A stretch of DNA of 64,000 nt from a virus. The translations under genes and the position numbers were made by a program. The stretch covers positions 23,619 through 87,618 of IMG/VR virus record IMGVR_UViG_3300010883_000010. One strand, given 5' to 3'. Positions within the stretch are counted from its first letter, which is position 1; every line of letters starts with the position of its first letter. A model generated the notes under the pieces. It worked only from the letters and a program-made list of their open reading frames with translations, was not told where the DNA came from and searched no databases. Below, one piece after another: positions 1-64,000 of the stretch.

Positions 1-8
1 TAATCCGA

Positions 9-25
9 TTTTTTTATTATTTATC
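9..25 (-). promoter_or_regulatory. Late-promoter-like motif for a gene off the left edge
   Basis: Read on the minus strand this is GATAAATAATAAAAAAA, the same motif found upstream of many virion genes in this window. Only eight bases remain before the window edge, so the gene it would serve lies outside. The resemblance is to the T4 late element TATAAATA; promoter function is inferred. Confidence 0.4.
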
Positions 26-105
26 TTTAATATTGGGAACTTTTTTAGTAAATTAGGTTTAATAATTCATTAAATAAAGTTATATTAAGTAAAAATTGAC
101 TAAGT

Positions 106-1971
106 ATGGCAGATAAGAGAATAGAGAAGAAATATAGAAAGCTTACTGATATAGAGCATGTTCTGCATCGTCCTTCTATGTATATTGGATCAATAAAGCC
201 ACATAGTGGGTTTCAATATATGTATGACGGTGAGAATATCTCATATGAGAATATAACATATAACCCTGGATTTTTAAAATTATTCGATGAAATACTATCT
301 AATTCAATAGATGAGCATAGGAGATCTAATAAGTTAAATAAAATCGATATCACAATAAACTTAGATGAAAATTCAATAACAGTCAGGGATAATGGTGGAA
401 TACCTGTTACCAAACACCCAGTACATAAAGAATGGATACCAGAGATGATATTCTCCAATCTTAAAGCAGGATCTAATTTTAATGATGAAGAAGATAGAAT
501 AGTATCAGGTACAAATGGAGTGGGATCAACCCTCACTAATATATTTAGTAATAAATTTATAATATCTACATGTGACGGCAAAAATAAATTTGTGCAGACA
601 TATAAAGATAACATGCATAAAAGAAGTAAAGCTTCGGTTAGCCCAGCTAAAATAGGATTCACCGAAGTTAAGTTTATACCGGACTTAGAAAGATTTGGAA
701 TGAAAGCGATAGGCGAATCTAGTGTAAAATTGATATACAAAAGATGTATAGATGCAGTCGCATGTAACACTAAGCTTGCACTAACATTCAATACCATTCA
801 AAATAAAATAAAAGTTAGTGATAGAATAAAATACTCTTCATTTAAAGATTACGTTTCTTTATATTCTGATGAATTTTACTATGAGGATTCTAAAGATTGG
901 AAAATTGCTTTTTCGTATTCTAAAGATGGATATAAAAACGTTAGTTTTGTAAATTCAGTACATACTAAGGATGGAGGTACCCATGTTGAATATATTACCT
1001 CTCAATTAGTTAATCATTTACGAGTAATGATAAAGAAAAAGCATAAAGTAGATGCTAGGCCCAGTGAAATAAAAAATCACCTATGTGTTTATATTGATTC
1101 AACAATAGTAAATTCTTTATTTAGTTCTCAAACAAAAGAAAAGCTTATCACTGAGGCTAGAGATTTTAATACGGATCACGAAGTATCTTTAAAAATAGCT
1201 AAAAAAATATTTTCCTCTGAAATAATTGAGTCTCTTCTTGATTGGATTGAGAAAAAACAGTTAGCTTCTGAAAGAGCAGAGCTTAGGAAGCTTAATAAAT
1301 CTTTAAGTAGAGGAAGGATATCTAAGTTAATTGATGCTCAATCTAAATCTAATAGAGAAAATTGTGTTCTTGGAATATATGAAGGCATGTCCGCTTTATC
1401 CGCAGTTAGAAAGTTTAGAAATACACAAATGATGGGAGCATATCCTCTAAAGGGAAAATTTATAAATGTACATGAACTTCCTAATTCAAAGGTTATTAAA
1501 AATGAAGAAGTAAAGGGATTAATGGGATCTATCGGATTAAAATTAGGGGAAGAACCTAAAAATCTAAGGTATGGTAAAATATACATATATACTGATGCAG
1601 ATCCTGATGGAAATTCAATAGCAGCTCAACTAATAAACTTTTTTGCAAAATATTGGCCAGAATTATTTGAACTTGGTATAATACATAAAGTTATGACTCC
1701 TCTCGTTGTAGCCAAAAAGGGTAAAATCGCCATCGACTTCTATACTAATAAAGAATTTGAAGATTGGTGCAACAAAGGTAGTGTAAATATTAATACTTGG
1801 AATATTGAATATAAAAAAGGATTAGCTGCACTAGAAGATGATGAATATAGAGAAATAATAGTAAATCCTAATACATTAAAAGTAAATTTAGATAAAGAAT
1901 CAAAAAATTCTTTAGAATCTTGGTTTGGAAAAGACTCTCAACCTAGAAAAGATAGATTATTGAAACAATGA
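106..1971 (+). CDS. 39: DNA topoisomerase II large subunit (gp39/gp60-like)
   Basis: ATPase and TOPRIM subunit of the phage type II topoisomerase, acting with the product of the 2320-3687 gene to relieve supercoils during replication. The N-terminal third is a GHKL ATPase: VLHRPSMYIGS near residue 20, the Mg-binding DEILSNSIDE region, then NGGIPV and GTNGVGS. A TOPRIM segment with YTDADPDGNS lies near residue 500. In T4 this protein is divided between gp39 and gp60; here one 621-residue frame carries both parts. The ATG at 106 follows an AT-rich leader. Its stop overlaps the next start (ATGA), so it heads a three-gene operon. Family assignment is firm; subunit naming follows T4. Confidence 0.95.
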   Translation: MADKRIEKKYRKLTDIEHVLHRPSMYIGSIKPHSGFQYMYDGENISYENITYNPGFLKLFDEILSNSIDEHRRSNKLNKIDITINLDENSITVRDNGGIPVTKHPVHKEWIPEMIFSNLKAGSNFNDEEDRIVSGTNGVGSTLTNIFSNKFIISTCDGKNKFVQTYKDNMHKRSKASVSPAKIGFTEVKFIPDLERFGMKAIGESSVKLIYKRCIDAVACNTKLALTFNTIQNKIKVSDRIKYSSFKDYVSLYSDEFYYEDSKDWKIAFSYSKDGYKNVSFVNSVHTKDGGTHVEYITSQLVNHLRVMIKKKHKVDARPSEIKNHLCVYIDSTIVNSLFSSQTKEKLITEARDFNTDHEVSLKIAKKIFSSEIIESLLDWIEKKQLASERAELRKLNKSLSRGRISKLIDAQSKSNRENCVLGIYEGMSALSAVRKFRNTQMMGAYPLKGKFINVHELPNSKVIKNEEVKGLMGSIGLKLGEEPKNLRYGKIYIYTDADPDGNSIAAQLINFFAKYWPELFELGIIHKVMTPLVVAKKGKIAIDFYTNKEFEDWCNKGSVNINTWNIEYKKGLAALEDDEYREIIVNPNTLKVNLDKESKNSLESWFGKDSQPRKDRLLKQ

Positions 1972-2327
1972 AAGTAATAATAGCAGGAAGTAGGAACTTT
2001 AATAATTATGACAAGCTAAAGAAGTCATGTGATCATCTTTTATCTAATAATAAAGATACTGAGATAGAAGTAATCAGTGGCACTGCAGAGGGGGCCGATT
2101 CTTTAGGAGAATATTATGCATCTGAGAATGGATACAATTTAAAGCAATTTCCGGCTGAATGGGATAAGTATGGTAAGGGTGCAGGATTTAGAAGAAATGT
2201 AATAATGGCAAAATACTCAGAATGTCTTATTGCCTTTTGGGATGGGAAGAGTAGAGGAACAAAGCACATGATTAATACAGCTAAAAAACACGGGTTAGTA
2301 ATTAAAATTATCAAAACAGATGAGTAA
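1968..2327 (+). CDS. SLOG-fold DUF2493-type nucleotide-binding protein
   Basis: Small Rossmann-like protein of 119 residues. MKVIIAGSRNF at the N-terminus, VISGTAEGADSLGE around residue 40 and a GTKHMI segment near residue 97 are the typical signature of DUF2493/YspA-like SLOG proteins, which bind nucleotides or nucleotide-derived ligands. The substrate is unknown. The start overlaps the end of the topoisomerase large-subunit gene by 4 bases, and the end overlaps the medium-subunit start by 8 bases, so it is translationally coupled to both. Its position inside the topoisomerase operon suggests a replication or host-takeover role, but that is inference. Confidence 0.8.
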   Translation: MKVIIAGSRNFNNYDKLKKSCDHLLSNNKDTEIEVISGTAEGADSLGEYYASENGYNLKQFPAEWDKYGKGAGFRRNVIMAKYSECLIAFWDGKSRGTKHMINTAKKHGLVIKIIKTDE

Positions 2328-3687
2328 AGAAATAACAATAAGCGAATATTTAGATACTGACTATCGTGAGTATGCTAGATATGTGGTTGAAAATAGAGCA
2401 ATCCCCTCCGTTATAGATGGATTAAAGCCTACTCAAAGAAAGGTAATATACATAGCAGATAAAGTATGGAAGACTGGCAAGGAAAAACCATATAAGATAT
2501 TTCAATTGACGGGTAGAATTGCAGCAGATGCACATTACCATCACGGTGACTCTAGTTTAAACTCTTCAATAATAGGTATGGCTCAAAAATTTAAAAATTC
2601 AATGCCGCTACTGGAAGAAATTGGACAGTTTGGGTCATTACGTTCCCCTGTTGCAGGGGCTCCTAGATATATTTCTACTAAATTACATTCTAATTTTAGA
2701 TTATTATATAAGGACTTTGAATTACTATCTCCTAGGATGGAAGAGGGAGCCCAGATTGAACCCGAATACTTTCTGCCAATAATACCTACTGTTCTATTAA
2801 ACGGGAGCTCAGGGATTGCCGTAGGGTTTGCTACCAATATACTAAATAGAAATCCATTAGACCTAATAAATGCGTGTCTTAAAGAATTAGAGGGAAAAGG
2901 ATATCAAGATCCTGCCCCGTGGGTAAATGGATTTAGGGGAGAATGCGTAAAGAATCCAGAATCAGTTAATTCTTGGATATTTAAAGGAATTCATGAAGTA
3001 AAAAACATGTCTACTGTAGATATATTAGAAGTTCCACCCTCAGTTACATATGAAAAATATGATAACTGTCTTAATCTACTAGAAGATTCTAAATCGATAA
3101 CATCATATGATAATAATTGTAAATCAGATATAAACTATACTCTTAAGTTTACAAGATCCAATCTTAGTAATCTTATAGAAAATAATAGGCTAACTAGAGT
3201 ATTAAAGCTAGAGGAAAAACAAACAGAAAACTTTACGGTTCTTGATGAGAATGGAAAGTTAAAGATTTTCAATAACTGTAAGGAAATTATATCTTATTTT
3301 GTAAAATTTAGGCTAAGCTTCTATGAAAAAAGAAAAAGATATATTATTGATAAACTATCTAAGGAATTACTATTTTTATCAAATAAAGCTAGATTTATAA
3401 AGGATATCATTTCTGGAAAATTAAAAGTTAATAATGTTCTTAGACAAACCATTATATTATATCTAGGATCAAATAAGTATAATTCAATAGATGATTCATA
3501 TAATTATCTATTGAATATGGCAATACATACTCTTACTAAAGAAAAGTATGAAGAATTACTAAATCAAGTTTCTAATAAAAAAGAAGAACTTGAAGAAATA
3601 AAAAAGATTAAACCAATTGATATGTATAAAACTGATCTAAGTGATTTAAAGAAAGTACTATCAAAGGACCCTAGTTATAAAGTATAA
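2320..3687 (+). CDS. 52: DNA topoisomerase II medium subunit (gp52-like)
   Basis: DNA cleavage and rejoining subunit, the GyrA/ParC counterpart. Visible signatures are VIDGLKPTQRKVIY near residue 32, the HYHHGDSSL segment near residue 77, and the catalytic tyrosine in GAPRYIST, which I place at about Tyr117. A coiled-coil-rich C-terminal half contains EELLNQVSNKKEELEEI. Length (455 aa) is close to T4 gp52 (about 440 aa). It overlaps the SLOG-fold gene by 8 bases and is followed 18 bases later by a cupin gene in the same direction. Confidence 0.95.
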   Translation: MSKEITISEYLDTDYREYARYVVENRAIPSVIDGLKPTQRKVIYIADKVWKTGKEKPYKIFQLTGRIAADAHYHHGDSSLNSSIIGMAQKFKNSMPLLEEIGQFGSLRSPVAGAPRYISTKLHSNFRLLYKDFELLSPRMEEGAQIEPEYFLPIIPTVLLNGSSGIAVGFATNILNRNPLDLINACLKELEGKGYQDPAPWVNGFRGECVKNPESVNSWIFKGIHEVKNMSTVDILEVPPSVTYEKYDNCLNLLEDSKSITSYDNNCKSDINYTLKFTRSNLSNLIENNRLTRVLKLEEKQTENFTVLDENGKLKIFNNCKEIISYFVKFRLSFYEKRKRYIIDKLSKELLFLSNKARFIKDIISGKLKVNNVLRQTIILYLGSNKYNSIDDSYNYLLNMAIHTLTKEKYEELLNQVSNKKEELEEIKKIKPIDMYKTDLSDLKKVLSKDPSYKV

Positions 3688-3705
3688 TCTATTAAATATT
3701 GAAAT

Positions 3706-4056
3706 ATGAAATTAAAATTAGATAATATAGGTGGAAGCATTATTAAAGATAATGATACCTACACCCTCACGGACAATAACTTCCTTAGCAATTTAACACT
3801 ATCTCAAACATATTTAAAGCCCGGAATGGCAACACGGGGGCATTCTCATGATAATCAAGAAGAGGTTTATACCTTTACTAGAGGATACGGAACCATGGTT
3901 ATCGGAGAAGTTGAGCACGATGCAATACCAGGAGATACTTTTTTAATTAAAGCTGGAAACTTTCATCGTGTAATCAATAAATCAAATCAACAACCGTGTG
4001 TTTTTACATGTGTGTTTGAAAAGTATGATAGAAATAGCGATGTTGCTAAATATTAA
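3706..4056 (+). CDS. Cupin-domain protein
   Basis: Single-domain beta-barrel cupin of 116 residues. The first cupin motif is visible as GHSHDNQEEVYTFTRGYG (residues about 46-63), with two histidines and a glutamate as probable metal ligands; the second motif is PGDTFLIKAGNFHRVIN (about 83-99) with the last histidine ligand. This architecture resembles mannose-6-phosphate isomerase-type or sugar-binding cupins, but the substrate cannot be told. It lies 18 bases after the gp52-like gene and may share its transcript. A link to the sugar cassette is possible but unsupported by position. Confidence 0.8.
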   Translation: MKLKLDNIGGSIIKDNDTYTLTDNNFLSNLTLSQTYLKPGMATRGHSHDNQEEVYTFTRGYGTMVIGEVEHDAIPGDTFLIKAGNFHRVINKSNQQPCVFTCVFEKYDRNSDVAKY

Positions 4057-4087
4057 TTAATATATAAACCATTTAAATCAGAATAAA

Positions 4088-4267
4088 ATGAAAGAATTCG
4101 ATGAACTAATAGATCTTTTATCCTGGGCATACGTCCAAGGATACAAACACGCGTCCGACGTAGTTGCTCAAACTGTTCCTAAATCAGATAAACTAAAGGA
4201 CATGTTTACCAAAATGATGAAGGATAAACAAGAAAAAGAAAAGAACCCTCCCTTAAAAAAAGAATAA
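4088..4267 (+). CDS. Small hypothetical protein (59 aa)
   Basis: A 59-residue frame starting ATG at 4088 within the leader GAATAAAATG, beginning MKEFDELIDLLSWAYVQGYK and ending in a lysine/glutamate-rich tail. It resembles short phage helical proteins and follows the cupin gene by 31 bases. It runs up to the inverted repeat at 4272-4293. No function is recognised. Confidence 0.6.
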   Translation: MKEFDELIDLLSWAYVQGYKHASDVVAQTVPKSDKLKDMFTKMMKDKQEKEKNPPLKKE

Positions 4268-4271
4268 AAAA

Positions 4272-4293
4272 AAGGGAGTCTTTCGACTCCCTT
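4272..4293 (-). terminator. Intrinsic terminator of the capsid gene
   Basis: A 9-bp stem (AAGGGAGTC with GACTCCCTT) with a 4-base loop. On the minus strand the loop is GAAA, a stable GNRA-type tetraloop, and the stem is followed by a run of T, so this is a good rho-independent terminator for the major capsid gene that ends at 4328. On the plus strand the T tract is poor, so plus-strand termination would be weaker. Confidence 0.8.
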
Positions 4294-4327
4294 CTTAAGA
4301 TGATACTTGCGTATCGTACTGTTACAA

Positions 4328-5989
4328 TTATGCAATTGCAGCAGAACCCGTAAGAACGTCTGTTCCACCAACAATGTTCATCATACAGTATTGCGTTTCT
4401 GGATGCCATCCTGCTTCAGTAATCGCGTATCTTGATTTCATACCGATTTTTGGAGAGAATGTACCTTCAGCAATAGTCTGTAATGACTCAGCCATTATAT
4501 AAGGCATAAACTTAACACCTGGCTCTTCATCAGCTCCTTTTCTACCGATACAAATTCTTTCATCACCGAACGATAAGTTAGGATCAACATAAACTTGTAC
4601 ACCGTAGACTTTACCAGCTGGGTAAAGATTACCTGCAACTCCAGCCATATCAGTTGGTACACTCGCAATTGAGTAACCAGCAACATCAGCCATCGCAGAA
4701 GCAACTTTACCATTAGTAACCATAAATGTTCCAGCTCCGAATCTACCTCTATGGTAAATCAAGTTAGCTAGTTCAAGAACTTTAGTTACTAATCTTCTTT
4801 GCAAAGTAGAAACGTTTTCGAAACCAACACCACCAGTAGTTAGGTTAAGTGTTGCGACGTTAGCGCCCTCAACAGCTGCAACTTCAGTAGCGTGAACAGC
4901 ACCTAAATTAAAGATGTTGTCTACTAACCTCTTGTTGATTGATTGAGCTAAATCGTTAACTGCAACGTTTTCTAACATAGAAACAACGTCATAGTTCCAA
5001 ACTCTATTCAAGTCTTGGATTTGCTCAACAGTAGCTGAGATAGCAACTTGGTCAGTTTCAGCCTCGATGAATTTAGTGAACATTCTAAGACCCATGTTTC
5101 TGAATCTAGAAGACTCACTAGCCTCTCTTGACATTGAACCTGCAACATTACCAGTTCCAGGTAAATAAGGACCAGAGAAATTACCAGCCGGAGCTTGGTC
5201 ATAATCTGCATCACTTACTCCTGAGAAACCAGAAATGTGGTTTTCAAGTGCTGAGACGAGCTGAACCATAGCTGCAGTAGTAGCAACCGGTACGGTTACG
5301 TTAGCTGCACCTCCAACACCGTCCAGAGTAGCACCTGCCGCAATATCTGCAGCAACTGTATCTGTACCGGTAGGGCCAGTCATCACTTTAAGGATAGCGT
5401 GACCGTCCACACGTGAGAATCCTACAAGATCATAAGTACCAGTAACTGCTGCTGAGAATGTTACATTTGACCCTGGAGTCAAAGTACCACCTGCAAGACC
5501 AGCTTCTGTTATGCCTTGTAATTTTATCATGTACGGTTCAGTCTCATTATCTGTTTTACCACCTGTATATAGGTAGTCTAAATATGGAAGAAATCCTACT
5601 GGAGAATCCATAGGTACAACTGGAACTAGGTCGAAACCAATAGTTTTAGCTGCCACCTGAATCGCAACCGGTAAAAGTGATGGAAATTTATCACCTGAAC
5701 CAGTACCTGCGCTAGTATAAGAACCTTTTGCACCAGCTGCAAACGGAGTATCCGTTGCTGGAACACCAGCTCCCATTCCAGGAACTGCAGGGGGCGTCTG
5801 TAGAAATTGACCTGGTCCTGTGTATTGCTCAAATAACGGAGCGCTATTATCAAAAATAGCGTGGTTATGTGCATACTCAGCTAACCATGGTGTCTTTTCC
5901 ATGTCTGCGCCGTGAGATTCTAAAATAGGCTTCCACGTTTTGTTCAAACTGTTATCATTTGAACGTTTAAAAATTTTTGTACGTGCCAT
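4328..5989 (-). CDS. 23: Major capsid protein (gp23-like)
   Basis: Main shell protein, 553 residues. The N-terminal LNKTWKPILESHGAD (about 15-29) matches the start of the T4 gp23 propeptide, and SLLPVAIQVAAKTIGFDLVPVVPM is the start of the HK97-fold core. A candidate prohead-protease site is LFE/Q after residue 54, fitting the T4 gp21 preference for a hydrophobic residue two before a glutamate. The region around residues 190-290 is rich in Gly, Ala, Thr and Val and probably forms an inserted surface domain. It ends upstream of a strong terminator. The protease-scaffold gene lies just upstream, the usual T4 order. The leader lacks a Shine-Dalgarno sequence. Confidence 0.93.
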   Translation of the reverse strand: MARTKIFKRSNDNSLNKTWKPILESHGADMEKTPWLAEYAHNHAIFDNSAPLFEQYTGPGQFLQTPPAVPGMGAGVPATDTPFAAGAKGSYTSAGTGSGDKFPSLLPVAIQVAAKTIGFDLVPVVPMDSPVGFLPYLDYLYTGGKTDNETEPYMIKLQGITEAGLAGGTLTPGSNVTFSAAVTGTYDLVGFSRVDGHAILKVMTGPTGTDTVAADIAAGATLDGVGGAANVTVPVATTAAMVQLVSALENHISGFSGVSDADYDQAPAGNFSGPYLPGTGNVAGSMSREASESSRFRNMGLRMFTKFIEAETDQVAISATVEQIQDLNRVWNYDVVSMLENVAVNDLAQSINKRLVDNIFNLGAVHATEVAAVEGANVATLNLTTGGVGFENVSTLQRRLVTKVLELANLIYHRGRFGAGTFMVTNGKVASAMADVAGYSIASVPTDMAGVAGNLYPAGKVYGVQVYVDPNLSFGDERICIGRKGADEEPGVKFMPYIMAESLQTIAEGTFSPKIGMKSRYAITEAGWHPETQYCMMNIVGGTDVLTGSAAIA

Positions 5990-6013
5990 TTTAAAAATGA
6001 TTTTTTTTAGTTT

Positions 6014-7999
6014 TTACTTTCGATAGTCTGCTTCTCTAAGCATTCTGTCTAGGTAGTTTGAGGTATAACCTCTTGCATTCTCAACTACCCTTTCAATGGG
6101 CATCATACCTTCTGTACTTTGGCTTTCGTTAAGATTTTGCAATTTCTTATTATTTTTTCCTTGTTCAATTCTTTCTACTATTCCGTTTAAGTTTTGCTCA
6201 TCCCAAAATGTTTTAACTTGGTATGGAGTATTTAAAGTATATAATTGAGATTTAGAATAGATGTGATTTTTCTCTGATTCATCCATTTTACTCCAAGTAT
6301 TCTTATACTCATCTGGCATAAACTTAATCATTACAGGAATATCTTTAGTAGTTTCAGTATATACTGATTCCATTATAGAAATAACATCAGTTTCGTTAAA
6401 CCAAACTGAAGCTCCTAGTGTTTCAACAATTGATTGTTTAATTCCTTTATCTAGTGCGTAAAATTTATCTTTATTAGCATCGCCTAATACCTTTAAGAAA
6501 GGATATTTTGCTTCTAATACTGCTTTAGAAGAATCTGAAGTAACCTCAGCAATAACTTCATCAACTTTTTCAACTAAGCTATCGATAGTTGCACTTTCAT
6601 TTAATTTAGCAACACTTCCTAATACATTTCTTTTTGTCGGAACAGCAGCTCCTTCGTTAAGTTGCTCTGCTATATATTCAGCATATCCTATTCCTTGAGC
6701 GGATTTTTCTCCAATGTATTGAGAGTATTGTCTATTAGCGTTAACGTTCTCTGCTAAATAATTAGCAAATTCATTAGTATTATTAGATCCTTCAGCAACA
6801 TATTCAGTATATTGAATTCCCTTATCAACTTCTTCAGCTAAATAGTTTTGATAATTAATAGAGTTATTTAAATTCTCTTTAATATATTCAGTATAATTAA
6901 TAGTTTCATTTAATTTTTCAGCTACATGATCTTGATGGCCGATGCTAGTATCTAACTTTTCTCCTAAATAAGAACTATAATCAATAGCCTTATTTGTAGT
7001 TTCAGCAACGTGCTCTGTATAGTTAACTGATTTGTTAACCATTTCTTGCAAATAATCAGAGTAATTAATTACTCCTTCTAGATGCTCAGCTAAATAATTA
7101 ACAAAGTTAACCAATTTAGGCATATCTACCGTTGAATTACTTTGATCTGATTCAAATGTAGCTTTCTGATTTTTTAATTCGCCTTTAATAGCGTTAATCT
7201 GATCCTTAACTAAGTTAGAATACTTATTCATTGACTCAGAGGTTACAAATTTGTTATTATCACCCATCGTTTTTCTATTTTTTTGAGGTTCGATAGAATC
7301 TTCAAAAACCGATTCTATAGTATTATTTATTCTATAGATTTTGAAATTATTAGAATATTCTAAGCTCTCAGAAATTTCTTCTAATCCATTTTGCTTAACA
7401 AAGGAATTACTCTTTAAAGAGTCATAACTTTCAGTCAACATTTTAAAATCATTTTGTAAAGATTCATTAGTTACTTTATTCAAAATAGCTTCAGTAAAAC
7501 CAGGTTCACCTACTAAATCATAAGTAAATATTCTTTGAAGTTTAACTTTTCCTTCATTCATAACTTGACCGGCTGCTCTAGATGAAATGGATAAGTTTAC
7601 TCCTCCGTTTAATAAAGCTTTCGCGATTTTACCATTGGGTGTATCCTCTAATATTCTTAATTTTATATTAACCTTAGTGTCTCCGTCATACTCTAGTTCT
7701 TCAATGATATGAGAAGCACTTTTTAATGTAACGTCAAAGTGAGGTGGATGATCTAAATCTCCAACTAATTGTCGCTTTTCTATCTTTTCTTTTAAGTAAG
7801 TTAAGTGAGGTAGATATTCGTCTTTTTCGTAGACTCGATTATTATTATTCTTCGATCCAAATACAGCGCAAACCCCTTCTAATATTGTGTTATTAGGTTG
7901 ATTAGATTTTACACTTAAATCTTCTCCTACGTTTTCAACGATTAATACGTAATCCTCATTCTTTTTTAAATTACCAGCATTTACTGAACGTGTATTCAA
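6014..7999 (-). CDS. 21/22: Prohead core protease fused to scaffold (gp21-gp22-like)
   Basis: Residues 1 to about 175 are a gp21-type serine protease: GDLDHPPH supplies His84, SISSRAAG gives Ser139/140, and FTYDLVGEPGF gives a candidate Asp161. Residues from about 245 onward look like an assembly core protein, with about eleven 14-residue repeats (pattern Y-[LIV]-x-E-x-L-N) and a helical C-terminus. In T4 these are two genes, 21 and 22. An internal ATG (M245, at 7267) starts MGDNNKF behind the A-rich leader AAAAAAATAGAAAAACG, so a separate 417-residue scaffold could be made from the same frame. The first codon of the frame is TTG, preceded by a late-promoter-like motif at 8011-8026, so the exact start is less certain. 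Confidence 0.88.
   Translation of the reverse strand: MNTRSVNAGNLKKNEDYVLIVENVGEDLSVKSNQPNNTILEGVCAVFGSKNNNNRVYEKDEYLPHLTYLKEKIEKRQLVGDLDHPPHFDVTLKSASHIIEELEYDGDTKVNIKLRILEDTPNGKIAKALLNGGVNLSISSRAAGQVMNEGKVKLQRIFTYDLVGEPGFTEAILNKVTNESLQNDFKMLTESYDSLKSNSFVKQNGLEEISESLEYSNNFKIYRINNTIESVFEDSIEPQKNRKTMGDNNKFVTSESMNKYSNLVKDQINAIKGELKNQKATFESDQSNSTVDMPKLVNFVNYLAEHLEGVINYSDYLQEMVNKSVNYTEHVAETTNKAIDYSSYLGEKLDTSIGHQDHVAEKLNETINYTEYIKENLNNSINYQNYLAEEVDKGIQYTEYVAEGSNNTNEFANYLAENVNANRQYSQYIGEKSAQGIGYAEYIAEQLNEGAAVPTKRNVLGSVAKLNESATIDSLVEKVDEVIAEVTSDSSKAVLEAKYPFLKVLGDANKDKFYALDKGIKQSIVETLGASVWFNETDVISIMESVYTETTKDIPVMIKFMPDEYKNTWSKMDESEKNHIYSKSQLYTLNTPYQVKTFWDEQNLNGIVERIEQGKNNKKLQNLNESQSTEGMMPIERVVENARGYTSNYLDRMLREADYRK
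6645..7110 (-). repeat. Fourteen-residue repeats in the scaffold domain
   Basis: About eleven consecutive units of 14 residues, for example YLAEEVDKGIQYTE, HVAEKLNETINYTE and YIKENLNNSINYQN, each starting with an aromatic residue or His, a branched aliphatic residue and Glu two later. Fourteen residues equal two heptads, suggesting a regular helical or coiled-coil array in the prohead core. The units diverge at the DNA level, so this is an old protein repeat and not a recent expansion. Boundaries are approximate. Confidence 0.75.
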
Positions 8000-8010
8000 A
8001 AGTCTATAAT

Positions 8011-8026
8011 TTTTTTATTATTTATA
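8011..8026 (-). promoter_or_regulatory. Late-promoter-like motif upstream of protease-scaffold gene
   Basis: Minus-strand TATAAATAATAAAAAA, which contains the exact T4 late element TATAAATA, 11 bases before the TTG start at 7999. It is probably the promoter for the protease-scaffold and capsid genes. Confidence 0.6.
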
Positions 8027-8051
8027 TTAGACTTGTTAAAAAAAAATGAAA

Positions 8052-9005
8052 TTATTTATTATAATATGACATTAAGTGATTCTTAAGCTGCTTTAAATTC
8101 GATTTGCTTAACTTAGATAAATCGGGAGACTCTATATCGAAGGTGACAATGTACTTTCCAAGTTCTCCATCCTTTGATTTTATTCCTTCTCCTGGAATGT
8201 TAAAGCTTAATCCGTTAATTAGCTCAGGTGAATTTATTTCAGCATTGTATGACTTATTAAATATAGTATCAACTAATATCCCCTCTTCTTTAAATATGAC
8301 TTTATATAGCGGAATCTTTACATTATGTATAATATTTCCACAGTCAATTGATATATCATCAGGAACATTTATATCTATTTTTATATTTAAGTTCCCACAT
8401 AGGTGCTCAATCTCACTTTGTCCCCATACATTTAATCTAGATATAATATCCTCATTTCCCATCCCGTCAATTTTAAGACTTAGCTGAAAACCTGAATCCG
8501 TTTCTACTAGATTCATATACTTTTTCCTTAAATTAATCTTTACAATGATATTTTTATCTTCCCTTTCTTTACTGTTTATCTCTTTTGAAATATATCTCTC
8601 AAAGGATACTTCAATATTTGCTCCTTTGGCTAACTCTGTAAATTCCGCGCTAACTCTCATAGATATATCCAAATACTCACTTTGTCTTCTTCTAGATTTA
8701 GTATATGATTTTTCAAAGGGAGCATCCTTAAATGATGAATTTGAAAAATCATTAACCCAATCATCAAAATTCATTCCTCCTCCTCCTCGGGTTCTTCTTC
8801 TAGGCTGAGGTGTGTCATATTGCTGTCGCTTCTTTGGATCTCCTAAAATAGAGTAAGCTTCAGCTATTTCCTTAAATTTAGCCTCTGCGTCCGACGAATT
8901 ATTTTTATCTGGATGGTATTTTAAAGCAAGCTGCCTATACGCCTTCTTTATGTCAGATTCTGGCGCATTTTTTGGCACTCCTAATATTTTATAATAATCT
9001 GTCAT
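8052..9005 (-). CDS. dnaJ: DnaJ-like co-chaperone
   Basis: A J domain occupies residues 1 to about 65, with the invariant HPD at 31-33 ([10 protein letters not shown]), which stimulates DnaK ATPase. A short Gly/Arg-rich linker ([15 protein letters not shown]) follows, then a beta-rich C-terminal substrate-binding region like the class B (CbpA/DjlA-type) proteins. No cysteine-rich zinc domain is present, so it is not class A. It sits immediately upstream of the protease-scaffold and capsid genes in the same direction. A role in folding capsid proteins with host DnaK is a reasonable inference, comparable to other phage chaperones. The 317-residue length is normal for class B. Confidence 0.9.
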
Positions 9006-9018
9006 TTAAATAAACTTG

Positions 9019-9038
9019 CTTATACTATATTGTATAAG
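9019..9038. promoter_or_regulatory. Inverted repeat between divergent dnaJ and the sugar cassette
   Basis: CTTATAC and GTATAAG form 7-base arms separated by 6 bases in the 61-base gap between the divergent dnaJ-like gene and the first cassette gene. It could be an operator or a pair of overlapping promoters. No protein binding it is known. Confidence 0.35.
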
Positions 9039-9066
9039 ATAATACAAATAAGTTTTATTATTATAT

Positions 9067-9702
9067 ATGTTAGTTAAAAGACTCATAGAATTAAAAAATA
9101 TTTATAAAGGAAAAAAGATTATAGTATGTGGATGTGGTAAATCACTAAACACGTTCTATGACTCACCTGAGTTTGCTAAGATTGCGAATAACAACAATGT
9201 AATAACAATAGGTGTGAACGACGTTCCTCGACTATTTGATCCAACACATTTAGTTATAACAGATCACACAACTAGGTTCAACAAAAATAGAATAGATCTA
9301 ATAAATAATTGTAGAAGTAAAAGTGTATTAACTTGTGTTAAAGGATGGCAACATCCAAAACTAGTATATTTTGAATTAGGAAAAAGAGGAGGACTTACAT
9401 TAGATGATTATTCTAGAGTAGACCACCACCTTAATTCTCCATACGCTGCAATAAACATAGCATATAAACTTGGAGCTTCTAAAATAGGTATGGTTGGAGT
9501 AGATTTTATAGACGGTCACTTTTATAGTCCCAAAGACGGGCCTCATAATTTAACTAGAAAACATCTTCCTTCAATTAACTTGGCTTATAAAAAAATATAC
9601 CTTCAATTAAAAAATAGAAAGGTTGATTTATATAATTTAAGTGACATAAGTAAAATAGACGCTATTCCGTACCTAAGTATTAAAAAATTTATAGAAATAT
9701 AG
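9067..9702 (+). CDS. Sialyltransferase-like/DUF115-type sugar-modifying protein
   Basis: First gene of the sugar cassette, 211 residues. It opens with a Rossmann-like IIVCGCGKSLNTF (about 18-30) and ends with SPYAAINIAYKLGASKIGMVGVDF (about 124-147), the arrangement seen in Cst-type GT42 sialyltransferases and in DUF115 proteins, where the first motif binds the nucleotide sugar and the second is the conserved core strand with an aspartate. It lies 62 bases from divergent dnaJ and 6 bases before the CMP-sugar synthetase gene. With CMP-sugar and nonulosonate synthases in the cluster, a sialyltransferase-type role is attractive but unproven. Confidence 0.55.
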   Translation: MLVKRLIELKNIYKGKKIIVCGCGKSLNTFYDSPEFAKIANNNNVITIGVNDVPRLFDPTHLVITDHTTRFNKNRIDLINNCRSKSVLTCVKGWQHPKLVYFELGKRGGLTLDDYSRVDHHLNSPYAAINIAYKLGASKIGMVGVDFIDGHFYSPKDGPHNLTRKHLPSINLAYKKIYLQLKNRKVDLYNLSDISKIDAIPYLSIKKFIEI

Positions 9703-9708
9703 ACACTA

Positions 9709-10344
9709 ATGAAAATTATTATACCAGCACGAAAGGGATCAAAAGGTTTTCCCTTTAAAAATAGAAAACTGTTTGAGTATACTGCAGATATTATACCGAT
9801 CAGTTTATATGATAGTGTATATGTTCTAACTGACGACTTGGAAATCTCCAAAATATCAGAGTCATATGATTTTAACGTATTACCAAGACCTAGAAGAGTA
9901 TCCAATGACTCAGCTTCTACAAAAGCTTCAATAGAATACGCTTTAGAAAACATAGAATTAGATAATAAAGATGAGACTATTCTAATGTTATACTTAACCT
10001 ATCCTTATAGAACCTGGAGCGAGGTTGAAGATGCGATAGCTGATTTTGCTCGTTCTGGATCTGATTCACTTCTTTGTAGAAAGGAAATAGAAACTTCTCC
10101 GTTTCTAGTTTTAAAAGAAGAAGAGAATGGAAAGGGATCTCAGTTATTCTATCATGATCTTTATAGAAGACAGGATTACCCTAAATGTTTTGAAATAAGC
10201 CACTATATTTCAATATTTAGAGCAGGTTCTATTTCTAAACTAAACAGCAATTTATATAATTCAAATACCTACTTCTTAAAGATAGAAAAAGAAATACTAG
10301 ATGTAGATTCAAAAAAAGACTTCAATAAAATAGATGGAAAATAA
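9709..10344 (+). CDS. neuA: CMP-nonulosonate (sialic acid-type) cytidylyltransferase
   Basis: NeuA/KdsB-type enzyme that activates an acidic nine-carbon sugar with CTP. The N-terminal MKIIIPARKGSKGFPFKN is the CTP-binding signature (consensus IPARxGSKxxxxKN). YVLTDDLEISKIS and RPRRVSNDSAS near residues 44-70, and LMLYLTYPYRTWSEVEDAI, match the usual order of conserved blocks (LLQPTSPLR equivalent). Length (211 aa) is near the usual 220-230. The exact acid (Neu5Ac, legionaminic, pseudaminic or KDN) cannot be told. Its end overlaps the next glycosyltransferase by 11 bases. Confidence 0.85.
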   Translation: MKIIIPARKGSKGFPFKNRKLFEYTADIIPISLYDSVYVLTDDLEISKISESYDFNVLPRPRRVSNDSASTKASIEYALENIELDNKDETILMLYLTYPYRTWSEVEDAIADFARSGSDSLLCRKEIETSPFLVLKEEENGKGSQLFYHDLYRRQDYPKCFEISHYISIFRAGSISKLNSNLYNSNTYFLKIEKEILDVDSKKDFNKIDGK

Positions 10345-12067
10345 AATAGATAACTTTTGTGCTATTACTGAAATTAGTAATAGGGAGTTTCACCTATGTA
10401 GAACAGCAATATTCTCATTCATATCAACAAATAAGTGGTTTAATGGATATTTAATTTTACTAAATATAGATGGAGAAGAAATAACAGACCATAATATTAA
10501 TATCTTAAAATTAACATATGAAAAATTTAATATAATTTCTCCTGATGATTCTAAAATATTACAAAAACTAAGAAAGAAAAAAAATGTAAATAAAAGATCA
10601 TCATTCCTATATCTTCAGGCATTTAATATTAAGTCTAAAGGAAATATCTTTTTTTCCAAGTCCAGTCTATTTATGAATGAGATTTCGTCAATCTTAAGTA
10701 ATAAAGAATTAAACGTTCCAATAAAGTCGCCTATTTTCCCAGAACTTAACCCAACCGGTAGCGAAGATCTTAATACTAATTTAATGTTTATTCCTAAAAA
10801 ATATATTTCTAATAAACGATATAATGATATACTAAATATAGTAAGCTCGTCTGAAATTTATAAAAACGAATCGGAATCTAACGTATTAAAAAAATACATT
10901 AAGCAATATTCAATAGATGTTAAACTCTGTTCAAATACCCTATCAGTTAACTCGTCGTTTTTTGATAATTCTAAATATTCTAACTTTATCAGATACCATA
11001 AAGCAATTGGAAGCTTAAATATGGATACTGCTAGTGCTTCTGGGACTTTTAACTTTAAGAGAATACATAATTATTGGAAACAATATAATCACAACTTAGT
11101 AAATGGGCTGACTAAATCAGTTCCTACTAAAATTAATACTAAGAATATAAAGATTGCTAGAAAAAAATATAAACATAAAATAAACAAGTCGCATTCGTTA
11201 AAAAATACATTCTCAGATAAATTAGCAATATACACAACATCTGATGAAAATTATATCGAGCACGCAATTGTTGCATTTCAGACTTTCCGCGAAATTAATC
11301 CACATCTAAATCTAGATTTTTTTATTATTTCAAAAGAACTGAGTCATCATAAATTAGAATTATTAGATAGAAATTCAATATCACATATTGAATTAGATTT
11401 AAGTGGAGTATTTAAAATAGAAGAAAACTGGCCATACCCCAGCGAATGCTTTTGGTTATTTAAAGGACCTGATCTTTTAAATAATTTAGGATATAAATAT
11501 TCTATGTATATAGATTCTGATGTGCAGTGTAATCAACCAATGGATTTAAGCTGGCTATATTCTTTAGATTTAATTGCTGGAGCGGAAAGGGGAGCTTCGT
11601 TAATTAAATTTCTATCTCACGTAGAAAATATTCATAAAATAACAAAAGGATTTAATATAGATAGATCAAATATACAAGATATTCCTTCTGTTAATACTGG
11701 CGTCTTATTTTTTAATAATGCTGAATATTCTAGATTAAATTTTTATCAAAAAGCAATAGATGCGTTCACACTAAGTAAGGAATTAGGTATTCCACGAAAA
11801 GGAGATGATTCATTAATGTGTCTTCTAATGTCAATATATTATGAATATTCATATAAAACTTTACCTAGTTCTTGGAATGACTATAAATTTTACCATAAAA
11901 ATCCAGGAAAATCGGTTAATCACTTTAACTCTATAATAATTCACCACTCACGCCATAAACCTTGGAATAAAAGAGATACGAGGTTTTATAAAAATCAATT
12001 TAACACATTATTAGTTTCAAGATGGTGCGAAATGTCAAAAAAATTAAAGCTAGATGGAAAACTATAA
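10334..12067 (+). CDS. Two-domain GT8-like glycosyltransferase
   Basis: 577 residues. The C-terminal part (from about 285) is a GT-A fold: KLAIYTTSDENYIEHAIVAF, then the metal-binding DxD motif in MYIDSDVQCNQPM near residue 395, INTGVLFFNN-like VNTGVLFFNNAEY and a late HHSRHKPWNK histidine motif. The N-terminal part (1-250) looks like a second, degenerate transferase with DNFCAITEISNREFHLCRTA and TNLMFIPKKY but no clear DxD. It overlaps both neighbours, so it is part of a tightly coupled operon. Donor and acceptor are unknown. Confidence 0.75.
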   Translation: MENKIDNFCAITEISNREFHLCRTAIFSFISTNKWFNGYLILLNIDGEEITDHNINILKLTYEKFNIISPDDSKILQKLRKKKNVNKRSSFLYLQAFNIKSKGNIFFSKSSLFMNEISSILSNKELNVPIKSPIFPELNPTGSEDLNTNLMFIPKKYISNKRYNDILNIVSSSEIYKNESESNVLKKYIKQYSIDVKLCSNTLSVNSSFFDNSKYSNFIRYHKAIGSLNMDTASASGTFNFKRIHNYWKQYNHNLVNGLTKSVPTKINTKNIKIARKKYKHKINKSHSLKNTFSDKLAIYTTSDENYIEHAIVAFQTFREINPHLNLDFFIISKELSHHKLELLDRNSISHIELDLSGVFKIEENWPYPSECFWLFKGPDLLNNLGYKYSMYIDSDVQCNQPMDLSWLYSLDLIAGAERGASLIKFLSHVENIHKITKGFNIDRSNIQDIPSVNTGVLFFNNAEYSRLNFYQKAIDAFTLSKELGIPRKGDDSLMCLLMSIYYEYSYKTLPSSWNDYKFYHKNPGKSVNHFNSIIIHHSRHKPWNKRDTRFYKNQFNTLLVSRWCEMSKKLKLDGKL

Positions 12068-12866
12068 GCTATTTTGGTGGAGAGGTAAACATTATAATTT
12101 TGGTGATGAAATTACGCCTTGGTTGTTTAAAAAAATGTGTGACATTAATCAATCTTCTCCTTGTAATATAAAATTAGAGAAAGGTCCAATAATACTTGCA
12201 GTTGGTAGCATAATGCGGCTTTCTTCTGCTAAAACCTCGATATGGGGATCAGGAATTAGAAATATAGATCAATCTGATTTTACCGAAGCTAAGAAATACC
12301 ACGCAGTTAGGGGACCATTTACTAGAAAACAATTATTAAATCTTGGATATACATGCCCTGCAATATATGGAGATCCTGGATTATTGCTTCCCAAATACTA
12401 TAATCCTTCTATTTCTAAAAAATTTAAATTAGGTATAATACCTCACGTTAGTGAATATGAAGATATTAAAAAGAAGTATTCTAAGCTTAAAGATGTTTTA
12501 ATAATTAATTTAACAACTAATGATATTGAAAAAGTAGTTGATGATATTGTTTCATGTGAGACTACAGTTTCTACTTCTTTACATGGAATAATAACATCTG
12601 TTGCATATGGAATACCAACTAGGTGGCTAAAATATTCTGATCGTATAACAGGAGATGACATAAAATTCTATGATTTCTTTGCTTCTCTAGATAATAGAGT
12701 ATTTTCAACCTTTAATTATAAAGATATTACATCTCCTATATCTAAATACAACCCTATTATCCCTTCAAATAGTATTTCAGATATTATTAAACAGACTGAG
12801 CTATATCCAATGGATTCATTGGATATTAATCGTCTCATATCTTCCTGTCCAGTTAAAATAACTTAA
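12054..12866 (+). CDS. Polysaccharide pyruvyl transferase family protein, copy 1
   Basis: PS_pyruv_trans family, 270 residues. These enzymes transfer pyruvate from phosphoenolpyruvate to a sugar to make an acidic ketal. Visible blocks are HYNFGDEITPWL (about 13-24), GSIMRLSSAKTSIWGSGI, HAVRGPFTRKQL, YGDPGLLLP (about 103-111) and VSTSLHGIITSVAYGIPTRW, the conserved SLHG near residue 178. It overlaps the previous glycosyltransferase gene by 14 bases and is followed 9 bases later by a paralogue. Confidence 0.85.
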   Translation: MENYKLFWWRGKHYNFGDEITPWLFKKMCDINQSSPCNIKLEKGPIILAVGSIMRLSSAKTSIWGSGIRNIDQSDFTEAKKYHAVRGPFTRKQLLNLGYTCPAIYGDPGLLLPKYYNPSISKKFKLGIIPHVSEYEDIKKKYSKLKDVLIINLTTNDIEKVVDDIVSCETTVSTSLHGIITSVAYGIPTRWLKYSDRITGDDIKFYDFFASLDNRVFSTFNYKDITSPISKYNPIIPSNSISDIIKQTELYPMDSLDINRLISSCPVKIT

Positions 12867-12875
12867 ATATAATTT

Positions 12876-13634
12876 ATGCATAAAACTGTTAATTTACATT
12901 GGTATAAAAAAGATTATAATTTTGGAGATATGTTAAATCCATATTTAATACCTAAGTTATTTAATATTAAAGTAAATTGGATAACCCCTGGGTCTAATAC
13001 TCCTCATATATTTTCTATAGGTTCAATACTTCAAAAGGCCAATAATTCAACTGCAGTATGGGGATCCGGCTTTATAAGTAATAATAGTCGTATTTCAAAT
13101 CCTTCTAAGATATTCGCAGTTAGGGGACCTCTCACATATGCTAGACTAATTAATGCAGGTATACCCACTCCTAAAATATTTGGAGATCCTGCCTTACTTT
13201 TGCCCAATGTATATTCTCCACAATTTAATAAAAAGTGGAAAATAGGAATAATTCCGCATTATGTTGACAAAAAATCAAATGTTATTAACATGTGTTCTAA
13301 AATAAAAGGAGTCAAAATAATAGACGTTCAAGAAAAAAGTATAGAATCGATTATCAACGATATTCTTGCATGCGAAATAATTTTATCAAGTAGTTTGCAC
13401 GGTCTCATTGTCGCAGATGCTTATGATATTCCTAATATATGGATAAAAATATCAAATAAGTTAATCGGAGGAAACTTTAAATTTAATGACTATTTTAAGT
13501 CAGTTAGTCGAAATATTCGCGAACCTATTATATTTACAACTAAGTCAAATATTTTTGATATAGTAAAAAACTATTCACTAGAAAAAATTATTTTTAATTC
13601 TCAACCTCTACTAAAATCTAATCCCTTTATATGA
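12876..13634 (+). CDS. Polysaccharide pyruvyl transferase family protein, copy 2
   Basis: A tandem paralogue of the preceding gene, 252 residues. It keeps the same ordered blocks: DYNFGDMLNPYL, GSILQKANNSTAVWGSGF, FAVRGPLTYARL, FGDPALLLP and LSSSLHGLIVADAYDIP. Divergence between the copies is high, so they may act on different acceptors or positions. The stop overlaps the next start by 4 bases. Confidence 0.85.
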   Translation: MHKTVNLHWYKKDYNFGDMLNPYLIPKLFNIKVNWITPGSNTPHIFSIGSILQKANNSTAVWGSGFISNNSRISNPSKIFAVRGPLTYARLINAGIPTPKIFGDPALLLPNVYSPQFNKKWKIGIIPHYVDKKSNVINMCSKIKGVKIIDVQEKSIESIINDILACEIILSSSLHGLIVADAYDIPNIWIKISNKLIGGNFKFNDYFKSVSRNIREPIIFTTKSNIFDIVKNYSLEKIIFNSQPLLKSNPFI

Positions 13635-14461
13635 AATTAGGAGTATCATATACAGTATTTGATGGGATAGAGCTCTTAGAGCATTCTATTAAACAAATAA
13701 GAAATCACGTTGATTTTATACACGTAGCATATCAAAAATATTCTTGGTTTAATAAGGCAATGTCAATTGAAGATTTTAATACATTAAATCGATTAAAAAC
13801 AATAGGGTTAATCGACTCCTTAGAATGTTTTACAGATTTTAAAATAATAAAACTAAATACGAGTAATATTCAAATATCTAAAAAATATGAGACCGAAAAA
13901 AGACAATTTGGAATGAATGCTTGTTTAAAAACAGGATGCACCCACTTTATATCTATGGACGTTGATGAATTTTATATAGCAGATGAATTTAAAAAAGCAA
14001 AGAATATAATAGTAGAAAATAATATATCCCAATCTTCTTGTTCTTTTATAAATTATGTAAAATTACCAATATACACAAGAGGAATAGATGGATCTACCGT
14101 GCCATTCATATGCAAAGTAAATAATTATTCAAATATGTCAAAATACTTTTTTACGAAATGTGATCCAACCAGAGGAATAACTGATAATATACGAGGAGCC
14201 AAGAAAAAATTTACTAAAGATATAATATTAATGCATCACATGGAGACAGTTAGAAAAGATTTGACTAAAAAATATGAGTCAACAACGAGAGCAATATTTA
14301 ATAGGAGTAGAACCAAAGATTTAGTAAAAGGTATAAAATCAGTAAATAAACAAACAAATATGTTTAGTTTTGATAAAATAATATTTCCAGGAACACCTCC
14401 TGTAAAACTTAAAGAAACCGATAATATATTTAATATACCTTATAAAATATGGGACCTGTAA
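13631..14461 (+). CDS. GT2-like glycosyltransferase
   Basis: 276 residues. The opening KLGVSYTVFDGIELLEHSIKQI and the metal-binding HFISMDVDEFYIADEF (DxD near residue 113) are typical of glycosyltransferase family 2/92-type proteins; the late LMHHMETVRKDL supplies a candidate histidine. There is no membrane segment, so it should act on a cytosolic acceptor. It overlaps both neighbours (4 bases before, 13 bases after). The donor is unknown. Confidence 0.7.
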   Translation: MKLGVSYTVFDGIELLEHSIKQIRNHVDFIHVAYQKYSWFNKAMSIEDFNTLNRLKTIGLIDSLECFTDFKIIKLNTSNIQISKKYETEKRQFGMNACLKTGCTHFISMDVDEFYIADEFKKAKNIIVENNISQSSCSFINYVKLPIYTRGIDGSTVPFICKVNNYSNMSKYFFTKCDPTRGITDNIRGAKKKFTKDIILMHHMETVRKDLTKKYESTTRAIFNRSRTKDLVKGIKSVNKQTNMFSFDKIIFPGTPPVKLKETDNIFNIPYKIWDL

Positions 14462-15312
14462 AGATAGTAGCAGAAATAGGAATAAATTATGCATACGGTA
14501 AAGATAAGTTTAAGTTTTTAGATAATGCTAAAAAATTAATAGACGCCGCTGCTTTGGCTGGATGTAATTGGGTAAAATTCCAAAAAAGAAATCCAGATAT
14601 ATGTGTAAGTGAAGATCAAAAATTAAAACCAAAGAAAGTTCCGTGGAGAAAAGAAGAAACCACATATCTACAATATAAAAAAGATATAGAATTTGGAGTA
14701 AATGACTACGCTGAAATTGATGTATATTGCAATAAAAAAGGAATTGGATGGTTTGTATCGGTATGGGATAAGTCATCCGTCGATTTTATAGTAGATAACG
14801 ATTATTCTAATTGGGGGTCATTCATAATGAAAATTCCATCAGCTTTAATAAACGATATTGATTTATGTAAGTATGCAAGTGAAAAGTCTGACCTTTTAAT
14901 TATATCAACTGGAATGAGTACGGAAAAAGAGATTATAACATGTATAAAAGCATGTGATCCCGACGTAATCATGCATACCAATTCAACATACCCAGCAAAA
15001 GTAGATGAGCTTAATCTTGAATATATACATTGGCTTAAAGATAAACACTATGGAAAAGAAATAGGGTACTCTGGTCATGAGTTTGGCTTAGTTACAACAT
15101 GGGCAGCAGTTGCCATGGGAGCATCGTGGATTGAAAGACATATTACTCTTGAAAGAACACTATGGGGATCTGATCAGATTGCATCGGTAGAGCTAGGCGG
15201 GCTTATTAAGCTTGTTAAAGGAATACGGGATATTGAAAAATCTTTTAAAGGATACGGAGAAAGAGAAGTTTTAGGATCAGAATTAGAAAAATTGAAAACC
15301 TTAAGAAAATGA
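14449..15312 (+). CDS. neuB: Nonulosonate (NeuB-type) synthase
   Basis: Condenses a six-carbon sugar with phosphoenolpyruvate to make an acidic nine-carbon sugar. The TIM-barrel NeuB signatures are clear: VAEIGINYAYGKDKFKFL at the start, AGCNWVKFQKRNPD (about 38-51), LLIISTGMSTEKEI, IMHTNSTYPAK and IGYSGHEFGL (about 205-214), then IERHITLERTLWGSDQIASV (about 228-247). It is 287 residues and lacks the C-terminal SAF antifreeze-like domain of bacterial NeuB (usual length about 340), so it may rely on the barrel alone, as in several KDN- and phage-type homologues. It overlaps the neighbours by 13 and 4 bases. Confidence 0.88.
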   Translation: MGPVKIVAEIGINYAYGKDKFKFLDNAKKLIDAAALAGCNWVKFQKRNPDICVSEDQKLKPKKVPWRKEETTYLQYKKDIEFGVNDYAEIDVYCNKKGIGWFVSVWDKSSVDFIVDNDYSNWGSFIMKIPSALINDIDLCKYASEKSDLLIISTGMSTEKEIITCIKACDPDVIMHTNSTYPAKVDELNLEYIHWLKDKHYGKEIGYSGHEFGLVTTWAAVAMGASWIERHITLERTLWGSDQIASVELGGLIKLVKGIRDIEKSFKGYGEREVLGSELEKLKTLRK

Positions 15313-15599
15313 TTACACCAAAACTAATACTTCAATTTATTGAAGGAAATCTTAAAATGCTTGGAGATAAGTTTGGAACCCTTTCGGAACATACTAAGGA
15401 ACAAGTTTTATATAGATCTCAAGTATGTAAAAATGATTGTATAGAAAGGGGATATTGCGTTCAATGTGGATGCTCAATTCCTGGTAAATTATATGTTACT
15501 AAATCATGTAATAAAGGAAGTAGATTCCCGGACTTAATGGATGCTGAATCTTGGGAAACATATAAAAAGGATAATAATATAAAAATAGAAGGAAAATGA
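15309..15599 (+). CDS. Small cysteine-rich protein, probable zinc binder
   Basis: 96 residues with a cysteine cluster CKNDCIERGYCVQCGCSIP (residues about 40-58) and a further cysteine at KSCNKGSRFPD. Such a pattern suggests zinc binding. It overlaps the NeuB-type gene by 4 bases and the HAD gene by 4 bases, so it is co-translated with the sugar pathway. Similar small proteins appear next to capsule genes in phage genomes, but I do not recognise a named family. Confidence 0.55.
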   Translation: MITPKLILQFIEGNLKMLGDKFGTLSEHTKEQVLYRSQVCKNDCIERGYCVQCGCSIPGKLYVTKSCNKGSRFPDLMDAESWETYKKDNNIKIEGK

Positions 15600-15895
15600 T
15601 TTACTATATAGATATAGATGATACTATATGTAGATCAGGGTCACCTAGCGATTACTCTACGGCCATTCCAATAGATAACGCAATTAAAAAAGTTAATGCA
15701 CTATATGATGCCGGACATGAAATAGTTTTTTGGACGGCGCGTGGATCTGGAACTGGAGTAGACTGGAGGGAAGTCACCAAAAATCAATTAGAAAAATGGG
15801 GAGTAAAATATCATAAACTTCGCCTCGGAAAACCAATATATGATTTCTTTATAGATGATAAAAACATAAACGCAAGAGACTGGTTAAATGAATAG
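15596..15895 (+). CDS. HAD-superfamily phosphatase, capless
   Basis: 99-residue HAD fold. Motif I is YIDIDDTIC (catalytic Asp5 and Asp7 by analogy), motif II is VFWTARGSG (about 42-50), motif III includes the lysine around GKPIYDFF, and motif IV is FFIDDKN (about 86-92). It is a C0-type (capless) enzyme similar to those in capsule loci. Placed between the NeuB-type synthase and a sialyltransferase-like gene, it could remove the phosphate from a nonulosonate-9-phosphate; this is inference. It overlaps both neighbours. Confidence 0.8.
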   Translation: MIYYIDIDDTICRSGSPSDYSTAIPIDNAIKKVNALYDAGHEIVFWTARGSGTGVDWREVTKNQLEKWGVKYHKLRLGKPIYDFFIDDKNINARDWLNE

Positions 15896-16493
15896 ATATA
15901 AAAATAAAGTATTAATTCTTGGAAACGGTCCTGATATTAATAATATAGAATTTAATCGCCTTCCAAAAATAATAAAAACAGCAGGAGTAAATAGAATATG
16001 GCTAAAACACTTTCCTAAATACTATTTCTACCATGATGCTGACATAATGAAGGAAATAGATCGTGATATAGTTCTCAGATCTCAACTCATAGCTAAAAGT
16101 GTATGCTATACTAGCGATTGGTTGCATACGCAAACATCTAATATTCCAAATTATTTAAAAGTAATTAATAGATCTAATCCTTCTATATTTGTAGATTCGG
16201 TAAACACGTTTATGAGAATTTTAATAAATGATAATGTATTTAACACGAATGATACTATATTTTATATAGCAGGAGTTCCACTAAATTGGACAAACCCGAG
16301 TCACTTTTGGAAAGATTTAAAATACCATTCTCTAAATAAAAAAGATAAAATATGGTATGATGCTAGATTTACTAGAATGCTTTCTAATTTTAAAAATTTA
16401 AAAAAATTAGGATATAATATGGTTTCAGTTACTCCTAATTCTAAGTTAAATAAAATAATGAGATATGAAGGTATAGGTAATTTATATACTTAA
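15888..16493 (+). CDS. Sialyltransferase-like (GT42/Cst-type) candidate
   Basis: 201 residues. The N-terminus KVLILGNGPDINNIEFNRLP (about 7-26) closely follows the nucleotide-sugar motif of Campylobacter Cst-II (GNGPSLKxIDYxRLP in the family), the best hint of family in this protein. The remainder contains MRILINDNVFNTNDTIFYIAG and an IWYDARFTRML stretch but no obvious second signature. It is the last gene of the cassette and meets the minus-strand gene that follows in a convergent arrangement. Confidence 0.5.
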   Translation: MNRYKNKVLILGNGPDINNIEFNRLPKIIKTAGVNRIWLKHFPKYYFYHDADIMKEIDRDIVLRSQLIAKSVCYTSDWLHTQTSNIPNYLKVINRSNPSIFVDSVNTFMRILINDNVFNTNDTIFYIAGVPLNWTNPSHFWKDLKYHSLNKKDKIWYDARFTRMLSNFKNLKKLGYNMVSVTPNSKLNKIMRYEGIGNLYT

Positions 16494-16517
16494 AGTATCA
16501 ACCTTAAGATATTAATT

Positions 16518-18512
16518 CTATTCTTCATAAGTACATGAACCATCATCAATTGTTGCTAAAGGATCAAAATTTAATGCTGTTGGGTCTGTACAACCGAATA
16601 CGGCTTCTAAGAAGTGATCATCAGATTTAGATCTTGCTGCTATTGTCTTATCACTTCCGTCTTCAACGAATTCCTTATCCTGTGGACTTGCCTTCTTAAT
16701 AAATTCCAATTCTACCTCTTCAACTATTAAATCATCTCTATCATCTAGTTGAGCTTTTGATTTTTTCGCTTCCCCAGATTCAATAACGAACTCTTCTAAT
16801 ACTTTTTCTTCACCTAATACCTCTTCTACTTTTATAAGCTTTACATCTTGCTCTTCGTTTACATAAATAGCTTCTTCTGTTCTAACTGCACCTTCTATTT
16901 CAGCATCTTTCACAACTGGTTCTTCTGCAGGAAAAACTTTATCTAATACTATCTTATCTAGATCAGAATTAACTGCTGCATCTGCAGCAGATGGCAGAGC
17001 AGGTAGTTTTTTTGGATCCCCTAATTCTAATTTGTCAGAAGGAGGAAGTTTTATACTAGCTATATCATTAGCTGCCATATAAGCTTCTAATGTTACAATT
17101 TCTGAAATATATGCTTGTTTTTCTTTATGCCTTTCGTCTGCTTCTTCACCAATTAAACTAGTTATAGTATATACATGTTTACCAGATAATACTTTATGTT
17201 CTTGAGCATCCGAATTCGGCCAGTTATATCTATATAAAATGTCGATTCCTTCACCTACTAATTTTCCTACTTTTGAAGTAGTCCATACATTAGCTCCAAT
17301 TGTAAACGATTTAGCATATATTCTAGCTTGATGTGCAAATAATTGGATATTTCCATCCGATTCAGAAGCAAGTATATCTCCAAAATAATGAACAGTCGCC
17401 TCAAATATTCCATATCCAGAATAAGATTCCTCTATTACATTTTCTTGGCTTGGGTCAAGTTGAGCAATCAGACTTCTACCTTCAGTAAAATCATCCCTCA
17501 TATGATTTACTCCTAAATAATTATTTAGCCATTCTAAATCACCTGATTGATCCTCATCTCCATCAACTAAGAATGTAATAAGATTTAGTTTTTTCTTTTT
17601 TGCAACCATATTAATTGATTGCAATGCTACAGTTTGATGATTTATATTAAGAGCTTGGTTACCTGAAACATATGATATTTCTTGTTTACATTGCACAAAC
17701 ACCGTACTTGCTGCCTCCTTCATCGCGTCAGTAATAGTAATAGCTTCAGAAATAGATCCAATTACTGCACTTGGAAGTAATTCATCGTGATTAATAATTT
17801 TAGTAGCGATGTCATTCCAACACTCATTTTTTCTAGTTTTATAATGACCATCAAAGGCAGCATCTTCAGCATTACCTTCAACGTCATTTCCAGCAAGCAC
17901 ATTAGCTGAAATATCTGCCAATATTTCAAGGCTATTAGCCATAGCTTGTATTGTTAATGCACCATCCTCATTCTTAATAATGGCATCATTAATATAATCA
18001 ATTTCCAGCAATCTTTCTTTAACGTCATCATTAACAGGTAAAAGATCAAATTCATTTACCATTTTTTCTAATAACAATGTTATAGCTCCCTCTTTTGTTT
18101 TACCAGAATCCATAATTATCGATATAACAGTTGAAACGGGACTAACTATAAGAGTTCCTATGGGTGCTTCTAATTCTCCAGTATATTCAAAACCAGTAAA
18201 TGTATCTATTCCTCCAGTCACTTTTAATTTTCCTATTGGCAAAGACTTAACTCTAAATTTTCCAAGTGTATTGGTAGTATATGTTTCTCCAGACGCAATA
18301 TCTGTAACTGTTGCTCCATGCAGAGGACCATCTAATGCTAATCCACCAATTCCACCGGCCGCGGATCCACCTACAGATCCAACTTTGGAACCACTTTCTT
18401 TTTTAGCAGCTTCAACCAGTCTCCATCTTGCCTGCTCTGCCATTTGTGCATTTTCCCAGTCTTCACGTAGTCTTCTTTCCTCAGGTGATTCGTCTGTTCT
18501 CCATAATATCAT
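16518..18512 (-). CDS. Large virion-type protein with Bacteroidetes surface-protein motif
   Basis: 664 residues. An N-terminal helical, charged segment (ESPEERRLREDWENAQ) leads into a Gly/Ala stretch and a carboxypeptidase-regulatory-like beta sandwich (HGATVTDIASGETYTTNTLG, about 65-84). A middle region has a Ca-type DGDEDQSGDL loop, and the acidic C-terminal region ends in VFGCTDPTALNFDPLATIDD (about 640-659) followed by a GSCTYEE terminus, the GCTDPTA repeat unit found in Bacteroidetes secreted proteins. There is no signal peptide. It is preceded by a late-promoter motif at 18521-18541. I infer a virion or internal protein of unknown function; a receptor-binding role is possible. Confidence 0.65.
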   Translation of the reverse strand: MILWRTDESPEERRLREDWENAQMAEQARWRLVEAAKKESGSKVGSVGGSAAGGIGGLALDGPLHGATVTDIASGETYTTNTLGKFRVKSLPIGKLKVTGGIDTFTGFEYTGELEAPIGTLIVSPVSTVISIIMDSGKTKEGAITLLLEKMVNEFDLLPVNDDVKERLLEIDYINDAIIKNEDGALTIQAMANSLEILADISANVLAGNDVEGNAEDAAFDGHYKTRKNECWNDIATKIINHDELLPSAVIGSISEAITITDAMKEAASTVFVQCKQEISYVSGNQALNINHQTVALQSINMVAKKKKLNLITFLVDGDEDQSGDLEWLNNYLGVNHMRDDFTEGRSLIAQLDPSQENVIEESYSGYGIFEATVHYFGDILASESDGNIQLFAHQARIYAKSFTIGANVWTTSKVGKLVGEGIDILYRYNWPNSDAQEHKVLSGKHVYTITSLIGEEADERHKEKQAYISEIVTLEAYMAANDIASIKLPPSDKLELGDPKKLPALPSAADAAVNSDLDKIVLDKVFPAEEPVVKDAEIEGAVRTEEAIYVNEEQDVKLIKVEEVLGEEKVLEEFVIESGEAKKSKAQLDDRDDLIVEEVELEFIKKASPQDKEFVEDGSDKTIAARSKSDDHFLEAVFGCTDPTALNFDPLATIDDGSCTYEE

Positions 18513-18520
18513 AATATAAG

Positions 18521-18541
18521 TATTATTTTTATTTATTTATC
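18521..18541 (-). promoter_or_regulatory. Late-promoter-like motif upstream of the 664-aa protein
   Basis: Minus-strand GATAAATAAATAAAAATAAT, 9 bases before the ATG at 18512. It matches the window-wide late motif. Confidence 0.55.
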
Positions 18542-18604
18542 ACTACAAAAATACAAGAAAACCAAACCTATAACTATAAAATTGGTATTAGGAGTAAAGG
18601 TATA

Positions 18605-20314
18605 CTATATATTATCTAGGTATATAGTGCTGGGCTTAAGAACTTCAAACTTCTGATCTTTGTATATTTTATTTCTAGCTTCGGAATGCCTTACTGAATA
18701 TCCATCCAGGTCGTCTATTATATCCCATATTACAACCTTATCTTTTCCTTTAAGGTATCTCATCCCTCTTCCTATTGCTTGTCGTATAGTAATCTCTGCC
18801 TTAGTAGATTCGGCAAATATTATATTATGAACATTCTTAAGATCTATACCTGTCGCGAAAGTTCCATATGATGCAACTATCACAACATCATTATATTTTT
18901 CCATATTTTCCTTAAATTCTTCTCTAAATGAGTTTTCAACTGTCCCGTCAATATAATAAGTTCTGTCATTCCACTCCTTTATAGTATTACTTATATTGAT
19001 ACCATACTCATCTTTAACATTTGAAAAAAGAATTAAAGTATTTTTACCAAGCTTTTTAATTAAGGTACTTATAAAACCTAGCCGCTGTTTACTATCAAAA
19101 ATTATTCCCTTTTCTATCTCAAGCATATTTTTACCAAAATCTTTAGGGTCATTGAATTGGCTTTTAATCTTATTTCTAAGTTCACTATCTCTTTGAACCT
19201 TTAAATATTCTGATACAGCAGGGTGATCTTCGTTATATTTTAAGTATACTTGTTTTATTTTTACGCTTGGAGAATATTTATTGTCCTGTAGAAATTTTGC
19301 ATCCAACATCATCACTAGAGGTCCCATATTTTCTTGCATCTTAAAGAAGTCTGAGTATTCAACATCCATCTTTAAGGTTCCAGATAATCCCAGCTTATAC
19401 TCCCATTCTTTACATGATTTTAATATATCTGAAATAGAGTCTCCTCTAGATTTATGCGCTTCATCTATACATACTACTTTAAAACTAGAACATAAGTCTA
19501 ATATTTTTGCCCCACTAAGTTTCTTCTTTAATTTAGTTATTTCAGCCGCCCTCTTATCTTCATCTTCCTTCTTTACTCTCTTCTTTATTAATTTTTCTAA
19601 TCTCTTGTCTATACATATTGGAATCATATTAATTAAACTTTGATATGTTGTAATTAATATATTGCATTCATTAAATTCCTCTAAGTTAAAATCATTATCA
19701 GATCCTCCTATTTTATGTATATTCCACTTCACCGTTCCATTATTATATTGATTAAATGCTTTAGCTGTTTGGTTAACTAATGTAATATTTGGCACAACAA
19801 GTAGAGCTTTTGATTCAGTGTTAGTTATATTATTATTATTTAAATAAGAACAAAAAGTATAGAATAAAGCAGTTTTACCTGCTGATGTTGCTAATTCTTG
19901 ACAACAAAATTTATTTTTTAAAGCTCGATATGCACCTTCTTTTTGATAATCTCTTGGATAAAAAGGTTCCCCTTTATCCGTCTTTATTCCTTTAAATAAA
20001 ATATCAACAAAATCCTCATATTCTTCTTTATTAAAGGACGGAGGAATTATGTTATCTATTCCATTAATTTTTACCTCTATTCCTGTTTTTTTAGAAAAAC
20101 TGTATACCTCTTTCCATAATTCTATTTTAATTATCCCCTGTTTAGTTATAAAATGATCGAGGCCATCCCATATTCCTCTTTTTACAAGAATATTAAACTT
20201 AGCATCTTTGGATTTCTTTTGAAAATGTTTGAATATTGCTTTCTTTTCAGAATTAAGAGACCACTCTGAAACCTTTAAAAATTTTTGGTTATCTGATATT
20301 TCTAAAGTTATCAT
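18605..20314 (-). CDS. uvsW: UvsW-like SF2 DNA helicase
   Basis: 569 residues (T4 UvsW is 587). Superfamily 2 motifs: the Q-type PRDYQKEGAYRAL near residue 120, Walker A ATSAGKT near 142-148, motif II IDEAHKS near 280, motif III LSGTL, and motif VI IRQAIGRGMRYLKGKDK near 515. UvsW reverses forks and unwinds branched recombination intermediates, so it links recombination to late replication. A small gene on the same strand lies 7 bases upstream that may be UvsY, as in T4. The family call is firm. Confidence 0.9.
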   Translation of the reverse strand: MITLEISDNQKFLKVSEWSLNSEKKAIFKHFQKKSKDAKFNILVKRGIWDGLDHFITKQGIIKIELWKEVYSFSKKTGIEVKINGIDNIIPPSFNKEEYEDFVDILFKGIKTDKGEPFYPRDYQKEGAYRALKNKFCCQELATSAGKTALFYTFCSYLNNNNITNTESKALLVVPNITLVNQTAKAFNQYNNGTVKWNIHKIGGSDNDFNLEEFNECNILITTYQSLINMIPICIDKRLEKLIKKRVKKEDEDKRAAEITKLKKKLSGAKILDLCSSFKVVCIDEAHKSRGDSISDILKSCKEWEYKLGLSGTLKMDVEYSDFFKMQENMGPLVMMLDAKFLQDNKYSPSVKIKQVYLKYNEDHPAVSEYLKVQRDSELRNKIKSQFNDPKDFGKNMLEIEKGIIFDSKQRLGFISTLIKKLGKNTLILFSNVKDEYGINISNTIKEWNDRTYYIDGTVENSFREEFKENMEKYNDVVIVASYGTFATGIDLKNVHNIIFAESTKAEITIRQAIGRGMRYLKGKDKVVIWDIIDDLDGYSVRHSEARNKIYKDQKFEVLKPSTIYLDNI

Positions 20315-20321
20315 ATATCAT

Positions 20322-20750
20322 TTATATACCTAGAGTTTTTTCTATTTCTACTCTAGTCTTTATTCCAAACAGTACATTATCTACTGTCTTAATAGTATCT
20401 GTAAAAAAGGATATTTGATTTTCAATTAAGTCTAGTGACTCTTTTGTATCAGCGGTTTTTCCATCAATTATAGCATTCTTCTCATTGTACTGGTATCGCT
20501 GTTGTAGATTTGTAGATATTTGTTCCATATGTCTACTTCTTTCAGATCTATACTTTTTACGTAAAATAGAAGAGTGTTCCAATAATGTATGGCTATCTTC
20601 TAATAGTCTTTGTCTTAAGGATAACATTAGAATTTGTACGTCCTTCAAATTTTTAAAATTTCCCATAGTTTCGACACAATTAAGTATCTCAAGCGAAATC
20701 TCTTCTCTTTTTTTCTTAAAGGATGCTGAAATTTGATCTATTTTTGACAT
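20322..20750 (-). CDS. uvsY: UvsY-like recombination mediator candidate
   Basis: 142 residues, almost all helical. LLEHSSILRKKYRSERSRHM and a later QRYQYNEKNAI, then NVLFGIKTRVEIEKTLGI at the end, follow the layout of T4 UvsY (137 residues, NKHSSIKKEMLRIEAQ, a central YY region, and an ALDAIKSRG end). In T4 uvsY neighbours uvsW, and here the two genes are 7 bases apart in the same order. UvsY loads UvsX onto SSB-coated ssDNA. Sequence identity is too low for certainty by eye. Confidence 0.55.
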   Translation of the reverse strand: MSKIDQISASFKKKREEISLEILNCVETMGNFKNLKDVQILMLSLRQRLLEDSHTLLEHSSILRKKYRSERSRHMEQISTNLQQRYQYNEKNAIIDGKTADTKESLDLIENQISFFTDTIKTVDNVLFGIKTRVEIEKTLGI

Positions 20751-20815
20751 GAAATAAATATTTTAAATATTTTACTCACGTTTATGATAGGGTTTTTAGA
20801 AATTATGATAAAATA

Positions 20816-21079
20816 TTATATTTCTTCTTCCTCTGAGTCATCTGGTTTAGTTGATTTATTTGGCGCCCATCTTTCAGCTCCAACAATTCCTAATCCAGCA
20901 ATAACTATATACATCACAGAAGAAAATATAAATTCTTCTATTGTAAAATCAAAAAATAAGTTCGCAAAGAATCCAATTATTACCAAAACAAATGATAATA
21001 AGGTTATCAATCTTTTAGATGATATCTTAGATCCATCCGATAGTAAATCGTTCATGAAATTTTTCTTTTTTCTAGCCAT
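20816..21079 (-). CDS. Two-TM membrane protein, holin candidate
   Basis: 87 residues. A basic N-terminus (MARKKKNF), a short SSKR segment, then two hydrophobic segments (LITLLSFVLVIIGFFANLFF and FIFSSVMYIVIAGLGIVGAE) and an acidic tail ending DDSEEEEI. This topology and the SSKR...GERW pattern recall small holins of Bacteroidetes phages. A lysis role is inferred from topology only; no endolysin lies next to it. Confidence 0.6.
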   Translation of the reverse strand: MARKKKNFMNDLLSDGSKISSKRLITLLSFVLVIIGFFANLFFDFTIEEFIFSSVMYIVIAGLGIVGAERWAPNKSTKPDDSEEEEI

Positions 21080-21100
21080 TTTGTGTTGTGTTTTTTTAAT

Positions 21101-21583
21101 TTAGTTAATTAATCTATAATATGTAGATTCAAACTTATAGTAATCATCTCCTCCGATATCATCTGGAGTTCTACTTGTTATTATTTCTCCGCCATATTCC
21201 ATGGATTCTCCTCCAGCATAAAGAGTAGATTCGGCTTGTCCCATTTTTCCGACAATTATTCTTTTAATATCGTAGTTTTTAATCAATGATTTAACTTTAT
21301 CTATTAATTTATCACTTTCTTCAAATATAAAAAGACTAGGATACTTATTTACTTTTAATTTTCCTTCACCATCACCTAGATAATATCTTTGCTTAACATA
21401 TGATTCGTCATATACTTCATTTTCTATACATAAGTCCCTAGACTCTGAATCATTAAAGTCAATTATAATATAAGGCAAGCGAGATTGAAATCTATCTCTA
21501 AGGTCCGACCATCCCTTAGAACTTCCAGTATCAGATCCTTCCCCATCTACATAGTCCTCGAAGAGTTTTAAATATTTAGTCAC
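21101..21583 (-). CDS. Late hypothetical protein with capsid-targeting-like N-terminus
   Basis: I choose GTG at 21583 (160 residues) over an upstream TTG, because the GTG sits behind the leader GATAAATAATAAAAG...ATAGTG in the same arrangement as the GTG gene at 22255. The new N-terminus, TKYLKLFEDYVDGEGS, then fits the FxxYxxxE motif shared by many proteins here. The rest (160 aa) is mixed alpha/beta, including RLPYIIIDFNDSESRDL and IKRIIVGKMGQAEST. Function unknown; packaging into the head is inferred from the motif. Confidence 0.6.
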   Translation of the reverse strand: MTKYLKLFEDYVDGEGSDTGSSKGWSDLRDRFQSRLPYIIIDFNDSESRDLCIENEVYDESYVKQRYYLGDGEGKLKVNKYPSLFIFEESDKLIDKVKSLIKNYDIKRIIVGKMGQAESTLYAGGESMEYGGEIITSRTPDDIGGDDYYKFESTYYRLIN

Positions 21584-21596
21584 TATTTCTTGAAAC

Positions 21597-21611
21597 TTTT
21601 TATTATTTATC
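21597..21611 (-). promoter_or_regulatory. Late-promoter-like motif upstream of the GTG gene at 21583
   Basis: Minus-strand GATAAATAATAAAA, 13 bases before the proposed GTG start. Confidence 0.55.
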
Positions 21612-21639
21612 AATAAAATATTATTGAAATCTAATTAAT

Positions 21640-22236
21640 ATGATAGTTTTAATCGAAGGACCCAGGGGAGCTGGCAAATCACATCTAGTAAATAATTTCT
21701 TCAAAGGAAATAATAATCAAAATATTTTATACTATAAGTTTGCTTTTTCTGATTATATCAAAAAATTACGAATAGAAGATCATGAATCTGGTCCAGGGGT
21801 ACATTATTTTAGTATATCTAATATATTAACAATACTTGGAATATCATCAACTTTCTTTAAAGATAAATGTATAGTATTCGATAGATCAATATTCTCAGCT
21901 TACGTTTGGTCAATATATAGAAAAAGAATGGGAAAGGATAGGTTGATTAGTGAATTCGATAAAATATTAAAAGATATTGAGTATAATAATTGTAAACTGA
22001 TATATTTAACTAGAGATAGCTCGATATCTAGCATATCTAGGACGAAAGAAGATGTATTTAGTGAATATGAAAACTATTCAGAAGAAAAGTTAATATTTGA
22101 TATGGTACTATCTAAATTTAAGAATCACACATCGGATAAAAATAGAAATAATGAATTTTTTGAATTTGTAAATAAATTTGATCAAGATAGTGAAGAAGAA
22201 TTTAATCGTTTATTAAAAAATATCACAGATAAATAA
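21640..22236 (+). CDS. P-loop kinase (deoxynucleoside/thymidylate kinase-like)
   Basis: 198 residues. The Walker A motif is EGPRGAGKSHL at the N-terminus (about 6-16), and KCIVFDRSIFSAYVWS (near residue 85) supplies the DRS-type motif of the deoxynucleoside/thymidylate kinase group, with a later ISSISRTKED lid-like arginine. A role in nucleotide metabolism is probable, the precise substrate is not. It is followed 18 bases later by a late-type gene. Confidence 0.65.
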   Translation: MIVLIEGPRGAGKSHLVNNFFKGNNNQNILYYKFAFSDYIKKLRIEDHESGPGVHYFSISNILTILGISSTFFKDKCIVFDRSIFSAYVWSIYRKRMGKDRLISEFDKILKDIEYNNCKLIYLTRDSSISSISRTKEDVFSEYENYSEEKLIFDMVLSKFKNHTSDKNRNNEFFEFVNKFDQDSEEEFNRLLKNITDK

Positions 22237-22243
22237 TAAAAAA
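22228..22243 (+). promoter_or_regulatory. Late-promoter-like motif upstream of the GTG gene at 22255
   Basis: GATAAATAATAAAAAA, overlapping the end of the kinase gene and ending 11 bases before the GTG start. Confidence 0.55.
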
Positions 22244-22254
22244 TCTTACGTATA

Positions 22255-22788
22255 GTGAAAAATCGTGTAAATAAATTTAAAGATTATGAGCATCTTAATG
22301 AGGATGATGGTAAACAAACTCCTCTGCGAGGATATACCGCATCTGTTATGATATCAAGAATAGAGCAATTAATGGAAGTTATGCCAGACCGAATTAAGTT
22401 TGGAGTTCCGGCGGATATTAAAGGATATTCTACGTCATATAGAGATGCAAATGGTGCTATTCAAAAAATTATGGACATAAGCCATTACTATTCTGGAAAA
22501 GGAGAAGATGTTTCTTTCTACTGTTGGAATGTTAGCTACTCAGGAAGCTGGGATGCAACCAAAGGACTAAGAGCTAAAATTGATGAATTTGGCGGATTTG
22601 GTAGAGAACAAAATATGAATCTAAAAAAAGTAGTTGAATATTTTGGAGATAATACTGAGGATGCTGATAACGTGAGAAGTCTATCAATATCTATAGATAC
22701 TATGTCAATTAGAAAAGCAACAAATAAACAATCAGAAGCAGAAGAGACTCCACCATCTAGAGAACCTATTGAAGATAGTGAAGTTTAA
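22255..22788 (+). CDS. Late hypothetical protein with capsid-targeting-like N-terminus
   Basis: 177 residues, GTG start supported by the late motif at 22228. The N-terminus VNKFKDYEHLNEDDGKQ fits the shared FxxYxxxxE pattern with a glutamate cut position. The body (SVMISRIEQLMEVMPDRIKF and later FYCWNVSYSGSWDATKG) looks globular, and the C-terminus is acidic. No family is recognised. I infer a virion-packaged protein. Confidence 0.6.
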   Translation: MKNRVNKFKDYEHLNEDDGKQTPLRGYTASVMISRIEQLMEVMPDRIKFGVPADIKGYSTSYRDANGAIQKIMDISHYYSGKGEDVSFYCWNVSYSGSWDATKGLRAKIDEFGGFGREQNMNLKKVVEYFGDNTEDADNVRSLSISIDTMSIRKATNKQSEAEETPPSREPIEDSEV

Positions 22789-22809
22789 TATTTAAATATT
22801 AACGCGAAC

Positions 22810-24609
22810 ATGGCTGGAATAAATCATTTAAAGCAAATAAAAGAAAGGAAAGGAGACGACTTTTTAAATAGTCTACTTAATAATTATGTTATCATTAATA
22901 AGAAAACAGACGGCACTTTCTTTGGTATGAAGAAGGATAAAGATACTGATTCCTTTAAATACTATAAAAAAGCTGGAGAAATTACTTATGTCGATAGAAT
23001 GTTAATGAAATATTATAATCCGGCAATATCACACTTTGAAAAGCTAGATAAAGATAAAAAACAAAGAATCCCTTCTAATTTCTATTTTGGATTTGAATAT
23101 ATGACTAAAAAAGATTCTAATTCTAATAATAGAATAGTATTATCATATATTCATAGATTAGATGACGAAGGAAAACCTATTGAAACATTTCAAACTAAGC
23201 AAGACTTAGAAAAGTGGGCATATTATTTAGGGGTAGATAATCCTCCAATATTATTCGAAGGAATGCTAGATGATAGTCAAAAGACTAAAATACTAGAATT
23301 TGTATACTCGCCATATGAAGAATTAGTAGAAAAATTTAAAACTACGTCATTTAGTAAATATATTATTTCTATGTTATCGGAAGATCACGAAGATTCAAAG
23401 TCTGATACTGAAGATTTAGATATAAGTAGTATTATATTTAGATTTTATGATGAAAATGATGAAAACCCAAAGCAATCTGCCTTTTTAGCTAAAATAGTAG
23501 ATCCCTTATTTCAAGAATCTAATAAGTCAAATAAGCAAGAAAATCCTAAAAAATCAAGTGACTATATTTGGTTAATTGTAATTGATTTAATGAATCATAT
23601 AGAGATGTTTAGTGAGGATGATCTAAAAAACATGTGCGGCGATACTGAGTCATATGACTCTAAGTATATCGGATTAATTAACGGCATATTTAAAGAATTT
23701 ATATCGACTTATGAATATAAGTATGATGGATTGGTTCTAGATATTCCAGAATACCTAAAAAGAGAAGAATTTGATGTAGATTATAGCTTAATAAATGATG
23801 CGAAAGTAACAGATCTAATTAAAGAAAATTCTACGTATCGAGAAATATATCGTATTCTAATAAACTTCTTTAGAAAAGTAAGAAGGAAATCATCAGCTCC
23901 CTTTTTTAATGAAGAGCTAATAGCTCAATTAAACATACAAGTTGGTAAAATAAAAAGAATTGTAATGGGAGACGTGTTATATGAGGGACTATTTCCGTCA
24001 TTTAACGAATATATTGGAGCAGATATCAATGACCATATATATGTTGGGGAGCATGAAAATTTTATAAAGACTAAAAATAAAAAAATAGAACCAATAAAGG
24101 TAAACTTATTAATTGGCAAATTTCAACCAATTAATAACGGACATATTAAAGCGGCAGAAAGCCTACTTAATAAAAATAACCATCCTTGTATATTTGTTTC
24201 TGTTATGAATACGCCGAACCCAATATTTAGTGAAAAATCAGTAAATATTATGCTTAAAAAGGTTCAACAGGAATATTCTAACGTTATAAAAGACGTTAAA
24301 ATAGTAAAAGATTCATCAATAAAGAATATATTGAAGTCAATTATGCCAGAATACGAGCCTATCTTATGGGCATCGGGCTCATCTAAGATAAAGGACTATG
24401 CTTTACAATTAGAATATATTAAAAACAAAGATATCCCATTAAGGATATCCAATAGTTTAAGATTAATTGAAATTCCATCCTATTATAAATCTAAGGATGT
24501 AATATCTGCAATTAATAGCTTAGATTTTAATAAATTCAAAGAAATGGTACCAAAAAGCATAGCTTCAGAGTTTTTTAACCTACAACGGGAAATGGAAAGC
24601 AATAGGTAA
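22810..24609 (+). CDS. Two-domain protein: ligase-like KxDG domain plus NMNAT-like nucleotidyltransferase
   Basis: 599 residues. The C-terminal part carries a clear cytidylyl/adenylyltransferase signature GKFQPINNGHIKAAES (about 436-451), as in NadM/NadR-type NMN adenylyltransferases, with ASGSSKIKDYALQLEY further on. The N-terminal part has KKTDGTFFG near residue 31-39, matching the KxDG nucleotidyl-lysine motif of nucleic acid ligases, and YDGLVLDIPEY (about 305-315), which resembles ligase motif IV. If real, it couples a ligase-like enzyme to NAD synthesis. The N-terminal reading is inference; the C-terminal one is firm. Confidence 0.7.
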   Translation: MAGINHLKQIKERKGDDFLNSLLNNYVIINKKTDGTFFGMKKDKDTDSFKYYKKAGEITYVDRMLMKYYNPAISHFEKLDKDKKQRIPSNFYFGFEYMTKKDSNSNNRIVLSYIHRLDDEGKPIETFQTKQDLEKWAYYLGVDNPPILFEGMLDDSQKTKILEFVYSPYEELVEKFKTTSFSKYIISMLSEDHEDSKSDTEDLDISSIIFRFYDENDENPKQSAFLAKIVDPLFQESNKSNKQENPKKSSDYIWLIVIDLMNHIEMFSEDDLKNMCGDTESYDSKYIGLINGIFKEFISTYEYKYDGLVLDIPEYLKREEFDVDYSLINDAKVTDLIKENSTYREIYRILINFFRKVRRKSSAPFFNEELIAQLNIQVGKIKRIVMGDVLYEGLFPSFNEYIGADINDHIYVGEHENFIKTKNKKIEPIKVNLLIGKFQPINNGHIKAAESLLNKNNHPCIFVSVMNTPNPIFSEKSVNIMLKKVQQEYSNVIKDVKIVKDSSIKNILKSIMPEYEPILWASGSSKIKDYALQLEYIKNKDIPLRISNSLRLIEIPSYYKSKDVISAINSLDFNKFKEMVPKSIASEFFNLQREMESNR

Positions 24610-24658
24610 TAATTAAAACCTGGCGCTTCTTAATGATATAATATAACAAAAATACTTT

Positions 24659-26329
24659 ATGAGATTTAAAGAATTAACACAAAAAGATAAGGACTTTTTC
24701 AAGCAAACATACCTTGATAAAACATATAAGTGGGATCAAAGAATAAGCATATTAATGGAATATGCTGGAGTATCTAGACGTACTATACAAAAATGGCTTT
24801 CTAAACTTGAGCTAACTTCGTACATAGAGGCAGAATCCCCGGAGCTTATTAAAGCAAAGGAAAAGAAATTTGATAAAAAGAAGAAAAGATTTATTATATC
24901 TTGGGCACAGAATAATACTCCGATTCATGAAAAATTTCTAAATAACATTGAAGGGTACGCTGAGTATATAGATGCGAGTATACATATAATTGCAGGCAGA
25001 TATAGAAATCCTACTTCGATATTCACTGATAGTAAAAAAGATATTTGGCACGATAGAGTAATACAATATTTAGATGCAGCGAGACATGATGTTCATGAGT
25101 ATGTATCTATAATGTCAGATGTTAAAATTCAACCGACGGCAATTAATCCAATGACTGGTTTACAAGGAATGAGTGGAATAAATTCTTGTGTATTCGGTTC
25201 TCCTAAAACTCAATTTATAACTATTCCAGTATTGGAAGGATGTAAGCCAAAGGCAATGGTTACTACTGGCGCATGTACTGTTAAAAATTATACAGATTCT
25301 AAATCTGGTAAAAAAGGAGAATTTCACCATACTCTAGGATTTGTTGTTGTTGAAATAAAAGATAACGAAACGTTTTTTATTAGACAAGTCACAGCAATGG
25401 AAGATGGAAGTTTTACCGATCTATACTATGACATATCATTTAATGGATCAGAAGATCCTATTGAGTTCGACACTAAAACTGAAGAGATAAATTGGTCCAC
25501 TTCTAATTTTGGAGCTGAGCCAATTAAATTAAATGGAGAATCTATAGTTTCTAAAATTAAAGAAATAGATGCATGTGTTCTTGGAGATATACATTATGGA
25601 CATGAAGATGGCGAAGTAATGTCATCAACCTTTAAAATGCTAGATATTCTTAAACCAAGTCATGTAATTTTACATGATGTATTTGACGGAAGCTCAATAA
25701 GCCACCATCAAATGAAAGATCCTTTTATTCAATATAGAAAGGAAAAGCATGGAACTAATAATTTGAAAAAGGAAGTAGATTACATGATAGATGAACTTTC
25801 TAAATTTAAAAAGTTTAAAAATGTAATAATTGTTAGAAGTAATCACGATGATTTTGTAGATAGGTGGTTAAAAAATACAGATTGGAAAAAACAACCAAGC
25901 TATATTAATTCTCCAGAATATATGAGATATAGCCAAATATTATTAACTCAATATGCAGGAGAAGGAGAAGTAAAAGGAGTTATCCCCGCTCTTATAAATG
26001 AAGAATATCCAGAATACATTACATTAGGAAGATCTGAAAGCTATAAAGTCAATGGTTGGGAAGTAGGTCAACATGGAGACGTAGGATCAGGCGGAAGTAG
26101 AGGATCTTTACAGCAATTTAGAAAACTAAATACTAAAATTATAGTTGGACACTATCATTCTCCTGGTAGATTTGATGGAGCTCTTGCTGTTGGGACGTCA
26201 TCTAATTTAAGGGTTGGATATAATCTTGGACCGAGTGGATGGTTGCAATCCCATGTTATTATACATAAAAATGGAAAGGCTCAGCATATTAATTTTATAG
26301 ACGGAGAATATACTACGTTAAAATATTAA
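24659..26329 (+). CDS. Calcineurin-type phosphoesterase with N-terminal helix-turn-helix
   Basis: 556 residues. An N-terminal helix-turn-helix-like segment (YAGVSRRTIQKWLSKLEL, about 39-56) precedes the catalytic domain. Metal-binding motifs come in order: LGDIHYGH near 308-315, HDVFDGSS, VRSNHDDF (GNHD equivalent) and VGHYHSPG. This is the metallophosphoesterase fold; the target could be nucleic acid or a nucleotide. It overlaps the end of the convergent lysozyme gene by 4 bases. It resembles conserved phosphoesterases of T4-like marine phages, whose role is unknown. Confidence 0.75.
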   Translation: MRFKELTQKDKDFFKQTYLDKTYKWDQRISILMEYAGVSRRTIQKWLSKLELTSYIEAESPELIKAKEKKFDKKKKRFIISWAQNNTPIHEKFLNNIEGYAEYIDASIHIIAGRYRNPTSIFTDSKKDIWHDRVIQYLDAARHDVHEYVSIMSDVKIQPTAINPMTGLQGMSGINSCVFGSPKTQFITIPVLEGCKPKAMVTTGACTVKNYTDSKSGKKGEFHHTLGFVVVEIKDNETFFIRQVTAMEDGSFTDLYYDISFNGSEDPIEFDTKTEEINWSTSNFGAEPIKLNGESIVSKIKEIDACVLGDIHYGHEDGEVMSSTFKMLDILKPSHVILHDVFDGSSISHHQMKDPFIQYRKEKHGTNNLKKEVDYMIDELSKFKKFKNVIIVRSNHDDFVDRWLKNTDWKKQPSYINSPEYMRYSQILLTQYAGEGEVKGVIPALINEEYPEYITLGRSESYKVNGWEVGQHGDVGSGGSRGSLQQFRKLNTKIIVGHYHSPGRFDGALAVGTSSNLRVGYNLGPSGWLQSHVIIHKNGKAQHINFIDGEYTTLKY

Positions 26330-27318
26330 GAATAGTTATATTCTATTATCTTAGAATCCCTAGCTGCTTTTGCCCACATATGATTTTTCCAAGCGTGAAA
26401 ATACTTATCTGGTTTATTATATTTACCCATCGAATATACGATATACTTATATAAAATATCAGCAGCATCCTTAGTATTCTTTGCATTCTTGAAACTATTG
26501 AACTTAGATACTCCCATTTCTGACTTGATAAACTTAATCATTTCTAATATAGTATCGTATGTACTTCCTATAATCTTATTATCTTTATATACTCCAGATT
26601 CAGCTAGTTTAACTAAAAGAGATTTTCTACGAGATCCCTGCCAACTTATTATTCCAAAATTAGTAGCATGATTTTTTGGATCAGAATGGCTAGATGTTAT
26701 TTTAGACCATCTTAAATTATTTTCTCTTCCTACGTTTCCTATTAAAGCTGCTATTGAATTAGTGTTCATTCCTAAACTTTTACCTCCTTTTCTAATAGAT
26801 TCAGCTACCTCCTTTTGTTTATCTGAATTTCTAGAAATATATAATTTTGCCATTTCGAAATTACTCTGTTCTTTTTTGCTAGAAAAAACTAACTTATTTG
26901 AATCAGAGTCATATACCTTTAAGCTTTTAGAGTATTTCTCATTTAATTCCTTTACACTTTTTTTGTTTTCAACAAGAGTCCACGACGTAGATCCCATTTT
27001 TTGATATTCCCAATATTTCTTAGACGAATCTATCTTATAATAAAAATTAGCCCTGCTTGATATTTTGTGCTTATCATATCCAGGTTTAGCATATACTCCT
27101 AATTTCTTATTATATTTTGAATTTAATGCAGATACACTTTGCTCATTCTGAACAAAGAACCAACTATCAGCATCCTTTTTCTTATACGCCCAATATTTTT
27201 TACTACTAGATACTTTGTATACATGGCTTGGACGCGAAGGTATAGTATACTTCTCTTCATTATCTTTAGATACTTCTTTTTGTTCAAATATTTTAGTAAA
27301 CGATATTATTCTTTTCAT
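26326..27318 (-). CDS. Phage tail lysozyme-domain protein with capsid-targeting-like N-terminus
   Basis: 330 residues. N-terminal RIISFTKIFEQKE fits the shared targeting motif. Two copies of a 50-residue repeat follow (YKVSSSKKYWAYKKKDADSW and YKIDSSKKYWEYQKMGSTSW), each with an SKKYW core. The C-terminal domain has IAALIGNVGRENNLRW, FGIISWQGSRRKSLL and DAADILYKYIV, the Phage_lysozyme2 (tail lysozyme) pattern with a glutamate in GRENN as probable catalytic acid. It likely cleaves peptidoglycan. The gp5-like spike here lacks a lysozyme domain, so this may supply it, or it may be packaged in the head. Confidence 0.8.
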   Translation of the reverse strand: MKRIISFTKIFEQKEVSKDNEEKYTIPSRPSHVYKVSSSKKYWAYKKKDADSWFFVQNEQSVSALNSKYNKKLGVYAKPGYDKHKISSRANFYYKIDSSKKYWEYQKMGSTSWTLVENKKSVKELNEKYSKSLKVYDSDSNKLVFSSKKEQSNFEMAKLYISRNSDKQKEVAESIRKGGKSLGMNTNSIAALIGNVGRENNLRWSKITSSHSDPKNHATNFGIISWQGSRRKSLLVKLAESGVYKDNKIIGSTYDTILEMIKFIKSEMGVSKFNSFKNAKNTKDAADILYKYIVYSMGKYNKPDKYFHAWKNHMWAKAARDSKIIEYNYS

Positions 27319-27333
27319 ATCTTAATTAAGAAT

Positions 27334-27417
27334 TTAATTTAATAGATCCTCCTGCTTTTTTAACCACTCTTCGGACACTGCTTCATTTAAACTATCGAAG
27401 GTTATTACTCTTTTCAT
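27334..27417 (-). CDS. 27-residue mini-protein carrying the targeting motif
   Basis: A tiny frame MKRVITFDSLNEAVSEEWLK plus seven residues. Its first eleven residues match the N-terminus of the adjacent lysozyme gene (MKRIISFTKIF) and the general pattern ending in a glutamate. The DNA starts of the two genes are also similar. An AT-rich palindrome ATAAATATTTAT lies upstream at 27441-27452. It may be an expressed targeting peptide or a remnant of a larger internal protein. Confidence 0.5.
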   Translation of the reverse strand: MKRVITFDSLNEAVSEEWLKKQEDLLN

Positions 27418-27461
27418 ATATCAAAGTTAGCTTTTATTATATAAATATTTATTAGAATTAT

Positions 27462-27480
27462 GATAAATAAAATAAAAGAT
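27462..27480 (+). promoter_or_regulatory. Late-promoter-like motif upstream of the 68-aa gene
   Basis: GATAAATAAAATAAAAGAT, 5 bases before the ATG at 27486, a variant of the late motif. Confidence 0.45.
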
Positions 27481-27485
27481 TGCAA

Positions 27486-27692
27486 ATGGCTAAAAAGAAA
27501 AATTCGTCATACAATAATTATCTAAAATATTTAAATGGAACTGAGAAATTATCTAATGCTGTATTGCAGCATCCTGATGAGGCCGATGATAATAGTTCAA
27601 TGTATTCATATATGAAGGGAGAAGTTAAAAGAAACATATGGATAATGCCGTGGAAGAAATTTAGAAATATAGGTCTACCTAAAAAGAAATAA
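27486..27692 (+). CDS. Small basic hypothetical protein
   Basis: 68 residues from the ATG at 27486 (an in-frame TTG six bases upstream is less likely). MAKKKNSSYNNYLKYLNGTE at the start and KKFRNIGLPKKK at the end make it lysine-rich. It lies 9 bases before the 651-aa gene and probably shares its late transcript. No family recognised. Confidence 0.55.
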   Translation: MAKKKNSSYNNYLKYLNGTEKLSNAVLQHPDEADDNSSMYSYMKGEVKRNIWIMPWKKFRNIGLPKKK

Positions 27693-27701
27693 ACTTATTA
27701 C

Positions 27702-29657
27702 ATGAATGTTAAAGATGCTATAAAATTAATGTCCAATAAAGTAGGAGGTAAGTCGAGTAATCAGGTGAGCCGACAGGCATCACTAGATGCTGTCAAAAAG
27801 ACATTTGATGTACTACCTAATAATCTATTAGAAGTTGAACCGAATGACCCGAATATACAAAGGTTATTTTTCTATTTAACTGATCCTAAAAAATTAGAAT
27901 ATATTGAGGAATTTACTAAAAGCGAAGCATATGCTTTAGAACAAATAATAAAAAAAGAAGATCCTTCTGGTGGTTCTAAAAAAATAGAAAATAATGATAA
28001 AGAGTATGCTAATTCATTTAGTGCCGCAGCTGTTCTGCTTGCTAGATTAGAAAAACTATATAAAATATATTCTAAAGGAATAGAGCAGATAGAAATAGAC
28101 AGGGATAAGCACCTAATTTCCTCTCTTAGAAACATGGGAATAGTATTAAATTTAGAGCCAATTTTAGGTAAAGGCAATGTTGGTACCATCGGTAAAATTG
28201 GAGGTATTGATAGTGATATAGATAAAGACTCATTTGAGCTAATTGTAAAGAGAGAATCTCACATCACATCTAAAAAAGATATACATAAAATTCTTAAAAA
28301 GCTTCCGGCAAGCAGTAATCTAAATAGTAGATCTAGGGGTAACCACCTAAAGACAATGAGCGATATTAAGAAAACTAGCTCTGACTCTATAAAGAGTTGG
28401 TATGAATGGGCATCAAAGACATTTGAAAAAACAATAGATACAATAGAAGCAGATGTAGAAGAAGATGCAGTAATAAAAATAGAAAACATAAAAGATTTTT
28501 CAGAAAGAGTTGGAGGAGATATTATATTAAATTTAGTAGTCAACCATAAAGGAAAAGAAACTAGTTTTGGATCCAAAATTAAAGAAAAGGAATTATCTTT
28601 ACCTAGCTCTAAAAATTTAAAGGAAAAAAGGCAATTATTAACTAGAATTAGACGAGTTCTTGGCGTAGCAGAGCTTCCTGCATTTGACGATAATCAAATA
28701 CAAAGACAGGGAGATTACTTTAGATTGTTTAATACGTTAAGAAATGAGAATATTGGATGGATGGATACAATACTATTAACTGATATATTTAAAGGAGAAA
28801 CTAATAAGTTTAATGGGTTTAAACAATACATTGAAAACGAAAGTGCTGAAGAGGCCGAGCAACTTAATTACTTAACAGCATCTGAGCTTTGGATACTTAA
28901 ATTTATTGAAAGCGACTATCTCGGGGATTTTAGTCCAAGGGAAATAAAGCAGCATACTGCTACAATTCAATCCATGACTCTTGATAAATCTAAAGATATT
29001 AAAAACTCATATCTTTCAAAAGGATTTAATCTAGGTAACTTTAACTCTGTTCAAATTAACCCAGAAATAAGTTTACCTTTATATAAAAAAGTTAAACTAG
29101 CAGTAAACGAAGCCGATAGAAAAAAAGAAAATCCCTTTAGAAATATAATGTCTGGGATTGGATCAGTAATAATGGGAATTATGCCAACTAAACTAGATAA
29201 TTTTGATGCGGGCAGAGCAAAACAAAATAATGACCAAAATAAAGCAGTATTTAAAGGAATAAGTAATGTAGTTAAAGGACTTGTTGGAATTACCGGAGGA
29301 AAAGATGCTGCTAGAAAATATGAAAAAGGTATGAAAAAAGTAACTAATAATATGGTATCAAAATCTATAGGTGCAACCACGTTTGATCAAAACGATAATT
29401 CTATAAAAGAGGATATGGTAGCTCCACTTGACAGCGGACCTGGGGCGTTTCACCAAACTGGTCCAAGTATGGGAGGGGGATTTTCCCATCCTGATGGAAC
29501 ACCGGATCCATTTGCACTGATTGGTCCAGCTAGAAACACCACAACAAATAAGAAGAAAAAGAAGAAGAAGACTAAACCGGTTGACTGGAGAAAGTCTAGT
29601 TCTTTTGCAAGTAGCAAAGTACTTTCTTTTTCAGATTTTATAAACAGAGACAGCTAA
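27702..29657 (+). CDS. Virion-type protein with C-terminal targeting-like motif
   Basis: 651 residues, mostly helical. The last residues VLSFSDFINRDS repeat the shared FxxFxN motif, here at the C-terminus. Notable parts are a helical core with DVEEDAVIKIENIKDF, a hydrophobic IMSGIGSVIMGIMPTKL patch near residue 490 and a Gly/Pro-rich, lysine-rich tail (KKKKKKTKPVDW). It opens the baseplate module. I do not recognise a T4 counterpart; a tail or internal-head role fits the context. Confidence 0.55.
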   Translation: MNVKDAIKLMSNKVGGKSSNQVSRQASLDAVKKTFDVLPNNLLEVEPNDPNIQRLFFYLTDPKKLEYIEEFTKSEAYALEQIIKKEDPSGGSKKIENNDKEYANSFSAAAVLLARLEKLYKIYSKGIEQIEIDRDKHLISSLRNMGIVLNLEPILGKGNVGTIGKIGGIDSDIDKDSFELIVKRESHITSKKDIHKILKKLPASSNLNSRSRGNHLKTMSDIKKTSSDSIKSWYEWASKTFEKTIDTIEADVEEDAVIKIENIKDFSERVGGDIILNLVVNHKGKETSFGSKIKEKELSLPSSKNLKEKRQLLTRIRRVLGVAELPAFDDNQIQRQGDYFRLFNTLRNENIGWMDTILLTDIFKGETNKFNGFKQYIENESAEEAEQLNYLTASELWILKFIESDYLGDFSPREIKQHTATIQSMTLDKSKDIKNSYLSKGFNLGNFNSVQINPEISLPLYKKVKLAVNEADRKKENPFRNIMSGIGSVIMGIMPTKLDNFDAGRAKQNNDQNKAVFKGISNVVKGLVGITGGKDAARKYEKGMKKVTNNMVSKSIGATTFDQNDNSIKEDMVAPLDSGPGAFHQTGPSMGGGFSHPDGTPDPFALIGPARNTTTNKKKKKKKTKPVDWRKSSSFASSKVLSFSDFINRDS

Positions 29658-29688
29658 CTAATTTGTAATATCCTATTCTGTATTTTTT

Positions 29689-29705
29689 AATAAATAATAA
29701 AAAGA
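29689..29705 (+). promoter_or_regulatory. Late-promoter-like motif upstream of the baseplate module
   Basis: AATAAATAATAAAAAGA, 9 bases before the ATG at 29715. Confidence 0.55.
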
Positions 29706-29714
29706 ATCTATAAT

Positions 29715-31763
29715 ATGGGCAATATGCCAACTTTACCATTAGTACCCATGATTAATGACTTGGCTAGCGGTGTATCCTTATCGCTTGGTGACGAAGCCGG
29801 CGATCAATTTCATCTTCTGCAAGAAGCATATAGAGAGAAAGGTGATGCAATCGTTGATAAACATGAACCTGTTCCAGGATCTCAGTCTCTATTTAATCCA
29901 TTTAAAATATTTAAATATAGTAAATTTGGATTAAGTGATTATAATTTAGATTTACATTTTGATACTCCAAATAGTTCAATGAACCAAAATGATAGAGCAG
30001 CAATGTCTGGTTTATCAAACGGGGATTCATATTCTGCTCCTGGTGAAGGAGGAGGAACTGTAACTTCTGGCGGATATGGAGAAATGGCAGCAAATTTCCA
30101 ACCGTTTTCTGATACTAGACGGTGGATGGAAAATCCAACAGCTACAAATATTATACAATGGAGTAATCTTCAAACTCAAGCGGATAACACTGCAATTAGC
30201 CCTACACCATATGCTACTACTGATTTCCTATGGTGTAAGCATTATGGTAAAGTTCCAAATAATAGAATGCTAACTCTTAGGAGATATGCTCTTCCAGTTG
30301 AAGATAACTTACAGATTAGACCGGATAAAGGTCCATTAGTTCCGACTGCCCAAGCAGTAAGCTGGTATGGAACTGATCTTGGAAATCCGCTTAATAGTAT
30401 CTTAGGATTAAGTTGGGGAATGAATTGGACTGAAGATAAATCTAAAGTTCAAGATATAACAGGTAATGAAATATCAGTAGAAGATATTGCGGCTGCTGCT
30501 GGCGTAGATGACCCAAAAGTCATAAATATCCTTAAAACTCAAGTTTTTTCTGGGAGTGGAGGAAAAGTAGACATACTTAAACTCGCAGGATACGATACAG
30601 AAATTCAAAAGTATATTAGAGAAGCATATTCTAACGATGGTCCATATTGGAATAGAGTACTTGGTCCGGTCAACGTAATTGATAGTACTAAAAGAAGAGA
30701 TAGAGGATTCACAAAGCAAAAGGGAATAACTATGAAATTTCATTATTCTCTTAGATCATATGCTGGAATTAATCCTAAAATTGCATTCTTAGATTTATAT
30801 TCTAATTTCTTGAGCTTGACTATGAATACTGCGCCGTTCTGGGGAGGAGGAGCTAGGTATTTCCAAAAAACTGGAGTAACTCTTCCAGGTTTTGGTATAG
30901 AAAATAAAATGTTAGATGGCGATGTAATTGGAGCAATATCCTTAGGATCTAAGCAAATACAACAAGCTGCACAACAAAATATTGAGCAATTAGTTGCTTT
31001 TGCTCAATCAATTAATGCAGGTAATTATAAAGGATCAAATTCAGATAAGGCAATTGAAGAAAGAAGAAAGGAATTAGATCAGGGCTTTTTAGATAACGTT
31101 CCAGAAGGAGAAACGGATCCAATATCTAAGCTTCTTGCTCCTAGGGTAGGTGAACTTCTTAGAAAGCCTCTTATATATCGAGCAATATTAGACGGTAGAG
31201 CAGTTGGAGAATGGCACCTAACTGTAGGTAATCCTATGAATCCAATGGCGGTAATTGGAAATCTATGTTTAACTACGGCATCTGTTGAGTTTGGGGAAGT
31301 GCTAGGAATAGATGATTTTCCAACAGAAGTAACATTTACAGTTAATCTAGATCATGGTAGACCGAGAGCAAAACAAGACTTAGAATCAATATTTAACTTA
31401 GGTAATGGGGCATTAGGATATTCTCAATTACCTCCACCTCCGTCGGCATCAAATAGCTATGGCGATAATAATACACAGAAAATGAATTCGGCCTATGGAG
31501 GTAGGGTAGATGCAAGCACGAATCCTGATCAAATTGGAAACAAAGTCACTGAATCAGTTGACGATGCTGGAATGGGATATGAGGGAGTAACTAATACAAA
31601 CTTAAACAGTAACGTATCTGATTCAGAAAATGCTGTAAATTCAGAACAGTTAGACGCCCTAGTGAAGCATTATGGAAAAAGAGTTACTGCAATGTATGGG
31701 GAAGGATTTGGAAATAGTCCAATACTTAAAGATTATTTCACAGAATTAAAAACTAAAGATTAA
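29715..31763 (+). CDS. Large baseplate/tail structural protein
   Basis: 682 residues. A beta-rich central part holds LRRYALPVEDNLQIR, FHYSLRSYAGINPKIAF and MNTAPFWGGGARYFQ. Near residue 515-570 the segment TTASVEFGEVLGIDDFPTEV followed by VNLDHGRPRAKQDLESIFN resembles a conserved stretch seen in baseplate proteins of T4-like phages. It sits directly upstream of gp53-, gp27- and gp5-type genes, and 2 bases separate it from the gp53-like gene. Its exact T4 equivalent is not clear. Confidence 0.6.
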   Translation: MGNMPTLPLVPMINDLASGVSLSLGDEAGDQFHLLQEAYREKGDAIVDKHEPVPGSQSLFNPFKIFKYSKFGLSDYNLDLHFDTPNSSMNQNDRAAMSGLSNGDSYSAPGEGGGTVTSGGYGEMAANFQPFSDTRRWMENPTATNIIQWSNLQTQADNTAISPTPYATTDFLWCKHYGKVPNNRMLTLRRYALPVEDNLQIRPDKGPLVPTAQAVSWYGTDLGNPLNSILGLSWGMNWTEDKSKVQDITGNEISVEDIAAAAGVDDPKVINILKTQVFSGSGGKVDILKLAGYDTEIQKYIREAYSNDGPYWNRVLGPVNVIDSTKRRDRGFTKQKGITMKFHYSLRSYAGINPKIAFLDLYSNFLSLTMNTAPFWGGGARYFQKTGVTLPGFGIENKMLDGDVIGAISLGSKQIQQAAQQNIEQLVAFAQSINAGNYKGSNSDKAIEERRKELDQGFLDNVPEGETDPISKLLAPRVGELLRKPLIYRAILDGRAVGEWHLTVGNPMNPMAVIGNLCLTTASVEFGEVLGIDDFPTEVTFTVNLDHGRPRAKQDLESIFNLGNGALGYSQLPPPPSASNSYGDNNTQKMNSAYGGRVDASTNPDQIGNKVTESVDDAGMGYEGVTNTNLNSNVSDSENAVNSEQLDALVKHYGKRVTAMYGEGFGNSPILKDYFTELKTKD

Positions 31764-31765
31764 TT

Positions 31766-32347
31766 ATGTTACTTAGCGATATTTTAAATAGTAAGAAAAC
31801 AATATATAACAATGGATTTAGATCCACTGATATAGTTAGTGGAACTTTTAGATATCCTACTAATTCTAAATCAAATTTAGTATTGGTTGGATTCGACGAA
31901 AATATGAGACCTGATCTTGTTGTTAATAGAATATACGGTAATCAGATGATGTGGGATATTCTTTTAAAGTTTAATGGAATATCTAATCCATTCTCAATAG
32001 AACAAGGAGATTTATTATATGCTATGCCATTTGGTGATGGAGCGGGAGCTATTAAAAAACCACTCAATATAATAAGTAGAGATAAAGGAAAAAGTGAACT
32101 TCCAGTAAGTCCTCTTTTAGATCCTAAGACAAAGAAAGATAAAGATAGATTAAAAAATCTTCAAAATAAGATTGGAGAAGTAGTTCCGCCTAATGTAAAT
32201 AGAGCAGGAGATAAAAACGTTAAGATAAAAAATGGAAAGGTAATATTTGGCGAAGATGTAACTACCATCAAAAAAGATAATTGTCCAGTTCCTATATCTA
32301 GAAATAGATTACAAGCTGCCCTATTAAAAGATAAAATATTTATTTAG
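31766..32347 (+). CDS. 53: Baseplate wedge protein, gp53-like with LysM-type fold
   Basis: 193 residues. LVVNRIYGNQMMWDILLKFN (about 52-71), then NGISNPFSIEQGDLLYAMP, is the LysM-like motif by which T4 gp53 binds in the wedge and clamps the baseplate. A lysine-rich tail follows. It is followed one base later by the hub gene. Fold assignment is good; the T4 name follows from context. Confidence 0.7.
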   Translation: MLLSDILNSKKTIYNNGFRSTDIVSGTFRYPTNSKSNLVLVGFDENMRPDLVVNRIYGNQMMWDILLKFNGISNPFSIEQGDLLYAMPFGDGAGAIKKPLNIISRDKGKSELPVSPLLDPKTKKDKDRLKNLQNKIGEVVPPNVNRAGDKNVKIKNGKVIFGEDVTTIKKDNCPVPISRNRLQAALLKDKIFI

Positions 32348-32348
32348 T

Positions 32349-33821
32349 ATGTCGTATTCTGATACTATAAAAGGAGTATTACTCCCAAAGATTGCTACAA
32401 AGGAAATATCAGTAAGTGATACGGGTTCAGTAACTTCTGAAAATATCCAGTATAAACAACAGGGAGATACTGGAGCCCCAGAAGATAAGCAGGGATCGGA
32501 TGCACCTCTGGTATTTGTAAATAAGATTAGTATTACTCCTCAGTACTTATGTATTGATGAAACCGGATATTTACCTAGAATTAAGTTAATATTTAAAGAT
32601 CCAAGTGGAGCATTAACTGGTCCTAATTATCCTAAAAAAGATCCAATACTCAGTGTTTATATTAAATCAGGTAATCCTAAACTTAAACCAATAGCATGTG
32701 ATTGGCTGATAACTAATATTAAAACATCGCTGGACGAGGTTCTCGATGTAGATGACCCAGAAGGATTAACTATATTCACCGTAACAGGAGAATTGTTTAT
32801 ACCTAAAATATATGATAATAAATCAACCGCATATCCTAATCTTAGTTCAAAAGATGCACTAGAAAAATTAGCAGGGGATTTAGATTTAGGTTACGCAATC
32901 AATAACGTTAGTACCGATGATTCTATGACTTGGATAAATACCAATAGAAATTCTCTTGATTTCATAAGGCATATATCTATGCATTCTTATTTAAACGAGG
33001 ATTCCTTTTTCAATTCATTTATTGATAAGTATTACTATTTAAATTTTATTAACGTATCTGAACAGATGAAGGGAGGTCATGATTTAAATTTAACCTATGA
33101 TAATCAGGTTGATTCTAGTGAATTCTCTAAATCTTCAGCAATGAAGAATGCTGATTCTACAGATACTTCAGAACAACTTTCAGCAATGATGCTTACTAAT
33201 AAACCAAGTAATAAGGGGAAACCTGATTTTATTATAAAGTATTCTTTACAGGGATCAAACGGAAGAGTTCTTAAAACTAAAGGATATAGAAAGAAAATAT
33301 ATTATTATGATCATACTCTAGATTCCGATGATAAGTTTACTAGTTTTTACATGAGCCCTCTTAGAACAAGTGGAGACAATGACGATCTTGCTCTAATTCC
33401 AGAAAATGAATTTTTAAAAGATAGTATGATTAAGAAGTGGATGAATATTGACTATGGTAATAATCATAGAGAATATAATGCAGCTGCTTTAATCAATAAC
33501 CATAATATTAATGAATTAAATAAGATAAAGTTTAAAGTAGAAACAGCCGGTATTAATTTTCAAGTTGTTAGAGGAGCAGCCCTTCCGGTTGCAATATATC
33601 AACCTTCTCTTGCTGCACAGCAGAGAGAAGCAAAAACTGAAAAAATAATAGAAGAAGAAAAGAAGTTGACCGAGGGAGGTCTTGAAACGGATGATGTATT
33701 AAGTGGAAGATACTATGTAATGGGAACAAGATACATATATGATGAATTAAATGGAGCATTCCCATTTAAAACTGAATTTACACTAGGAAGAGTTGAATGG
33801 CTAGGAGAAAATAATATTTAA
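32349..33821 (+). CDS. 27: Baseplate hub protein (gp27/gpD-type)
   Basis: 490 residues, beta-rich. ILSVYIKSGNPKLKPIACDW near residue 100 and FTVTGELFIPKIYDN resemble the ring domain of hub proteins, and DALEKLAGDLDLGYAINN with a later SLDFIRHISMHSYLNED is the typical late-control gpD-type helix pair. It lies between the gp53-like and tube-type genes and upstream of the gp5 spike, the expected position. The spike would trimerise on this ring. Confidence 0.7.
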   Translation: MSYSDTIKGVLLPKIATKEISVSDTGSVTSENIQYKQQGDTGAPEDKQGSDAPLVFVNKISITPQYLCIDETGYLPRIKLIFKDPSGALTGPNYPKKDPILSVYIKSGNPKLKPIACDWLITNIKTSLDEVLDVDDPEGLTIFTVTGELFIPKIYDNKSTAYPNLSSKDALEKLAGDLDLGYAINNVSTDDSMTWINTNRNSLDFIRHISMHSYLNEDSFFNSFIDKYYYLNFINVSEQMKGGHDLNLTYDNQVDSSEFSKSSAMKNADSTDTSEQLSAMMLTNKPSNKGKPDFIIKYSLQGSNGRVLKTKGYRKKIYYYDHTLDSDDKFTSFYMSPLRTSGDNDDLALIPENEFLKDSMIKKWMNIDYGNNHREYNAAALINNHNINELNKIKFKVETAGINFQVVRGAALPVAIYQPSLAAQQREAKTEKIIEEEKKLTEGGLETDDVLSGRYYVMGTRYIYDELNGAFPFKTEFTLGRVEWLGENNI

Positions 33822-33823
33822 AT

Positions 33824-34954
33824 ATGCATAATTTTACAGGATTAAATTTAAAACACGATAATTTTAGAAAAAGTACATTCATTGACCCGTTTGATGAGCC
33901 TACTTATCTTACCTTTGCTCTTGATTTTATGTTTGAACATACTCCTTCTTCTAGTAATGTTGACGAAATAAACCTATGGAATAGCCCGTTATTTAATAAG
34001 GAGTCAGGGGCAATTGATTTTTTAGTTAATAGAGGATATAACCCGCAAGCCGATGGTCTTGTTACTTTTAGAGAAATATTAAGATACCTAACATTTCAAG
34101 CACCTTGGTATTTCCAATCAATTAGTGGGTTAGATAAATTATATGCAGCAGCAACTGATCTAGATAAGAAATCACTTAGATCAGGTGGAATAAGTTTAGG
34201 AATAGAAACATTAGAAGCAATAGATTTAAGAATAAACGAATTAGCTGGAATTTATCGTAATTCAGTATACGATACTAAATATAGAAGAGAAAGAGTTCCT
34301 GATAATTTAAGATGGTTCTCAGTTGATGTATATATTGCAGAATTTAGAAATATGAGATATAGATTACCTGGAGTGGCTCAAAATGCTGGAAATTTGTTAG
34401 GAATAAATACTGCCGCCATTGGTAATATTATGGGTGGAGGTAATATATTATCTAATGTATTAAAACAATACGGATATGTTAAATTTAGATTAAGACAATG
34501 CGAGTTTGATTTCAGTGGAACTTTACCAATTGGCTCAACTGTAAAGGTTGGATCAGATGGAAGATCTATGGAAAAGAATAATTTTAATATTAAAGTAGGG
34601 TGGGTTGAAGAAGAATCAAAATTTGGAGATGGCACTATCGTGTATGATGATCCTATGAAAACTGATATAAGAAACCCATGGGGAACTAGAAATATTGGAA
34701 CTTCAGTTCAAAATGCAGGATCTTGGCTAAGCGGCTTACCTGTAATTGGAGATTCTATATCTGGGTTTGGAGAAAAAATAGGAGATGCATTGGGAAGTGT
34801 TGGCGGGTTAATTAATCCAGCTTTAAATGCAGCAAGTAATTTTATAGATCCTCCAATAACTGAACTAGGGGATATATATCAAACTGGATACCGATCAAAT
34901 GGAGATACTCCACCTACACCACCACCGGAGCCAAGTGGAAACCTGTATCCTTAA
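33824..34954 (+). CDS. Tail-tube/baseplate-plug protein (gp48/gp54-type)
   Basis: 376 residues. Central RWFSVDVYIAEFRNMRYRLP and VKFRLRQCEFDFSGTLPIGS (about 223-242) match the tube-fold beta sheet of gp19-related baseplate proteins gp48 and gp54 that nucleate tube growth. A glycine-rich hydrophobic linker and a proline-rich tail (PPTPPPEPS) close the protein. Which of the two T4 genes it replaces cannot be told. Confidence 0.55.
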   Translation: MHNFTGLNLKHDNFRKSTFIDPFDEPTYLTFALDFMFEHTPSSSNVDEINLWNSPLFNKESGAIDFLVNRGYNPQADGLVTFREILRYLTFQAPWYFQSISGLDKLYAAATDLDKKSLRSGGISLGIETLEAIDLRINELAGIYRNSVYDTKYRRERVPDNLRWFSVDVYIAEFRNMRYRLPGVAQNAGNLLGINTAAIGNIMGGGNILSNVLKQYGYVKFRLRQCEFDFSGTLPIGSTVKVGSDGRSMEKNNFNIKVGWVEEESKFGDGTIVYDDPMKTDIRNPWGTRNIGTSVQNAGSWLSGLPVIGDSISGFGEKIGDALGSVGGLINPALNAASNFIDPPITELGDIYQTGYRSNGDTPPTPPPEPSGNLYP

Positions 34955-34975
34955 AAATAGTATAATTTTTATTAT

Positions 34976-35779
34976 ATGAGTATTGACAATCACGAAATAG
35001 AAAAAAGAAAAGAGGATTACGTTGACAAGAGTTACATGGGAATTGTCGAAGATCCTAATGATCCTAGAAAGGAAGGAAGATGTAAGGTAAAGATATTTGG
35101 AATTCACGATGATATTGAGACAGAAGATTTACCGTGGGCTTATCCTAAACAGAAGAGTGCGTTTTTTGGACAGGACGGTAAAGCAGGATCATTATCTATT
35201 CCTAAGAAAAATTCAATAGTTGCTGTTCAATTTAATAACGGTAACATATATTCTCCAGAATATTATTCTATACATGAGCTTGCCGATGATGCAAAGGAAC
35301 AGTTAGAAAAAGATGGAGAATATCTAGGATCTCATATTATTTTATTTGACGGAGATGAGGAGTTAAAAATATGGTTCAGTGTAAATAAAGGATTGACTAT
35401 TGAATTAAAGAAATCTAGAATAAACATTGGACAAGATAGTGCAATAACAATAGAGCACTCTGACTATAATTCTTCACCCTCATCAATTGAATTAAGGGGA
35501 AGTGAAATCAATATAACAACAAAGAGTACTATTAACCTAACAGCCCCGAGTGAGATCGAGTTAGCTTCAAATGATATACATGTTAATGGAAATACTGTAA
35601 AGGTTGGACATAGTCCAATTCAAGGAAGTGCAGTATTAGGAGATCAATTATTTATATTATTAAAAGCAATGGCTTCTTTAATTGATGCAAAAGTTCCAAC
35701 AAGTTTAGGAGCAGCAACTGCTCTAGTTGAGATGTATAAAACAATGGCTCTATCTGAAACGGTCAAGGTTTCTAAATAA
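34976..35779 (+). CDS. 5: Baseplate spike protein (gp5/gpV-type) without lysozyme domain
   Basis: 267 residues. The N-terminal OB fold has YMGIVEDPNDPRKEGRCKVK (about 20-39), DLPWAYPKQKSAFFG and SIVAVQFNNGNIYSPEYY, as in gp5/gpV. The region after residue 130 has short beta-helix-like repeats (INIGQDSAITIE, INITTKSTINLTAPSEIE) that form the trimeric spike. The lysozyme domain found in the middle of T4 gp5 is missing. The C-terminus overlaps the following ParB-like frame. Confidence 0.8.
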   Translation: MSIDNHEIEKRKEDYVDKSYMGIVEDPNDPRKEGRCKVKIFGIHDDIETEDLPWAYPKQKSAFFGQDGKAGSLSIPKKNSIVAVQFNNGNIYSPEYYSIHELADDAKEQLEKDGEYLGSHIILFDGDEELKIWFSVNKGLTIELKKSRINIGQDSAITIEHSDYNSSPSSIELRGSEINITTKSTINLTAPSEIELASNDIHVNGNTVKVGHSPIQGSAVLGDQLFILLKAMASLIDAKVPTSLGAATALVEMYKTMALSETVKVSK

Positions 35780-36149
35780 ATTTAATCAGTATAATATTTT
35801 ATTAAAGGAAGATTGGAAAGATACTTCATGGGAAGATGATGATGGCAAAATAACCATAGAGGATGTATTAGATTATATAGGAGATAATTTGGTTGATATT
35901 CCCATTAGTTATTTGAAAAAGGTATTGAAAACACAATTAGATAAAGTTACAAAGGAAGACGATAGGATAATGCGAGCTGATTTACAATATCCCATTATAG
36001 TAGTTAAAAAAGATGGGTACATTTCTTACGTGTTAGACGGAAACCATAGACTACAAAAAGCAATAATTATAGGGGTAAAATATATTAAAGCTAAGGTATT
36101 GGATATGAACAATCCAGATACTCCAGAAGAATTTAAAAGGTTATTATAA
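35727..36149 (+). CDS. ParB-like nuclease-fold protein with uncertain start
   Basis: The frame reads through 140 residues with a ParB-type core: IIVVKKDGYISYVLDGNHRL followed by QKAIIIGVKYIKAKVL (about 88-123), including the DGNHR motif. There is no ATG; the frame opens with TTG at 35727, inside the spike gene and in the +1 frame relative to it. The real start may be a later non-ATG codon near 35780, or the protein may come from a frameshift. Function unknown; DNA binding or NTPase activity is possible. Confidence 0.55.
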   Translation: MRCIKQWLYLKRSRFLNKFNQYNILLKEDWKDTSWEDDDGKITIEDVLDYIGDNLVDIPISYLKKVLKTQLDKVTKEDDRIMRADLQYPIIVVKKDGYISYVLDGNHRLQKAIIIGVKYIKAKVLDMNNPDTPEEFKRLL

Positions 36150-36171
36150 AGCCATATCTAAGGGTTGATAG

Positions 36172-36372
36172 CTAGTCTCCCACATATGCCTTAACCTTTT
36201 CTCTTTTACTAGAAATAAGGTGATCTAACTCAGATTTATCTAAAAGACTTTCAAATCTATTATAAAAAAGTTCGACATATTTTTCTGCACCAGATAGTTG
36301 CTCTAGGGTTTCGCAGCTCTCTATTACTTTTTCTGCTTTAACTTTTGCGTTTATTAGTTCTAGAATTTCCAT
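36172..36372 (-). CDS. Small helical hypothetical protein
   Basis: 66 residues, MEILELINAKVKAEKVIESC at the start, helical throughout with EQLSGAEKYVELFYNRF. It overlaps the end of the PhoH-like gene by 35 bases, so both are probably on one transcript. No function is recognised. Confidence 0.6.
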   Translation of the reverse strand: MEILELINAKVKAEKVIESCETLEQLSGAEKYVELFYNRFESLLDKSELDHLISSKREKVKAYVGD

Positions 36373-37144
36373 TTCTTTTTCCGTTTAATTGTTCTTGCTC
36401 TTCTATATCGTCAAAAACCTTGATTATTTTTTTAATTATTGGATGACGCTGTACATCATCTCCACTTAATTCAACTATACCAATTTCTGGTATATTATTA
36501 AAATGCTCTAATAATATTTCTAATGCACTTTTTTGATTTTTATTTACAGATTTTTGAGAAACATCTCCTAAAAATATCATTTTAGAGCTTGGCCCAATTC
36601 TAGTTATCAACGTTCTTAAATTATCTTTAGATATTTGTTGAGCTTCGTCTACAATAACAATTGAATCATCTAAAGTTACACCTAGAGCGAACTTTATTGG
36701 GAGAATATCGATTGCACCACTCGCCCTCAACTCCTGTGTTGCTGCTTTTCCTATAACCTTTTGAAAGTTATGTATAAATGGATATATATAAAGCTCCATC
36801 TTCTCTTCCATAGTTCCCTTTAAATATCCAATCTCTTCGTCTTTAGGAACATTTACTGACTTAACTAATACTATTCGCTTATATGTTCTAGGTTTTTCCT
36901 TTAGTAGTTTTAGGGCCTGTGCACAAGATAAAAAAGTTTTACCGGTTCCAGGAGGCCCTATTACGATAGTTATATCTTTATCCTTTATGGACTTTATTAC
37001 TTCTTTTTGTGTTACTGATCTGCATTTAATGCTAACTTTGTTTTCTTTTAATGTTTTATTCATAATTTGATTTTTTCTATCCTGTTCCCATCCTTCGATC
37101 TCCTCGCGTAGCTCTTCATCGGTTAAGCGGTGTTTATTTTTCAT
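36338..37144 (-). CDS. phoH: PhoH-like ATPase
   Basis: 268 residues. Walker A is VIGPPGTGKTFLS (about 60-72), Walker B is SIVIVDEAQQIS (about 159-170), with a sensor segment MIFLGDVSQKSV and a QRHPIIKKIIKVF end, all typical of PhoH. PhoH-type ATPases are common auxiliary genes in T4-like phages; the role is unresolved, with RNA or phosphate-stress links proposed. An N-terminal segment of about 35 residues precedes the ATPase core. Confidence 0.88.
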   Translation of the reverse strand: MKNKHRLTDEELREEIEGWEQDRKNQIMNKTLKENKVSIKCRSVTQKEVIKSIKDKDITIVIGPPGTGKTFLSCAQALKLLKEKPRTYKRIVLVKSVNVPKDEEIGYLKGTMEEKMELYIYPFIHNFQKVIGKAATQELRASGAIDILPIKFALGVTLDDSIVIVDEAQQISKDNLRTLITRIGPSSKMIFLGDVSQKSVNKNQKSALEILLEHFNNIPEIGIVELSGDDVQRHPIIKKIIKVFDDIEEQEQLNGKRNGNSRTNKRKS

Positions 37145-37180
37145 ATTATAGTTAATATTTTTTTAAAAAGTCATATATAA

Positions 37181-37792
37181 TTAGTATATTTTTATAGAAA
37201 TGACAATACCTAATAATATTTTTAGGTGATGTAAGTGTAAATCATAAAAAGACGTAATGATAGATTCTTCAGTTTTACCATATTTATGTTCAGCTGCCTT
37301 TATTTTTTTTAGTTTAATATCTTTAATCGATTCGCGGCTAAATGAATGCTCGTTATGCTCAAGTAAATCATCTAATAATTTATTAAATGATGATCCGGCA
37401 ACTAAGCTTTTTCCTATTTTTTTAATAAAGCGTTCACCAATCTTTATGGATTTTAATTTAATATGTAAATCACTAGAATCTAATCCGTTATCTAATGATT
37501 TTCTTACGTCATCAAATTTTAGAATGTCTACTGAATTATTAACTATAAAATTAATATCGTATGTATAAAATGAAAGGGTTATTCTATTATCTTTTCCGGT
37601 GTGCAGAAAGTTTACAAAGTCAGGAGCAGCAATTCCGCCTCCACCTGCACTCAAGACAATTGGGTCTATTCCTAAATCGTCTAAGTAATCGGCTCCCTGT
37701 TCTAATGTAATAGTATAATCATCAAAAGGGAAGGACAATAGGAATGGAAATATATCGAATATGCTTGTATCTTTTTTATAAGCCTTTTCCAT
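37181..37792 (-). CDS. Hypothetical protein
   Basis: 203 residues. N-terminal IFDIFPFLLSFPFDDYTI and a VLSAGGGGIAAPDFVN stretch, then a lysine-rich helical C-terminal half (DIKLKKIKAAEHKYGK). It is driven by a TATATAAATAATTAA motif at 37818-37832. No family recognised. Confidence 0.6.
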   Translation of the reverse strand: MEKAYKKDTSIFDIFPFLLSFPFDDYTITLEQGADYLDDLGIDPIVLSAGGGGIAAPDFVNFLHTGKDNRITLSFYTYDINFIVNNSVDILKFDDVRKSLDNGLDSSDLHIKLKSIKIGERFIKKIGKSLVAGSSFNKLLDDLLEHNEHSFSRESIKDIKLKKIKAAEHKYGKTEESIITSFYDLHLHHLKILLGIVISIKIY

Positions 37793-37817
37793 TTTTCCGC
37801 GTATTTAAAACCTCCTT

Positions 37818-37832
37818 TTAATTATTTATATA
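37818..37832 (-). promoter_or_regulatory. Late-promoter-like motif upstream of the 203-aa gene
   Basis: Minus-strand TATATAAATAATTAA, containing TATAAATA, 25 bases before the ATG. A GGAGG stretch also lies here but about 17 bases from the ATG, too far to be a normal ribosome site. Confidence 0.5.
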
Positions 37833-37858
37833 AGATACGTACAAACAATAAGTAATAT

Positions 37859-39268
37859 ATGGACTTAAGTAAAGAAAAAAACATAAAAAAATTAGGACTT
37901 CAACAAGGGGCAATAAAAATTCTTATTAACTCAATATATGGAGCATTTGGAAATAAGTGGTTTTATTTCTATGATCCAGATATTGCACAGTCAATTACTC
38001 TTCAGGGACAAGATATGATTAAATTTGCAAATCAAGCAATTGACTTCTATTTTAAGAATAGGTGGCATATTGATTCTGAATTACATGAAAAATTAGGAAT
38101 ATCTGACAAAACAATAATTCCAATAGAAAAAGATGAAAATATTGCTGTATATACAGATACAGATTCTACATATGTAAACTTTGGCCCGGCAATAAGATCA
38201 ATTCAAGGATTAGATTTAACCGAAGACGAGAGCGTAAAGCTAGTTATTGCAATCGATGATAATAGAATTAGTGAATTCTATGATAAGGCATTCATAAAAT
38301 GGTCAGAACGATTTAATACAACAAATAGACAAACATTTAAGCTAGAGAATATATCAACCGAAGGAATATGGATTAAGAAAAAAAATTATAGCTTACGTGT
38401 AGTTTACGAACCTAACCCAAAACAAGAATTATTTCAGTTAAAAGAGCGGTATCTTCTCATTAAAGGATTAGAGCCGATTAAATCATCTTATCCAATTTGG
38501 GCAAGAGAACATCAAAAGAAATTTCTAGATTACATTATGAAAAATGGTAAAGAGTTTGACTTAGAGGAAGATCTTATTCCAATGATAAAGAAAGTTAATG
38601 ATGAATTCAATACCTTAGATCCGGATGATATAGCTATGAATTTTAATATACGCCAATATGATAAGTATGTGGAAAGCGAAGAAGACTGTTTATTTAAAAA
38701 AGGAGCAACTACTTACCCAAAAGCGGTAATCCATCATAATCACCTAGTTATTAAAAATCAATTAGAAGGAAAATATCCTAAACTTAGACAAGGTAACAAA
38801 ATTAAATTTTTATACTGTGAACCCGGTCCTCAAGAAATAGATGTATTTGCATATAATCCTGGCAACTATCCTGAGGAATTTGCGCCAGATATTGATACTA
38901 GGCAGCAGTTCTTCATATTAATAGTTGAGCCAATTAATAGAATTTTAGGAGCAATTGGACTAAATAAATTAGATGAAAATCTAAAGAGAGCAGTTGAGTT
39001 TAAAACAACTAAAAGTAAAAAACCTCTTACTGATGCACAAAAATATCCGTTTCATGTAATTAATAGCGAAACTTTGGAACACGAAGAAGTAGATGAAAAA
39101 TTCTGGAGCTTAATTGAAAATAAAGATTCAGACATACCGGAAGACATGTTTGATGAATATCTTCAAACTATAACAAGATATGGATTAAATACAGTTATTC
39201 TAATAAACAAGAATTTAACTCCTTATAAAAAAAGAATATCTAAAAAGCTAGAACTTGATGTTTCATAA
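37859..39268 (+). CDS. 43: DNA polymerase family B, C-terminal half (split gp43)
   Basis: 469 residues. It begins ten residues before motif B (KILINSIYGAFGNKWF, about 20-35), the fingers helix, and carries motif C YTDTDSTYV (about 99-107) of the palm, then the thumb. The exonuclease domain and palm motif A (SLYPS type) are missing. An in-frame TAA lies two codons upstream of the ATG, and the upstream gene is on the other strand, so no continuous N-terminal half is present here. T4-like Aeromonas phages are known with split gp43A/gp43B. The N-terminal partner should be elsewhere in the genome. Confidence 0.88.
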   Translation: MDLSKEKNIKKLGLQQGAIKILINSIYGAFGNKWFYFYDPDIAQSITLQGQDMIKFANQAIDFYFKNRWHIDSELHEKLGISDKTIIPIEKDENIAVYTDTDSTYVNFGPAIRSIQGLDLTEDESVKLVIAIDDNRISEFYDKAFIKWSERFNTTNRQTFKLENISTEGIWIKKKNYSLRVVYEPNPKQELFQLKERYLLIKGLEPIKSSYPIWAREHQKKFLDYIMKNGKEFDLEEDLIPMIKKVNDEFNTLDPDDIAMNFNIRQYDKYVESEEDCLFKKGATTYPKAVIHHNHLVIKNQLEGKYPKLRQGNKIKFLYCEPGPQEIDVFAYNPGNYPEEFAPDIDTRQQFFILIVEPINRILGAIGLNKLDENLKRAVEFKTTKSKKPLTDAQKYPFHVINSETLEHEEVDEKFWSLIENKDSDIPEDMFDEYLQTITRYGLNTVILINKNLTPYKKRISKKLELDVS

Positions 39269-40391
39269 AGAAAATTATAAAATACAAGATTTTGTAGAAG
39301 ATTTATTAAAGCAAAGGTTTCCTCGGATTACATTGAAGCAGTCAATAAATGATGAAGATCCTACTAAATTAAATTTTGCATGCCCATACTGTGGGGATTC
39401 GGAAAAAGATAGCTCTAAGAAAAGAGGGAATCTATACTTAAATACTAATTCGTATAAATGCTTTAATGATGGATGTTTAACGTGGGTTCCGCTCCATAAG
39501 TTTGTTTCTAAATTCTCGCTAGAATATTCTTTATATATTCCTAATATAGATATGACTTCTAAAATTCCGTCTATTGACTTAGGCAATAATAGAGGATCTA
39601 TAATAGAGGCAATAGTTAATCCTAAAGTAAGAAATAGCTTGCTTGATTTTGCGTATGTGTCTGATAGGTTTTCCTTAATACCATGTAAAGATGCGAATCC
39701 TAATAGCAAAATAGGAGAGTATGTAAATAGCAGAAACCTTACTGGCCTTCCAGCGTTTGATAAGTCCTGTTATTATGACAGTAGAGAAAATAAAATATAC
39801 ATATTTAACCTTGATCTTATATCCGGTAAAGTTCTAGGATTAGCCATAAGAAAAATAGACGAGGACGCGTATGGACCGAAATATAATATAAAAAATTATA
39901 CCGACCTTAAAAAAAATAATATAGTATCTGAAATAGATGAAGATATTTTAAATAAAATAAATGCGATTAATAACTATTTTAATATTCTAAATATTAATTT
40001 TAATGCTCCAGTAATAGTAACTGAAGGACAAATAGATTCTATGTTTTTAGATAACTCTATTGCTACAACCGGGGTATCTAAAAGTAAAACAATATTAGGG
40101 GCAGTTATTTCTAAAAAGAATGCTAGAATATTATTTGACAACGATAAAGCAGGTAAGCAAGAGTCTTTGAAATTTATAAATCAAGGATATAGAGTATTCA
40201 TGTGGTCTAAGCTAATATCTGAGCTGAAAATTAAATATCCTAATAATATTAAAGATATAAACAATATAAAGGATGTAAACGATTTATATTCTTTTTATAA
40301 AAAGATAAATTATGATATTAGATTTTTAGAGTTCAATGAAATGATATCTAATAATTTTACTGAATCAATGTACGATTTACTACACATATAG
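39255..40391 (+). CDS. 61: DNA primase (gp61-like)
   Basis: 378 residues, overlapping the polymerase-half gene by 14 bases. A zinc-ribbon is visible as FACPYCGDS with a later CFNDGC (about 35-75), and the TOPRIM core as VIVTEGQIDSMFLDN (about 254-268) and LFDNDKAGKQES (about 295-306). This is the T4 gp61 architecture that makes primers with the gp41 helicase. Overlap with the polymerase half suggests coupled translation of replisome parts. Confidence 0.85.
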   Translation: MMFHKENYKIQDFVEDLLKQRFPRITLKQSINDEDPTKLNFACPYCGDSEKDSSKKRGNLYLNTNSYKCFNDGCLTWVPLHKFVSKFSLEYSLYIPNIDMTSKIPSIDLGNNRGSIIEAIVNPKVRNSLLDFAYVSDRFSLIPCKDANPNSKIGEYVNSRNLTGLPAFDKSCYYDSRENKIYIFNLDLISGKVLGLAIRKIDEDAYGPKYNIKNYTDLKKNNIVSEIDEDILNKINAINNYFNILNINFNAPVIVTEGQIDSMFLDNSIATTGVSKSKTILGAVISKKNARILFDNDKAGKQESLKFINQGYRVFMWSKLISELKIKYPNNIKDINNIKDVNDLYSFYKKINYDIRFLEFNEMISNNFTESMYDLLHI

Positions 40392-40393
40392 TC

Positions 40394-40410
40394 AAATAAA
40401 TAATAAAAAA
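40394..40410 (+). promoter_or_regulatory. Late-promoter-like motif upstream of the acidic protein
   Basis: AAATAAATAATAAAAAA, 10 bases before the ATG at 40421, right after the primase stop codon. It marks the switch from replication to head genes. Confidence 0.55.
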
Positions 40411-40420
40411 TTCTAATACT

Positions 40421-40834
40421 ATGAATAACGGAAGAATTATAACAAACTTTAGTAATTTTACTAATGAGGCCGATGGGTCTAACGTAGAAGTAGACACTAA
40501 AATCTTAGATGTTCTAATTGAACTAGTAGGATCAGAAAAAGATGTAGAGATATGTGCCAAATCCGCATTTAAAGATCTTAGAGAATCCTTTGAAAAAAAT
40601 GAAGTAGAAGTAGATGGCAAAGAGCCTGCTGATAAATTAGCAATGGCCTCTTTAATTGTTAAACTTGTTGAGAGTGGAAAGTTAGGACCTGAAGATGCCG
40701 ATACTTTTATAGAAGAGCACTTGGCAGGATCTGAAGAAGAAGCAGGAGATGAGGAAGAAGAAGCAGGAGATGAGGAAGAAGAAGCAGAAGAAGCAGGAGA
40801 TGAGGAAGAAGAAGAAGCATCTAATAAATCTTAA
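40421..40834 (+). CDS. Acidic protein with targeting-like N-terminus, prohead core candidate
   Basis: 137 residues. N-terminal IITNFSNFTNEADG fits the shared pattern with NE as a cut position. The C-terminal third is nearly all Glu, Ala, Gly and Asp (EEEAGDEEEE repeats). T4 gp67, a prohead core protein next to portal gene 20, likewise ends in an acidic tail, so I infer a gp67-like core role. It lies upstream of gp4 and portal genes. Confidence 0.55.
   Translation: MNNGRIITNFSNFTNEADGSNVEVDTKILDVLIELVGSEKDVEICAKSAFKDLRESFEKNEVEVDGKEPADKLAMASLIVKLVESGKLGPEDADTFIEEHLAGSEEEAGDEEEEAGDEEEEAEEAGDEEEEEASNKS
40733..40818 (+). repeat. Acidic 21-bp tandem repeat
   Basis: About three to four copies of a unit close to GAGGAAGAAGAAGCAGGAGA inside the acidic gene, encoding EEEAGDE-type units. 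Copies are nearly identical at the DNA level, which suggests slippage-driven length change. Confidence 0.7.
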
Positions 40835-40854
40835 AAATAAAATACTTAATAAAA

Positions 40855-41136
40855 ATGGTAGAAGTTTTAACCTTTGAAAAATTTAATGAGAGTCATCAAG
40901 ACACGAACTTCGATGAATTTATGGATAGTTTAAATGTTGATAGTAAAGAGTCTAGTTTATTAGAAATTCCATCTGGTGTTGATTCTAATTCAGATACAAG
41001 AAGACAGCTTGAGGTTGATTTATCTAAAATACAAAAGAAATATGAATCCTCATTTCAACCAGATTCATATGCTTCAATTGACGAAATGTATTCGGCTCTA
41101 GACCGAATGTATGAAAAAGTGGAGATAAGGAGATAA
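40855..41136 (+). CDS. Small protein with targeting-like N-terminus
   Basis: 93 residues. VEVLTFEKFNESHQDTNFDE at the start has the shared motif ending in NES; the rest is helical with LEVDLSKIQKKYESSF. It lies 20 bases after the acidic gene. Possibly an internal head protein. Confidence 0.55.
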   Translation: MVEVLTFEKFNESHQDTNFDEFMDSLNVDSKESSLLEIPSGVDSNSDTRRQLEVDLSKIQKKYESSFQPDSYASIDEMYSALDRMYEKVEIRR

Positions 41137-41152
41137 AAATAAATTTTATCTC
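41130..41152 (+). terminator. Possible weak terminator
   Basis: GAGATAAAA pairs with TTTTATCTC (9 bp, 5-base loop) across the stop codon of the 93-aa gene. The T run comes about nine bases later, so termination may be partial. Confidence 0.3.
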
Positions 41153-41205
41153 GTAAAACCTTTTTCAATTTAATTATATAAAAGACATATTAATACTAAC
41201 TAATT

Positions 41206-41418
41206 ATGAAAAGACTCACTGTTCATTTAAGCAGCGTAAGAAAGAAATCAGAAGAAGTAGTTGTGGATGGCCAAAAGAAAATTAAGAGTAAGATATACAA
41301 TACTCTATCATTCAGTGTTAAGGGCGAAGAGGATGCAAATCTAATAGTATCAAACATCAATGACCATCAACAGCCAAGGAATAATGTAAAGTCTTGGCAT
41401 ATATCTAATATTAGATAA
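41206..41418 (+). CDS. Small hypothetical protein
   Basis: 70 residues, basic, beta-rich, MKRLTVHLSSVRKKSEEVVV then LSFSVKGEEDANLIVSNIN. It sits between the 93-aa gene and gp4. No function recognised. Confidence 0.55.
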   Translation: MKRLTVHLSSVRKKSEEVVVDGQKKIKSKIYNTLSFSVKGEEDANLIVSNINDHQQPRNNVKSWHISNIR

Positions 41419-41441
41419 TACATGTGTTATAATTTCTGTTC

Positions 41442-41454
41442 GAATAAATAATAA
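41442..41454 (+). promoter_or_regulatory. Late-promoter-like motif upstream of gp4
   Basis: GAATAAATAATAA, 3 bases before the ATG at 41458; the close spacing would leave a very short leader. Confidence 0.45.
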
Positions 41455-41457
41455 TAT

Positions 41458-41961
41458 ATGGCGGACAAGAAAAAAAATATAAAAGACTTTCTTAAACCTA
41501 GAAAGGGAAGAATTAGACAGGGATATTTTAAACCTAAAAATCCTCAAAAATATAAAGGGGATCCAACTAATGTAATATATAGATCAGGCTGGGAATTCAA
41601 ATTCTTCAAATACTGTGATGAAAACGATATGGTTTTAGAATATGCTGCTGAGCCAGTTGGGATTCCATATTGGAACTCAGTTAATAAAAAACAATCTACA
41701 TATTGGATAGATTGTTATATGAAAACAATAGATAAATCAGGAAATACGAAGGAGTGGCTAGTTGAAATTAAACCTAATAAGTATATACATCCACCTGAAG
41801 CTCCAAATAGGTTAACTGAGAAGCAAACTTATAGTTATGTTAGACATGCTAAAACATATATAATTAACACCGAAAAGTTTAAAGCGGCTAAGGCATATGC
41901 TAAAGCACATAACATGAAGTTTGGTATAATAACTGAGAACTTTTTGTTCGGAAAGATGTAA
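41458..41961 (+). CDS. 4: Head-completion protein (gp4-like)
   Basis: 167 residues. YFKPKNPQKYKGDPTNVIYR (about 22-41) then SGWEFKFFKYCDEND is the gp4/gp50 signature; the PD-(D/E)xK-like core includes the WE pair, STYWIDCYM and EWLVEIKPNKY (lysine motif). In T4 gp4 is needed to finish packaged heads before tails join. It sits upstream of the portal gene. Confidence 0.82.
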   Translation: MADKKKNIKDFLKPRKGRIRQGYFKPKNPQKYKGDPTNVIYRSGWEFKFFKYCDENDMVLEYAAEPVGIPYWNSVNKKQSTYWIDCYMKTIDKSGNTKEWLVEIKPNKYIHPPEAPNRLTEKQTYSYVRHAKTYIINTEKFKAAKAYAKAHNMKFGIITENFLFGKM

Positions 41962-41971
41962 AATACAGTAT

Positions 41972-42619
41972 ATGATAAAGTTAGACGAAATATTAACTAA
42001 TAATAGAGAAAGAAATTATTCTCAAATATTTGAAGAACACGGAGAAAAGGTAGTAAGGAATGAATTATTACCAGGATACTATTATAGTATAGGTATACGA
42101 TATGAGAACTTTAATGAGGATAGAATACCATCTTCTCTAGAGCAGTGGAAGGATAATCCAAGTTTTTACTTAACGACAGAAAAGCACTTAGATTTTAATC
42201 CAACAGGATTAGTGTTCAACCATGATGATTGGAAAAACAGTGTATTAATGCTCAACTTAAAAATTATTCCGCCTAAATATAGAGCTAAGCTTATAATAAC
42301 TCATTTAAACCTAATAGAAAGTGACTTAGATAGAATAGATGCATTTTCAAAGGATGACAAGTTATCTTTTGTTGAAAGATCAAAGATTAATCTTTCAATG
42401 TATAAGATAACTCCAAAAATATTAGAACACCAAACAGGTATAAAGATAGGATACGCAATGAATAGATATAAAATAAACAAGATAAATAATGTTAGAGTAC
42501 TGGACTGGAATAACATAGGAGAACTTCCCCTTGCTAATATAGAAACAAACGGTTTCAAATTCGCATCAGGAGCTTATGATATATCTACAGTTTTTAATAC
42601 TTTTGAAGCAAAACAATAA
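41972..42619 (+). CDS. Hypothetical protein in the head module
   Basis: 215 residues. N-terminal MIKLDEILTNNRERNYSQIF, weakly like the targeting motif, then a mixed body with VFNHDDWKNSVLMLNLKIIP. It lies between gp4 and the portal with short gaps, so it belongs to the same transcript. No family recognised. Confidence 0.55.
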   Translation: MIKLDEILTNNRERNYSQIFEEHGEKVVRNELLPGYYYSIGIRYENFNEDRIPSSLEQWKDNPSFYLTTEKHLDFNPTGLVFNHDDWKNSVLMLNLKIIPPKYRAKLIITHLNLIESDLDRIDAFSKDDKLSFVERSKINLSMYKITPKILEHQTGIKIGYAMNRYKINKINNVRVLDWNNIGELPLANIETNGFKFASGAYDISTVFNTFEAKQ

Positions 42620-42633
42620 AAAATTAAAATAAA

Positions 42634-44352
42634 ATGGCAGGATTCGGAGACAATATTCAAGGTAACAGCACAACAACGGCTCTTTCTAATCTAAGTAAAT
42701 TTGGATCTAGATATGACGACTTACTTCTTAAAAATTCAAAAGCGATAGGGTTCGTTGAAGGACAACTCTCATCTAGATCAACCACTTTGAATAGTGGAAA
42801 TGATCTTTTAAAGTTCTCAATGGCAATTGCGGATACCACATCTCAATTGAGAACGAAGGCAATCGCCTTCTTTCAGCTTGATTATGCAGTAAAGAGAGAA
42901 AGACTTAGAGATATTGCGTCTAACGGAGAAATCGAATTTGTCTTAGATACTATTGCAGATGATATGATAGTATATGATGAAGAAAATAGGTGGTGTAGCC
43001 CAAATGATATAACAGGTAAAATACTATATAAAGGATCCAATAAAAAAGATAGACTTAATTATCAAGAAAATATAGTAAATAAGTATACTAATAATTTTGA
43101 AAATATTTACAATACTTGGGGATTTGGCGAAGGAATTGCAGCTTGGCAATATGCTTTTCAATTTTTAATTGAAGGTCATTTATCCTTTGAAATCATATAT
43201 GATAATCCAGAAAAACCTATGAAGGTTATTGGATTTAAGGAGCTCGACCCTGCTTCAATTGCGCCTCAACTAACTAAAGACGCCAAGGGAAAATTATATC
43301 TACAGTGGATGCAATATGATAATGGAAGTGGAAATACACGTACATTAACAGATTCACAAGTAATATACATATCTTATGCTAATCACTTCAAAACAAAAAG
43401 AATTAGTTTTGTTGAAAGAATGATTAGATCATTTAATCTACTTAGAATAATAGAGCATAGTAAAGTTATATGGCACGTAATGAATGCTCCTATTAGATTA
43501 CAAACAAGTGTTCCAACTGGATCTAAGAGCTTTCAAAAAGCACAGGAGGATGTTAAAGAATTCTTAAATCTATTAAAAGAAGATGTATTCTTTAATGGAG
43601 ATACTGGTGAGTTAACCGTTGATGGAAAACCAAATATGCTATTCTATAAAAACTACGTTACTCCAATAAACGATCAACAGCAGCAGGTTAAAATAGAGCC
43701 ACTATCTTATCCCGGACCTAATTTATCTAGCTCTGAGTTACTTGGATATTTTACTAAAAAATTAAAAATGGATTCTAAAATTCCTTACTCTAGATGGGAA
43801 GGACAATCCGGTATGGGAGCATTTACTTTAAACGCGGAAGGAATAACTAGAGAAGAAGTTAGATATCAAAAATTTATAAAAAGATTAAGATCGGCTTATT
43901 CTGAACTAATGGTTAAGCCTTGGTTTTTACAAATGTGTTTGGATTTTCCAGCACTTAAAAATGATTTTAAATTTAAAAATGCGATCGGTATAAACTACCA
44001 CAATGATAACGTATTTGAAGAAATGAAAGAAAAAGAGTTAGAAGCTAAAAGAATAGCGTCATTTACTGCTAAGAAAGGCATAATGAAAGATGATGGAACT
44101 CCATTCTTCTCAACTGATTATTTAATTAGAACTGAATTGAGGATGACCGAATCTGAAATAAATGCAAACGAAGAATGGTTTGAGATGAAAGAGCAAGCGA
44201 TGGATACACCTCCTGGAGATATGGGAGCAGCAGCCGGAGGAGGAGACATGGGAGGAGGAGCAGGAGCAGCTGGAGCCGGAGGAGCAGAACCAGCAGCCGG
44301 AGGAGCAGAAACAATAGATGGCGGAGAAACTGGAGCCGACGGTTCATTATAA
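42634..44352 (+). CDS. 20: Portal protein (gp20-like)
   Basis: 572 residues. DYAVKRERLRDIASNGEIEF near residue 85, WHVMNAPIRLQTSVP, and PYSRWEGQSGMGAFTLNAEG (about 386-405) followed by ITREEVRYQKFIKRLR are the conserved gp20 portal blocks. The portal is the 12-mer through which DNA enters and leaves. The last 50 residues are a Gly/Ala-rich low-complexity tail (GAAAGGGDMGGGAGAAG), not known from T4 gp20. Confidence 0.92.
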   Translation: MAGFGDNIQGNSTTTALSNLSKFGSRYDDLLLKNSKAIGFVEGQLSSRSTTLNSGNDLLKFSMAIADTTSQLRTKAIAFFQLDYAVKRERLRDIASNGEIEFVLDTIADDMIVYDEENRWCSPNDITGKILYKGSNKKDRLNYQENIVNKYTNNFENIYNTWGFGEGIAAWQYAFQFLIEGHLSFEIIYDNPEKPMKVIGFKELDPASIAPQLTKDAKGKLYLQWMQYDNGSGNTRTLTDSQVIYISYANHFKTKRISFVERMIRSFNLLRIIEHSKVIWHVMNAPIRLQTSVPTGSKSFQKAQEDVKEFLNLLKEDVFFNGDTGELTVDGKPNMLFYKNYVTPINDQQQQVKIEPLSYPGPNLSSSELLGYFTKKLKMDSKIPYSRWEGQSGMGAFTLNAEGITREEVRYQKFIKRLRSAYSELMVKPWFLQMCLDFPALKNDFKFKNAIGINYHNDNVFEEMKEKELEAKRIASFTAKKGIMKDDGTPFFSTDYLIRTELRMTESEINANEEWFEMKEQAMDTPPGDMGAAAGGGDMGGGAGAAGAGGAEPAAGGAETIDGGETGADGSL

Positions 44353-44358
44353 TATAAA

Positions 44359-44730
44359 ATGGAAGTATCAATTATCATATCAATATTATTAATAGGAGTT
44401 GTTTGCTTTTGGGCTGGGCATAAGATCGGGTTGAATGCTCAAAGTAAAGCAGTAAAATCTGTCCTAGATTCTTGGAAAGCAAATTATACGTTTACCTCAA
44501 TTAATCATAAGGATAACTTATCAAATCATATTATGAATTCTGAATATGATGAGTGGGACTCAACTTCAACCTTCTCTAAAGATAATTACTTTTATAGTAT
44601 ATGTAAAGATTCTAGAAAAACTATTGAAGATAAGATGAATAAGGCATTAGAGCTAGAGGACTATGAAAAGGCTGCAAAGTACAGAGATATTTTAAAGAAT
44701 ATTAAAAAATCTGGCGGTTGTTCTAAGTAG
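44359..44730 (+). CDS. Membrane-anchored protein with UVR-type motif
   Basis: 123 residues. One N-terminal hydrophobic segment (SIIISILLIGVVCFWAG) would anchor it in the inner membrane with the rest in the cytoplasm. The C-terminal KMNKALELEDYEKAAKYRDI is a UVR (UvrB/UvrC-type) helical hairpin used in protein contacts. It lies 6 bases after the portal gene. Function unknown. Confidence 0.65.
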   Translation: MEVSIIISILLIGVVCFWAGHKIGLNAQSKAVKSVLDSWKANYTFTSINHKDNLSNHIMNSEYDEWDSTSTFSKDNYFYSICKDSRKTIEDKMNKALELEDYEKAAKYRDILKNIKKSGGCSK

Positions 44731-44756
44731 GCTTACTAAAAGTCCGTATAATTCTT

Positions 44757-44768
44757 TATAAATAAATA
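44757..44768 (+). promoter_or_regulatory. Late promoter with exact TATAAATA element
   Basis: TATAAATAAATA, containing the exact T4 late element. Transcription would begin near 44772, so the mRNA of the T9SS cargo gene would carry about 140 bases of leader. Confidence 0.55.
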
Positions 44769-44773
44769 TATAG

Positions 44774-44879
44774 TGGATAGTTAAACTATCCATAGGTGAT
44801 AAGAAAGAAGCTGGAAGGGTAGAATGAAATTGTCACGTTCATTGTTTGTGCTGGAGAATAGAAGCCTTTTTTGGTTTCT
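44774..44879 (+). other. Structured 5' leader of the T9SS cargo gene
   Basis: Three possible hairpins lie in the untranslated leader: TGGATAGT/ACTATCCA, 8 bp with a TAA loop at 44774-44792, right at the predicted 5' end; AATGAA/TTCATT at 44823-44843; and AGAAGCC/GGTTTCT with a six-T loop at 44860-44879. A 5'-terminal hairpin would protect the mRNA. No known riboswitch class is recognised. Confidence 0.4.
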
Positions 44880-44914
44880 CAATTAGATCCTAAATCTAAA
44901 AAAGCACAAAAGAT

Positions 44915-47900
44915 ATGAAAAAACTATTCACATTAGTATTACTTATACAGTTATTATTAGTCAATAACTCAATTTCCCAATGCACACATACATTTACAGG
45001 ATACGATTCTTATGGAGATGGGTGGAATGGAGCAAGTGTAACAGTTATGGTTAACGCTCAGCCAGTTGGGATGATTGCAATGGCTACTGGCGCACAAGAA
45101 TCTCTTACATTTCAAGCAAACGATGGAGACTTAATTAAATTAGATTGGATTTCTGGAACATATGATTATGAAATATCTTGGGATTGCCTAGATGGCGGAA
45201 ATAATACTATTGCGATGGGAGTATATGGAACCGTTGGAGTCGGAACTGGAGCTTGTCCCGCACCTACGCCCTGTGCTACATTAGATTATGTTCAAGACTT
45301 TGAAAGTGGAACTACACTACTCGCTGCTACAACTGGCGCGGGGTCAAGTGTTACGATCGATGGCACATCCGCTAATTCTAGTGTTTATGGATTACATATG
45401 CAAGGAAATACTTCGTCCGGTTGGGGATCATCTTATGCCACAGGATTAGCCGCATTTACAAATTCTACTAGCCACATTGCTTCTGTTAGCAGAGAGATAT
45501 GTGCTCCTTTACAACCTACTGTTAAGATGACTTTTAATAAAATGCAGACATATACTTATAATGTAAATTATTCATGGTTCAGAGTTACAGTTAACGGTAC
45601 CCCTATACCAGATATAAATGGCAATACTTATTTTAATGGTTCTAGTAATATTTGGGAATCAATGGAATATAATTTATCAGCATATACAGGAGCAGCTTTT
45701 ACTTTAGCTTTTGAAACATGTAACAAATATTATACAGGTTATACAACCACTGGAATGGGCGGGGACGCATCTTATATAGATGATATTCTTATTGCTCAGT
45801 CATCAAGCCTATCACCTCCGACTGCCCCTGGATCGATATCAGGAAATAGTTATCCAAACTCCGGAGAAGTTATAACATATAGTATATCACCAATACAAGG
45901 AGCAGATTATTATACATGGACTACTCCTATAGGATGGTCAATAACTTATGGCCAAACGACAACATCCATTACTGTGGCTACAAATAATAACTCAGGAACA
46001 TTATCAGTAACTGCAACTAATCAAGCCGGCACCTCTTCGGCTACGACATTAGCGGTGACATCAGCAGTTTTAGTAACATCATATCCTTATGAAACAGCTT
46101 TCGAAAATGAAACAAATGATGTTACTACAGGCTCCGCTACAGGCTTTACCTTTACAGAAAATGGTTGGAGAAACGTTAGTGGTGATGATGGGGATTGGAG
46201 AACAGATGCAGGTGGAACGGGAAGTACTAATTCCGGTCCTGGTGGTGGAGCATCAAGTGGTGTATCCGATCATTATCCAGGAACATCATCTGGTAAATAT
46301 ATTTATACGGAAGCGTCAACACCTAATTATCCCTCTAAAGAATTTCATTTATGGTCACCACCCTTTAATTTAACTTCTCTAACGGCGCCGACATTGACAT
46401 TTTGGTATAGTATGTATAGTGTAAGCGGTGCATCCCTAGCCTTACAATATTCTCTTGATAACGGAGCTAATTGGGCAAATAATATTGCCTTCATGTGTAC
46501 TACTACATTTCCAATCGCGGTTATTTATCAAGATATGGGAACTAATTGGAGACAAGGATTTGTCGATCTATCTGCGTTACAGTCCAATTCGAACATCATG
46601 TTTAGATTTATAGTTACTACAGGTACTAGTTGGGATGGCGATATTTGTTTAGATGATATCAAATTAGTAGATGCTGCTAACACATCAGTGGATGTAGGAG
46701 AAAATATTACATTAGGTTCTAGTGCATATGATGGTGCTTATGGATTAGTATTAAATGGAACATCATCCCAAATAATTAATCCAGAAGGATATAGTATTTC
46801 AAATATAACAATTAATAATTCAGATGGAGTAACGGTAGATGGGAGCGATTTAAAGATAGATGGTATTCTTACATTAACTGATGGAGTAATAACTACCGGA
46901 TCTAATAAAGTAATAACTACTGCTGCTCCAACTGGATCTATATCAGGCGGTAGTGCAACATCTTTCATAAATGGAACACTGAGAAGATATATTGCTACTA
47001 GTTCAGCAACTTATATATTCCCTATAGGTAATGGAACTGGAACTTCAAACTACCAAAGAGCTGATTTAATAAATGGAAACTTAGTTGGAATAAGCTATAT
47101 AACCGCTTCAACTACTGATATGGCTGGAGGTAATATGACTCAATTAAGTCCAGGCCTTACTCAAAATACTTCGGTATTAGCTGAGATCTTCGATAAGAGT
47201 TGGACATTAACTCCTAATGCACAACCGTCAGGCGGAACATATGGCGTGAATCTATATCTTAATGGAGTTGGTGGAGGAACAATAGCAGATGATAACTTTA
47301 CAATTGTTAAACGACCAACTGGTTCTACAACATGGAATGATTGGGATTCATTTGAATCAACCACAACTATACCGGTTGGGGGAGATCCGGGAAGAACTGT
47401 TGCTGGTGGATATATGCAAAAATCAGGATTTACATCATTTAGTGACTTTGGCGGCGGCGGATCCGGCGGAGGACCCTTACCGATAGTTTTAATTAGTTGG
47501 GATGCTGAAATAGTTGGAGAATCTACTTCATTAACTTGGTCGGTAGCTTCACAGGTAAACAATGATTTTTATTCAATACACAGAAGTTTAGATTGTGAAC
47601 ATTGGGAAGAGGTTGCTAAAATACCTGGAGCAGGTAATGCTAATTCATTAATGAACTATCATATTTTCGATGAGAATCCTTATATAGGACAATCTTATTA
47701 CAGATTAATGCAAACCGATTATGATGGTAAAACTGAGAAATTTAGTTTATTGGGAGTATTTTACGACAAACCAATTATACTAAGTATCAATCCAAATCCA
47801 GTTGAAGAGGTATTAACATTATACTTATCTGAAACGCTAAAAGGAGTAACTCACGTTACTATCTACAATACAAGAGGACAACAACTTTACACCAAAGGTT

Positions 47901-48016
47901 TTATCGGAAATTGGAAAGTAATTGAATTAGATGTGTCAAACTATAAAAAAGGTTATTATCTACTAGACGTAGATCACAACCACCGCAAGGGAACATTAAA
48001 ATTTATAAAAGAATAA
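44915..48016 (+). CDS. Phage-encoded secreted surface protein with T9SS C-terminal sorting domain
   Basis: 1033 residues and unlike any T4 protein. The N-terminus is a signal peptide (KKLFTLVLLIQLLLVNNSIS, cut probably before QC). Then come a DSYGDGWNG beta domain (about 30-90), MAM-like sandwich domains (DYVQDFESGTT near 125 and SYPYETAFENETND near 390), an Ig/PKD-like domain (PTAPGSISGNSYPNSGEVIT), a Gly-rich hinge, a PIVLISWDAEIVGESTSLTW region usual before sorting domains, and a final type A T9SS domain (ILSINPNPVEEVLTLYLSET to the end). It should pass the Sec system and then the host T9SS to the cell surface. It is acquired host-type DNA, flanked by portal and gp25 genes. Confidence 0.85.
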   Translation: MKKLFTLVLLIQLLLVNNSISQCTHTFTGYDSYGDGWNGASVTVMVNAQPVGMIAMATGAQESLTFQANDGDLIKLDWISGTYDYEISWDCLDGGNNTIAMGVYGTVGVGTGACPAPTPCATLDYVQDFESGTTLLAATTGAGSSVTIDGTSANSSVYGLHMQGNTSSGWGSSYATGLAAFTNSTSHIASVSREICAPLQPTVKMTFNKMQTYTYNVNYSWFRVTVNGTPIPDINGNTYFNGSSNIWESMEYNLSAYTGAAFTLAFETCNKYYTGYTTTGMGGDASYIDDILIAQSSSLSPPTAPGSISGNSYPNSGEVITYSISPIQGADYYTWTTPIGWSITYGQTTTSITVATNNNSGTLSVTATNQAGTSSATTLAVTSAVLVTSYPYETAFENETNDVTTGSATGFTFTENGWRNVSGDDGDWRTDAGGTGSTNSGPGGGASSGVSDHYPGTSSGKYIYTEASTPNYPSKEFHLWSPPFNLTSLTAPTLTFWYSMYSVSGASLALQYSLDNGANWANNIAFMCTTTFPIAVIYQDMGTNWRQGFVDLSALQSNSNIMFRFIVTTGTSWDGDICLDDIKLVDAANTSVDVGENITLGSSAYDGAYGLVLNGTSSQIINPEGYSISNITINNSDGVTVDGSDLKIDGILTLTDGVITTGSNKVITTAAPTGSISGGSATSFINGTLRRYIATSSATYIFPIGNGTGTSNYQRADLINGNLVGISYITASTTDMAGGNMTQLSPGLTQNTSVLAEIFDKSWTLTPNAQPSGGTYGVNLYLNGVGGGTIADDNFTIVKRPTGSTTWNDWDSFESTTTIPVGGDPGRTVAGGYMQKSGFTSFSDFGGGGSGGGPLPIVLISWDAEIVGESTSLTWSVASQVNNDFYSIHRSLDCEHWEEVAKIPGAGNANSLMNYHIFDENPYIGQSYYRLMQTDYDGKTEKFSLLGVFYDKPIILSINPNPVEEVLTLYLSETLKGVTHVTIYNTRGQQLYTKGFIGNWKVIELDVSNYKKGYYLLDVDHNHRKGTLKFIKE

Positions 48017-48023
48017 TATATAT

Positions 48024-48272
48024 ATGGATAATTTAAAAAATGCGTTATATGCTGGTCTAGGACTGGCTAAACAAACAGAAGATCAGGTAAAAGAAAAATT
48101 TGATTTACTAGTTGCAAAAGGAAAAAGAGTTGATACAGAAGGTAAACATTTAATTTCTGATTTATTTGAAGCTTTAACCGAAGTCAAGAAAAAACATGAT
48201 GAGAAGTTTGTAGAAACTTTAAATGATAGTATTGATAAAGTAGAGGAATTACTTCAAACATTAAAAAAATAA
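48024..48272 (+). CDS. Phasin-like small protein
   Basis: 82 residues. KNALYAGLGLAKQTEDQVKE and KGKRVDTEGKHLISDLFEAL match the short phasin-family proteins common in Bacteroidetes, named for storage-granule association though often of unknown role. Amphipathic helices predominate. It is 8 bases after the T9SS cargo gene and probably came with it. Confidence 0.65.
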   Translation: MDNLKNALYAGLGLAKQTEDQVKEKFDLLVAKGKRVDTEGKHLISDLFEALTEVKKKHDEKFVETLNDSIDKVEELLQTLKK

Positions 48273-48288
48273 AATAAAATACATAACG

Positions 48289-48762
48289 ATGCAGAATCTT
48301 CCTAGCTACACTAACCTATTAATTAGATTAGTTTTAAGCGCATCTGGAATATTTTCAATGTTTATGCTTCCAATTATATTTGGACGCATGGACAGTTATA
48401 GTAGCTATTATATTTGTTCTCCTATATTATTTACATCATTATTTAGTATACTTGCAGTCGGGCTGTATATACATAGTAATATACAATGGAGGTATCCAGC
48501 AATACTATTAATAATATTGTCTATATTTAATATGCATGACGCCCCATTGCTTCACTACGGCGCCGCCATTCTATTTTTTATAAGCTCAACATATTCTATG
48601 TGGAATGATAAGAGAGTAGGTGGATTTGGAAAAATTTCTGCTATATTATATGGATTATTCTTTATAGACTTATTAATATTTGAATTAATTCAAGTTATTA
48701 TAATATGCTCATTTCATCTAATATACATATTTAAGATGATTAAAATTAAAGCTAAATCTTGA
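48289..48762 (+). CDS. Multi-pass membrane protein
   Basis: 157 residues with about five hydrophobic segments (LIRLVLSASGIFSMFMLPII, ILFTSLFSILAVGLYI, AILLIILSIFN, AAILFFISSTYS, LLIFELIQVIIICSFHLIYI). It fits the family of small four- to five-helix membrane proteins found in Bacteroidetes. Third gene of the moron-like group; it ends 2 bases from a convergent gene. Possibly exclusion-related, but that is a guess. Confidence 0.6.
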   Translation: MQNLPSYTNLLIRLVLSASGIFSMFMLPIIFGRMDSYSSYYICSPILFTSLFSILAVGLYIHSNIQWRYPAILLIILSIFNMHDAPLLHYGAAILFFISSTYSMWNDKRVGGFGKISAILYGLFFIDLLIFELIQVIIICSFHLIYIFKMIKIKAKS

Positions 48763-48763
48763 A

Positions 48764-49138
48764 TTATTTATATAATATAGAATAAGGGCTCTTATCTCCA
48801 TCTACTATAATATTTAAAACATATAGTTTATTTCCATTTGAATCCTTAGTATAATATGGGGATACACTGATATTTCTTCTTTTTCCTTCAGATACGAATT
48901 GATTCATTTGGCTATTTGCCTCATCTGCTAATTGGAATGGATTAAGATCGAAATCAAATAGGTATTTTTCTACTTGTAATCCAAAGCTAGGCTCACCTAA
49001 AACTTCTCCTTTATTAGTTAGTAGTGTCATTCTAACTTGGGTAATACATGCTTCCAAATCATCATACACTTCTACTTGATCCTTTCTAAATTTAGGGTCT
49101 TCTTCTGATCTTGTATAAAAATCTCTAACGTTTGCCAT
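48764..49138 (-). CDS. 25: Baseplate wedge protein (gp25-like)
   Basis: 124 residues, the GPW/gp25 family. DDLEACITQVRMTLLTNKGE (about 26-45) then VLGEPSFGLQVEKYLFDF is the conserved lysozyme-like-fold core that is enzymatically silent and binds the sheath initiator. It heads a neck-to-virion block on the minus strand. Confidence 0.85.
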   Translation of the reverse strand: MANVRDFYTRSEEDPKFRKDQVEVYDDLEACITQVRMTLLTNKGEVLGEPSFGLQVEKYLFDFDLNPFQLADEANSQMNQFVSEGKRRNISVSPYYTKDSNGNKLYVLNIIVDGDKSPYSILYK

Positions 49139-49144
49139 ATAATA

Positions 49145-49741
49145 TTATTTATCTTCTCTGTATTGTGCTGCTGTCTTACCTAATATACCTAGCTCATCTA
49201 GCATATCTATATCAGATTGCTCCCATTCTTCTTCTCGTGCCCACTTAGCAGCAAACACTTCAATTAATATAGGATCTGTAAGTACCCATCGCTTTTGATC
49301 ATTCTTAGTACAGTGTGCATATAAAATACCGACCTGTCCATCTCCACTCCAACGTCCAGAATTTCCTGTTAAAAAGGAAGAGCCAAATCCTCTATCTTCA
49401 GTTGGGTTCCATTTTCTATGATCTGGGATATCTACCTTCTTATTCCAATCATATCCTCCTCTATCTCTTTTTCCTTCTTTATCGGCTCCCATTTCATAGT
49501 ATAATCTACTTAAATCACTATATCTTACTCCTTCTTTTCCTGATTTATATATAAGTTCAAGCATATTAAGAGCTACACTTGTTTTATTATTTTTATATCT
49601 CTGTACCTTTTCTTTGTCACTTCCCTTATCAAAATCAGTATAAATATAGCTACCCATAAAATCAAAGAACTTTCCATCTTGTTGAATAGTTCCCTCTGTT
49701 ATAAATTCACTAAAATCTGATATTGCTTTATGTTTGCTCAT
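49145..49741 (-). CDS. Hypothetical protein with targeting-like N-terminus
   Basis: 198 residues. KAISDFSEFITEGTIQQDGK at the start follows the shared pattern with a TE-G cut position. The remainder has a conserved-looking RSSFLTGN-type stretch (GSSFLTGNSGRWSGDG) and a WVLTDPILIEVFA helix. It is in the neck/baseplate operon. Function unknown. Confidence 0.55.
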   Translation of the reverse strand: MSKHKAISDFSEFITEGTIQQDGKFFDFMGSYIYTDFDKGSDKEKVQRYKNNKTSVALNMLELIYKSGKEGVRYSDLSRLYYEMGADKEGKRDRGGYDWNKKVDIPDHRKWNPTEDRGFGSSFLTGNSGRWSGDGQVGILYAHCTKNDQKRWVLTDPILIEVFAAKWAREEEWEQSDIDMLDELGILGKTAAQYREDK

Positions 49742-49745
49742 ATTC

Positions 49746-50480
49746 TTATTGATTATATAAATACATCCAGTCTGTTGTATTTTCTCCTTTCATCATCGCT
49801 TTTACATCTTCCATTTCCTTTTCAGCAGTTGCTACTATACTTTGATAATTAAGAGTAACATCTCCTGGAAGTTGATAATTGAATGTCTGTAGCATATGCG
49901 ATAATCTTACTTTAGCATGAGCCCTTACATATCTTTGAAATAATTCATCCTCATACAATTCTTCCTTTTCTATTTTCTTAAATACTCTAGCTACTGCGTT
50001 AGCTTTTGGAGTTCTCCCGATAAATCCTAACATTTTAGTATTTTTATTAAAGTCATATGCTATAGTATCAAGTATTAAACCTCTAGTTAAATCTAAGAAT
50101 GAAAACATAATAGTTCTATACATTATAGATTCTCCCATAAATGGAGTAAGGTATATCTCAGATCCAATAAATTTTTGTTCAGAAAAGTCTCTATCAATTG
50201 TTGCAAAAATAGAAGCGCCCTTTGCTTCCTTTAGATCGGCAACAAATGCCACACAATCCGGCATCTGTATTTGTCTCTTTTCCTTAAAGCATTGATTCTT
50301 CATAAGCTCAGTTGGTATGATAATATATTGGGATTCTACAGCATGTCTCCAGTTATCATAGAAATACTTAGAGTCTATTTCTAAAACCCGCTTTAATTCT
50401 TTTTCAGGTAAAGAATATGGAAGTGCTCCTGAGAATGTTATCTCATCTTGAATGTCTTGTAAAAGGTCTTGTTCAGTCAT
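49746..50480 (-). CDS. 13: Neck protein (gp13-like)
   Basis: 244 residues (T4 gp13 is 309). The C-terminal NYQLPGDVTLNYQSIVATAE (about 203-222) aligns with T4 gp13 LPGGVTIDGQRLIEEARLE, and the preceding RYVRAHAKVRLSHMLQ matches its helix. The N-terminal EKELKRVLEIDSKYFYDNWR matches the opening helices. gp13 and gp14 form the head-tail connector. The match is by eye; gp14 is not seen. Confidence 0.6.
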   Translation of the reverse strand: MTEQDLLQDIQDEITFSGALPYSLPEKELKRVLEIDSKYFYDNWRHAVESQYIIIPTELMKNQCFKEKRQIQMPDCVAFVADLKEAKGASIFATIDRDFSEQKFIGSEIYLTPFMGESIMYRTIMFSFLDLTRGLILDTIAYDFNKNTKMLGFIGRTPKANAVARVFKKIEKEELYEDELFQRYVRAHAKVRLSHMLQTFNYQLPGDVTLNYQSIVATAEKEMEDVKAMMKGENTTDWMYLYNQ

Positions 50481-50485
50481 ATTAG

Positions 50486-50499
50486 TTTTTATTTATTGA
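50486..50499 (-). promoter_or_regulatory. Late-promoter-like motif upstream of gp13
   Basis: Minus-strand TCAATAAATAAAAA, 5 bases before the ATG at 50480. Confidence 0.45.
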
Positions 50500-50948
50500 T
50501 TTGAGCCAGGTCCTCCAGAGTTATTGTCTCTACTGTGGCCCTGGTTTCCTAATTTTATAATATCAGTATAGTTATCTTTTTTCTTACTAAATGCCCGTAG
50601 TGCTCTTTGATTTTTCTTATTTGACCGGTCATCCGCTTTTCCTGCTCTTTCCATACATATCTTAACCCATTCTTGTATATTATGGTCCTTTAATAGTTTT
50701 TTCCAATTACTATGAAATATTAAATTTATAGCTCTAGTTATATCTACTTCTTGTATCTCCGGAGTCTTAGAATATCTATATGGATTTCTAGCTGCTTTTT
50801 CATTAGCTAGCTCTTGAGCTATTGCTAAAATTTGAGAATGTATACTAGACACTGCTCCTTGCACCATACCTGCAAAATTAGTAGGATATACTGTTTTAAT
50901 TTCAGTCTCATTAATATATTCCTTATATGTCTTTATACTTTTCTTCAT
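50493..50948 (-). CDS. Protein with the clearest capsid-targeting-like N-terminus
   Basis: 151 residues. MKKSIKTYKEYINETEIKTV at the start is the closest match here to the T4 internal-protein targeting sequence (MKTYQEFIAEA). A helical middle (FAGMVQGAVSSIHSQILAIA and ITRAINLIFHSNWKKLLKDH) and a basic, Asn/Gly-rich end (RDNNSGGPGSNQ) follow. I infer an internal head protein. Confidence 0.65.
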   Translation of the reverse strand: MKKSIKTYKEYINETEIKTVYPTNFAGMVQGAVSSIHSQILAIAQELANEKAARNPYRYSKTPEIQEVDITRAINLIFHSNWKKLLKDHNIQEWVKICMERAGKADDRSNKKNQRALRAFSKKKDNYTDIIKLGNQGHSRDNNSGGPGSNQ

Positions 50949-50954
50949 AATTTA

Positions 50955-51242
50955 TTAAGCGACAACGGTTGCTTGATCAGCATTAGATTGAGCCTGATTT
51001 GCTTGGTTAGCCAAATCTACTGCTGTATCTGCCGCTACCTTATCAACCTTTGCCATTTCTTGATCTAGTAATATTCTTTTTTCCTTTACATTAGCTAATC
51101 TTTTTAATAGTTCAGCTTCTTCTTGATTTAAGGCATCATATTGTGATTGAAATTCTGGGTTTGCCCCCATTACCAACTGATCTTCTTTAATTTCTTTAGC
51201 TTTATTATTAGTATAGCTTTTAAATGATTTTACATGTGGCAT
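50955..51242 (-). CDS. Coiled-coil protein with targeting-like N-terminus
   Basis: 95 residues. HVKSFKSYTNNKAKEIKEDQ gives the shared motif; a coiled coil (NQEEAELLKRLANVKEKRIL) and a polar Ala/Asn/Gln tail follow. It belongs to the virion-protein operon. Function unknown. Confidence 0.55.
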   Translation of the reverse strand: MPHVKSFKSYTNNKAKEIKEDQLVMGANPEFQSQYDALNQEEAELLKRLANVKEKRILLDQEMAKVDKVAADTAVDLANQANQAQSNADQATVVA

Positions 51243-51251
51243 TACTTTTAG

Positions 51252-51536
51252 TTATTTTTTTCTATTGGAAAAAGAATTACTTTTTCCTATAAAATCCTTA
51301 TAAGTAAGAACTTTATTTTTTTTATCTTTAGACTTAGGATTTGCTCCAAGGTTAATTCCTGTTCCTCCTGACATAGCAGGAGAATTAGACCAATGTCTTG
51401 GAACCGCCGATCCTCTTGATGTAGTTATAATGTTCGTCCTAGGTCGAATATGGTCCGGCTGAAATAAATGATCCGATGCATTTCTTCCAATTGTAACTTT
51501 TCCTTCTCTAATATATTTGTCAAATCCTTTTACCAT
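51252..51536 (-). CDS. Small protein with targeting-like motifs at both ends
   Basis: I choose the ATG at 51536 (94 residues), 5 bases after the upstream stop, over the upstream ATG at 51578 that overlaps it. The start MVKGFDKYIREGKVTIGRNA and the end KVLTYKDFIGKSNSFSNRKK both fit the shared motif. The middle is Gly/Ser-rich and unstructured-looking. Function unknown; probably virion-packaged. Confidence 0.6.
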   Translation of the reverse strand: MVKGFDKYIREGKVTIGRNASDHLFQPDHIRPRTNIITTSRGSAVPRHWSNSPAMSGGTGINLGANPKSKDKKNKVLTYKDFIGKSNSFSNRKK

Positions 51537-51540
51537 ATCA

Positions 51541-51921
51541 TTAAAATTCAAAATCGTCAGCTGAACTATTATTTTCATCGTTACCAGATTCTCCTTGAGA
51601 CCAGGTTGGAGCAGATACTGGAGTATCTTTCGCGTATTCTGGGGTCACCTGATCATCACCAACCTCTACTGTCTCAGTACCATCAATATTTATAGCGGAG
51701 TCTCCCTCGTGTGATCCTGAGGATACTCTAGCGCCTACTGCGTCTAATATCGATTTTAATGCCTCATATTCAGCATCTCCTTCAGAATCAAAGGAAGCTA
51801 CCTTATCTAATAAATCTTTAATTGTCATATTTAATAGTTCCTGTGGCATAGGATCATCTGGATTATTACCGTAAATGTGTTCTCCTTCTAAAAGTCTGTC
51901 TATAGTAGTATAGTCTTTCAT
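51541..51921 (-). CDS. Acidic low-complexity late protein
   Basis: 126 residues, MKDYTTIDRLLEGEHIYGNN at the start, rich in Asp, Ser and Gly, ending GNDENNSSADDFEF. The KDYTTIDRLLEGE start may be a variant of the motif. A late motif at 51931-51948 precedes it. Function unknown. Confidence 0.55.
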   Translation of the reverse strand: MKDYTTIDRLLEGEHIYGNNPDDPMPQELLNMTIKDLLDKVASFDSEGDAEYEALKSILDAVGARVSSGSHEGDSAINIDGTETVEVGDDQVTPEYAKDTPVSAPTWSQGESGNDENNSSADDFEF

Positions 51922-51930
51922 AATTACTTT

Positions 51931-51948
51931 TATTTTTATTTATTTGAA
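51931..51948 (-). promoter_or_regulatory. Late-promoter-like motif for the 51.2-51.9 kb genes
   Basis: Minus-strand TTCAAATAAATAAAAATA, 9 bases before the ATG at 51921. Confidence 0.5.
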
Positions 51949-51960
51949 CCATTAAGTATC

Positions 51961-51978
51961 TTTTAGTATAATAATATA
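51961..51978 (+). promoter_or_regulatory. Candidate non-late promoter (TTAGTATAATA motif)
   Basis: TTTTAGTATAATAATATA, sharing the core TTAGTATAATA with sites at 58313 and 61237. It precedes an isolated plus-strand gene by 26 bases. Assignment to early or middle expression is inference. Confidence 0.4.
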
Positions 51979-52004
51979 GTACGTTAAAAGAAAATACTAA
52001 AAAA

Positions 52005-52217
52005 ATGATAAATGAATTAAAAATAGTTCAAGATAAGCTAGAAAAGGATATTTTATCTAAAATAGATGAGATACGAGAAAATATAATAATTGGAAAAGGA
52101 CCGGGAGAAGTTGCTCAAATAGCCATGCTAGATGTAATAAGTGAAGAGCTATCTGATGTATTATTAAATTGGGAACCATTACCTTATAATAGTAACATCG
52201 GAGATGATAAGTTTTAA
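52005..52217 (+). CDS. Small hypothetical protein
   Basis: 70 residues, IVQDKLEKDILSKIDEIREN and VAQIAMLDVISEELSDVLL, helical. It is the only plus-strand gene between 48.8 and 56.8 kb, has the second-type promoter motif, and so may be expressed earlier than its neighbours. It overlaps the convergent gene by 4 bases. Confidence 0.55.
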   Translation: MINELKIVQDKLEKDILSKIDEIRENIIIGKGPGEVAQIAMLDVISEELSDVLLNWEPLPYNSNIGDDKF

Positions 52218-52609
52218 AGATCCATTAATCTAAGATATCCTTCTTTAAAGTATTTAAATGACTTCTCAAATTGTCTCTGTATATATGGACTTATTGATCT
52301 TTTAGATATTGCAGAATATTTACTTAAAGCTGCATCTGTTAATGCGTCAAATGATTCTAGTATAGATTTAATATCATCAATGTCATCTGCAATCTCAGGT
52401 CTTTCTTCTAAATTAAATGGGAGTTCATACTGATTTTCAATATCTTCTTCCTCTTCTTCATCTGGATTTGCGCCTAACTCATAAAACCTAGAAGAAACAT
52501 CAGGACGCTGGTGAGTTTCTGCACTCAGTAAAAACATCCTTAAATTCTCATGAAGTTCCTTTTTAAAATTAGTTATCTCAACTTTACTATATTTCTTATT
52601 TGACCCCAT
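52214..52609 (-). CDS. Hypothetical helical protein
   Basis: 131 residues. SKVEITNFKKELHENLRMFL at the start, an acidic loop (NPDEEEEEDIENQ) and a helical C-terminus (YIQRQFEKSFKYFKEGYLRL). It ends one base from the next upstream gene. No family recognised. Confidence 0.55.
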   Translation of the reverse strand: MGSNKKYSKVEITNFKKELHENLRMFLLSAETHQRPDVSSRFYELGANPDEEEEEDIENQYELPFNLEERPEIADDIDDIKSILESFDALTDAALSKYSAISKRSISPYIQRQFEKSFKYFKEGYLRLMDL

Positions 52610-52610
52610 T

Positions 52611-53207
52611 TTATAAATATCCTGGTAATTTTATTATTTTAACTTTTAAGTTTTCTAAATCTTCTTCTTTTAATTTTCTTTTTCTTTTGACAAAGTCTAA
52701 AGTCATCATACCTATACATTTCTTTTCTAAGTCAAACAGTCCCCAATGGTATGTAGATTTATTTCCCGCTTCTATTTGATGAACCTTACATAGTGAATTT
52801 GGAAAATCAGCATTTACATCATAATAAGGACAACACCAATTTTCAAATAAAGGTAGTAATGAAGCATTACATGAAGAGACTGGTAAATCCTTGGATATAT
52901 CCGACATTCTTTGTATTCCAGATGCGGCTACCTCATAGGTCATTGAAAGCTTTTGCATAGATTTTCCAGTATAAAATTCTCCTCCATTATGAAATTGTAA
53001 TATAGTTAAACGATCGGCGTTAAATTTATCTCTAATCTCTTCTAAATTATCTAATAATTCTTGATCTTCTTTTATTTGAACATGAATTTTGCATTCCTTC
53101 TGATTTATCTTTCTAGACAGATAATTCTTATACCAAACTACGCTTAGTGCTGTTGCTGATCCAATGATCGCTGTTAATATCGGCACTAAATATTCTTCTC
53201 CAAACAT
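52611..53207 (-). CDS. Membrane-anchored GAF-like protein
   Basis: 198 residues. One N-terminal membrane segment (VPILTAIIGSATALSVVWYK), a coiled linker (IKEDQELLDNLEEIRDKF) and a globular GAF-like domain (DRLTILQFHNGGEFYTGKSM, later HWGLFDLEKKCIGMMTLDFV). Cysteines at CCPYYDV and CKVHQ may bind a ligand or metal. Such membrane-anchored sensors recur in large phages with unknown role. Confidence 0.6.
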   Translation of the reverse strand: MFGEEYLVPILTAIIGSATALSVVWYKNYLSRKINQKECKIHVQIKEDQELLDNLEEIRDKFNADRLTILQFHNGGEFYTGKSMQKLSMTYEVAASGIQRMSDISKDLPVSSCNASLLPLFENWCCPYYDVNADFPNSLCKVHQIEAGNKSTYHWGLFDLEKKCIGMMTLDFVKRKRKLKEEDLENLKVKIIKLPGYL

Positions 53208-53232
53208 TCCTTTCTTCTAATTTTTTATAAAA

Positions 53233-54129
53233 TTAACTATCAGTAGGACATCCACAATGAACTCCATACTCTGCTCCTTGCCACCATGACTCAGGATCTT
53301 CTGCTTTATCAAATGAAAATGGATTATCTCCGGGTTCTACTGCTTGAGTTGAACCACAATGTTGACACTTAACGAAGCAACTATCATCTACTTGATCAGA
53401 TACTTGATAATCACTTTCAATATCTTTAATATCTAAATCATCGTCATTAAATAATAATTCAGCGTCACTACCAGAATACATATCGTCTGTTTCATCTTGC
53501 CAATTATATTCCTCATCATCTTCCGTATCTAAATGAGATAAATCAAGATTATTAGTAATATCCATATCATCCTTAATGTTAAAATCATCAAAGGATTCTA
53601 ATACAAAAGAATTGGATGTCTTCCACTTAAAGGATTCATTAGATTCTTCATCTTCATCTTCGTCCTCATCGTCGTCCTCATCGTCGTCCTCATCGTCCCC
53701 TTCAGGATTTCCATATGAACCATCATCCTCAGTATCTTCTTCATCAGATTCTTCATCCTCAGTATCTTCTTCATCAGATTCTTCTTCATATTCGCTATCA
53801 GATTCGTCCTCGTTTCCTTCAGCTTCTATTTCTTCATCTGAATCTTCACAATCTTCACATTCTTCTTCTTCCGGTTCCTCTATTCCATTATTTGAAGAAC
53901 TAAAGGAAGGAGCGCCAGCATCTCCAGGTTGAGCGATTGATTCCTCAGATCCAATATCTACTGGTTTATTTGGTCCTAACTCAGACTTATCATAGGTAGT
54001 CTCATCAAATCCTTGTGAGAAATTATCAGAAGCAGAAGCAATATCCTGTACGCTAGCTGCTTGATTTTGTTCAGAATCCACTGAAAACTTATCAGAAAAC
54101 TCTTTAAAATTTAAAACTCTATCTGCCAT
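53233..54129 (-). CDS. Acidic virion-type protein with zinc-ribbon-like C-terminus
   Basis: 298 residues. ADRVLNFKEFSDKFSVDSEQ at the start carries the motif; a central part of about 90 residues is almost only Glu, Asp and Ser with repeats. A second motif-like SFDDFNIKDD lies inside. The C-terminus has CFVKCQHCGST and a later CGCPTDS, a likely zinc ribbon. A late motif precedes it. Possibly an acidic internal head protein. Confidence 0.55.
   Translation of the reverse strand: MADRVLNFKEFSDKFSVDSEQNQAASVQDIASASDNFSQGFDETTYDKSELGPNKPVDIGSEESIAQPGDAGAPSFSSSNNGIEEPEEEECEDCEDSDEEIEAEGNEDESDSEYEEESDEEDTEDEESDEEDTEDDGSYGNPEGDDEDDDEDDDEDEDEDEESNESFKWKTSNSFVLESFDDFNIKDDMDITNNLDLSHLDTEDDEEYNWQDETDDMYSGSDAELLFNDDDLDIKDIESDYQVSDQVDDSCFVKCQHCGSTQAVEPGDNPFSFDKAEDPESWWQGAEYGVHCGCPTDS
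53660..53784 (-). repeat. Acidic-codon tandem repeats
   Basis: A 12-base unit (GACGATGAGGAC on the coding strand) repeated about three times near 53660-53697, and a 30-base unit repeated twice at 53724-53783 giving ESDEEDTED-type residues. Both are in the acidic segment of the 298-aa protein and probably vary by slippage. Confidence 0.6.
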
Positions 54130-54140
54130 TTTTAAATAGT

Positions 54141-54160
54141 ATTTTTATTTATTTATTCGT
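54141..54160 (-). promoter_or_regulatory. Late-promoter-like motif upstream of the acidic protein
   Basis: Minus-strand ACGAATAAATAAATAAAAAT, 11 bases before the ATG at 54129. Confidence 0.5.
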
Positions 54161-54188
54161 GTAATTTTGACGCGTTTGATAAACGTAT

Positions 54189-55130
54189 TTAAAATCTATT
54201 GGAGTAAGAGAACAGAGCGTATCCATATAAACTAGAAAGAACATTATCTAATAGCGGGATATTAGATTTGTTATTAGATATAGCATCAATCATCATTTTA
54301 AATATTCCTCGCATAGTAGATCCCTCAATTATTAAGTCATCGATTACTAAATATGACGGGCTCATCTTAACTATATTATTCATCGATACTTTATTAGAAT
54401 ATGAATTACTTTTAAAGTAACCTTCATATTCATTTTGTTCATCTTCAATCGTTTTTATAATATATGAGTCAATAATGTGACCTGGCTTTAATAATCTCCT
54501 TACTCCAGATTTAAGACCTGCTGATTTCTTTATAAGTCCTTTAAATGAAGAAGAGTTATTCTTAATAAATATATCCATCATTCTTTTAGTTTCAGGATCT
54601 GCTTTTTCATACGCATCCTTATCTATTATATCATACATATCTATTCCATAATATGCTTTCATGATATCTACTACTTTTGCCTTTGGGTAGTATAAAGATT
54701 TAATTGTATCAGCTACTCTTGATGCAAGAGGTGAGCCGGATCCTGTAACAAATAGTACCTTAACCGGTCTATTTTTAAGTTCACTAGGGTAGGAGTGATT
54801 AATTAAAGTACTCAAATCAGAATCACTGATAGATTCCCACTCTTTCATATATTCAGAAAATTGTTTCTTTTTATCTTTTAAATTTTCTATCTTATATCCG
54901 GAAAAAGTAAGTATTTTATTTAAGCGGCTAGGTTTTTTATCTCTAACTTGAGCTAATTTAATGATATCTTCTTCTGTATCATTATCATAATCTATATTTA
55001 TATTGCTATCTAAATATGAGTGAGTTCCGTGATTGAAGGTTATTCCTTCATTGACCCCATAAGATATTTTATTCCAACCAGATATGAAATTCTTAATCTT
55101 ATTAAATATCCTATAAGATAAAATATTCAT
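54189..55130 (-). CDS. Phosphoribosyltransferase-like protein
   Basis: 313 residues. KVLFVTGSGSPLASRVADTI (about 124-143) resembles the PPi loop region, and YLVIDDLIIEGSTMRGIFKM (about 263-282) is a PRPP-binding motif (two acidic residues, then xxGST). The long N-terminal part is of unknown fold. It may be catalytically altered. It is sited between virion genes, suggesting a structural or packaged role. Confidence 0.6.
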   Translation of the reverse strand: MNILSYRIFNKIKNFISGWNKISYGVNEGITFNHGTHSYLDSNINIDYDNDTEEDIIKLAQVRDKKPSRLNKILTFSGYKIENLKDKKKQFSEYMKEWESISDSDLSTLINHSYPSELKNRPVKVLFVTGSGSPLASRVADTIKSLYYPKAKVVDIMKAYYGIDMYDIIDKDAYEKADPETKRMMDIFIKNNSSSFKGLIKKSAGLKSGVRRLLKPGHIIDSYIIKTIEDEQNEYEGYFKSNSYSNKVSMNNIVKMSPSYLVIDDLIIEGSTMRGIFKMMIDAISNNKSNIPLLDNVLSSLYGYALFSYSNRF

Positions 55131-55139
55131 GAATAAGAA

Positions 55140-56768
55140 TTATTTTTTGCCGTTAAAAAAGTTATCTAGATTATCTTGTAAACCGTTAGACATTTTCATG
55201 AAATCATCAAAAGAATAAATAACAGATTCGTTAAATTTTTCTTCCTTCTTCTTCTTTCTGTTAATCTTCTTAATTAACCTCTTTTTCTTACGATCAGCTT
55301 TTCTATTTTTACGTTTTTTCCTTTTAGCATCTTTTAAATCACCTTTAGTATCTTCCAATTCCTTTTCTAATTCTTCTAATGACATATCGTCTAAAGATTC
55401 TTCTTCTTCTTCTTTCTTAGGCTCTTCCTTCTTAACTTCTTCTTTCTTAGGCTCTTCCTTTTTAACTTCTTCTTTCTTAGGCTCTTCCTTTTTAACTTCT
55501 TCTTTCTTAGGCTCTTCCTTTTTTGCTATTATATCAACAATCTTTTTAGCAGTGTTTGGTCCAACAATACCATCTTCTGTTAGGCCATTTTCTTTTTGCC
55601 AAGCTTTAACTGCTTTGTCTGTACCTGGTCCAAATTTTCCATCAGCCTCTACTCCTAAAAATTCTTGAAGAGCTTTAACCGCTTCTCCGTTTCTTCCTCG
55701 TCTAAGAGATCTTTTAGTCTTTATTATATCTGATATTGTTCCATCAACTGTTTTAGATCCACTTGACTTTTTAGTACTAGCAGTAGGAGTAACCGGTGTT
55801 AAAAATGAATCGGCTGTAGCCTTTCCTGCATTTGCAATCGCTAATTCTACTTTACCATCTTCGAGTGGAGTAGAAGATCCTTTAAGTTTAAGCTTAGATA
55901 TTAGTTGTTTATATTTGTCAGGACTTGAAATATAATATGCTTTATTATTAGTAACATCTAATAACCATCTAGTATTTCCTGCTGATGTTTTTCTAATTAA
56001 TTTATATTCAATATTTTCTAGAATAGATCCAACCATTCTATCTACTTCTTGAGGACTAAAAAAATATTTATTTGATTCAGAAATTCCTGCTGGAGTTCCT
56101 GGATGTTCCATATGAGCGTCTACATCTACTGAAATATCAATTGGAGTTTCAGAATCTACCGCTGGATCAGGTAAATCTAATTTTTCAGCAGCATCTTTTA
56201 AATTATCACCTCCATGATATATTACTTCTTCTGATCTCCACATTTCTAAACTATGTTCTGTGCTTACTCCCGATTTTAAAAAGGGGGTGGTAACTGCAAC
56301 TCTTACTGAATTAGTAATATTTACAGCAGTATCTAAAGCATTAGTTAATTCATCAGATGATGTTGTATATACAACATATTCTCTATCTGGCTCTGATTCA
56401 ACTGGATTATGTTTATCACTTTTATTAGCAGTGACTTTAACTCTAAGATAAACTGGCTTATCTCCAATCATTGCAGCTTCTCCGTCTTTACCATCTGCCC
56501 AAAGTTTAAGAGGTTCCGGTGAAGACCATACTCCTGCACCAGATGCAGCAATTGATCTTAATTCTTGTTCAACGTCTGAACCGATTGGCCATGCGTACAT
56601 TCTACCAGACATTTTTTGTTTTTTAAGTGTTTCAAGGTCACCTTCATGTTGAACTGCTTCTTCAGAACTGACATCATCAGCTCCGACTGGCATATCATCT
56701 CCGTCTAAATCAGGTGAAATACCCGTGTTCTCATAAAGTTTTTTCAAATCTATCTTTCTATAAAACAT
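55140..56768 (-). CDS. Virion-type protein with peptidoglycan-binding domain
   Basis: 542 residues. The PG_binding_1 domain is GRNGEAVKALQEFLGVEADG followed by KFGPGTDKAVKAWQ, and continues with TEDGIVGPNTAKKI (about 350-410). After it is a Lys/Glu/Pro repeat linker (EEPKKEEVKK), a highly basic stretch (KRKKRKNRKADRKKKRL), and the C-terminal VIYSFDDFMKMSNG, another copy of the targeting-like motif. The N-terminus RKIDLKKLYENTG may be a variant. It lies next to the divergent palindromic promoter. Confidence 0.65.
   Translation of the reverse strand: MFYRKIDLKKLYENTGISPDLDGDDMPVGADDVSSEEAVQHEGDLETLKKQKMSGRMYAWPIGSDVEQELRSIAASGAGVWSSPEPLKLWADGKDGEAAMIGDKPVYLRVKVTANKSDKHNPVESEPDREYVVYTTSSDELTNALDTAVNITNSVRVAVTTPFLKSGVSTEHSLEMWRSEEVIYHGGDNLKDAAEKLDLPDPAVDSETPIDISVDVDAHMEHPGTPAGISESNKYFFSPQEVDRMVGSILENIEYKLIRKTSAGNTRWLLDVTNNKAYYISSPDKYKQLISKLKLKGSSTPLEDGKVELAIANAGKATADSFLTPVTPTASTKKSSGSKTVDGTISDIIKTKRSLRRGRNGEAVKALQEFLGVEADGKFGPGTDKAVKAWQKENGLTEDGIVGPNTAKKIVDIIAKKEEPKKEEVKKEEPKKEEVKKEEPKKEEVKKEEPKKEEEEESLDDMSLEELEKELEDTKGDLKDAKRKKRKNRKADRKKKRLIKKINRKKKKEEKFNESVIYSFDDFMKMSNGLQDNLDNFFNGKK
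55411..55523 (-). repeat. 30-bp tandem repeat (3.8 copies)
   Basis: Unit TCTTTCTTAGGCTCTTCCTT plus ten bases, repeated at 55411, 55441, 55471 and partly at 55501, encoding EEPKKEEVKK. Copies are nearly identical, so this tract is likely recent and length-variable. Confidence 0.85.
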
Positions 56769-56800
56769 ATCTTGTTATTATTATTTTCTATTATAGTTTT

Positions 56801-56820
56801 ATTTATTCACGTGAATAAAT
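56801..56820. promoter_or_regulatory. Perfect palindrome forming a divergent late promoter pair
   Basis: ATTTATTCACGTGAATAAAT is an exact 20-base palindrome lying in the 58-base gap between the divergent genes at 56768 and 56827. Each strand carries the late motif GTGAATAAAT, so one site can serve both directions. Confidence 0.55.
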
Positions 56821-56826
56821 AAAAAT

Positions 56827-58293
56827 ATGAATAAGCACGTTTTAACATTCTCACAAATAATTAATGAATCAGTTGGATTTGGATCTGTTTTATTAATAAA
56901 AGGTAAATCATCAGATGCCGGAAGATATTTATACGCAACTACAGTCAAAGGAAGTGTAGAAATAAAGCCAGGTCTTAGAATGGTGTTCATTGGCGATGAG
57001 GTATATAGAGTTATTAATAAAGAAGGAAAGTTTTTTGGTAGAAAAATATCATATGGATCAGAAGATGGACTCAAAGGAATATTTAATATGAGAAATCCTG
57101 GAAAGCCTAGTATTGTTTTAAATCACAATAAAACTCCATTTCATTGGATTACTCTTAAGCTTAATGATATTGGATCAGCGCTAAGAGAACTTGGACCTAG
57201 ATTATTTAGTCATGATTTAATACTAGAATCAGAAAATGATATTGATGCTGATGGAATAGAAGATTCTCAAGACGATGAAATATCAGTTCCAATAGATAAT
57301 ATGGATCAGAGAATTCAATCAGAAGAAAATTATGATGAATCTAAGAGAAAACAAGAATTATATGATACAATATGTTATGAAGTAATTAAAGCTATTTCTG
57401 GAAAAGAATCAAACGTAAATCCTAAATTAATTGAGATGGAAGAAGTTGATTGGGAAGATGATTATCAAGAGCTTGAAGATAATTATGAATCATATGAATG
57501 GAGTATGCGTATGGAAGTTTACTTAGATCATTCTAAATTTAAAGACTTTGAAAAAGAATTAGCTGATCTAGAAATAGCAGGAGATTTTATGGAAATGCTC
57601 GATGTCCAGCCTAGTATAGAAGTAGTTATAGGATTTAGTAGTGATATTGAAATTAGACACGAATATGAAAAAGGAGATCACTATGAACCTGACTATTCAG
57701 AAGTAACAATAGCTTCGTGCAATTCTTCAATAGATGATATAATAATAGAAGATATTTCAGGAAATGAATCAATTTTAACAAAACCTGCTCCTTTACAAGA
57801 ATTAGTTAAAAATTTAGAATATAGATTTAATGATAGTGAAGGATTTCTTCCAAGTGATATATGGGGAGAGTTTAAACATAATATAATGAAATCTAATGGA
57901 TCCCATATTAATTTAGAACCTTATGAACAAGAAAAGTATATAAAACAAGAACTATTAAATAAAAAATCTGATAAAGTTAGACTATTAAAAATATCTTTTG
58001 GTAAAAACTATAATAGTCAGAAAACAGAAATTCATATTCAAAATGCTAAAGATATATCTAAGTATTGGAAAGATAAGCTTAACATAAGTGAAATATCCGA
58101 TAATGAATTATATAGATTACAAAAGATTACATATGAAATAGAGTATTTTGATGAGCTTATACCTTCCATGGAAGGGAAAGTCCCAAAAATTATGGTGAAC
58201 AGGAAAGGTTGGATGACTAAGCGAAGAGATAGATATGCAGAGGATCTTAAAGAAGAAATCAAAAAGATAAAGTCCTCTAACAATTCTAAATAA
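56827..58293 (+). CDS. Large acidic virion-type protein with targeting-like N-terminus
   Basis: 488 residues. KHVLTFSQIINESVGFGSVL at the start is a clear copy of the shared motif (INES). The N-terminal 130 residues are beta-rich; a Ca-type loop DIDADGIEDSQDDE (about 137-150) then leads to an acidic, helical middle. The C-terminus is basic (KEEIKKIKSSNNSK). The late palindrome lies directly before it. Function unknown. Confidence 0.55.
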   Translation: MNKHVLTFSQIINESVGFGSVLLIKGKSSDAGRYLYATTVKGSVEIKPGLRMVFIGDEVYRVINKEGKFFGRKISYGSEDGLKGIFNMRNPGKPSIVLNHNKTPFHWITLKLNDIGSALRELGPRLFSHDLILESENDIDADGIEDSQDDEISVPIDNMDQRIQSEENYDESKRKQELYDTICYEVIKAISGKESNVNPKLIEMEEVDWEDDYQELEDNYESYEWSMRMEVYLDHSKFKDFEKELADLEIAGDFMEMLDVQPSIEVVIGFSSDIEIRHEYEKGDHYEPDYSEVTIASCNSSIDDIIIEDISGNESILTKPAPLQELVKNLEYRFNDSEGFLPSDIWGEFKHNIMKSNGSHINLEPYEQEKYIKQELLNKKSDKVRLLKISFGKNYNSQKTEIHIQNAKDISKYWKDKLNISEISDNELYRLQKITYEIEYFDELIPSMEGKVPKIMVNRKGWMTKRRDRYAEDLKEEIKKIKSSNNSK

Positions 58294-58298
58294 TAATT

Positions 58299-58318
58299 AA
58301 AACAGAGCTCTGTTTTTT
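58299..58318 (+). terminator. Intrinsic terminator after the 488-aa gene
   Basis: AAAACAGAGCTCTGTTTTTT: a stem of AAAACAG with CTGTTTT around an AGCT loop, ending in a T run, 6 bases after the stop codon. It separates late from following genes. Confidence 0.65.
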
Positions 58319-58334
58319 AGTATAATATATTAAA
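58313..58334 (+). promoter_or_regulatory. Candidate non-late promoter of the epimerase gene
   Basis: TTTTTTAGTATAATATATTA, sharing TTAGTATAATA with two other sites. It overlaps the terminator tail and lies 13 bases before the ATG at 58347. Confidence 0.45.
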
Positions 58335-58346
58335 CTTTATAAAAAT

Positions 58347-59258
58347 ATGAAAAATGTATTAGTAACAGGAGGAGCAGGATTTGTAGGAAGTAACTTAATT
58401 AGTAAATTAAAAGCTAATAATCCAGATATTAAAATCACATGCCTAGATAATTATTTTACAGGTAAAGAAGAAAACCATATACCCGGCGTAAACTATATTA
58501 AGGGTAATACTTGGGAAGCAGACCTAATCTTTGAAGATAAACGAATTTCGTTCGATACAGTATTTCATTTCGGAGAATACTCTAGAATTGTTCAATCCTT
58601 TGACGATATTCAATATGTTGCTAAGACTAATATGGGAGGGACTCCTATCATTTTAGAATTATGTAGACAGTGGGGTGCTAAATTAATATATTCTGCATCT
58701 TCTTCTAAATTTGGTGACGATGGAAAAGACGAAAATCTTTCTCCTTATGCTTGGATGAAAGCAAAAATGGTAGAATATATTAAGAATTATAATGATTGGT
58801 ATGGATTAGAATATCAAATATGTTATTTCTTTAATGTATATGGTCCCGGCCAGATTATGAAAGGTGATTATGCTACGGTTGTTGGTATTTTTGAAAGACA
58901 ACATAATTTGGGTCAAAAATGTACAGTAGTTGAACCTGGAACTCAAAGCAGAGATTTTACTCATGTTGATGACATAGTAAGTGGGGTTGTAAAATCTGCT
59001 GAATATTTACATAAATCAGCAAATGATCCATCAACTATAAGTATTGAAAGAGAATGGTATTTAAAATCAGGAAAAGAAAGAACTATAGTTGACGTTGCTG
59101 AGATGTTTGGTGATTGGGAATTTATTCCCGAAAGAAAGGGAGAAAGGCGTAATAGCGCAACTATTGATAACAATACTTGTGAAAGATTAGGATGGGAACC
59201 AACTCATTCGTTAGAAAAATGGATAGTTAAACAAAAATGTACTAAAAGCTTAGTGTAA
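58347..59258 (+). CDS. NAD-dependent sugar epimerase/dehydratase
   Basis: 303 residues of the extended SDR family. The NAD site is VTGGAGFVGSNL (about 6-17), the catalytic serine region is IYSASSSKFGDD (about 113-124), and YAWMK (about 134-138) is the YxxxK pair. It resembles UDP-glucose 4-epimerase/RmlB-type enzymes. It could make a sugar donor for the cassette at 9-16 kb, although it is far from it. Stop and next start overlap by one base. Confidence 0.85.
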   Translation: MKNVLVTGGAGFVGSNLISKLKANNPDIKITCLDNYFTGKEENHIPGVNYIKGNTWEADLIFEDKRISFDTVFHFGEYSRIVQSFDDIQYVAKTNMGGTPIILELCRQWGAKLIYSASSSKFGDDGKDENLSPYAWMKAKMVEYIKNYNDWYGLEYQICYFFNVYGPGQIMKGDYATVVGIFERQHNLGQKCTVVEPGTQSRDFTHVDDIVSGVVKSAEYLHKSANDPSTISIEREWYLKSGKERTIVDVAEMFGDWEFIPERKGERRNSATIDNNTCERLGWEPTHSLEKWIVKQKCTKSLV

Positions 59259-59539
59259 TGAGTAGATATTCATCAACAGTTATTAACCCAGAAGGTACAC
59301 TCCTTGAATTATCATGGGGATTTGATCACGCATTAGGATATTGGTACGATATATTCGATCGTGATAAAGGTACAGAAGAACATGAGCAATTAGTAGAATC
59401 ATGGTCATCAACATTAGGATTTTTACCTAAACAACCAGGAAGAACAAGTAATAGCAGAAGTGTTATATTGGAATTCCTTATTAAGTATGATCTTTCAGAA
59501 GAACATAGAGGTGCAGTCGGATCAGATTACCCGTTTTAA
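59258..59539 (+). CDS. Small hypothetical protein
   Basis: 93 residues, LELSWGFDHALGYWYDIFDR then SSTLGFLPKQPGRTSNSRSV. It overlaps the epimerase gene by one base, so is co-translated. Conserved-looking but no family recognised. Confidence 0.55.
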   Translation: MSRYSSTVINPEGTLLELSWGFDHALGYWYDIFDRDKGTEEHEQLVESWSSTLGFLPKQPGRTSNSRSVILEFLIKYDLSEEHRGAVGSDYPF

Positions 59540-59552
59540 AAGTAAATATAAA

Positions 59553-59918
59553 ATGAAAATTAAAAGAAGAATCGCAACAGAATGTAAAAAGATTAGAAGA
59601 AGTAAATCTAATCCAGGTTATTTCAAATATGAAGTAACAATTCAAGAAAAGGATGGAACTATTGATACTCATCCAGCTTATGGTAAAGATATGCAAGGGG
59701 CTTTATCTAGATTATTAAAAAAAGAAATAACTACTAAAATAGAAAGAAAATTAAATGCAGGCTGGGTATTTGTAGCTTGGATGATATTGATGGGATGGCC
59801 AACTCTAATTATGCCAAATATCGCTAATTCTCCTATATATATTGTTTACTCCTTTAGCTCAATTGCAATAACTTTAATGTTTGCAGCAATATGGTATAAT
59901 TACGTAAATAAAGAATAA
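59553..59918 (+). CDS. Small two-TM membrane protein
   Basis: 121 residues from the ATG at 59553; the longer frame upstream overlaps the previous gene and is unlikely. A basic N-terminus (MKIKRRIATECKKIRRSKSN), then two membrane segments (VFVAWMILMGWPTLIM, IVYSFSSIAITLMFAAIWYN). Function unknown. Confidence 0.55.
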   Translation: MKIKRRIATECKKIRRSKSNPGYFKYEVTIQEKDGTIDTHPAYGKDMQGALSRLLKKEITTKIERKLNAGWVFVAWMILMGWPTLIMPNIANSPIYIVYSFSSIAITLMFAAIWYNYVNKE

Positions 59919-59919
59919 T

Positions 59920-60156
59920 ATGTCAGGAAAATTTAAAGTAGGAAATCAATATAGAAATAATCCGCTATCCAATAAACCTTCTTCTGTAATAGTTGAATTA
60001 CATGAAAGAAATGGAACAACTAAAGTATACGATAATATACACAACGCGACAGCTTTTATAAATAGGGCATTTCAAAATCTATCTATAATATCAGCTACTG
60101 TAAAAGATTTATCAGATGACTCTTCTCCTAAACTTATATCAAACTATAATTTGTGA
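59920..60156 (+). CDS. Small hypothetical protein
   Basis: 78 residues, basic N-terminus (SGKFKVGNQYRNNPLSNKPS) and a short beta region (SVIVELHERNGTTKVYDNI). Part of a run of early-type genes. No function recognised. Confidence 0.5.
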   Translation: MSGKFKVGNQYRNNPLSNKPSSVIVELHERNGTTKVYDNIHNATAFINRAFQNLSIISATVKDLSDDSSPKLISNYNL

Positions 60157-60383
60157 TGGGTTTTCACAGGAGATACATTGGCACGGATATTATAATAAGT
60201 AATTATAAAAGTGGAGGATCTAAATCAATTTTTGAAATGTATACTAGCGGGGTTGACGCATTAATATTAAGCGGGGATTTATCTAGTGATCTAAATTCTA
60301 TTATAAATGATATTAAATTAGAGGAAAAAGAAGTGCTTAGGGAAATATCTAGAATAGTAGAATCATCTAAAGATTTCAAGTAA
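60153..60383 (+). CDS. Small hypothetical protein
   Basis: 76 residues, MGFHRRYIGTDIIISNYKSG after the first residue, then a helical C-terminus (DIKLEEKEVLREISRIVESS). It overlaps the previous gene by 4 bases and the convergent GNAT gene by 21. Confidence 0.5.
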   Translation: MMGFHRRYIGTDIIISNYKSGGSKSIFEMYTSGVDALILSGDLSSDLNSIINDIKLEEKEVLREISRIVESSKDFK

Positions 60384-60872
60384 TTCATCTTTCATAGGAT
60401 TCTTATCGCTTATGCAAATATCTCCTAATTCATTACTTTTACAGGTAACTCCTAAAGCTGATTTTAATCTTGCCCAGACTTTATTAATAATTGGATTGTG
60501 GCGCCTTCCAATTCCAGAATAAAGATGTCCTAGCCAGTCTACTAAACTTCGATATATCTTAGTTCCTAATCCAAGTCCTCTAAGTTCTTCTGCCAATGTT
60601 ATATGAATTTGATAAAGAATTCCTTGTATTATTTGAATATCTACTATTACTCCTTTCTTTATAATATCTGTTTCTAATGGTATATCTAATTCTAACCAAA
60701 TAATATTCCTGCCGTTATCTCCAATTTGTTTCCAATCTAAATCTCGCCAGCTTATCTTCTTTACCCAATCTATATCTGATTTATCTATGTCAATTTGCTC
60801 TGGAAATCTTAATCCTCCGAGCTCTTCAAAGGATTCCCATAATTTATATTGCATTGCTTTATGGCTAGCCAT
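60363..60872 (-). CDS. GNAT-type acetyltransferase candidate
   Basis: 169 residues. The acyl-CoA loop ELRGLGLGTKIYRSLVDWL (about 95-113) fits the [RQ]xxGxG/A motif of GNATs, preceded by the strand QIHITLAEELRG. The acceptor is unknown. It overlaps the convergent gene by 21 bases. Confidence 0.6.
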   Translation of the reverse strand: MASHKAMQYKLWESFEELGGLRFPEQIDIDKSDIDWVKKISWRDLDWKQIGDNGRNIIWLELDIPLETDIIKKGVIVDIQIIQGILYQIHITLAEELRGLGLGTKIYRSLVDWLGHLYSGIGRRHNPIINKVWARLKSALGVTCKSNELGDICISDKNPMKDELLEIFR

Positions 60873-60874
60873 TG

Positions 60875-61189
60875 TTATATACTTTTATTTTTTCTTATCA
60901 TATATAAAGATGCAGCTTCCTTTAAGCTTTCACTCCAGTCGCTTAACTTTAAAACATTATCCTGTATAGAGAATCCGTTCTCTTTAAATTCTTCAAACAT
61001 ATGATGGTTTAATATATTATTCTTTTTTATTTTTATAGCCGTTTGTATTTCAATATCCTCTTTCTCATGAAAAGGATTAGCCGATTTAATAAATTCTACT
61101 AGATCAGACAACATACCCATTAATTCTCTTTGGTCGTCCATTTGATTTTCAGACTCTCGTATTAGTCTGCTGTTTTGTCTATTTGCCAT
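60875..61189 (-). CDS. Small hypothetical protein
   Basis: 104 residues, helical, NSRLIRESENQMDDQRELMG then KKNNILNHHMFEEFKENGFS. It lies 2 bases upstream of the GNAT gene on the same strand. No family recognised. Confidence 0.5.
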   Translation of the reverse strand: MANRQNSRLIRESENQMDDQRELMGMLSDLVEFIKSANPFHEKEDIEIQTAIKIKKNNILNHHMFEEFKENGFSIQDNVLKLSDWSESLKEAASLYMIRKNKSI

Positions 61190-61236
61190 AGTTTAAGATT
61201 ATTGTATATTACTATTTATTTTAATTATACCGAGAT

Positions 61237-61254
61237 AATTAGTATAATATTTAG
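61237..61254 (+). promoter_or_regulatory. Candidate non-late promoter of the early gene run
   Basis: AATTAGTATAATATTTAG, third occurrence of the TTAGTATAATA core, 24 bases before the ATG at 61278. Confidence 0.45.
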
Positions 61255-61277
61255 ATAAATCATTAAAATTACTATTT

Positions 61278-61712
61278 ATGAAATTACAATTGAATAAAGT
61301 TGAGATGTTAAAGGTATTACATAGTGCTTTCTGTAACGGAGGATTAAATGAATTAAGATATTGTGATGTTGAATTAAACGTATTAGAAAAAGAATATGTA
61401 AATGCCAGAAATAGATTAGAAAAACAAATATTAAAGGGCAATAATGAAAACGTGTACTATGTTGGCACAGATGGACCAACAGTTTGTTTAGAAGATGTAT
61501 ATTTAGAAATATTAAGAGAAGGAGAGGCAATTAATTTCATAGATCATAATAATGGTAAAAAAATAGGCTTTACTCTTAGTAAAGCAATAAAATCCTTATC
61601 CAGAGAAGAATTTGCGTCTGATGTATTAAAAACTGTAAAGGGTGGAGATGATGCTTGGACTGGATTTAATCTTATTCAAGGATGTTTATACGGAGAAGTA
61701 GTTTATGGATAA
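61278..61712 (+). CDS. Hypothetical early protein
   Basis: 144 residues, MLKVLHSAFCNGGLNELRYC near the start, mixed alpha/beta, a LLKTVKGGDDAWTGFNLIQG-type end. It heads the cluster of tiny genes to the right. No family recognised. Confidence 0.55.
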   Translation: MKLQLNKVEMLKVLHSAFCNGGLNELRYCDVELNVLEKEYVNARNRLEKQILKGNNENVYYVGTDGPTVCLEDVYLEILREGEAINFIDHNNGKKIGFTLSKAIKSLSREEFASDVLKTVKGGDDAWTGFNLIQGCLYGEVVYG

Positions 61713-61715
61713 ATT

Positions 61716-61925
61716 ATGATACATAAAGATACACTAATATCGGTTATAGAATCTAATAGAGCGTGGTCGACTGCTAAGCATAGGTCTGCTGATATGCTAT
61801 TAAAATATCACAATAGCCAGGAAATAAGAGACTACATTTGGTCTCTTTTTGTTAAAACCAAGGATTATTATTATTGTTCAATATTAAAAATGAAGAAGAA
61901 TGGGAAAGAAGAGAGAAATAAATGA
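61716..61925 (+). CDS. Small hypothetical protein
   Basis: 69 residues, helical with a basic end (KMKKNGKEERNK). It starts 3 bases after the previous gene and overlaps the next. No function recognised. Confidence 0.5.
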   Translation: MIHKDTLISVIESNRAWSTAKHRSADMLLKYHNSQEIRDYIWSLFVKTKDYYYCSILKMKKNGKEERNK

Positions 61926-62109
61926 ATATAGACAGGTAAAAGATTCAGTATATAAGCGGCCTAAAAGCCATGGAAATAGAATCAGTAGCTTATGTGGACT
62001 AGAGATAGATCTATTTGTAGAAGAAATGGTAAACGAATACCCGAATTACTATAGTCTAGGGCAAGCACTCCATCATATCTATCTTGAAAATAAAAAATTA
62101 AATGAATAG
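61900..62109 (+). CDS. Small hypothetical protein
   Basis: 69 residues, GKKREINEYRQVKDSVYKRP and FVEEMVNEYPNYYSLGQALH. The start lies inside the previous gene (26-base overlap). No function recognised. Confidence 0.45.
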   Translation: MGKKREINEYRQVKDSVYKRPKSHGNRISSLCGLEIDLFVEEMVNEYPNYYSLGQALHHIYLENKKLNE

Positions 62110-62206
62110 AAATGAACAAGAATTACACAAGGATATTAAGCGTGTGGCTATAGCCTTGGAAAAATTAGTTAAGTTAATGACAAAAATGATGAAAGAAAAT
62201 GGATGA
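62102..62206 (+). CDS. 34-residue hypothetical protein
   Basis: MNRNEQELHKDIKRVAIALE and a further 14 residues, one amphipathic helix. It overlaps both neighbours by 8 bases, which supports translational coupling. Confidence 0.45.
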   Translation: MNRNEQELHKDIKRVAIALEKLVKLMTKMMKENG

Positions 62207-62408
62207 TAAAACAACATATAATTACAAAGAAGATAGTTACCCATACATGTATCATTTGTCTAATCATAGAAGTAATGATCAGAAGTGGGCATGTATGATA
62301 AGGGAAAATTATACTAGCTACTTCAATAACCCAATATCGGTTAAAATAGGATACGGCGAAACTCCAGAGCTTGCATTTAAAAATGTTAAAGATCTAGAAG
62401 ATGAATAG
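62199..62408 (+). CDS. Small hypothetical protein
   Basis: 69 residues, DDKTTYNYKEDSYPYMYHLS and GYGETPELAFKNVKDLEDE, the latter resembling phage proteins with a trailing xTPExAF motif. Function unknown. Confidence 0.5.
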   Translation: MDDKTTYNYKEDSYPYMYHLSNHRSNDQKWACMIRENYTSYFNNPISVKIGYGETPELAFKNVKDLEDE

Positions 62409-62441
62409 TATAAACATATAGAGATGCATAAAACTGAATAA

Positions 62442-62693
62442 ATGAACACACAAAAGCAATCCTATTACGGAAGACATAACTTACCACAAAAGAATAAAAT
62501 GTCAAAGGCATCAATGATCAATTTAGTTTATTACTATAATCTTAAAAAACTAGGAAGATCTGATGAGTACATATTTAATCTGATACAACCTGAAAGACGT
62601 GAACAGTTCTTTAAGGACATACTACACAGATATACACCAACACCAGTAAAAAAGAAAAATTGGATCCAAACACTATTTCAAGTAGAAAGATAA
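62442..62693 (+). CDS. Small basic hypothetical protein
   Basis: 83 residues, NTQKQSYYGRHNLPQKNKMS, then MINLVYYYNLKKLGRSDEYI and a Trp/Lys end. No family recognised. Confidence 0.5.
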   Translation: MNTQKQSYYGRHNLPQKNKMSKASMINLVYYYNLKKLGRSDEYIFNLIQPERREQFFKDILHRYTPTPVKKKNWIQTLFQVER

Positions 62694-62703
62694 AGTAAAA
62701 ACA

Positions 62704-62901
62704 ATGAGTAAGAAAAAAACATATCACATTAGAAAAACAATTTTTCCAGAAAAAATTTCAGTTATTATTAATGATGGACTAGGAGTTGTAGCCGGTTTTA
62801 ATTTTGATGAGGCAGTAAAGATGTGTCAATTATTAAACGCAAATTCTAATCATGATTGTAAATATGAATTAGTACAAGTAAACCAAAACAAAGATGACTG
62901 A
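62704..62901 (+). CDS. Small hypothetical protein
   Basis: 65 residues, SKKKTYHIRKTIFPEKISVI. Its C-terminus VNQNKDD is encoded by the repeated AACCAAAACAAAGATG sequence that also forms the leader of the next gene. Confidence 0.5.
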   Translation: MSKKKTYHIRKTIFPEKISVIINDGLGVVAGFNFDEAVKMCQLLNANSNHDCKYELVQVNQNKDD

Positions 62902-63151
62902 ACAAGAAATAATATCACTAGGCTTTAAGAAGGAGACAGACGAAGACCTTGATGGACCATTCTACTATTATGTATTAGACATAGTAGAAGGGCTATACTG
63001 TATTACAGATGCAAGTGATGAGGCTGCTCTTGAAAATGATGAGTGGACTGTAGAGCTAAGTTTTGACTGTAACCCAAGAATAAAGTTCAGGGATGTTAAG
63101 TCATTAACTGAGTTAATTAACTTATTAAACCAAAACAAAGAAGATGAGTAA
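62894..63151 (+). CDS. Small acidic hypothetical protein
   Basis: 85 residues, TEQEIISLGFKKETDEDLDG and FRDVKSLTELINLLNQNKED. It starts inside the previous gene's last codons. It resembles small phage proteins of the IxSLGFK type. Function unknown. Confidence 0.55.
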   Translation: MTEQEIISLGFKKETDEDLDGPFYYYVLDIVEGLYCITDASDEAALENDEWTVELSFDCNPRIKFRDVKSLTELINLLNQNKEDE

Positions 63152-63350
63152 ATTAGAAGTTAAAAAATGTACATTAGAAATAATAGATTATTTAGGTAGT
63201 AGAAATGGTTTTGATGATTGGTGGATGCAAGTAGAGGATGATGAAGAAATTGAGATAACTAAAAAGTTAGAAGATATTATTGAAAGAAGATTAAACCAAA
63301 AAGAAGAAACCCTATTATGTACTCCTGATAATTGTAGACATGGATATTAA
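63144..63350 (+). CDS. Small hypothetical protein
   Basis: 68 residues, SKLEVKKCTLEIIDYLGSRN, ending CTPDNCRHGY with two cysteines and a histidine. The start follows the leader repeat. No function recognised. Confidence 0.5.
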   Translation: MSKLEVKKCTLEIIDYLGSRNGFDDWWMQVEDDEEIEITKKLEDIIERRLNQKEETLLCTPDNCRHGY

Positions 63351-63365
63351 ACCGAAACAAAGAAG

Positions 63366-63476
63366 ATGAAAGAGATAACATTAACCTTAGAAGAATTAGA
63401 ACAAGAAATTGAACAAGCATTTGTACATGGTCAGGGTAATTCAGTAATGAAAGAGAAGATTATACAAGTTCTGTAA
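63366..63476 (+). CDS. 36-residue hypothetical protein
   Basis: MKEITLTLEELEQEIEQAFV and a further 16 residues; helical. The ATG directly follows a leader repeat. No function recognised. Confidence 0.5.
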   Translation: MKEITLTLEELEQEIEQAFVHGQGNSVMKEKIIQVL

Positions 63477-63503
63477 TGAGTAGACTAATAAACCAAAACA
63501 AAG

Positions 63504-63881
63504 ATGAGAAATAAAGTAGAAATAGATGGTAAGTGGTATGAATTGGTACCCTTAGAAGAAGTAGAAAAAAAAGAAAGTAGTCCAGACCCTGTTTTCTATT
63601 ACGGATGTGATAGTGAATGTGGGATTTTTAGATTCAACATATTATTAAATGATGATGGTGACGAATGGAAAGGTACTGGGTCATTAGAATACTACTCCAA
63701 AGGTGTAAATAATAAAGATGATGTTGAAATCTGGGATAATGACATTTTTTTAAAAGATGTGTTAGATAATCCAACAGATACACTTGTCATTGAAGTTAAA
63801 GAAATAATAAAACATAATAGTGGGGAATTCGAAGACTTAGTTCATTTACTAAAACAAGTTAGAGAAAAAGGGTGGATATAA
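63504..63881 (+). CDS. Hypothetical acidic protein
   Basis: 125 residues, RNKVEIDGKWYELVPLEEVE then FYYGCDSECGIFRFNILLND, a beta-rich acidic protein. Leader repeat just before the start. No family recognised. Confidence 0.55.
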   Translation: MRNKVEIDGKWYELVPLEEVEKKESSPDPVFYYGCDSECGIFRFNILLNDDGDEWKGTGSLEYYSKGVNNKDDVEIWDNDIFLKDVLDNPTDTLVIEVKEIIKHNSGEFEDLVHLLKQVREKGWI

Positions 63882-63896
63882 TCAAAAAAACAGACA

Positions 63897-64000
63897 ATGG
63901 CTAACATTACATTAAAAAATAATCCGGTAACAACCTCAGGAAATTTACCTAACATTGGCGAGAGTGCAAAAAACTTTTCTCTTATTGGAAAAGATTTGAA
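63897..64000 (+). CDS. tpx: Thiol peroxidase (Tpx-like), truncated by the window end
   Basis: The first 34 codons read MANITLKNNPVTTSGNLPNI then GESAKNFSLIGKDL, which matches the highly conserved start of Tpx peroxidases (xLKGNPVxTxGxLPxxGxxAPxFxLxxxDL). Tpx reduces hydroperoxides with thioredoxin. Catalytic cysteines lie beyond the window. It is the first gene of recognised metabolic type after the small-gene run, and would be an unusual auxiliary gene in a phage. The start directly follows CAGACA. Confidence 0.75.
   Translation, partial: MANITLKNNPVTTSGNLPNIGESAKNFSLIGKDL

Follow-up and report, generated by a model that had tools for sequence, protein, structure and literature searches.

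The gene at positions 44915..48016 (+ strand) of the window, a stretch of 64,000 nucleotides from a viral record of 87.6 kb (87,618 bases), encodes a protein of 1033 residues that is predicted, from the open reading frame list, profile matches and relatives, to be a cargo of the type IX secretion system (T9SS). The best explanation as a whole, to which we assign a probability of roughly 0.6, is that the gene is a phage moron whose product is exported by the T9SS and covers sites on the cell surface.

All elements named in the original prediction, i.e. a signal peptide pattern, DSYGDGWNG, PKD, MAM and a type A sorting tail, are present in this single frame, which starts with ATG; all coordinates given for them refer to the + strand. 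The N-terminus is rich in lysine and continues with a hydrophobic stretch and SIS in front of QC, an arrangement typical of Sec signal peptides. By sequence, residues 1–22 (44915..44980), MKKLFTLVLLIQLLLVNNSIS, would be removed in front of QC at a Q-rule cleavage site. The N-terminal domain that follows (residues 23–115; 44981..45259) carries DSYGDGWNG at residues 31–39. It has no Pfam match, and its counterparts in Flavobacteriales chromosomes show 26–41% identity. A beta-rich conserved region (residues 116–298; 45260..45808), equally without Pfam match, is 74–81% identical in the phage relatives. Pfam identified PKD_6 in residues 301–381 (45815..46057; E 4.1e-19) and MAM in residues 417–585 (46163..46669; E 1.6e-14; PDB 5oj2 MAM). 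The tail is preceded by a domain with a predicted Fn3-like fold (residues 855–955; 47477..47779) that contains YYRLMQTDYDG and marks the boundary of ectodomain exchange in the relatives.

The predicted T9SS type A C-terminal sorting domain comprises residues 958–1033 (47786..48013), with PNP, a loop glycine (TRGQ) and a C-terminal strand with lysine (KFIKE). The loop glycine and C-terminal lysine motifs used for comparison were those described in PMC11285876, where it is also reported that sorting tails can be species-specific, a point that speaks against the favoured explanation. The loop glycine (Gly140 of the alignment) is invariant in 81 sequences, and the cargo protein ends in KFIKE. Searched with the TIGR04183 and MAM profiles to which the original prediction had pointed, the protein matched both. 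TIGR04183 (type A; NCBIfam) covers residues 959–1033 with E 1.8e-6 and 27.8 bits against a cut-off of 23, and Por_Secre_tail (PF18962; Pfam) covers residues 958–1031 with E 2.9e-9 and 37.5 bits against a cut-off of 27. This frame gave the single TIGR04183 match in the 87.6-kb record. A search with PHROG profiles returned no family for the 1033-residue protein.

The signal peptides of Bacteroidetes follow a Q-rule (PMC5837995, PMC10653852). In 53 of 55 non-redundant viral proteins with such a C-terminus, Gln occurs just after the hydrophobic stretch, as compared with 45% in control windows, and by eye this Gln stands directly behind a small residue in nearly all of the 55. The signal peptide and the sorting domain scoring above both cut-offs support the earlier proposal of export via the Sec and T9SS routes of Bacteroidota, and we regard export by the host T9SS as quite probable. 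Surface display as opposed to release, adhesion, a block of superinfection and an effect on gliding, which were proposed along with it, are conjectural. The last 185 residues, modelled by AlphaFold together with 81 relatives, gave a mean pLDDT of 93 and two domains consisting of beta strands throughout. Matches of this Fn3-like and tail model in the PDB include the T9SS protein PorU (6za2), many Fn3/Ig-like proteins and T5 tail proteins with Fn3 domains. Because Fn3/Ig-like proteins are so abundant among these matches, the fold search by itself adds little weight. The TM-scores are modest since both domains were searched together, and the tail may have the compact seven-strand Ig-like fold of type A cargo. 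The AlphaFold model of the full-length protein reached a pLDDT of 33.6 and was unusable, so that the fold of the ectodomain rests on profile matches.

According to the favoured explanation, the gene would be a moron located among the late genes of a T4-like phage that infects a T9SS-bearing host, most likely a relative of the flavobacteria. The protein made during infection would pass through Sec and be trimmed by signal peptidase I, exposing Gln, and the type A tail would hand it to the host T9SS. Export is likely to be the purpose of the gene, and the protein may then be fixed on the outside of the infected cell or released. The MAM, PKD and DSYGDGWNG modules might bind sugars or proteins there. 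The benefit would be that surface sites are covered or occupied, both during infection and on debris, and that rivals as well as the phage's own progeny are kept from adsorbing to a doomed cell. The transport steps from Sec to T9SS follow from sequence and known pathways. What the computation shows is the gene with its domains and export signals, purifying selection on it and its spread between phages; the host, the export itself, the location of the mature protein, its binding and the benefit are what we infer. Receptor covering in particular is a tentative assignment, and extracellular action after release is about as likely. The model for the former is Llp of phage T5, a receptor-blocking lipoprotein at the host outer membrane that stops adsorption. 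No sequence relation is claimed, and Llp differs in being a small lipoprotein with one known receptor and no T9SS. In F. johnsoniae, proteins with type A tails end up statically anchored or released (PMC12618676), and for a flavobacterium it was suggested that gliding adhesins put on the surface by the T9SS serve as phage receptors (PMC13288928). The latter makes competition at that surface plausible, yet is not evidence for it. The position in the late region argues against superinfection exclusion, for which little time would be left before lysis unless the gene has a promoter of its own.

A gap of 184 bases lies upstream of the gene, and promoter-like sites occur in about the number expected by chance. 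A candidate T4 late promoter upstream (TATAAATA at 44757) was rejected, as the window contains 16 such sites versus 24 by chance. The site search near the gene revealed no terminator on its strand. The record contains genes for a T4-type portal, head closure, head-tail adaptor, major head protein, maturation protease, topoisomerase and DNA polymerase. A tyrosine integrase was found neither here nor in seven related records (eight records in all, partly fragments). Upstream lie the T4-type portal (572 residues; 42634..44352, + strand; phrog_213, 5.9e-59) and, between it and the cargo gene, a 123-residue protein with an N-terminal hydrophobic stretch and a UVR motif (44359..44730, + strand). Downstream follow genes for a phasin-like protein of 82 residues (48024..48272, + strand) and a membrane protein of 157 residues (48289..48762, + strand), and then a gp25-like baseplate wedge protein (48764..49138, - strand; phrog_261). 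The original placement between portal and gp25 genes is firm on the portal side, where the strand is the same; gp25 is matched weakly (2.4e-4) and encoded on the opposite strand. The phasin-like and membrane genes (48024-48762) recur close together, each with 57% identity, in the viral contig G003 (118228-119671), and the two phages are otherwise different.

Full-length relatives were found in the viral contigs G002 (69%) and G003 (67%), with 67–76% identity overall, whereas L012 and L013 contain fragments (60% identity) that are truncated at the contig ends. G002, G003 and G001, a 118.6-kb contig that contains the record described here, have few other genes in common, mostly at 28–60% identity; the cargo gene is by far the longest of these and among the most conserved. 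T4-type portals are encoded in G001, G003, G056, G059 and G060, and G003 also has a T4-type head protein and a terminase. The PF03237 search detected terminases in 9 of 46 records; absence in the remaining ones says little as they are fragments, some of them without any hallmark gene tested. The gene setting is different in L012 and L013, where the exported-protein gene follows a gene of ~3,100–3,200 codons. In both contigs a small gene separates the giant gene (L012:78-9620, L013:223-9552) from the exported-protein gene, and the giant gene of L012 includes a polynucleotide-kinase-like stretch. L004 encodes a second paralogue of 1200 residues (13223-16825) immediately behind the relative of the window gene; it combines two MAM domains with PKD_6 and a type A tail.

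A host gene picked up recently by chance and without function in the phage, or host DNA joined during assembly, would also bring such modules into a viral record, and single modules are indeed common in Flavobacteriales: they occur in 41 of 46 genomes of this order, to which Vicingus belongs, with 25–49% identity, but combined differently. A chimeric assembly with host DNA, which the original prediction had considered as a source of error, is contradicted by G001, 99.992% identical across all 87,618 bases without gaps. This match makes an assembly chimera very unlikely, bearing in mind that both contigs may stem from one population. The third-position GC of the gene (0.210) equals that of the phage (mean 0.211) nearly exactly. 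Full-length relatives come from viral contigs only; none was detected in bacteria, either in a first genome scan or in the 46 genomes of the Vicingus order. Among annotated phage isolates, the search for relatives yielded just four large uncultured phages, matched weakly at the C-terminus. In a tree of the C-terminal 185 residues (a quick search, the bacterial rows being the best 80 loci from a limited scan), nine viral sequences including the cargo protein form one clade devoid of bacteria (SH-aLRT 98). By a simple counting method dN/dS is 0.14–0.20 for the whole gene and ~0.09–0.13 for the tail, the opposite of the ratio of ~1 that goes with lack of function, although these ratios are rough because dS is near or beyond saturation. 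The signal peptide is the sole stretch with relaxed constraint (0.6–0.9). The gene is under purifying selection and moves between phages, and a functionless host gene appears very improbable.

Alternatively, the protein might be released and act outside the cell, where it would tie lysate, debris or virions to particles or sugars, or it might join exported phage enzymes that open the surroundings for the next infection. MAM, PKD and CUB modules are frequent in extracellular proteins, release is one of the outcomes documented for type A tails (PMC12618676), and two related phages encode M43 metalloproteases that end in a tail of this type. The cargo protein, however, contains no catalytic domain, and release of this kind is to be seen as a possibility on the doubtful side. 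The gene might instead encode a part of the virion, a fibre or decoration protein that attaches to the surface of hosts or particles through its Fn3/Ig-like modules, the supposed T9SS tail being a mere Ig-like fold. The portal gene next to it, the giant genes in front of other relatives and the T5 tail proteins among the fold matches fit this idea. It is rendered improbable by the Q-rule signal peptides present in nearly all members and by the fact that the match above cut-off is to the sorting domain itself, with no PHROG family recognised.

Scanning with the C-terminal region yielded 79 viral loci. The Fn3-like domain is followed in these either by the long type A tail or by a short one of ~50 residues, and the sorting tail is common (60–82% identity) to proteins with unrelated ectodomains. 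The tails of L034 and L038 are 77–82% identical to that of G002, with ectodomain similarity undetectable. L038 in turn shares its ectodomain (70% identity) with L049, whose tail is of the short type. In L038, positions 825–2870 represent an insert whose flanks adjoin in G002 at 22679/22697, an empty site among the relatives that is distinct from the window's own. The second half of the insert, containing the sorting tail and a gene of 78 residues, is 87% identical to G002's own copy at 14064-14924. These comparisons indicate that tails are swapped between ectodomains and that the gene comes and goes at one site. The 78-residue gene (L022:14625-14861, - strand; L038:2574-2810, - strand) has one hydrophobic stretch, looks holin-like by eye and accompanies the tail block in G002, L037 and L038.

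The short tail (50–57 residues; N..GQ.V....G...I.Y.DG...K) stands behind the same Fn3-like domain in ~45 viral proteins (loci L049, L053, L060-L075 and L085-L111). The members tested were detected by neither TIGR04183 nor PF18962, and the tail is possibly a T9SS signal for which no model exists. Comparison of its profile with the long tail by hhalign gave a probability of 15% and an unconvincing alignment. That the short tail is an invention of phages was rejected, as it is present in 64 of 150 Flavobacteriales genomes. The M43 (pappalysin-type) metalloproteases, in two related phage contigs (L022:3303-4517, + strand; L030:12791-14068, - strand), are 47% identical and possess a signal peptide and a type A tail. 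Phages of aquatic flavobacteria might share a kit for display or release, composed of a phage-bred T9SS tail, recombining binding ectodomains and co-exported M43 proteases and moved between unrelated phages, by which each phage would equip the outside of its host with a protein set of its own; we put this forward at somewhat less than even odds.

The use of the T9SS by a phage had been thought to represent a new kind of host manipulation. This has to be withdrawn, as Bellas et al. (2020; PMC7468147) found three genes for type A cargo of the T9SS in 'Cryophage' and suggested that the phage hijacks host secretion and excludes superinfecting phages, and a 2019 study pointed out that crAss-like phages have T9SS sorting domains (PMC6949934). 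The name 'Secretion system C-terminal sorting domain' is already attached to viral proteins in public databases. The 'Cryophage' cargos resemble ours in their phage-encoded type A sorting domains and vary among 'Cryophage' variants, but comprise endoglucanase, GH39 and PA14 in one phage type (PMC7468147), whereas MAM/PKD/DSYGDGWNG proteins occur in several unrelated phages and exchange tails and ectodomains. The crAss-like proteins similarly lie close to head genes of Bacteroidetes phages, but these are gut phages with BACON repeats, and the parts of that report available to us contain no analysis of family, selection or swapping for sorting-domain proteins (PMC6949934). RemA-type adhesins of Flavobacterium johnsoniae likewise carry binding modules together with a signal peptide and a type A tail, and are anchored or released (PMC12618676); they are chromosomal and part of gliding, and the searches for a full-length bacterial counterpart of the phage protein gave nothing. 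Porphyromonas gingivalis phages encode proteins with Bacteroidetes-type (Q-rule) signal peptides that are thought to alter the host surface, but a T9SS sorting domain is not mentioned (PMC10367356). Neither this MAM/PKD family and its distribution nor the swapping between tails and ectodomains or the phage M43 proteases turned up in the literature searched, which covered few subscription papers. What is new is this family, its spread over several unrelated phages, the modular exchange and M43 proteases with such a tail; the concept of a phage T9SS cargo is not.

If export is real, phages would modify the exterior of the infected cell with exchangeable parts, by way of a secretion system that only Bacteroidota and their close relatives possess. 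Host manipulation by this route would be general and testable, in a group that ranks among the most abundant aquatic bacteria, and the sorting tail together with a Q-rule signal peptide would provide a sequence handle for such proteins in viromes. Elsewhere in the window, positions 9067-9702 show a weak match (5.2e-6) to phrog_4603, a family of phage alpha-2,3-sialyltransferases, and may represent a further gene that alters the surface. A ribonucleotide reductase (L016:5278-7137, L040:6593-8452, L061:7046-8908) is ~82% identical between the window's phage and two contigs that share few other tested genes with it; in these two contigs the exported-protein gene is located nearby.
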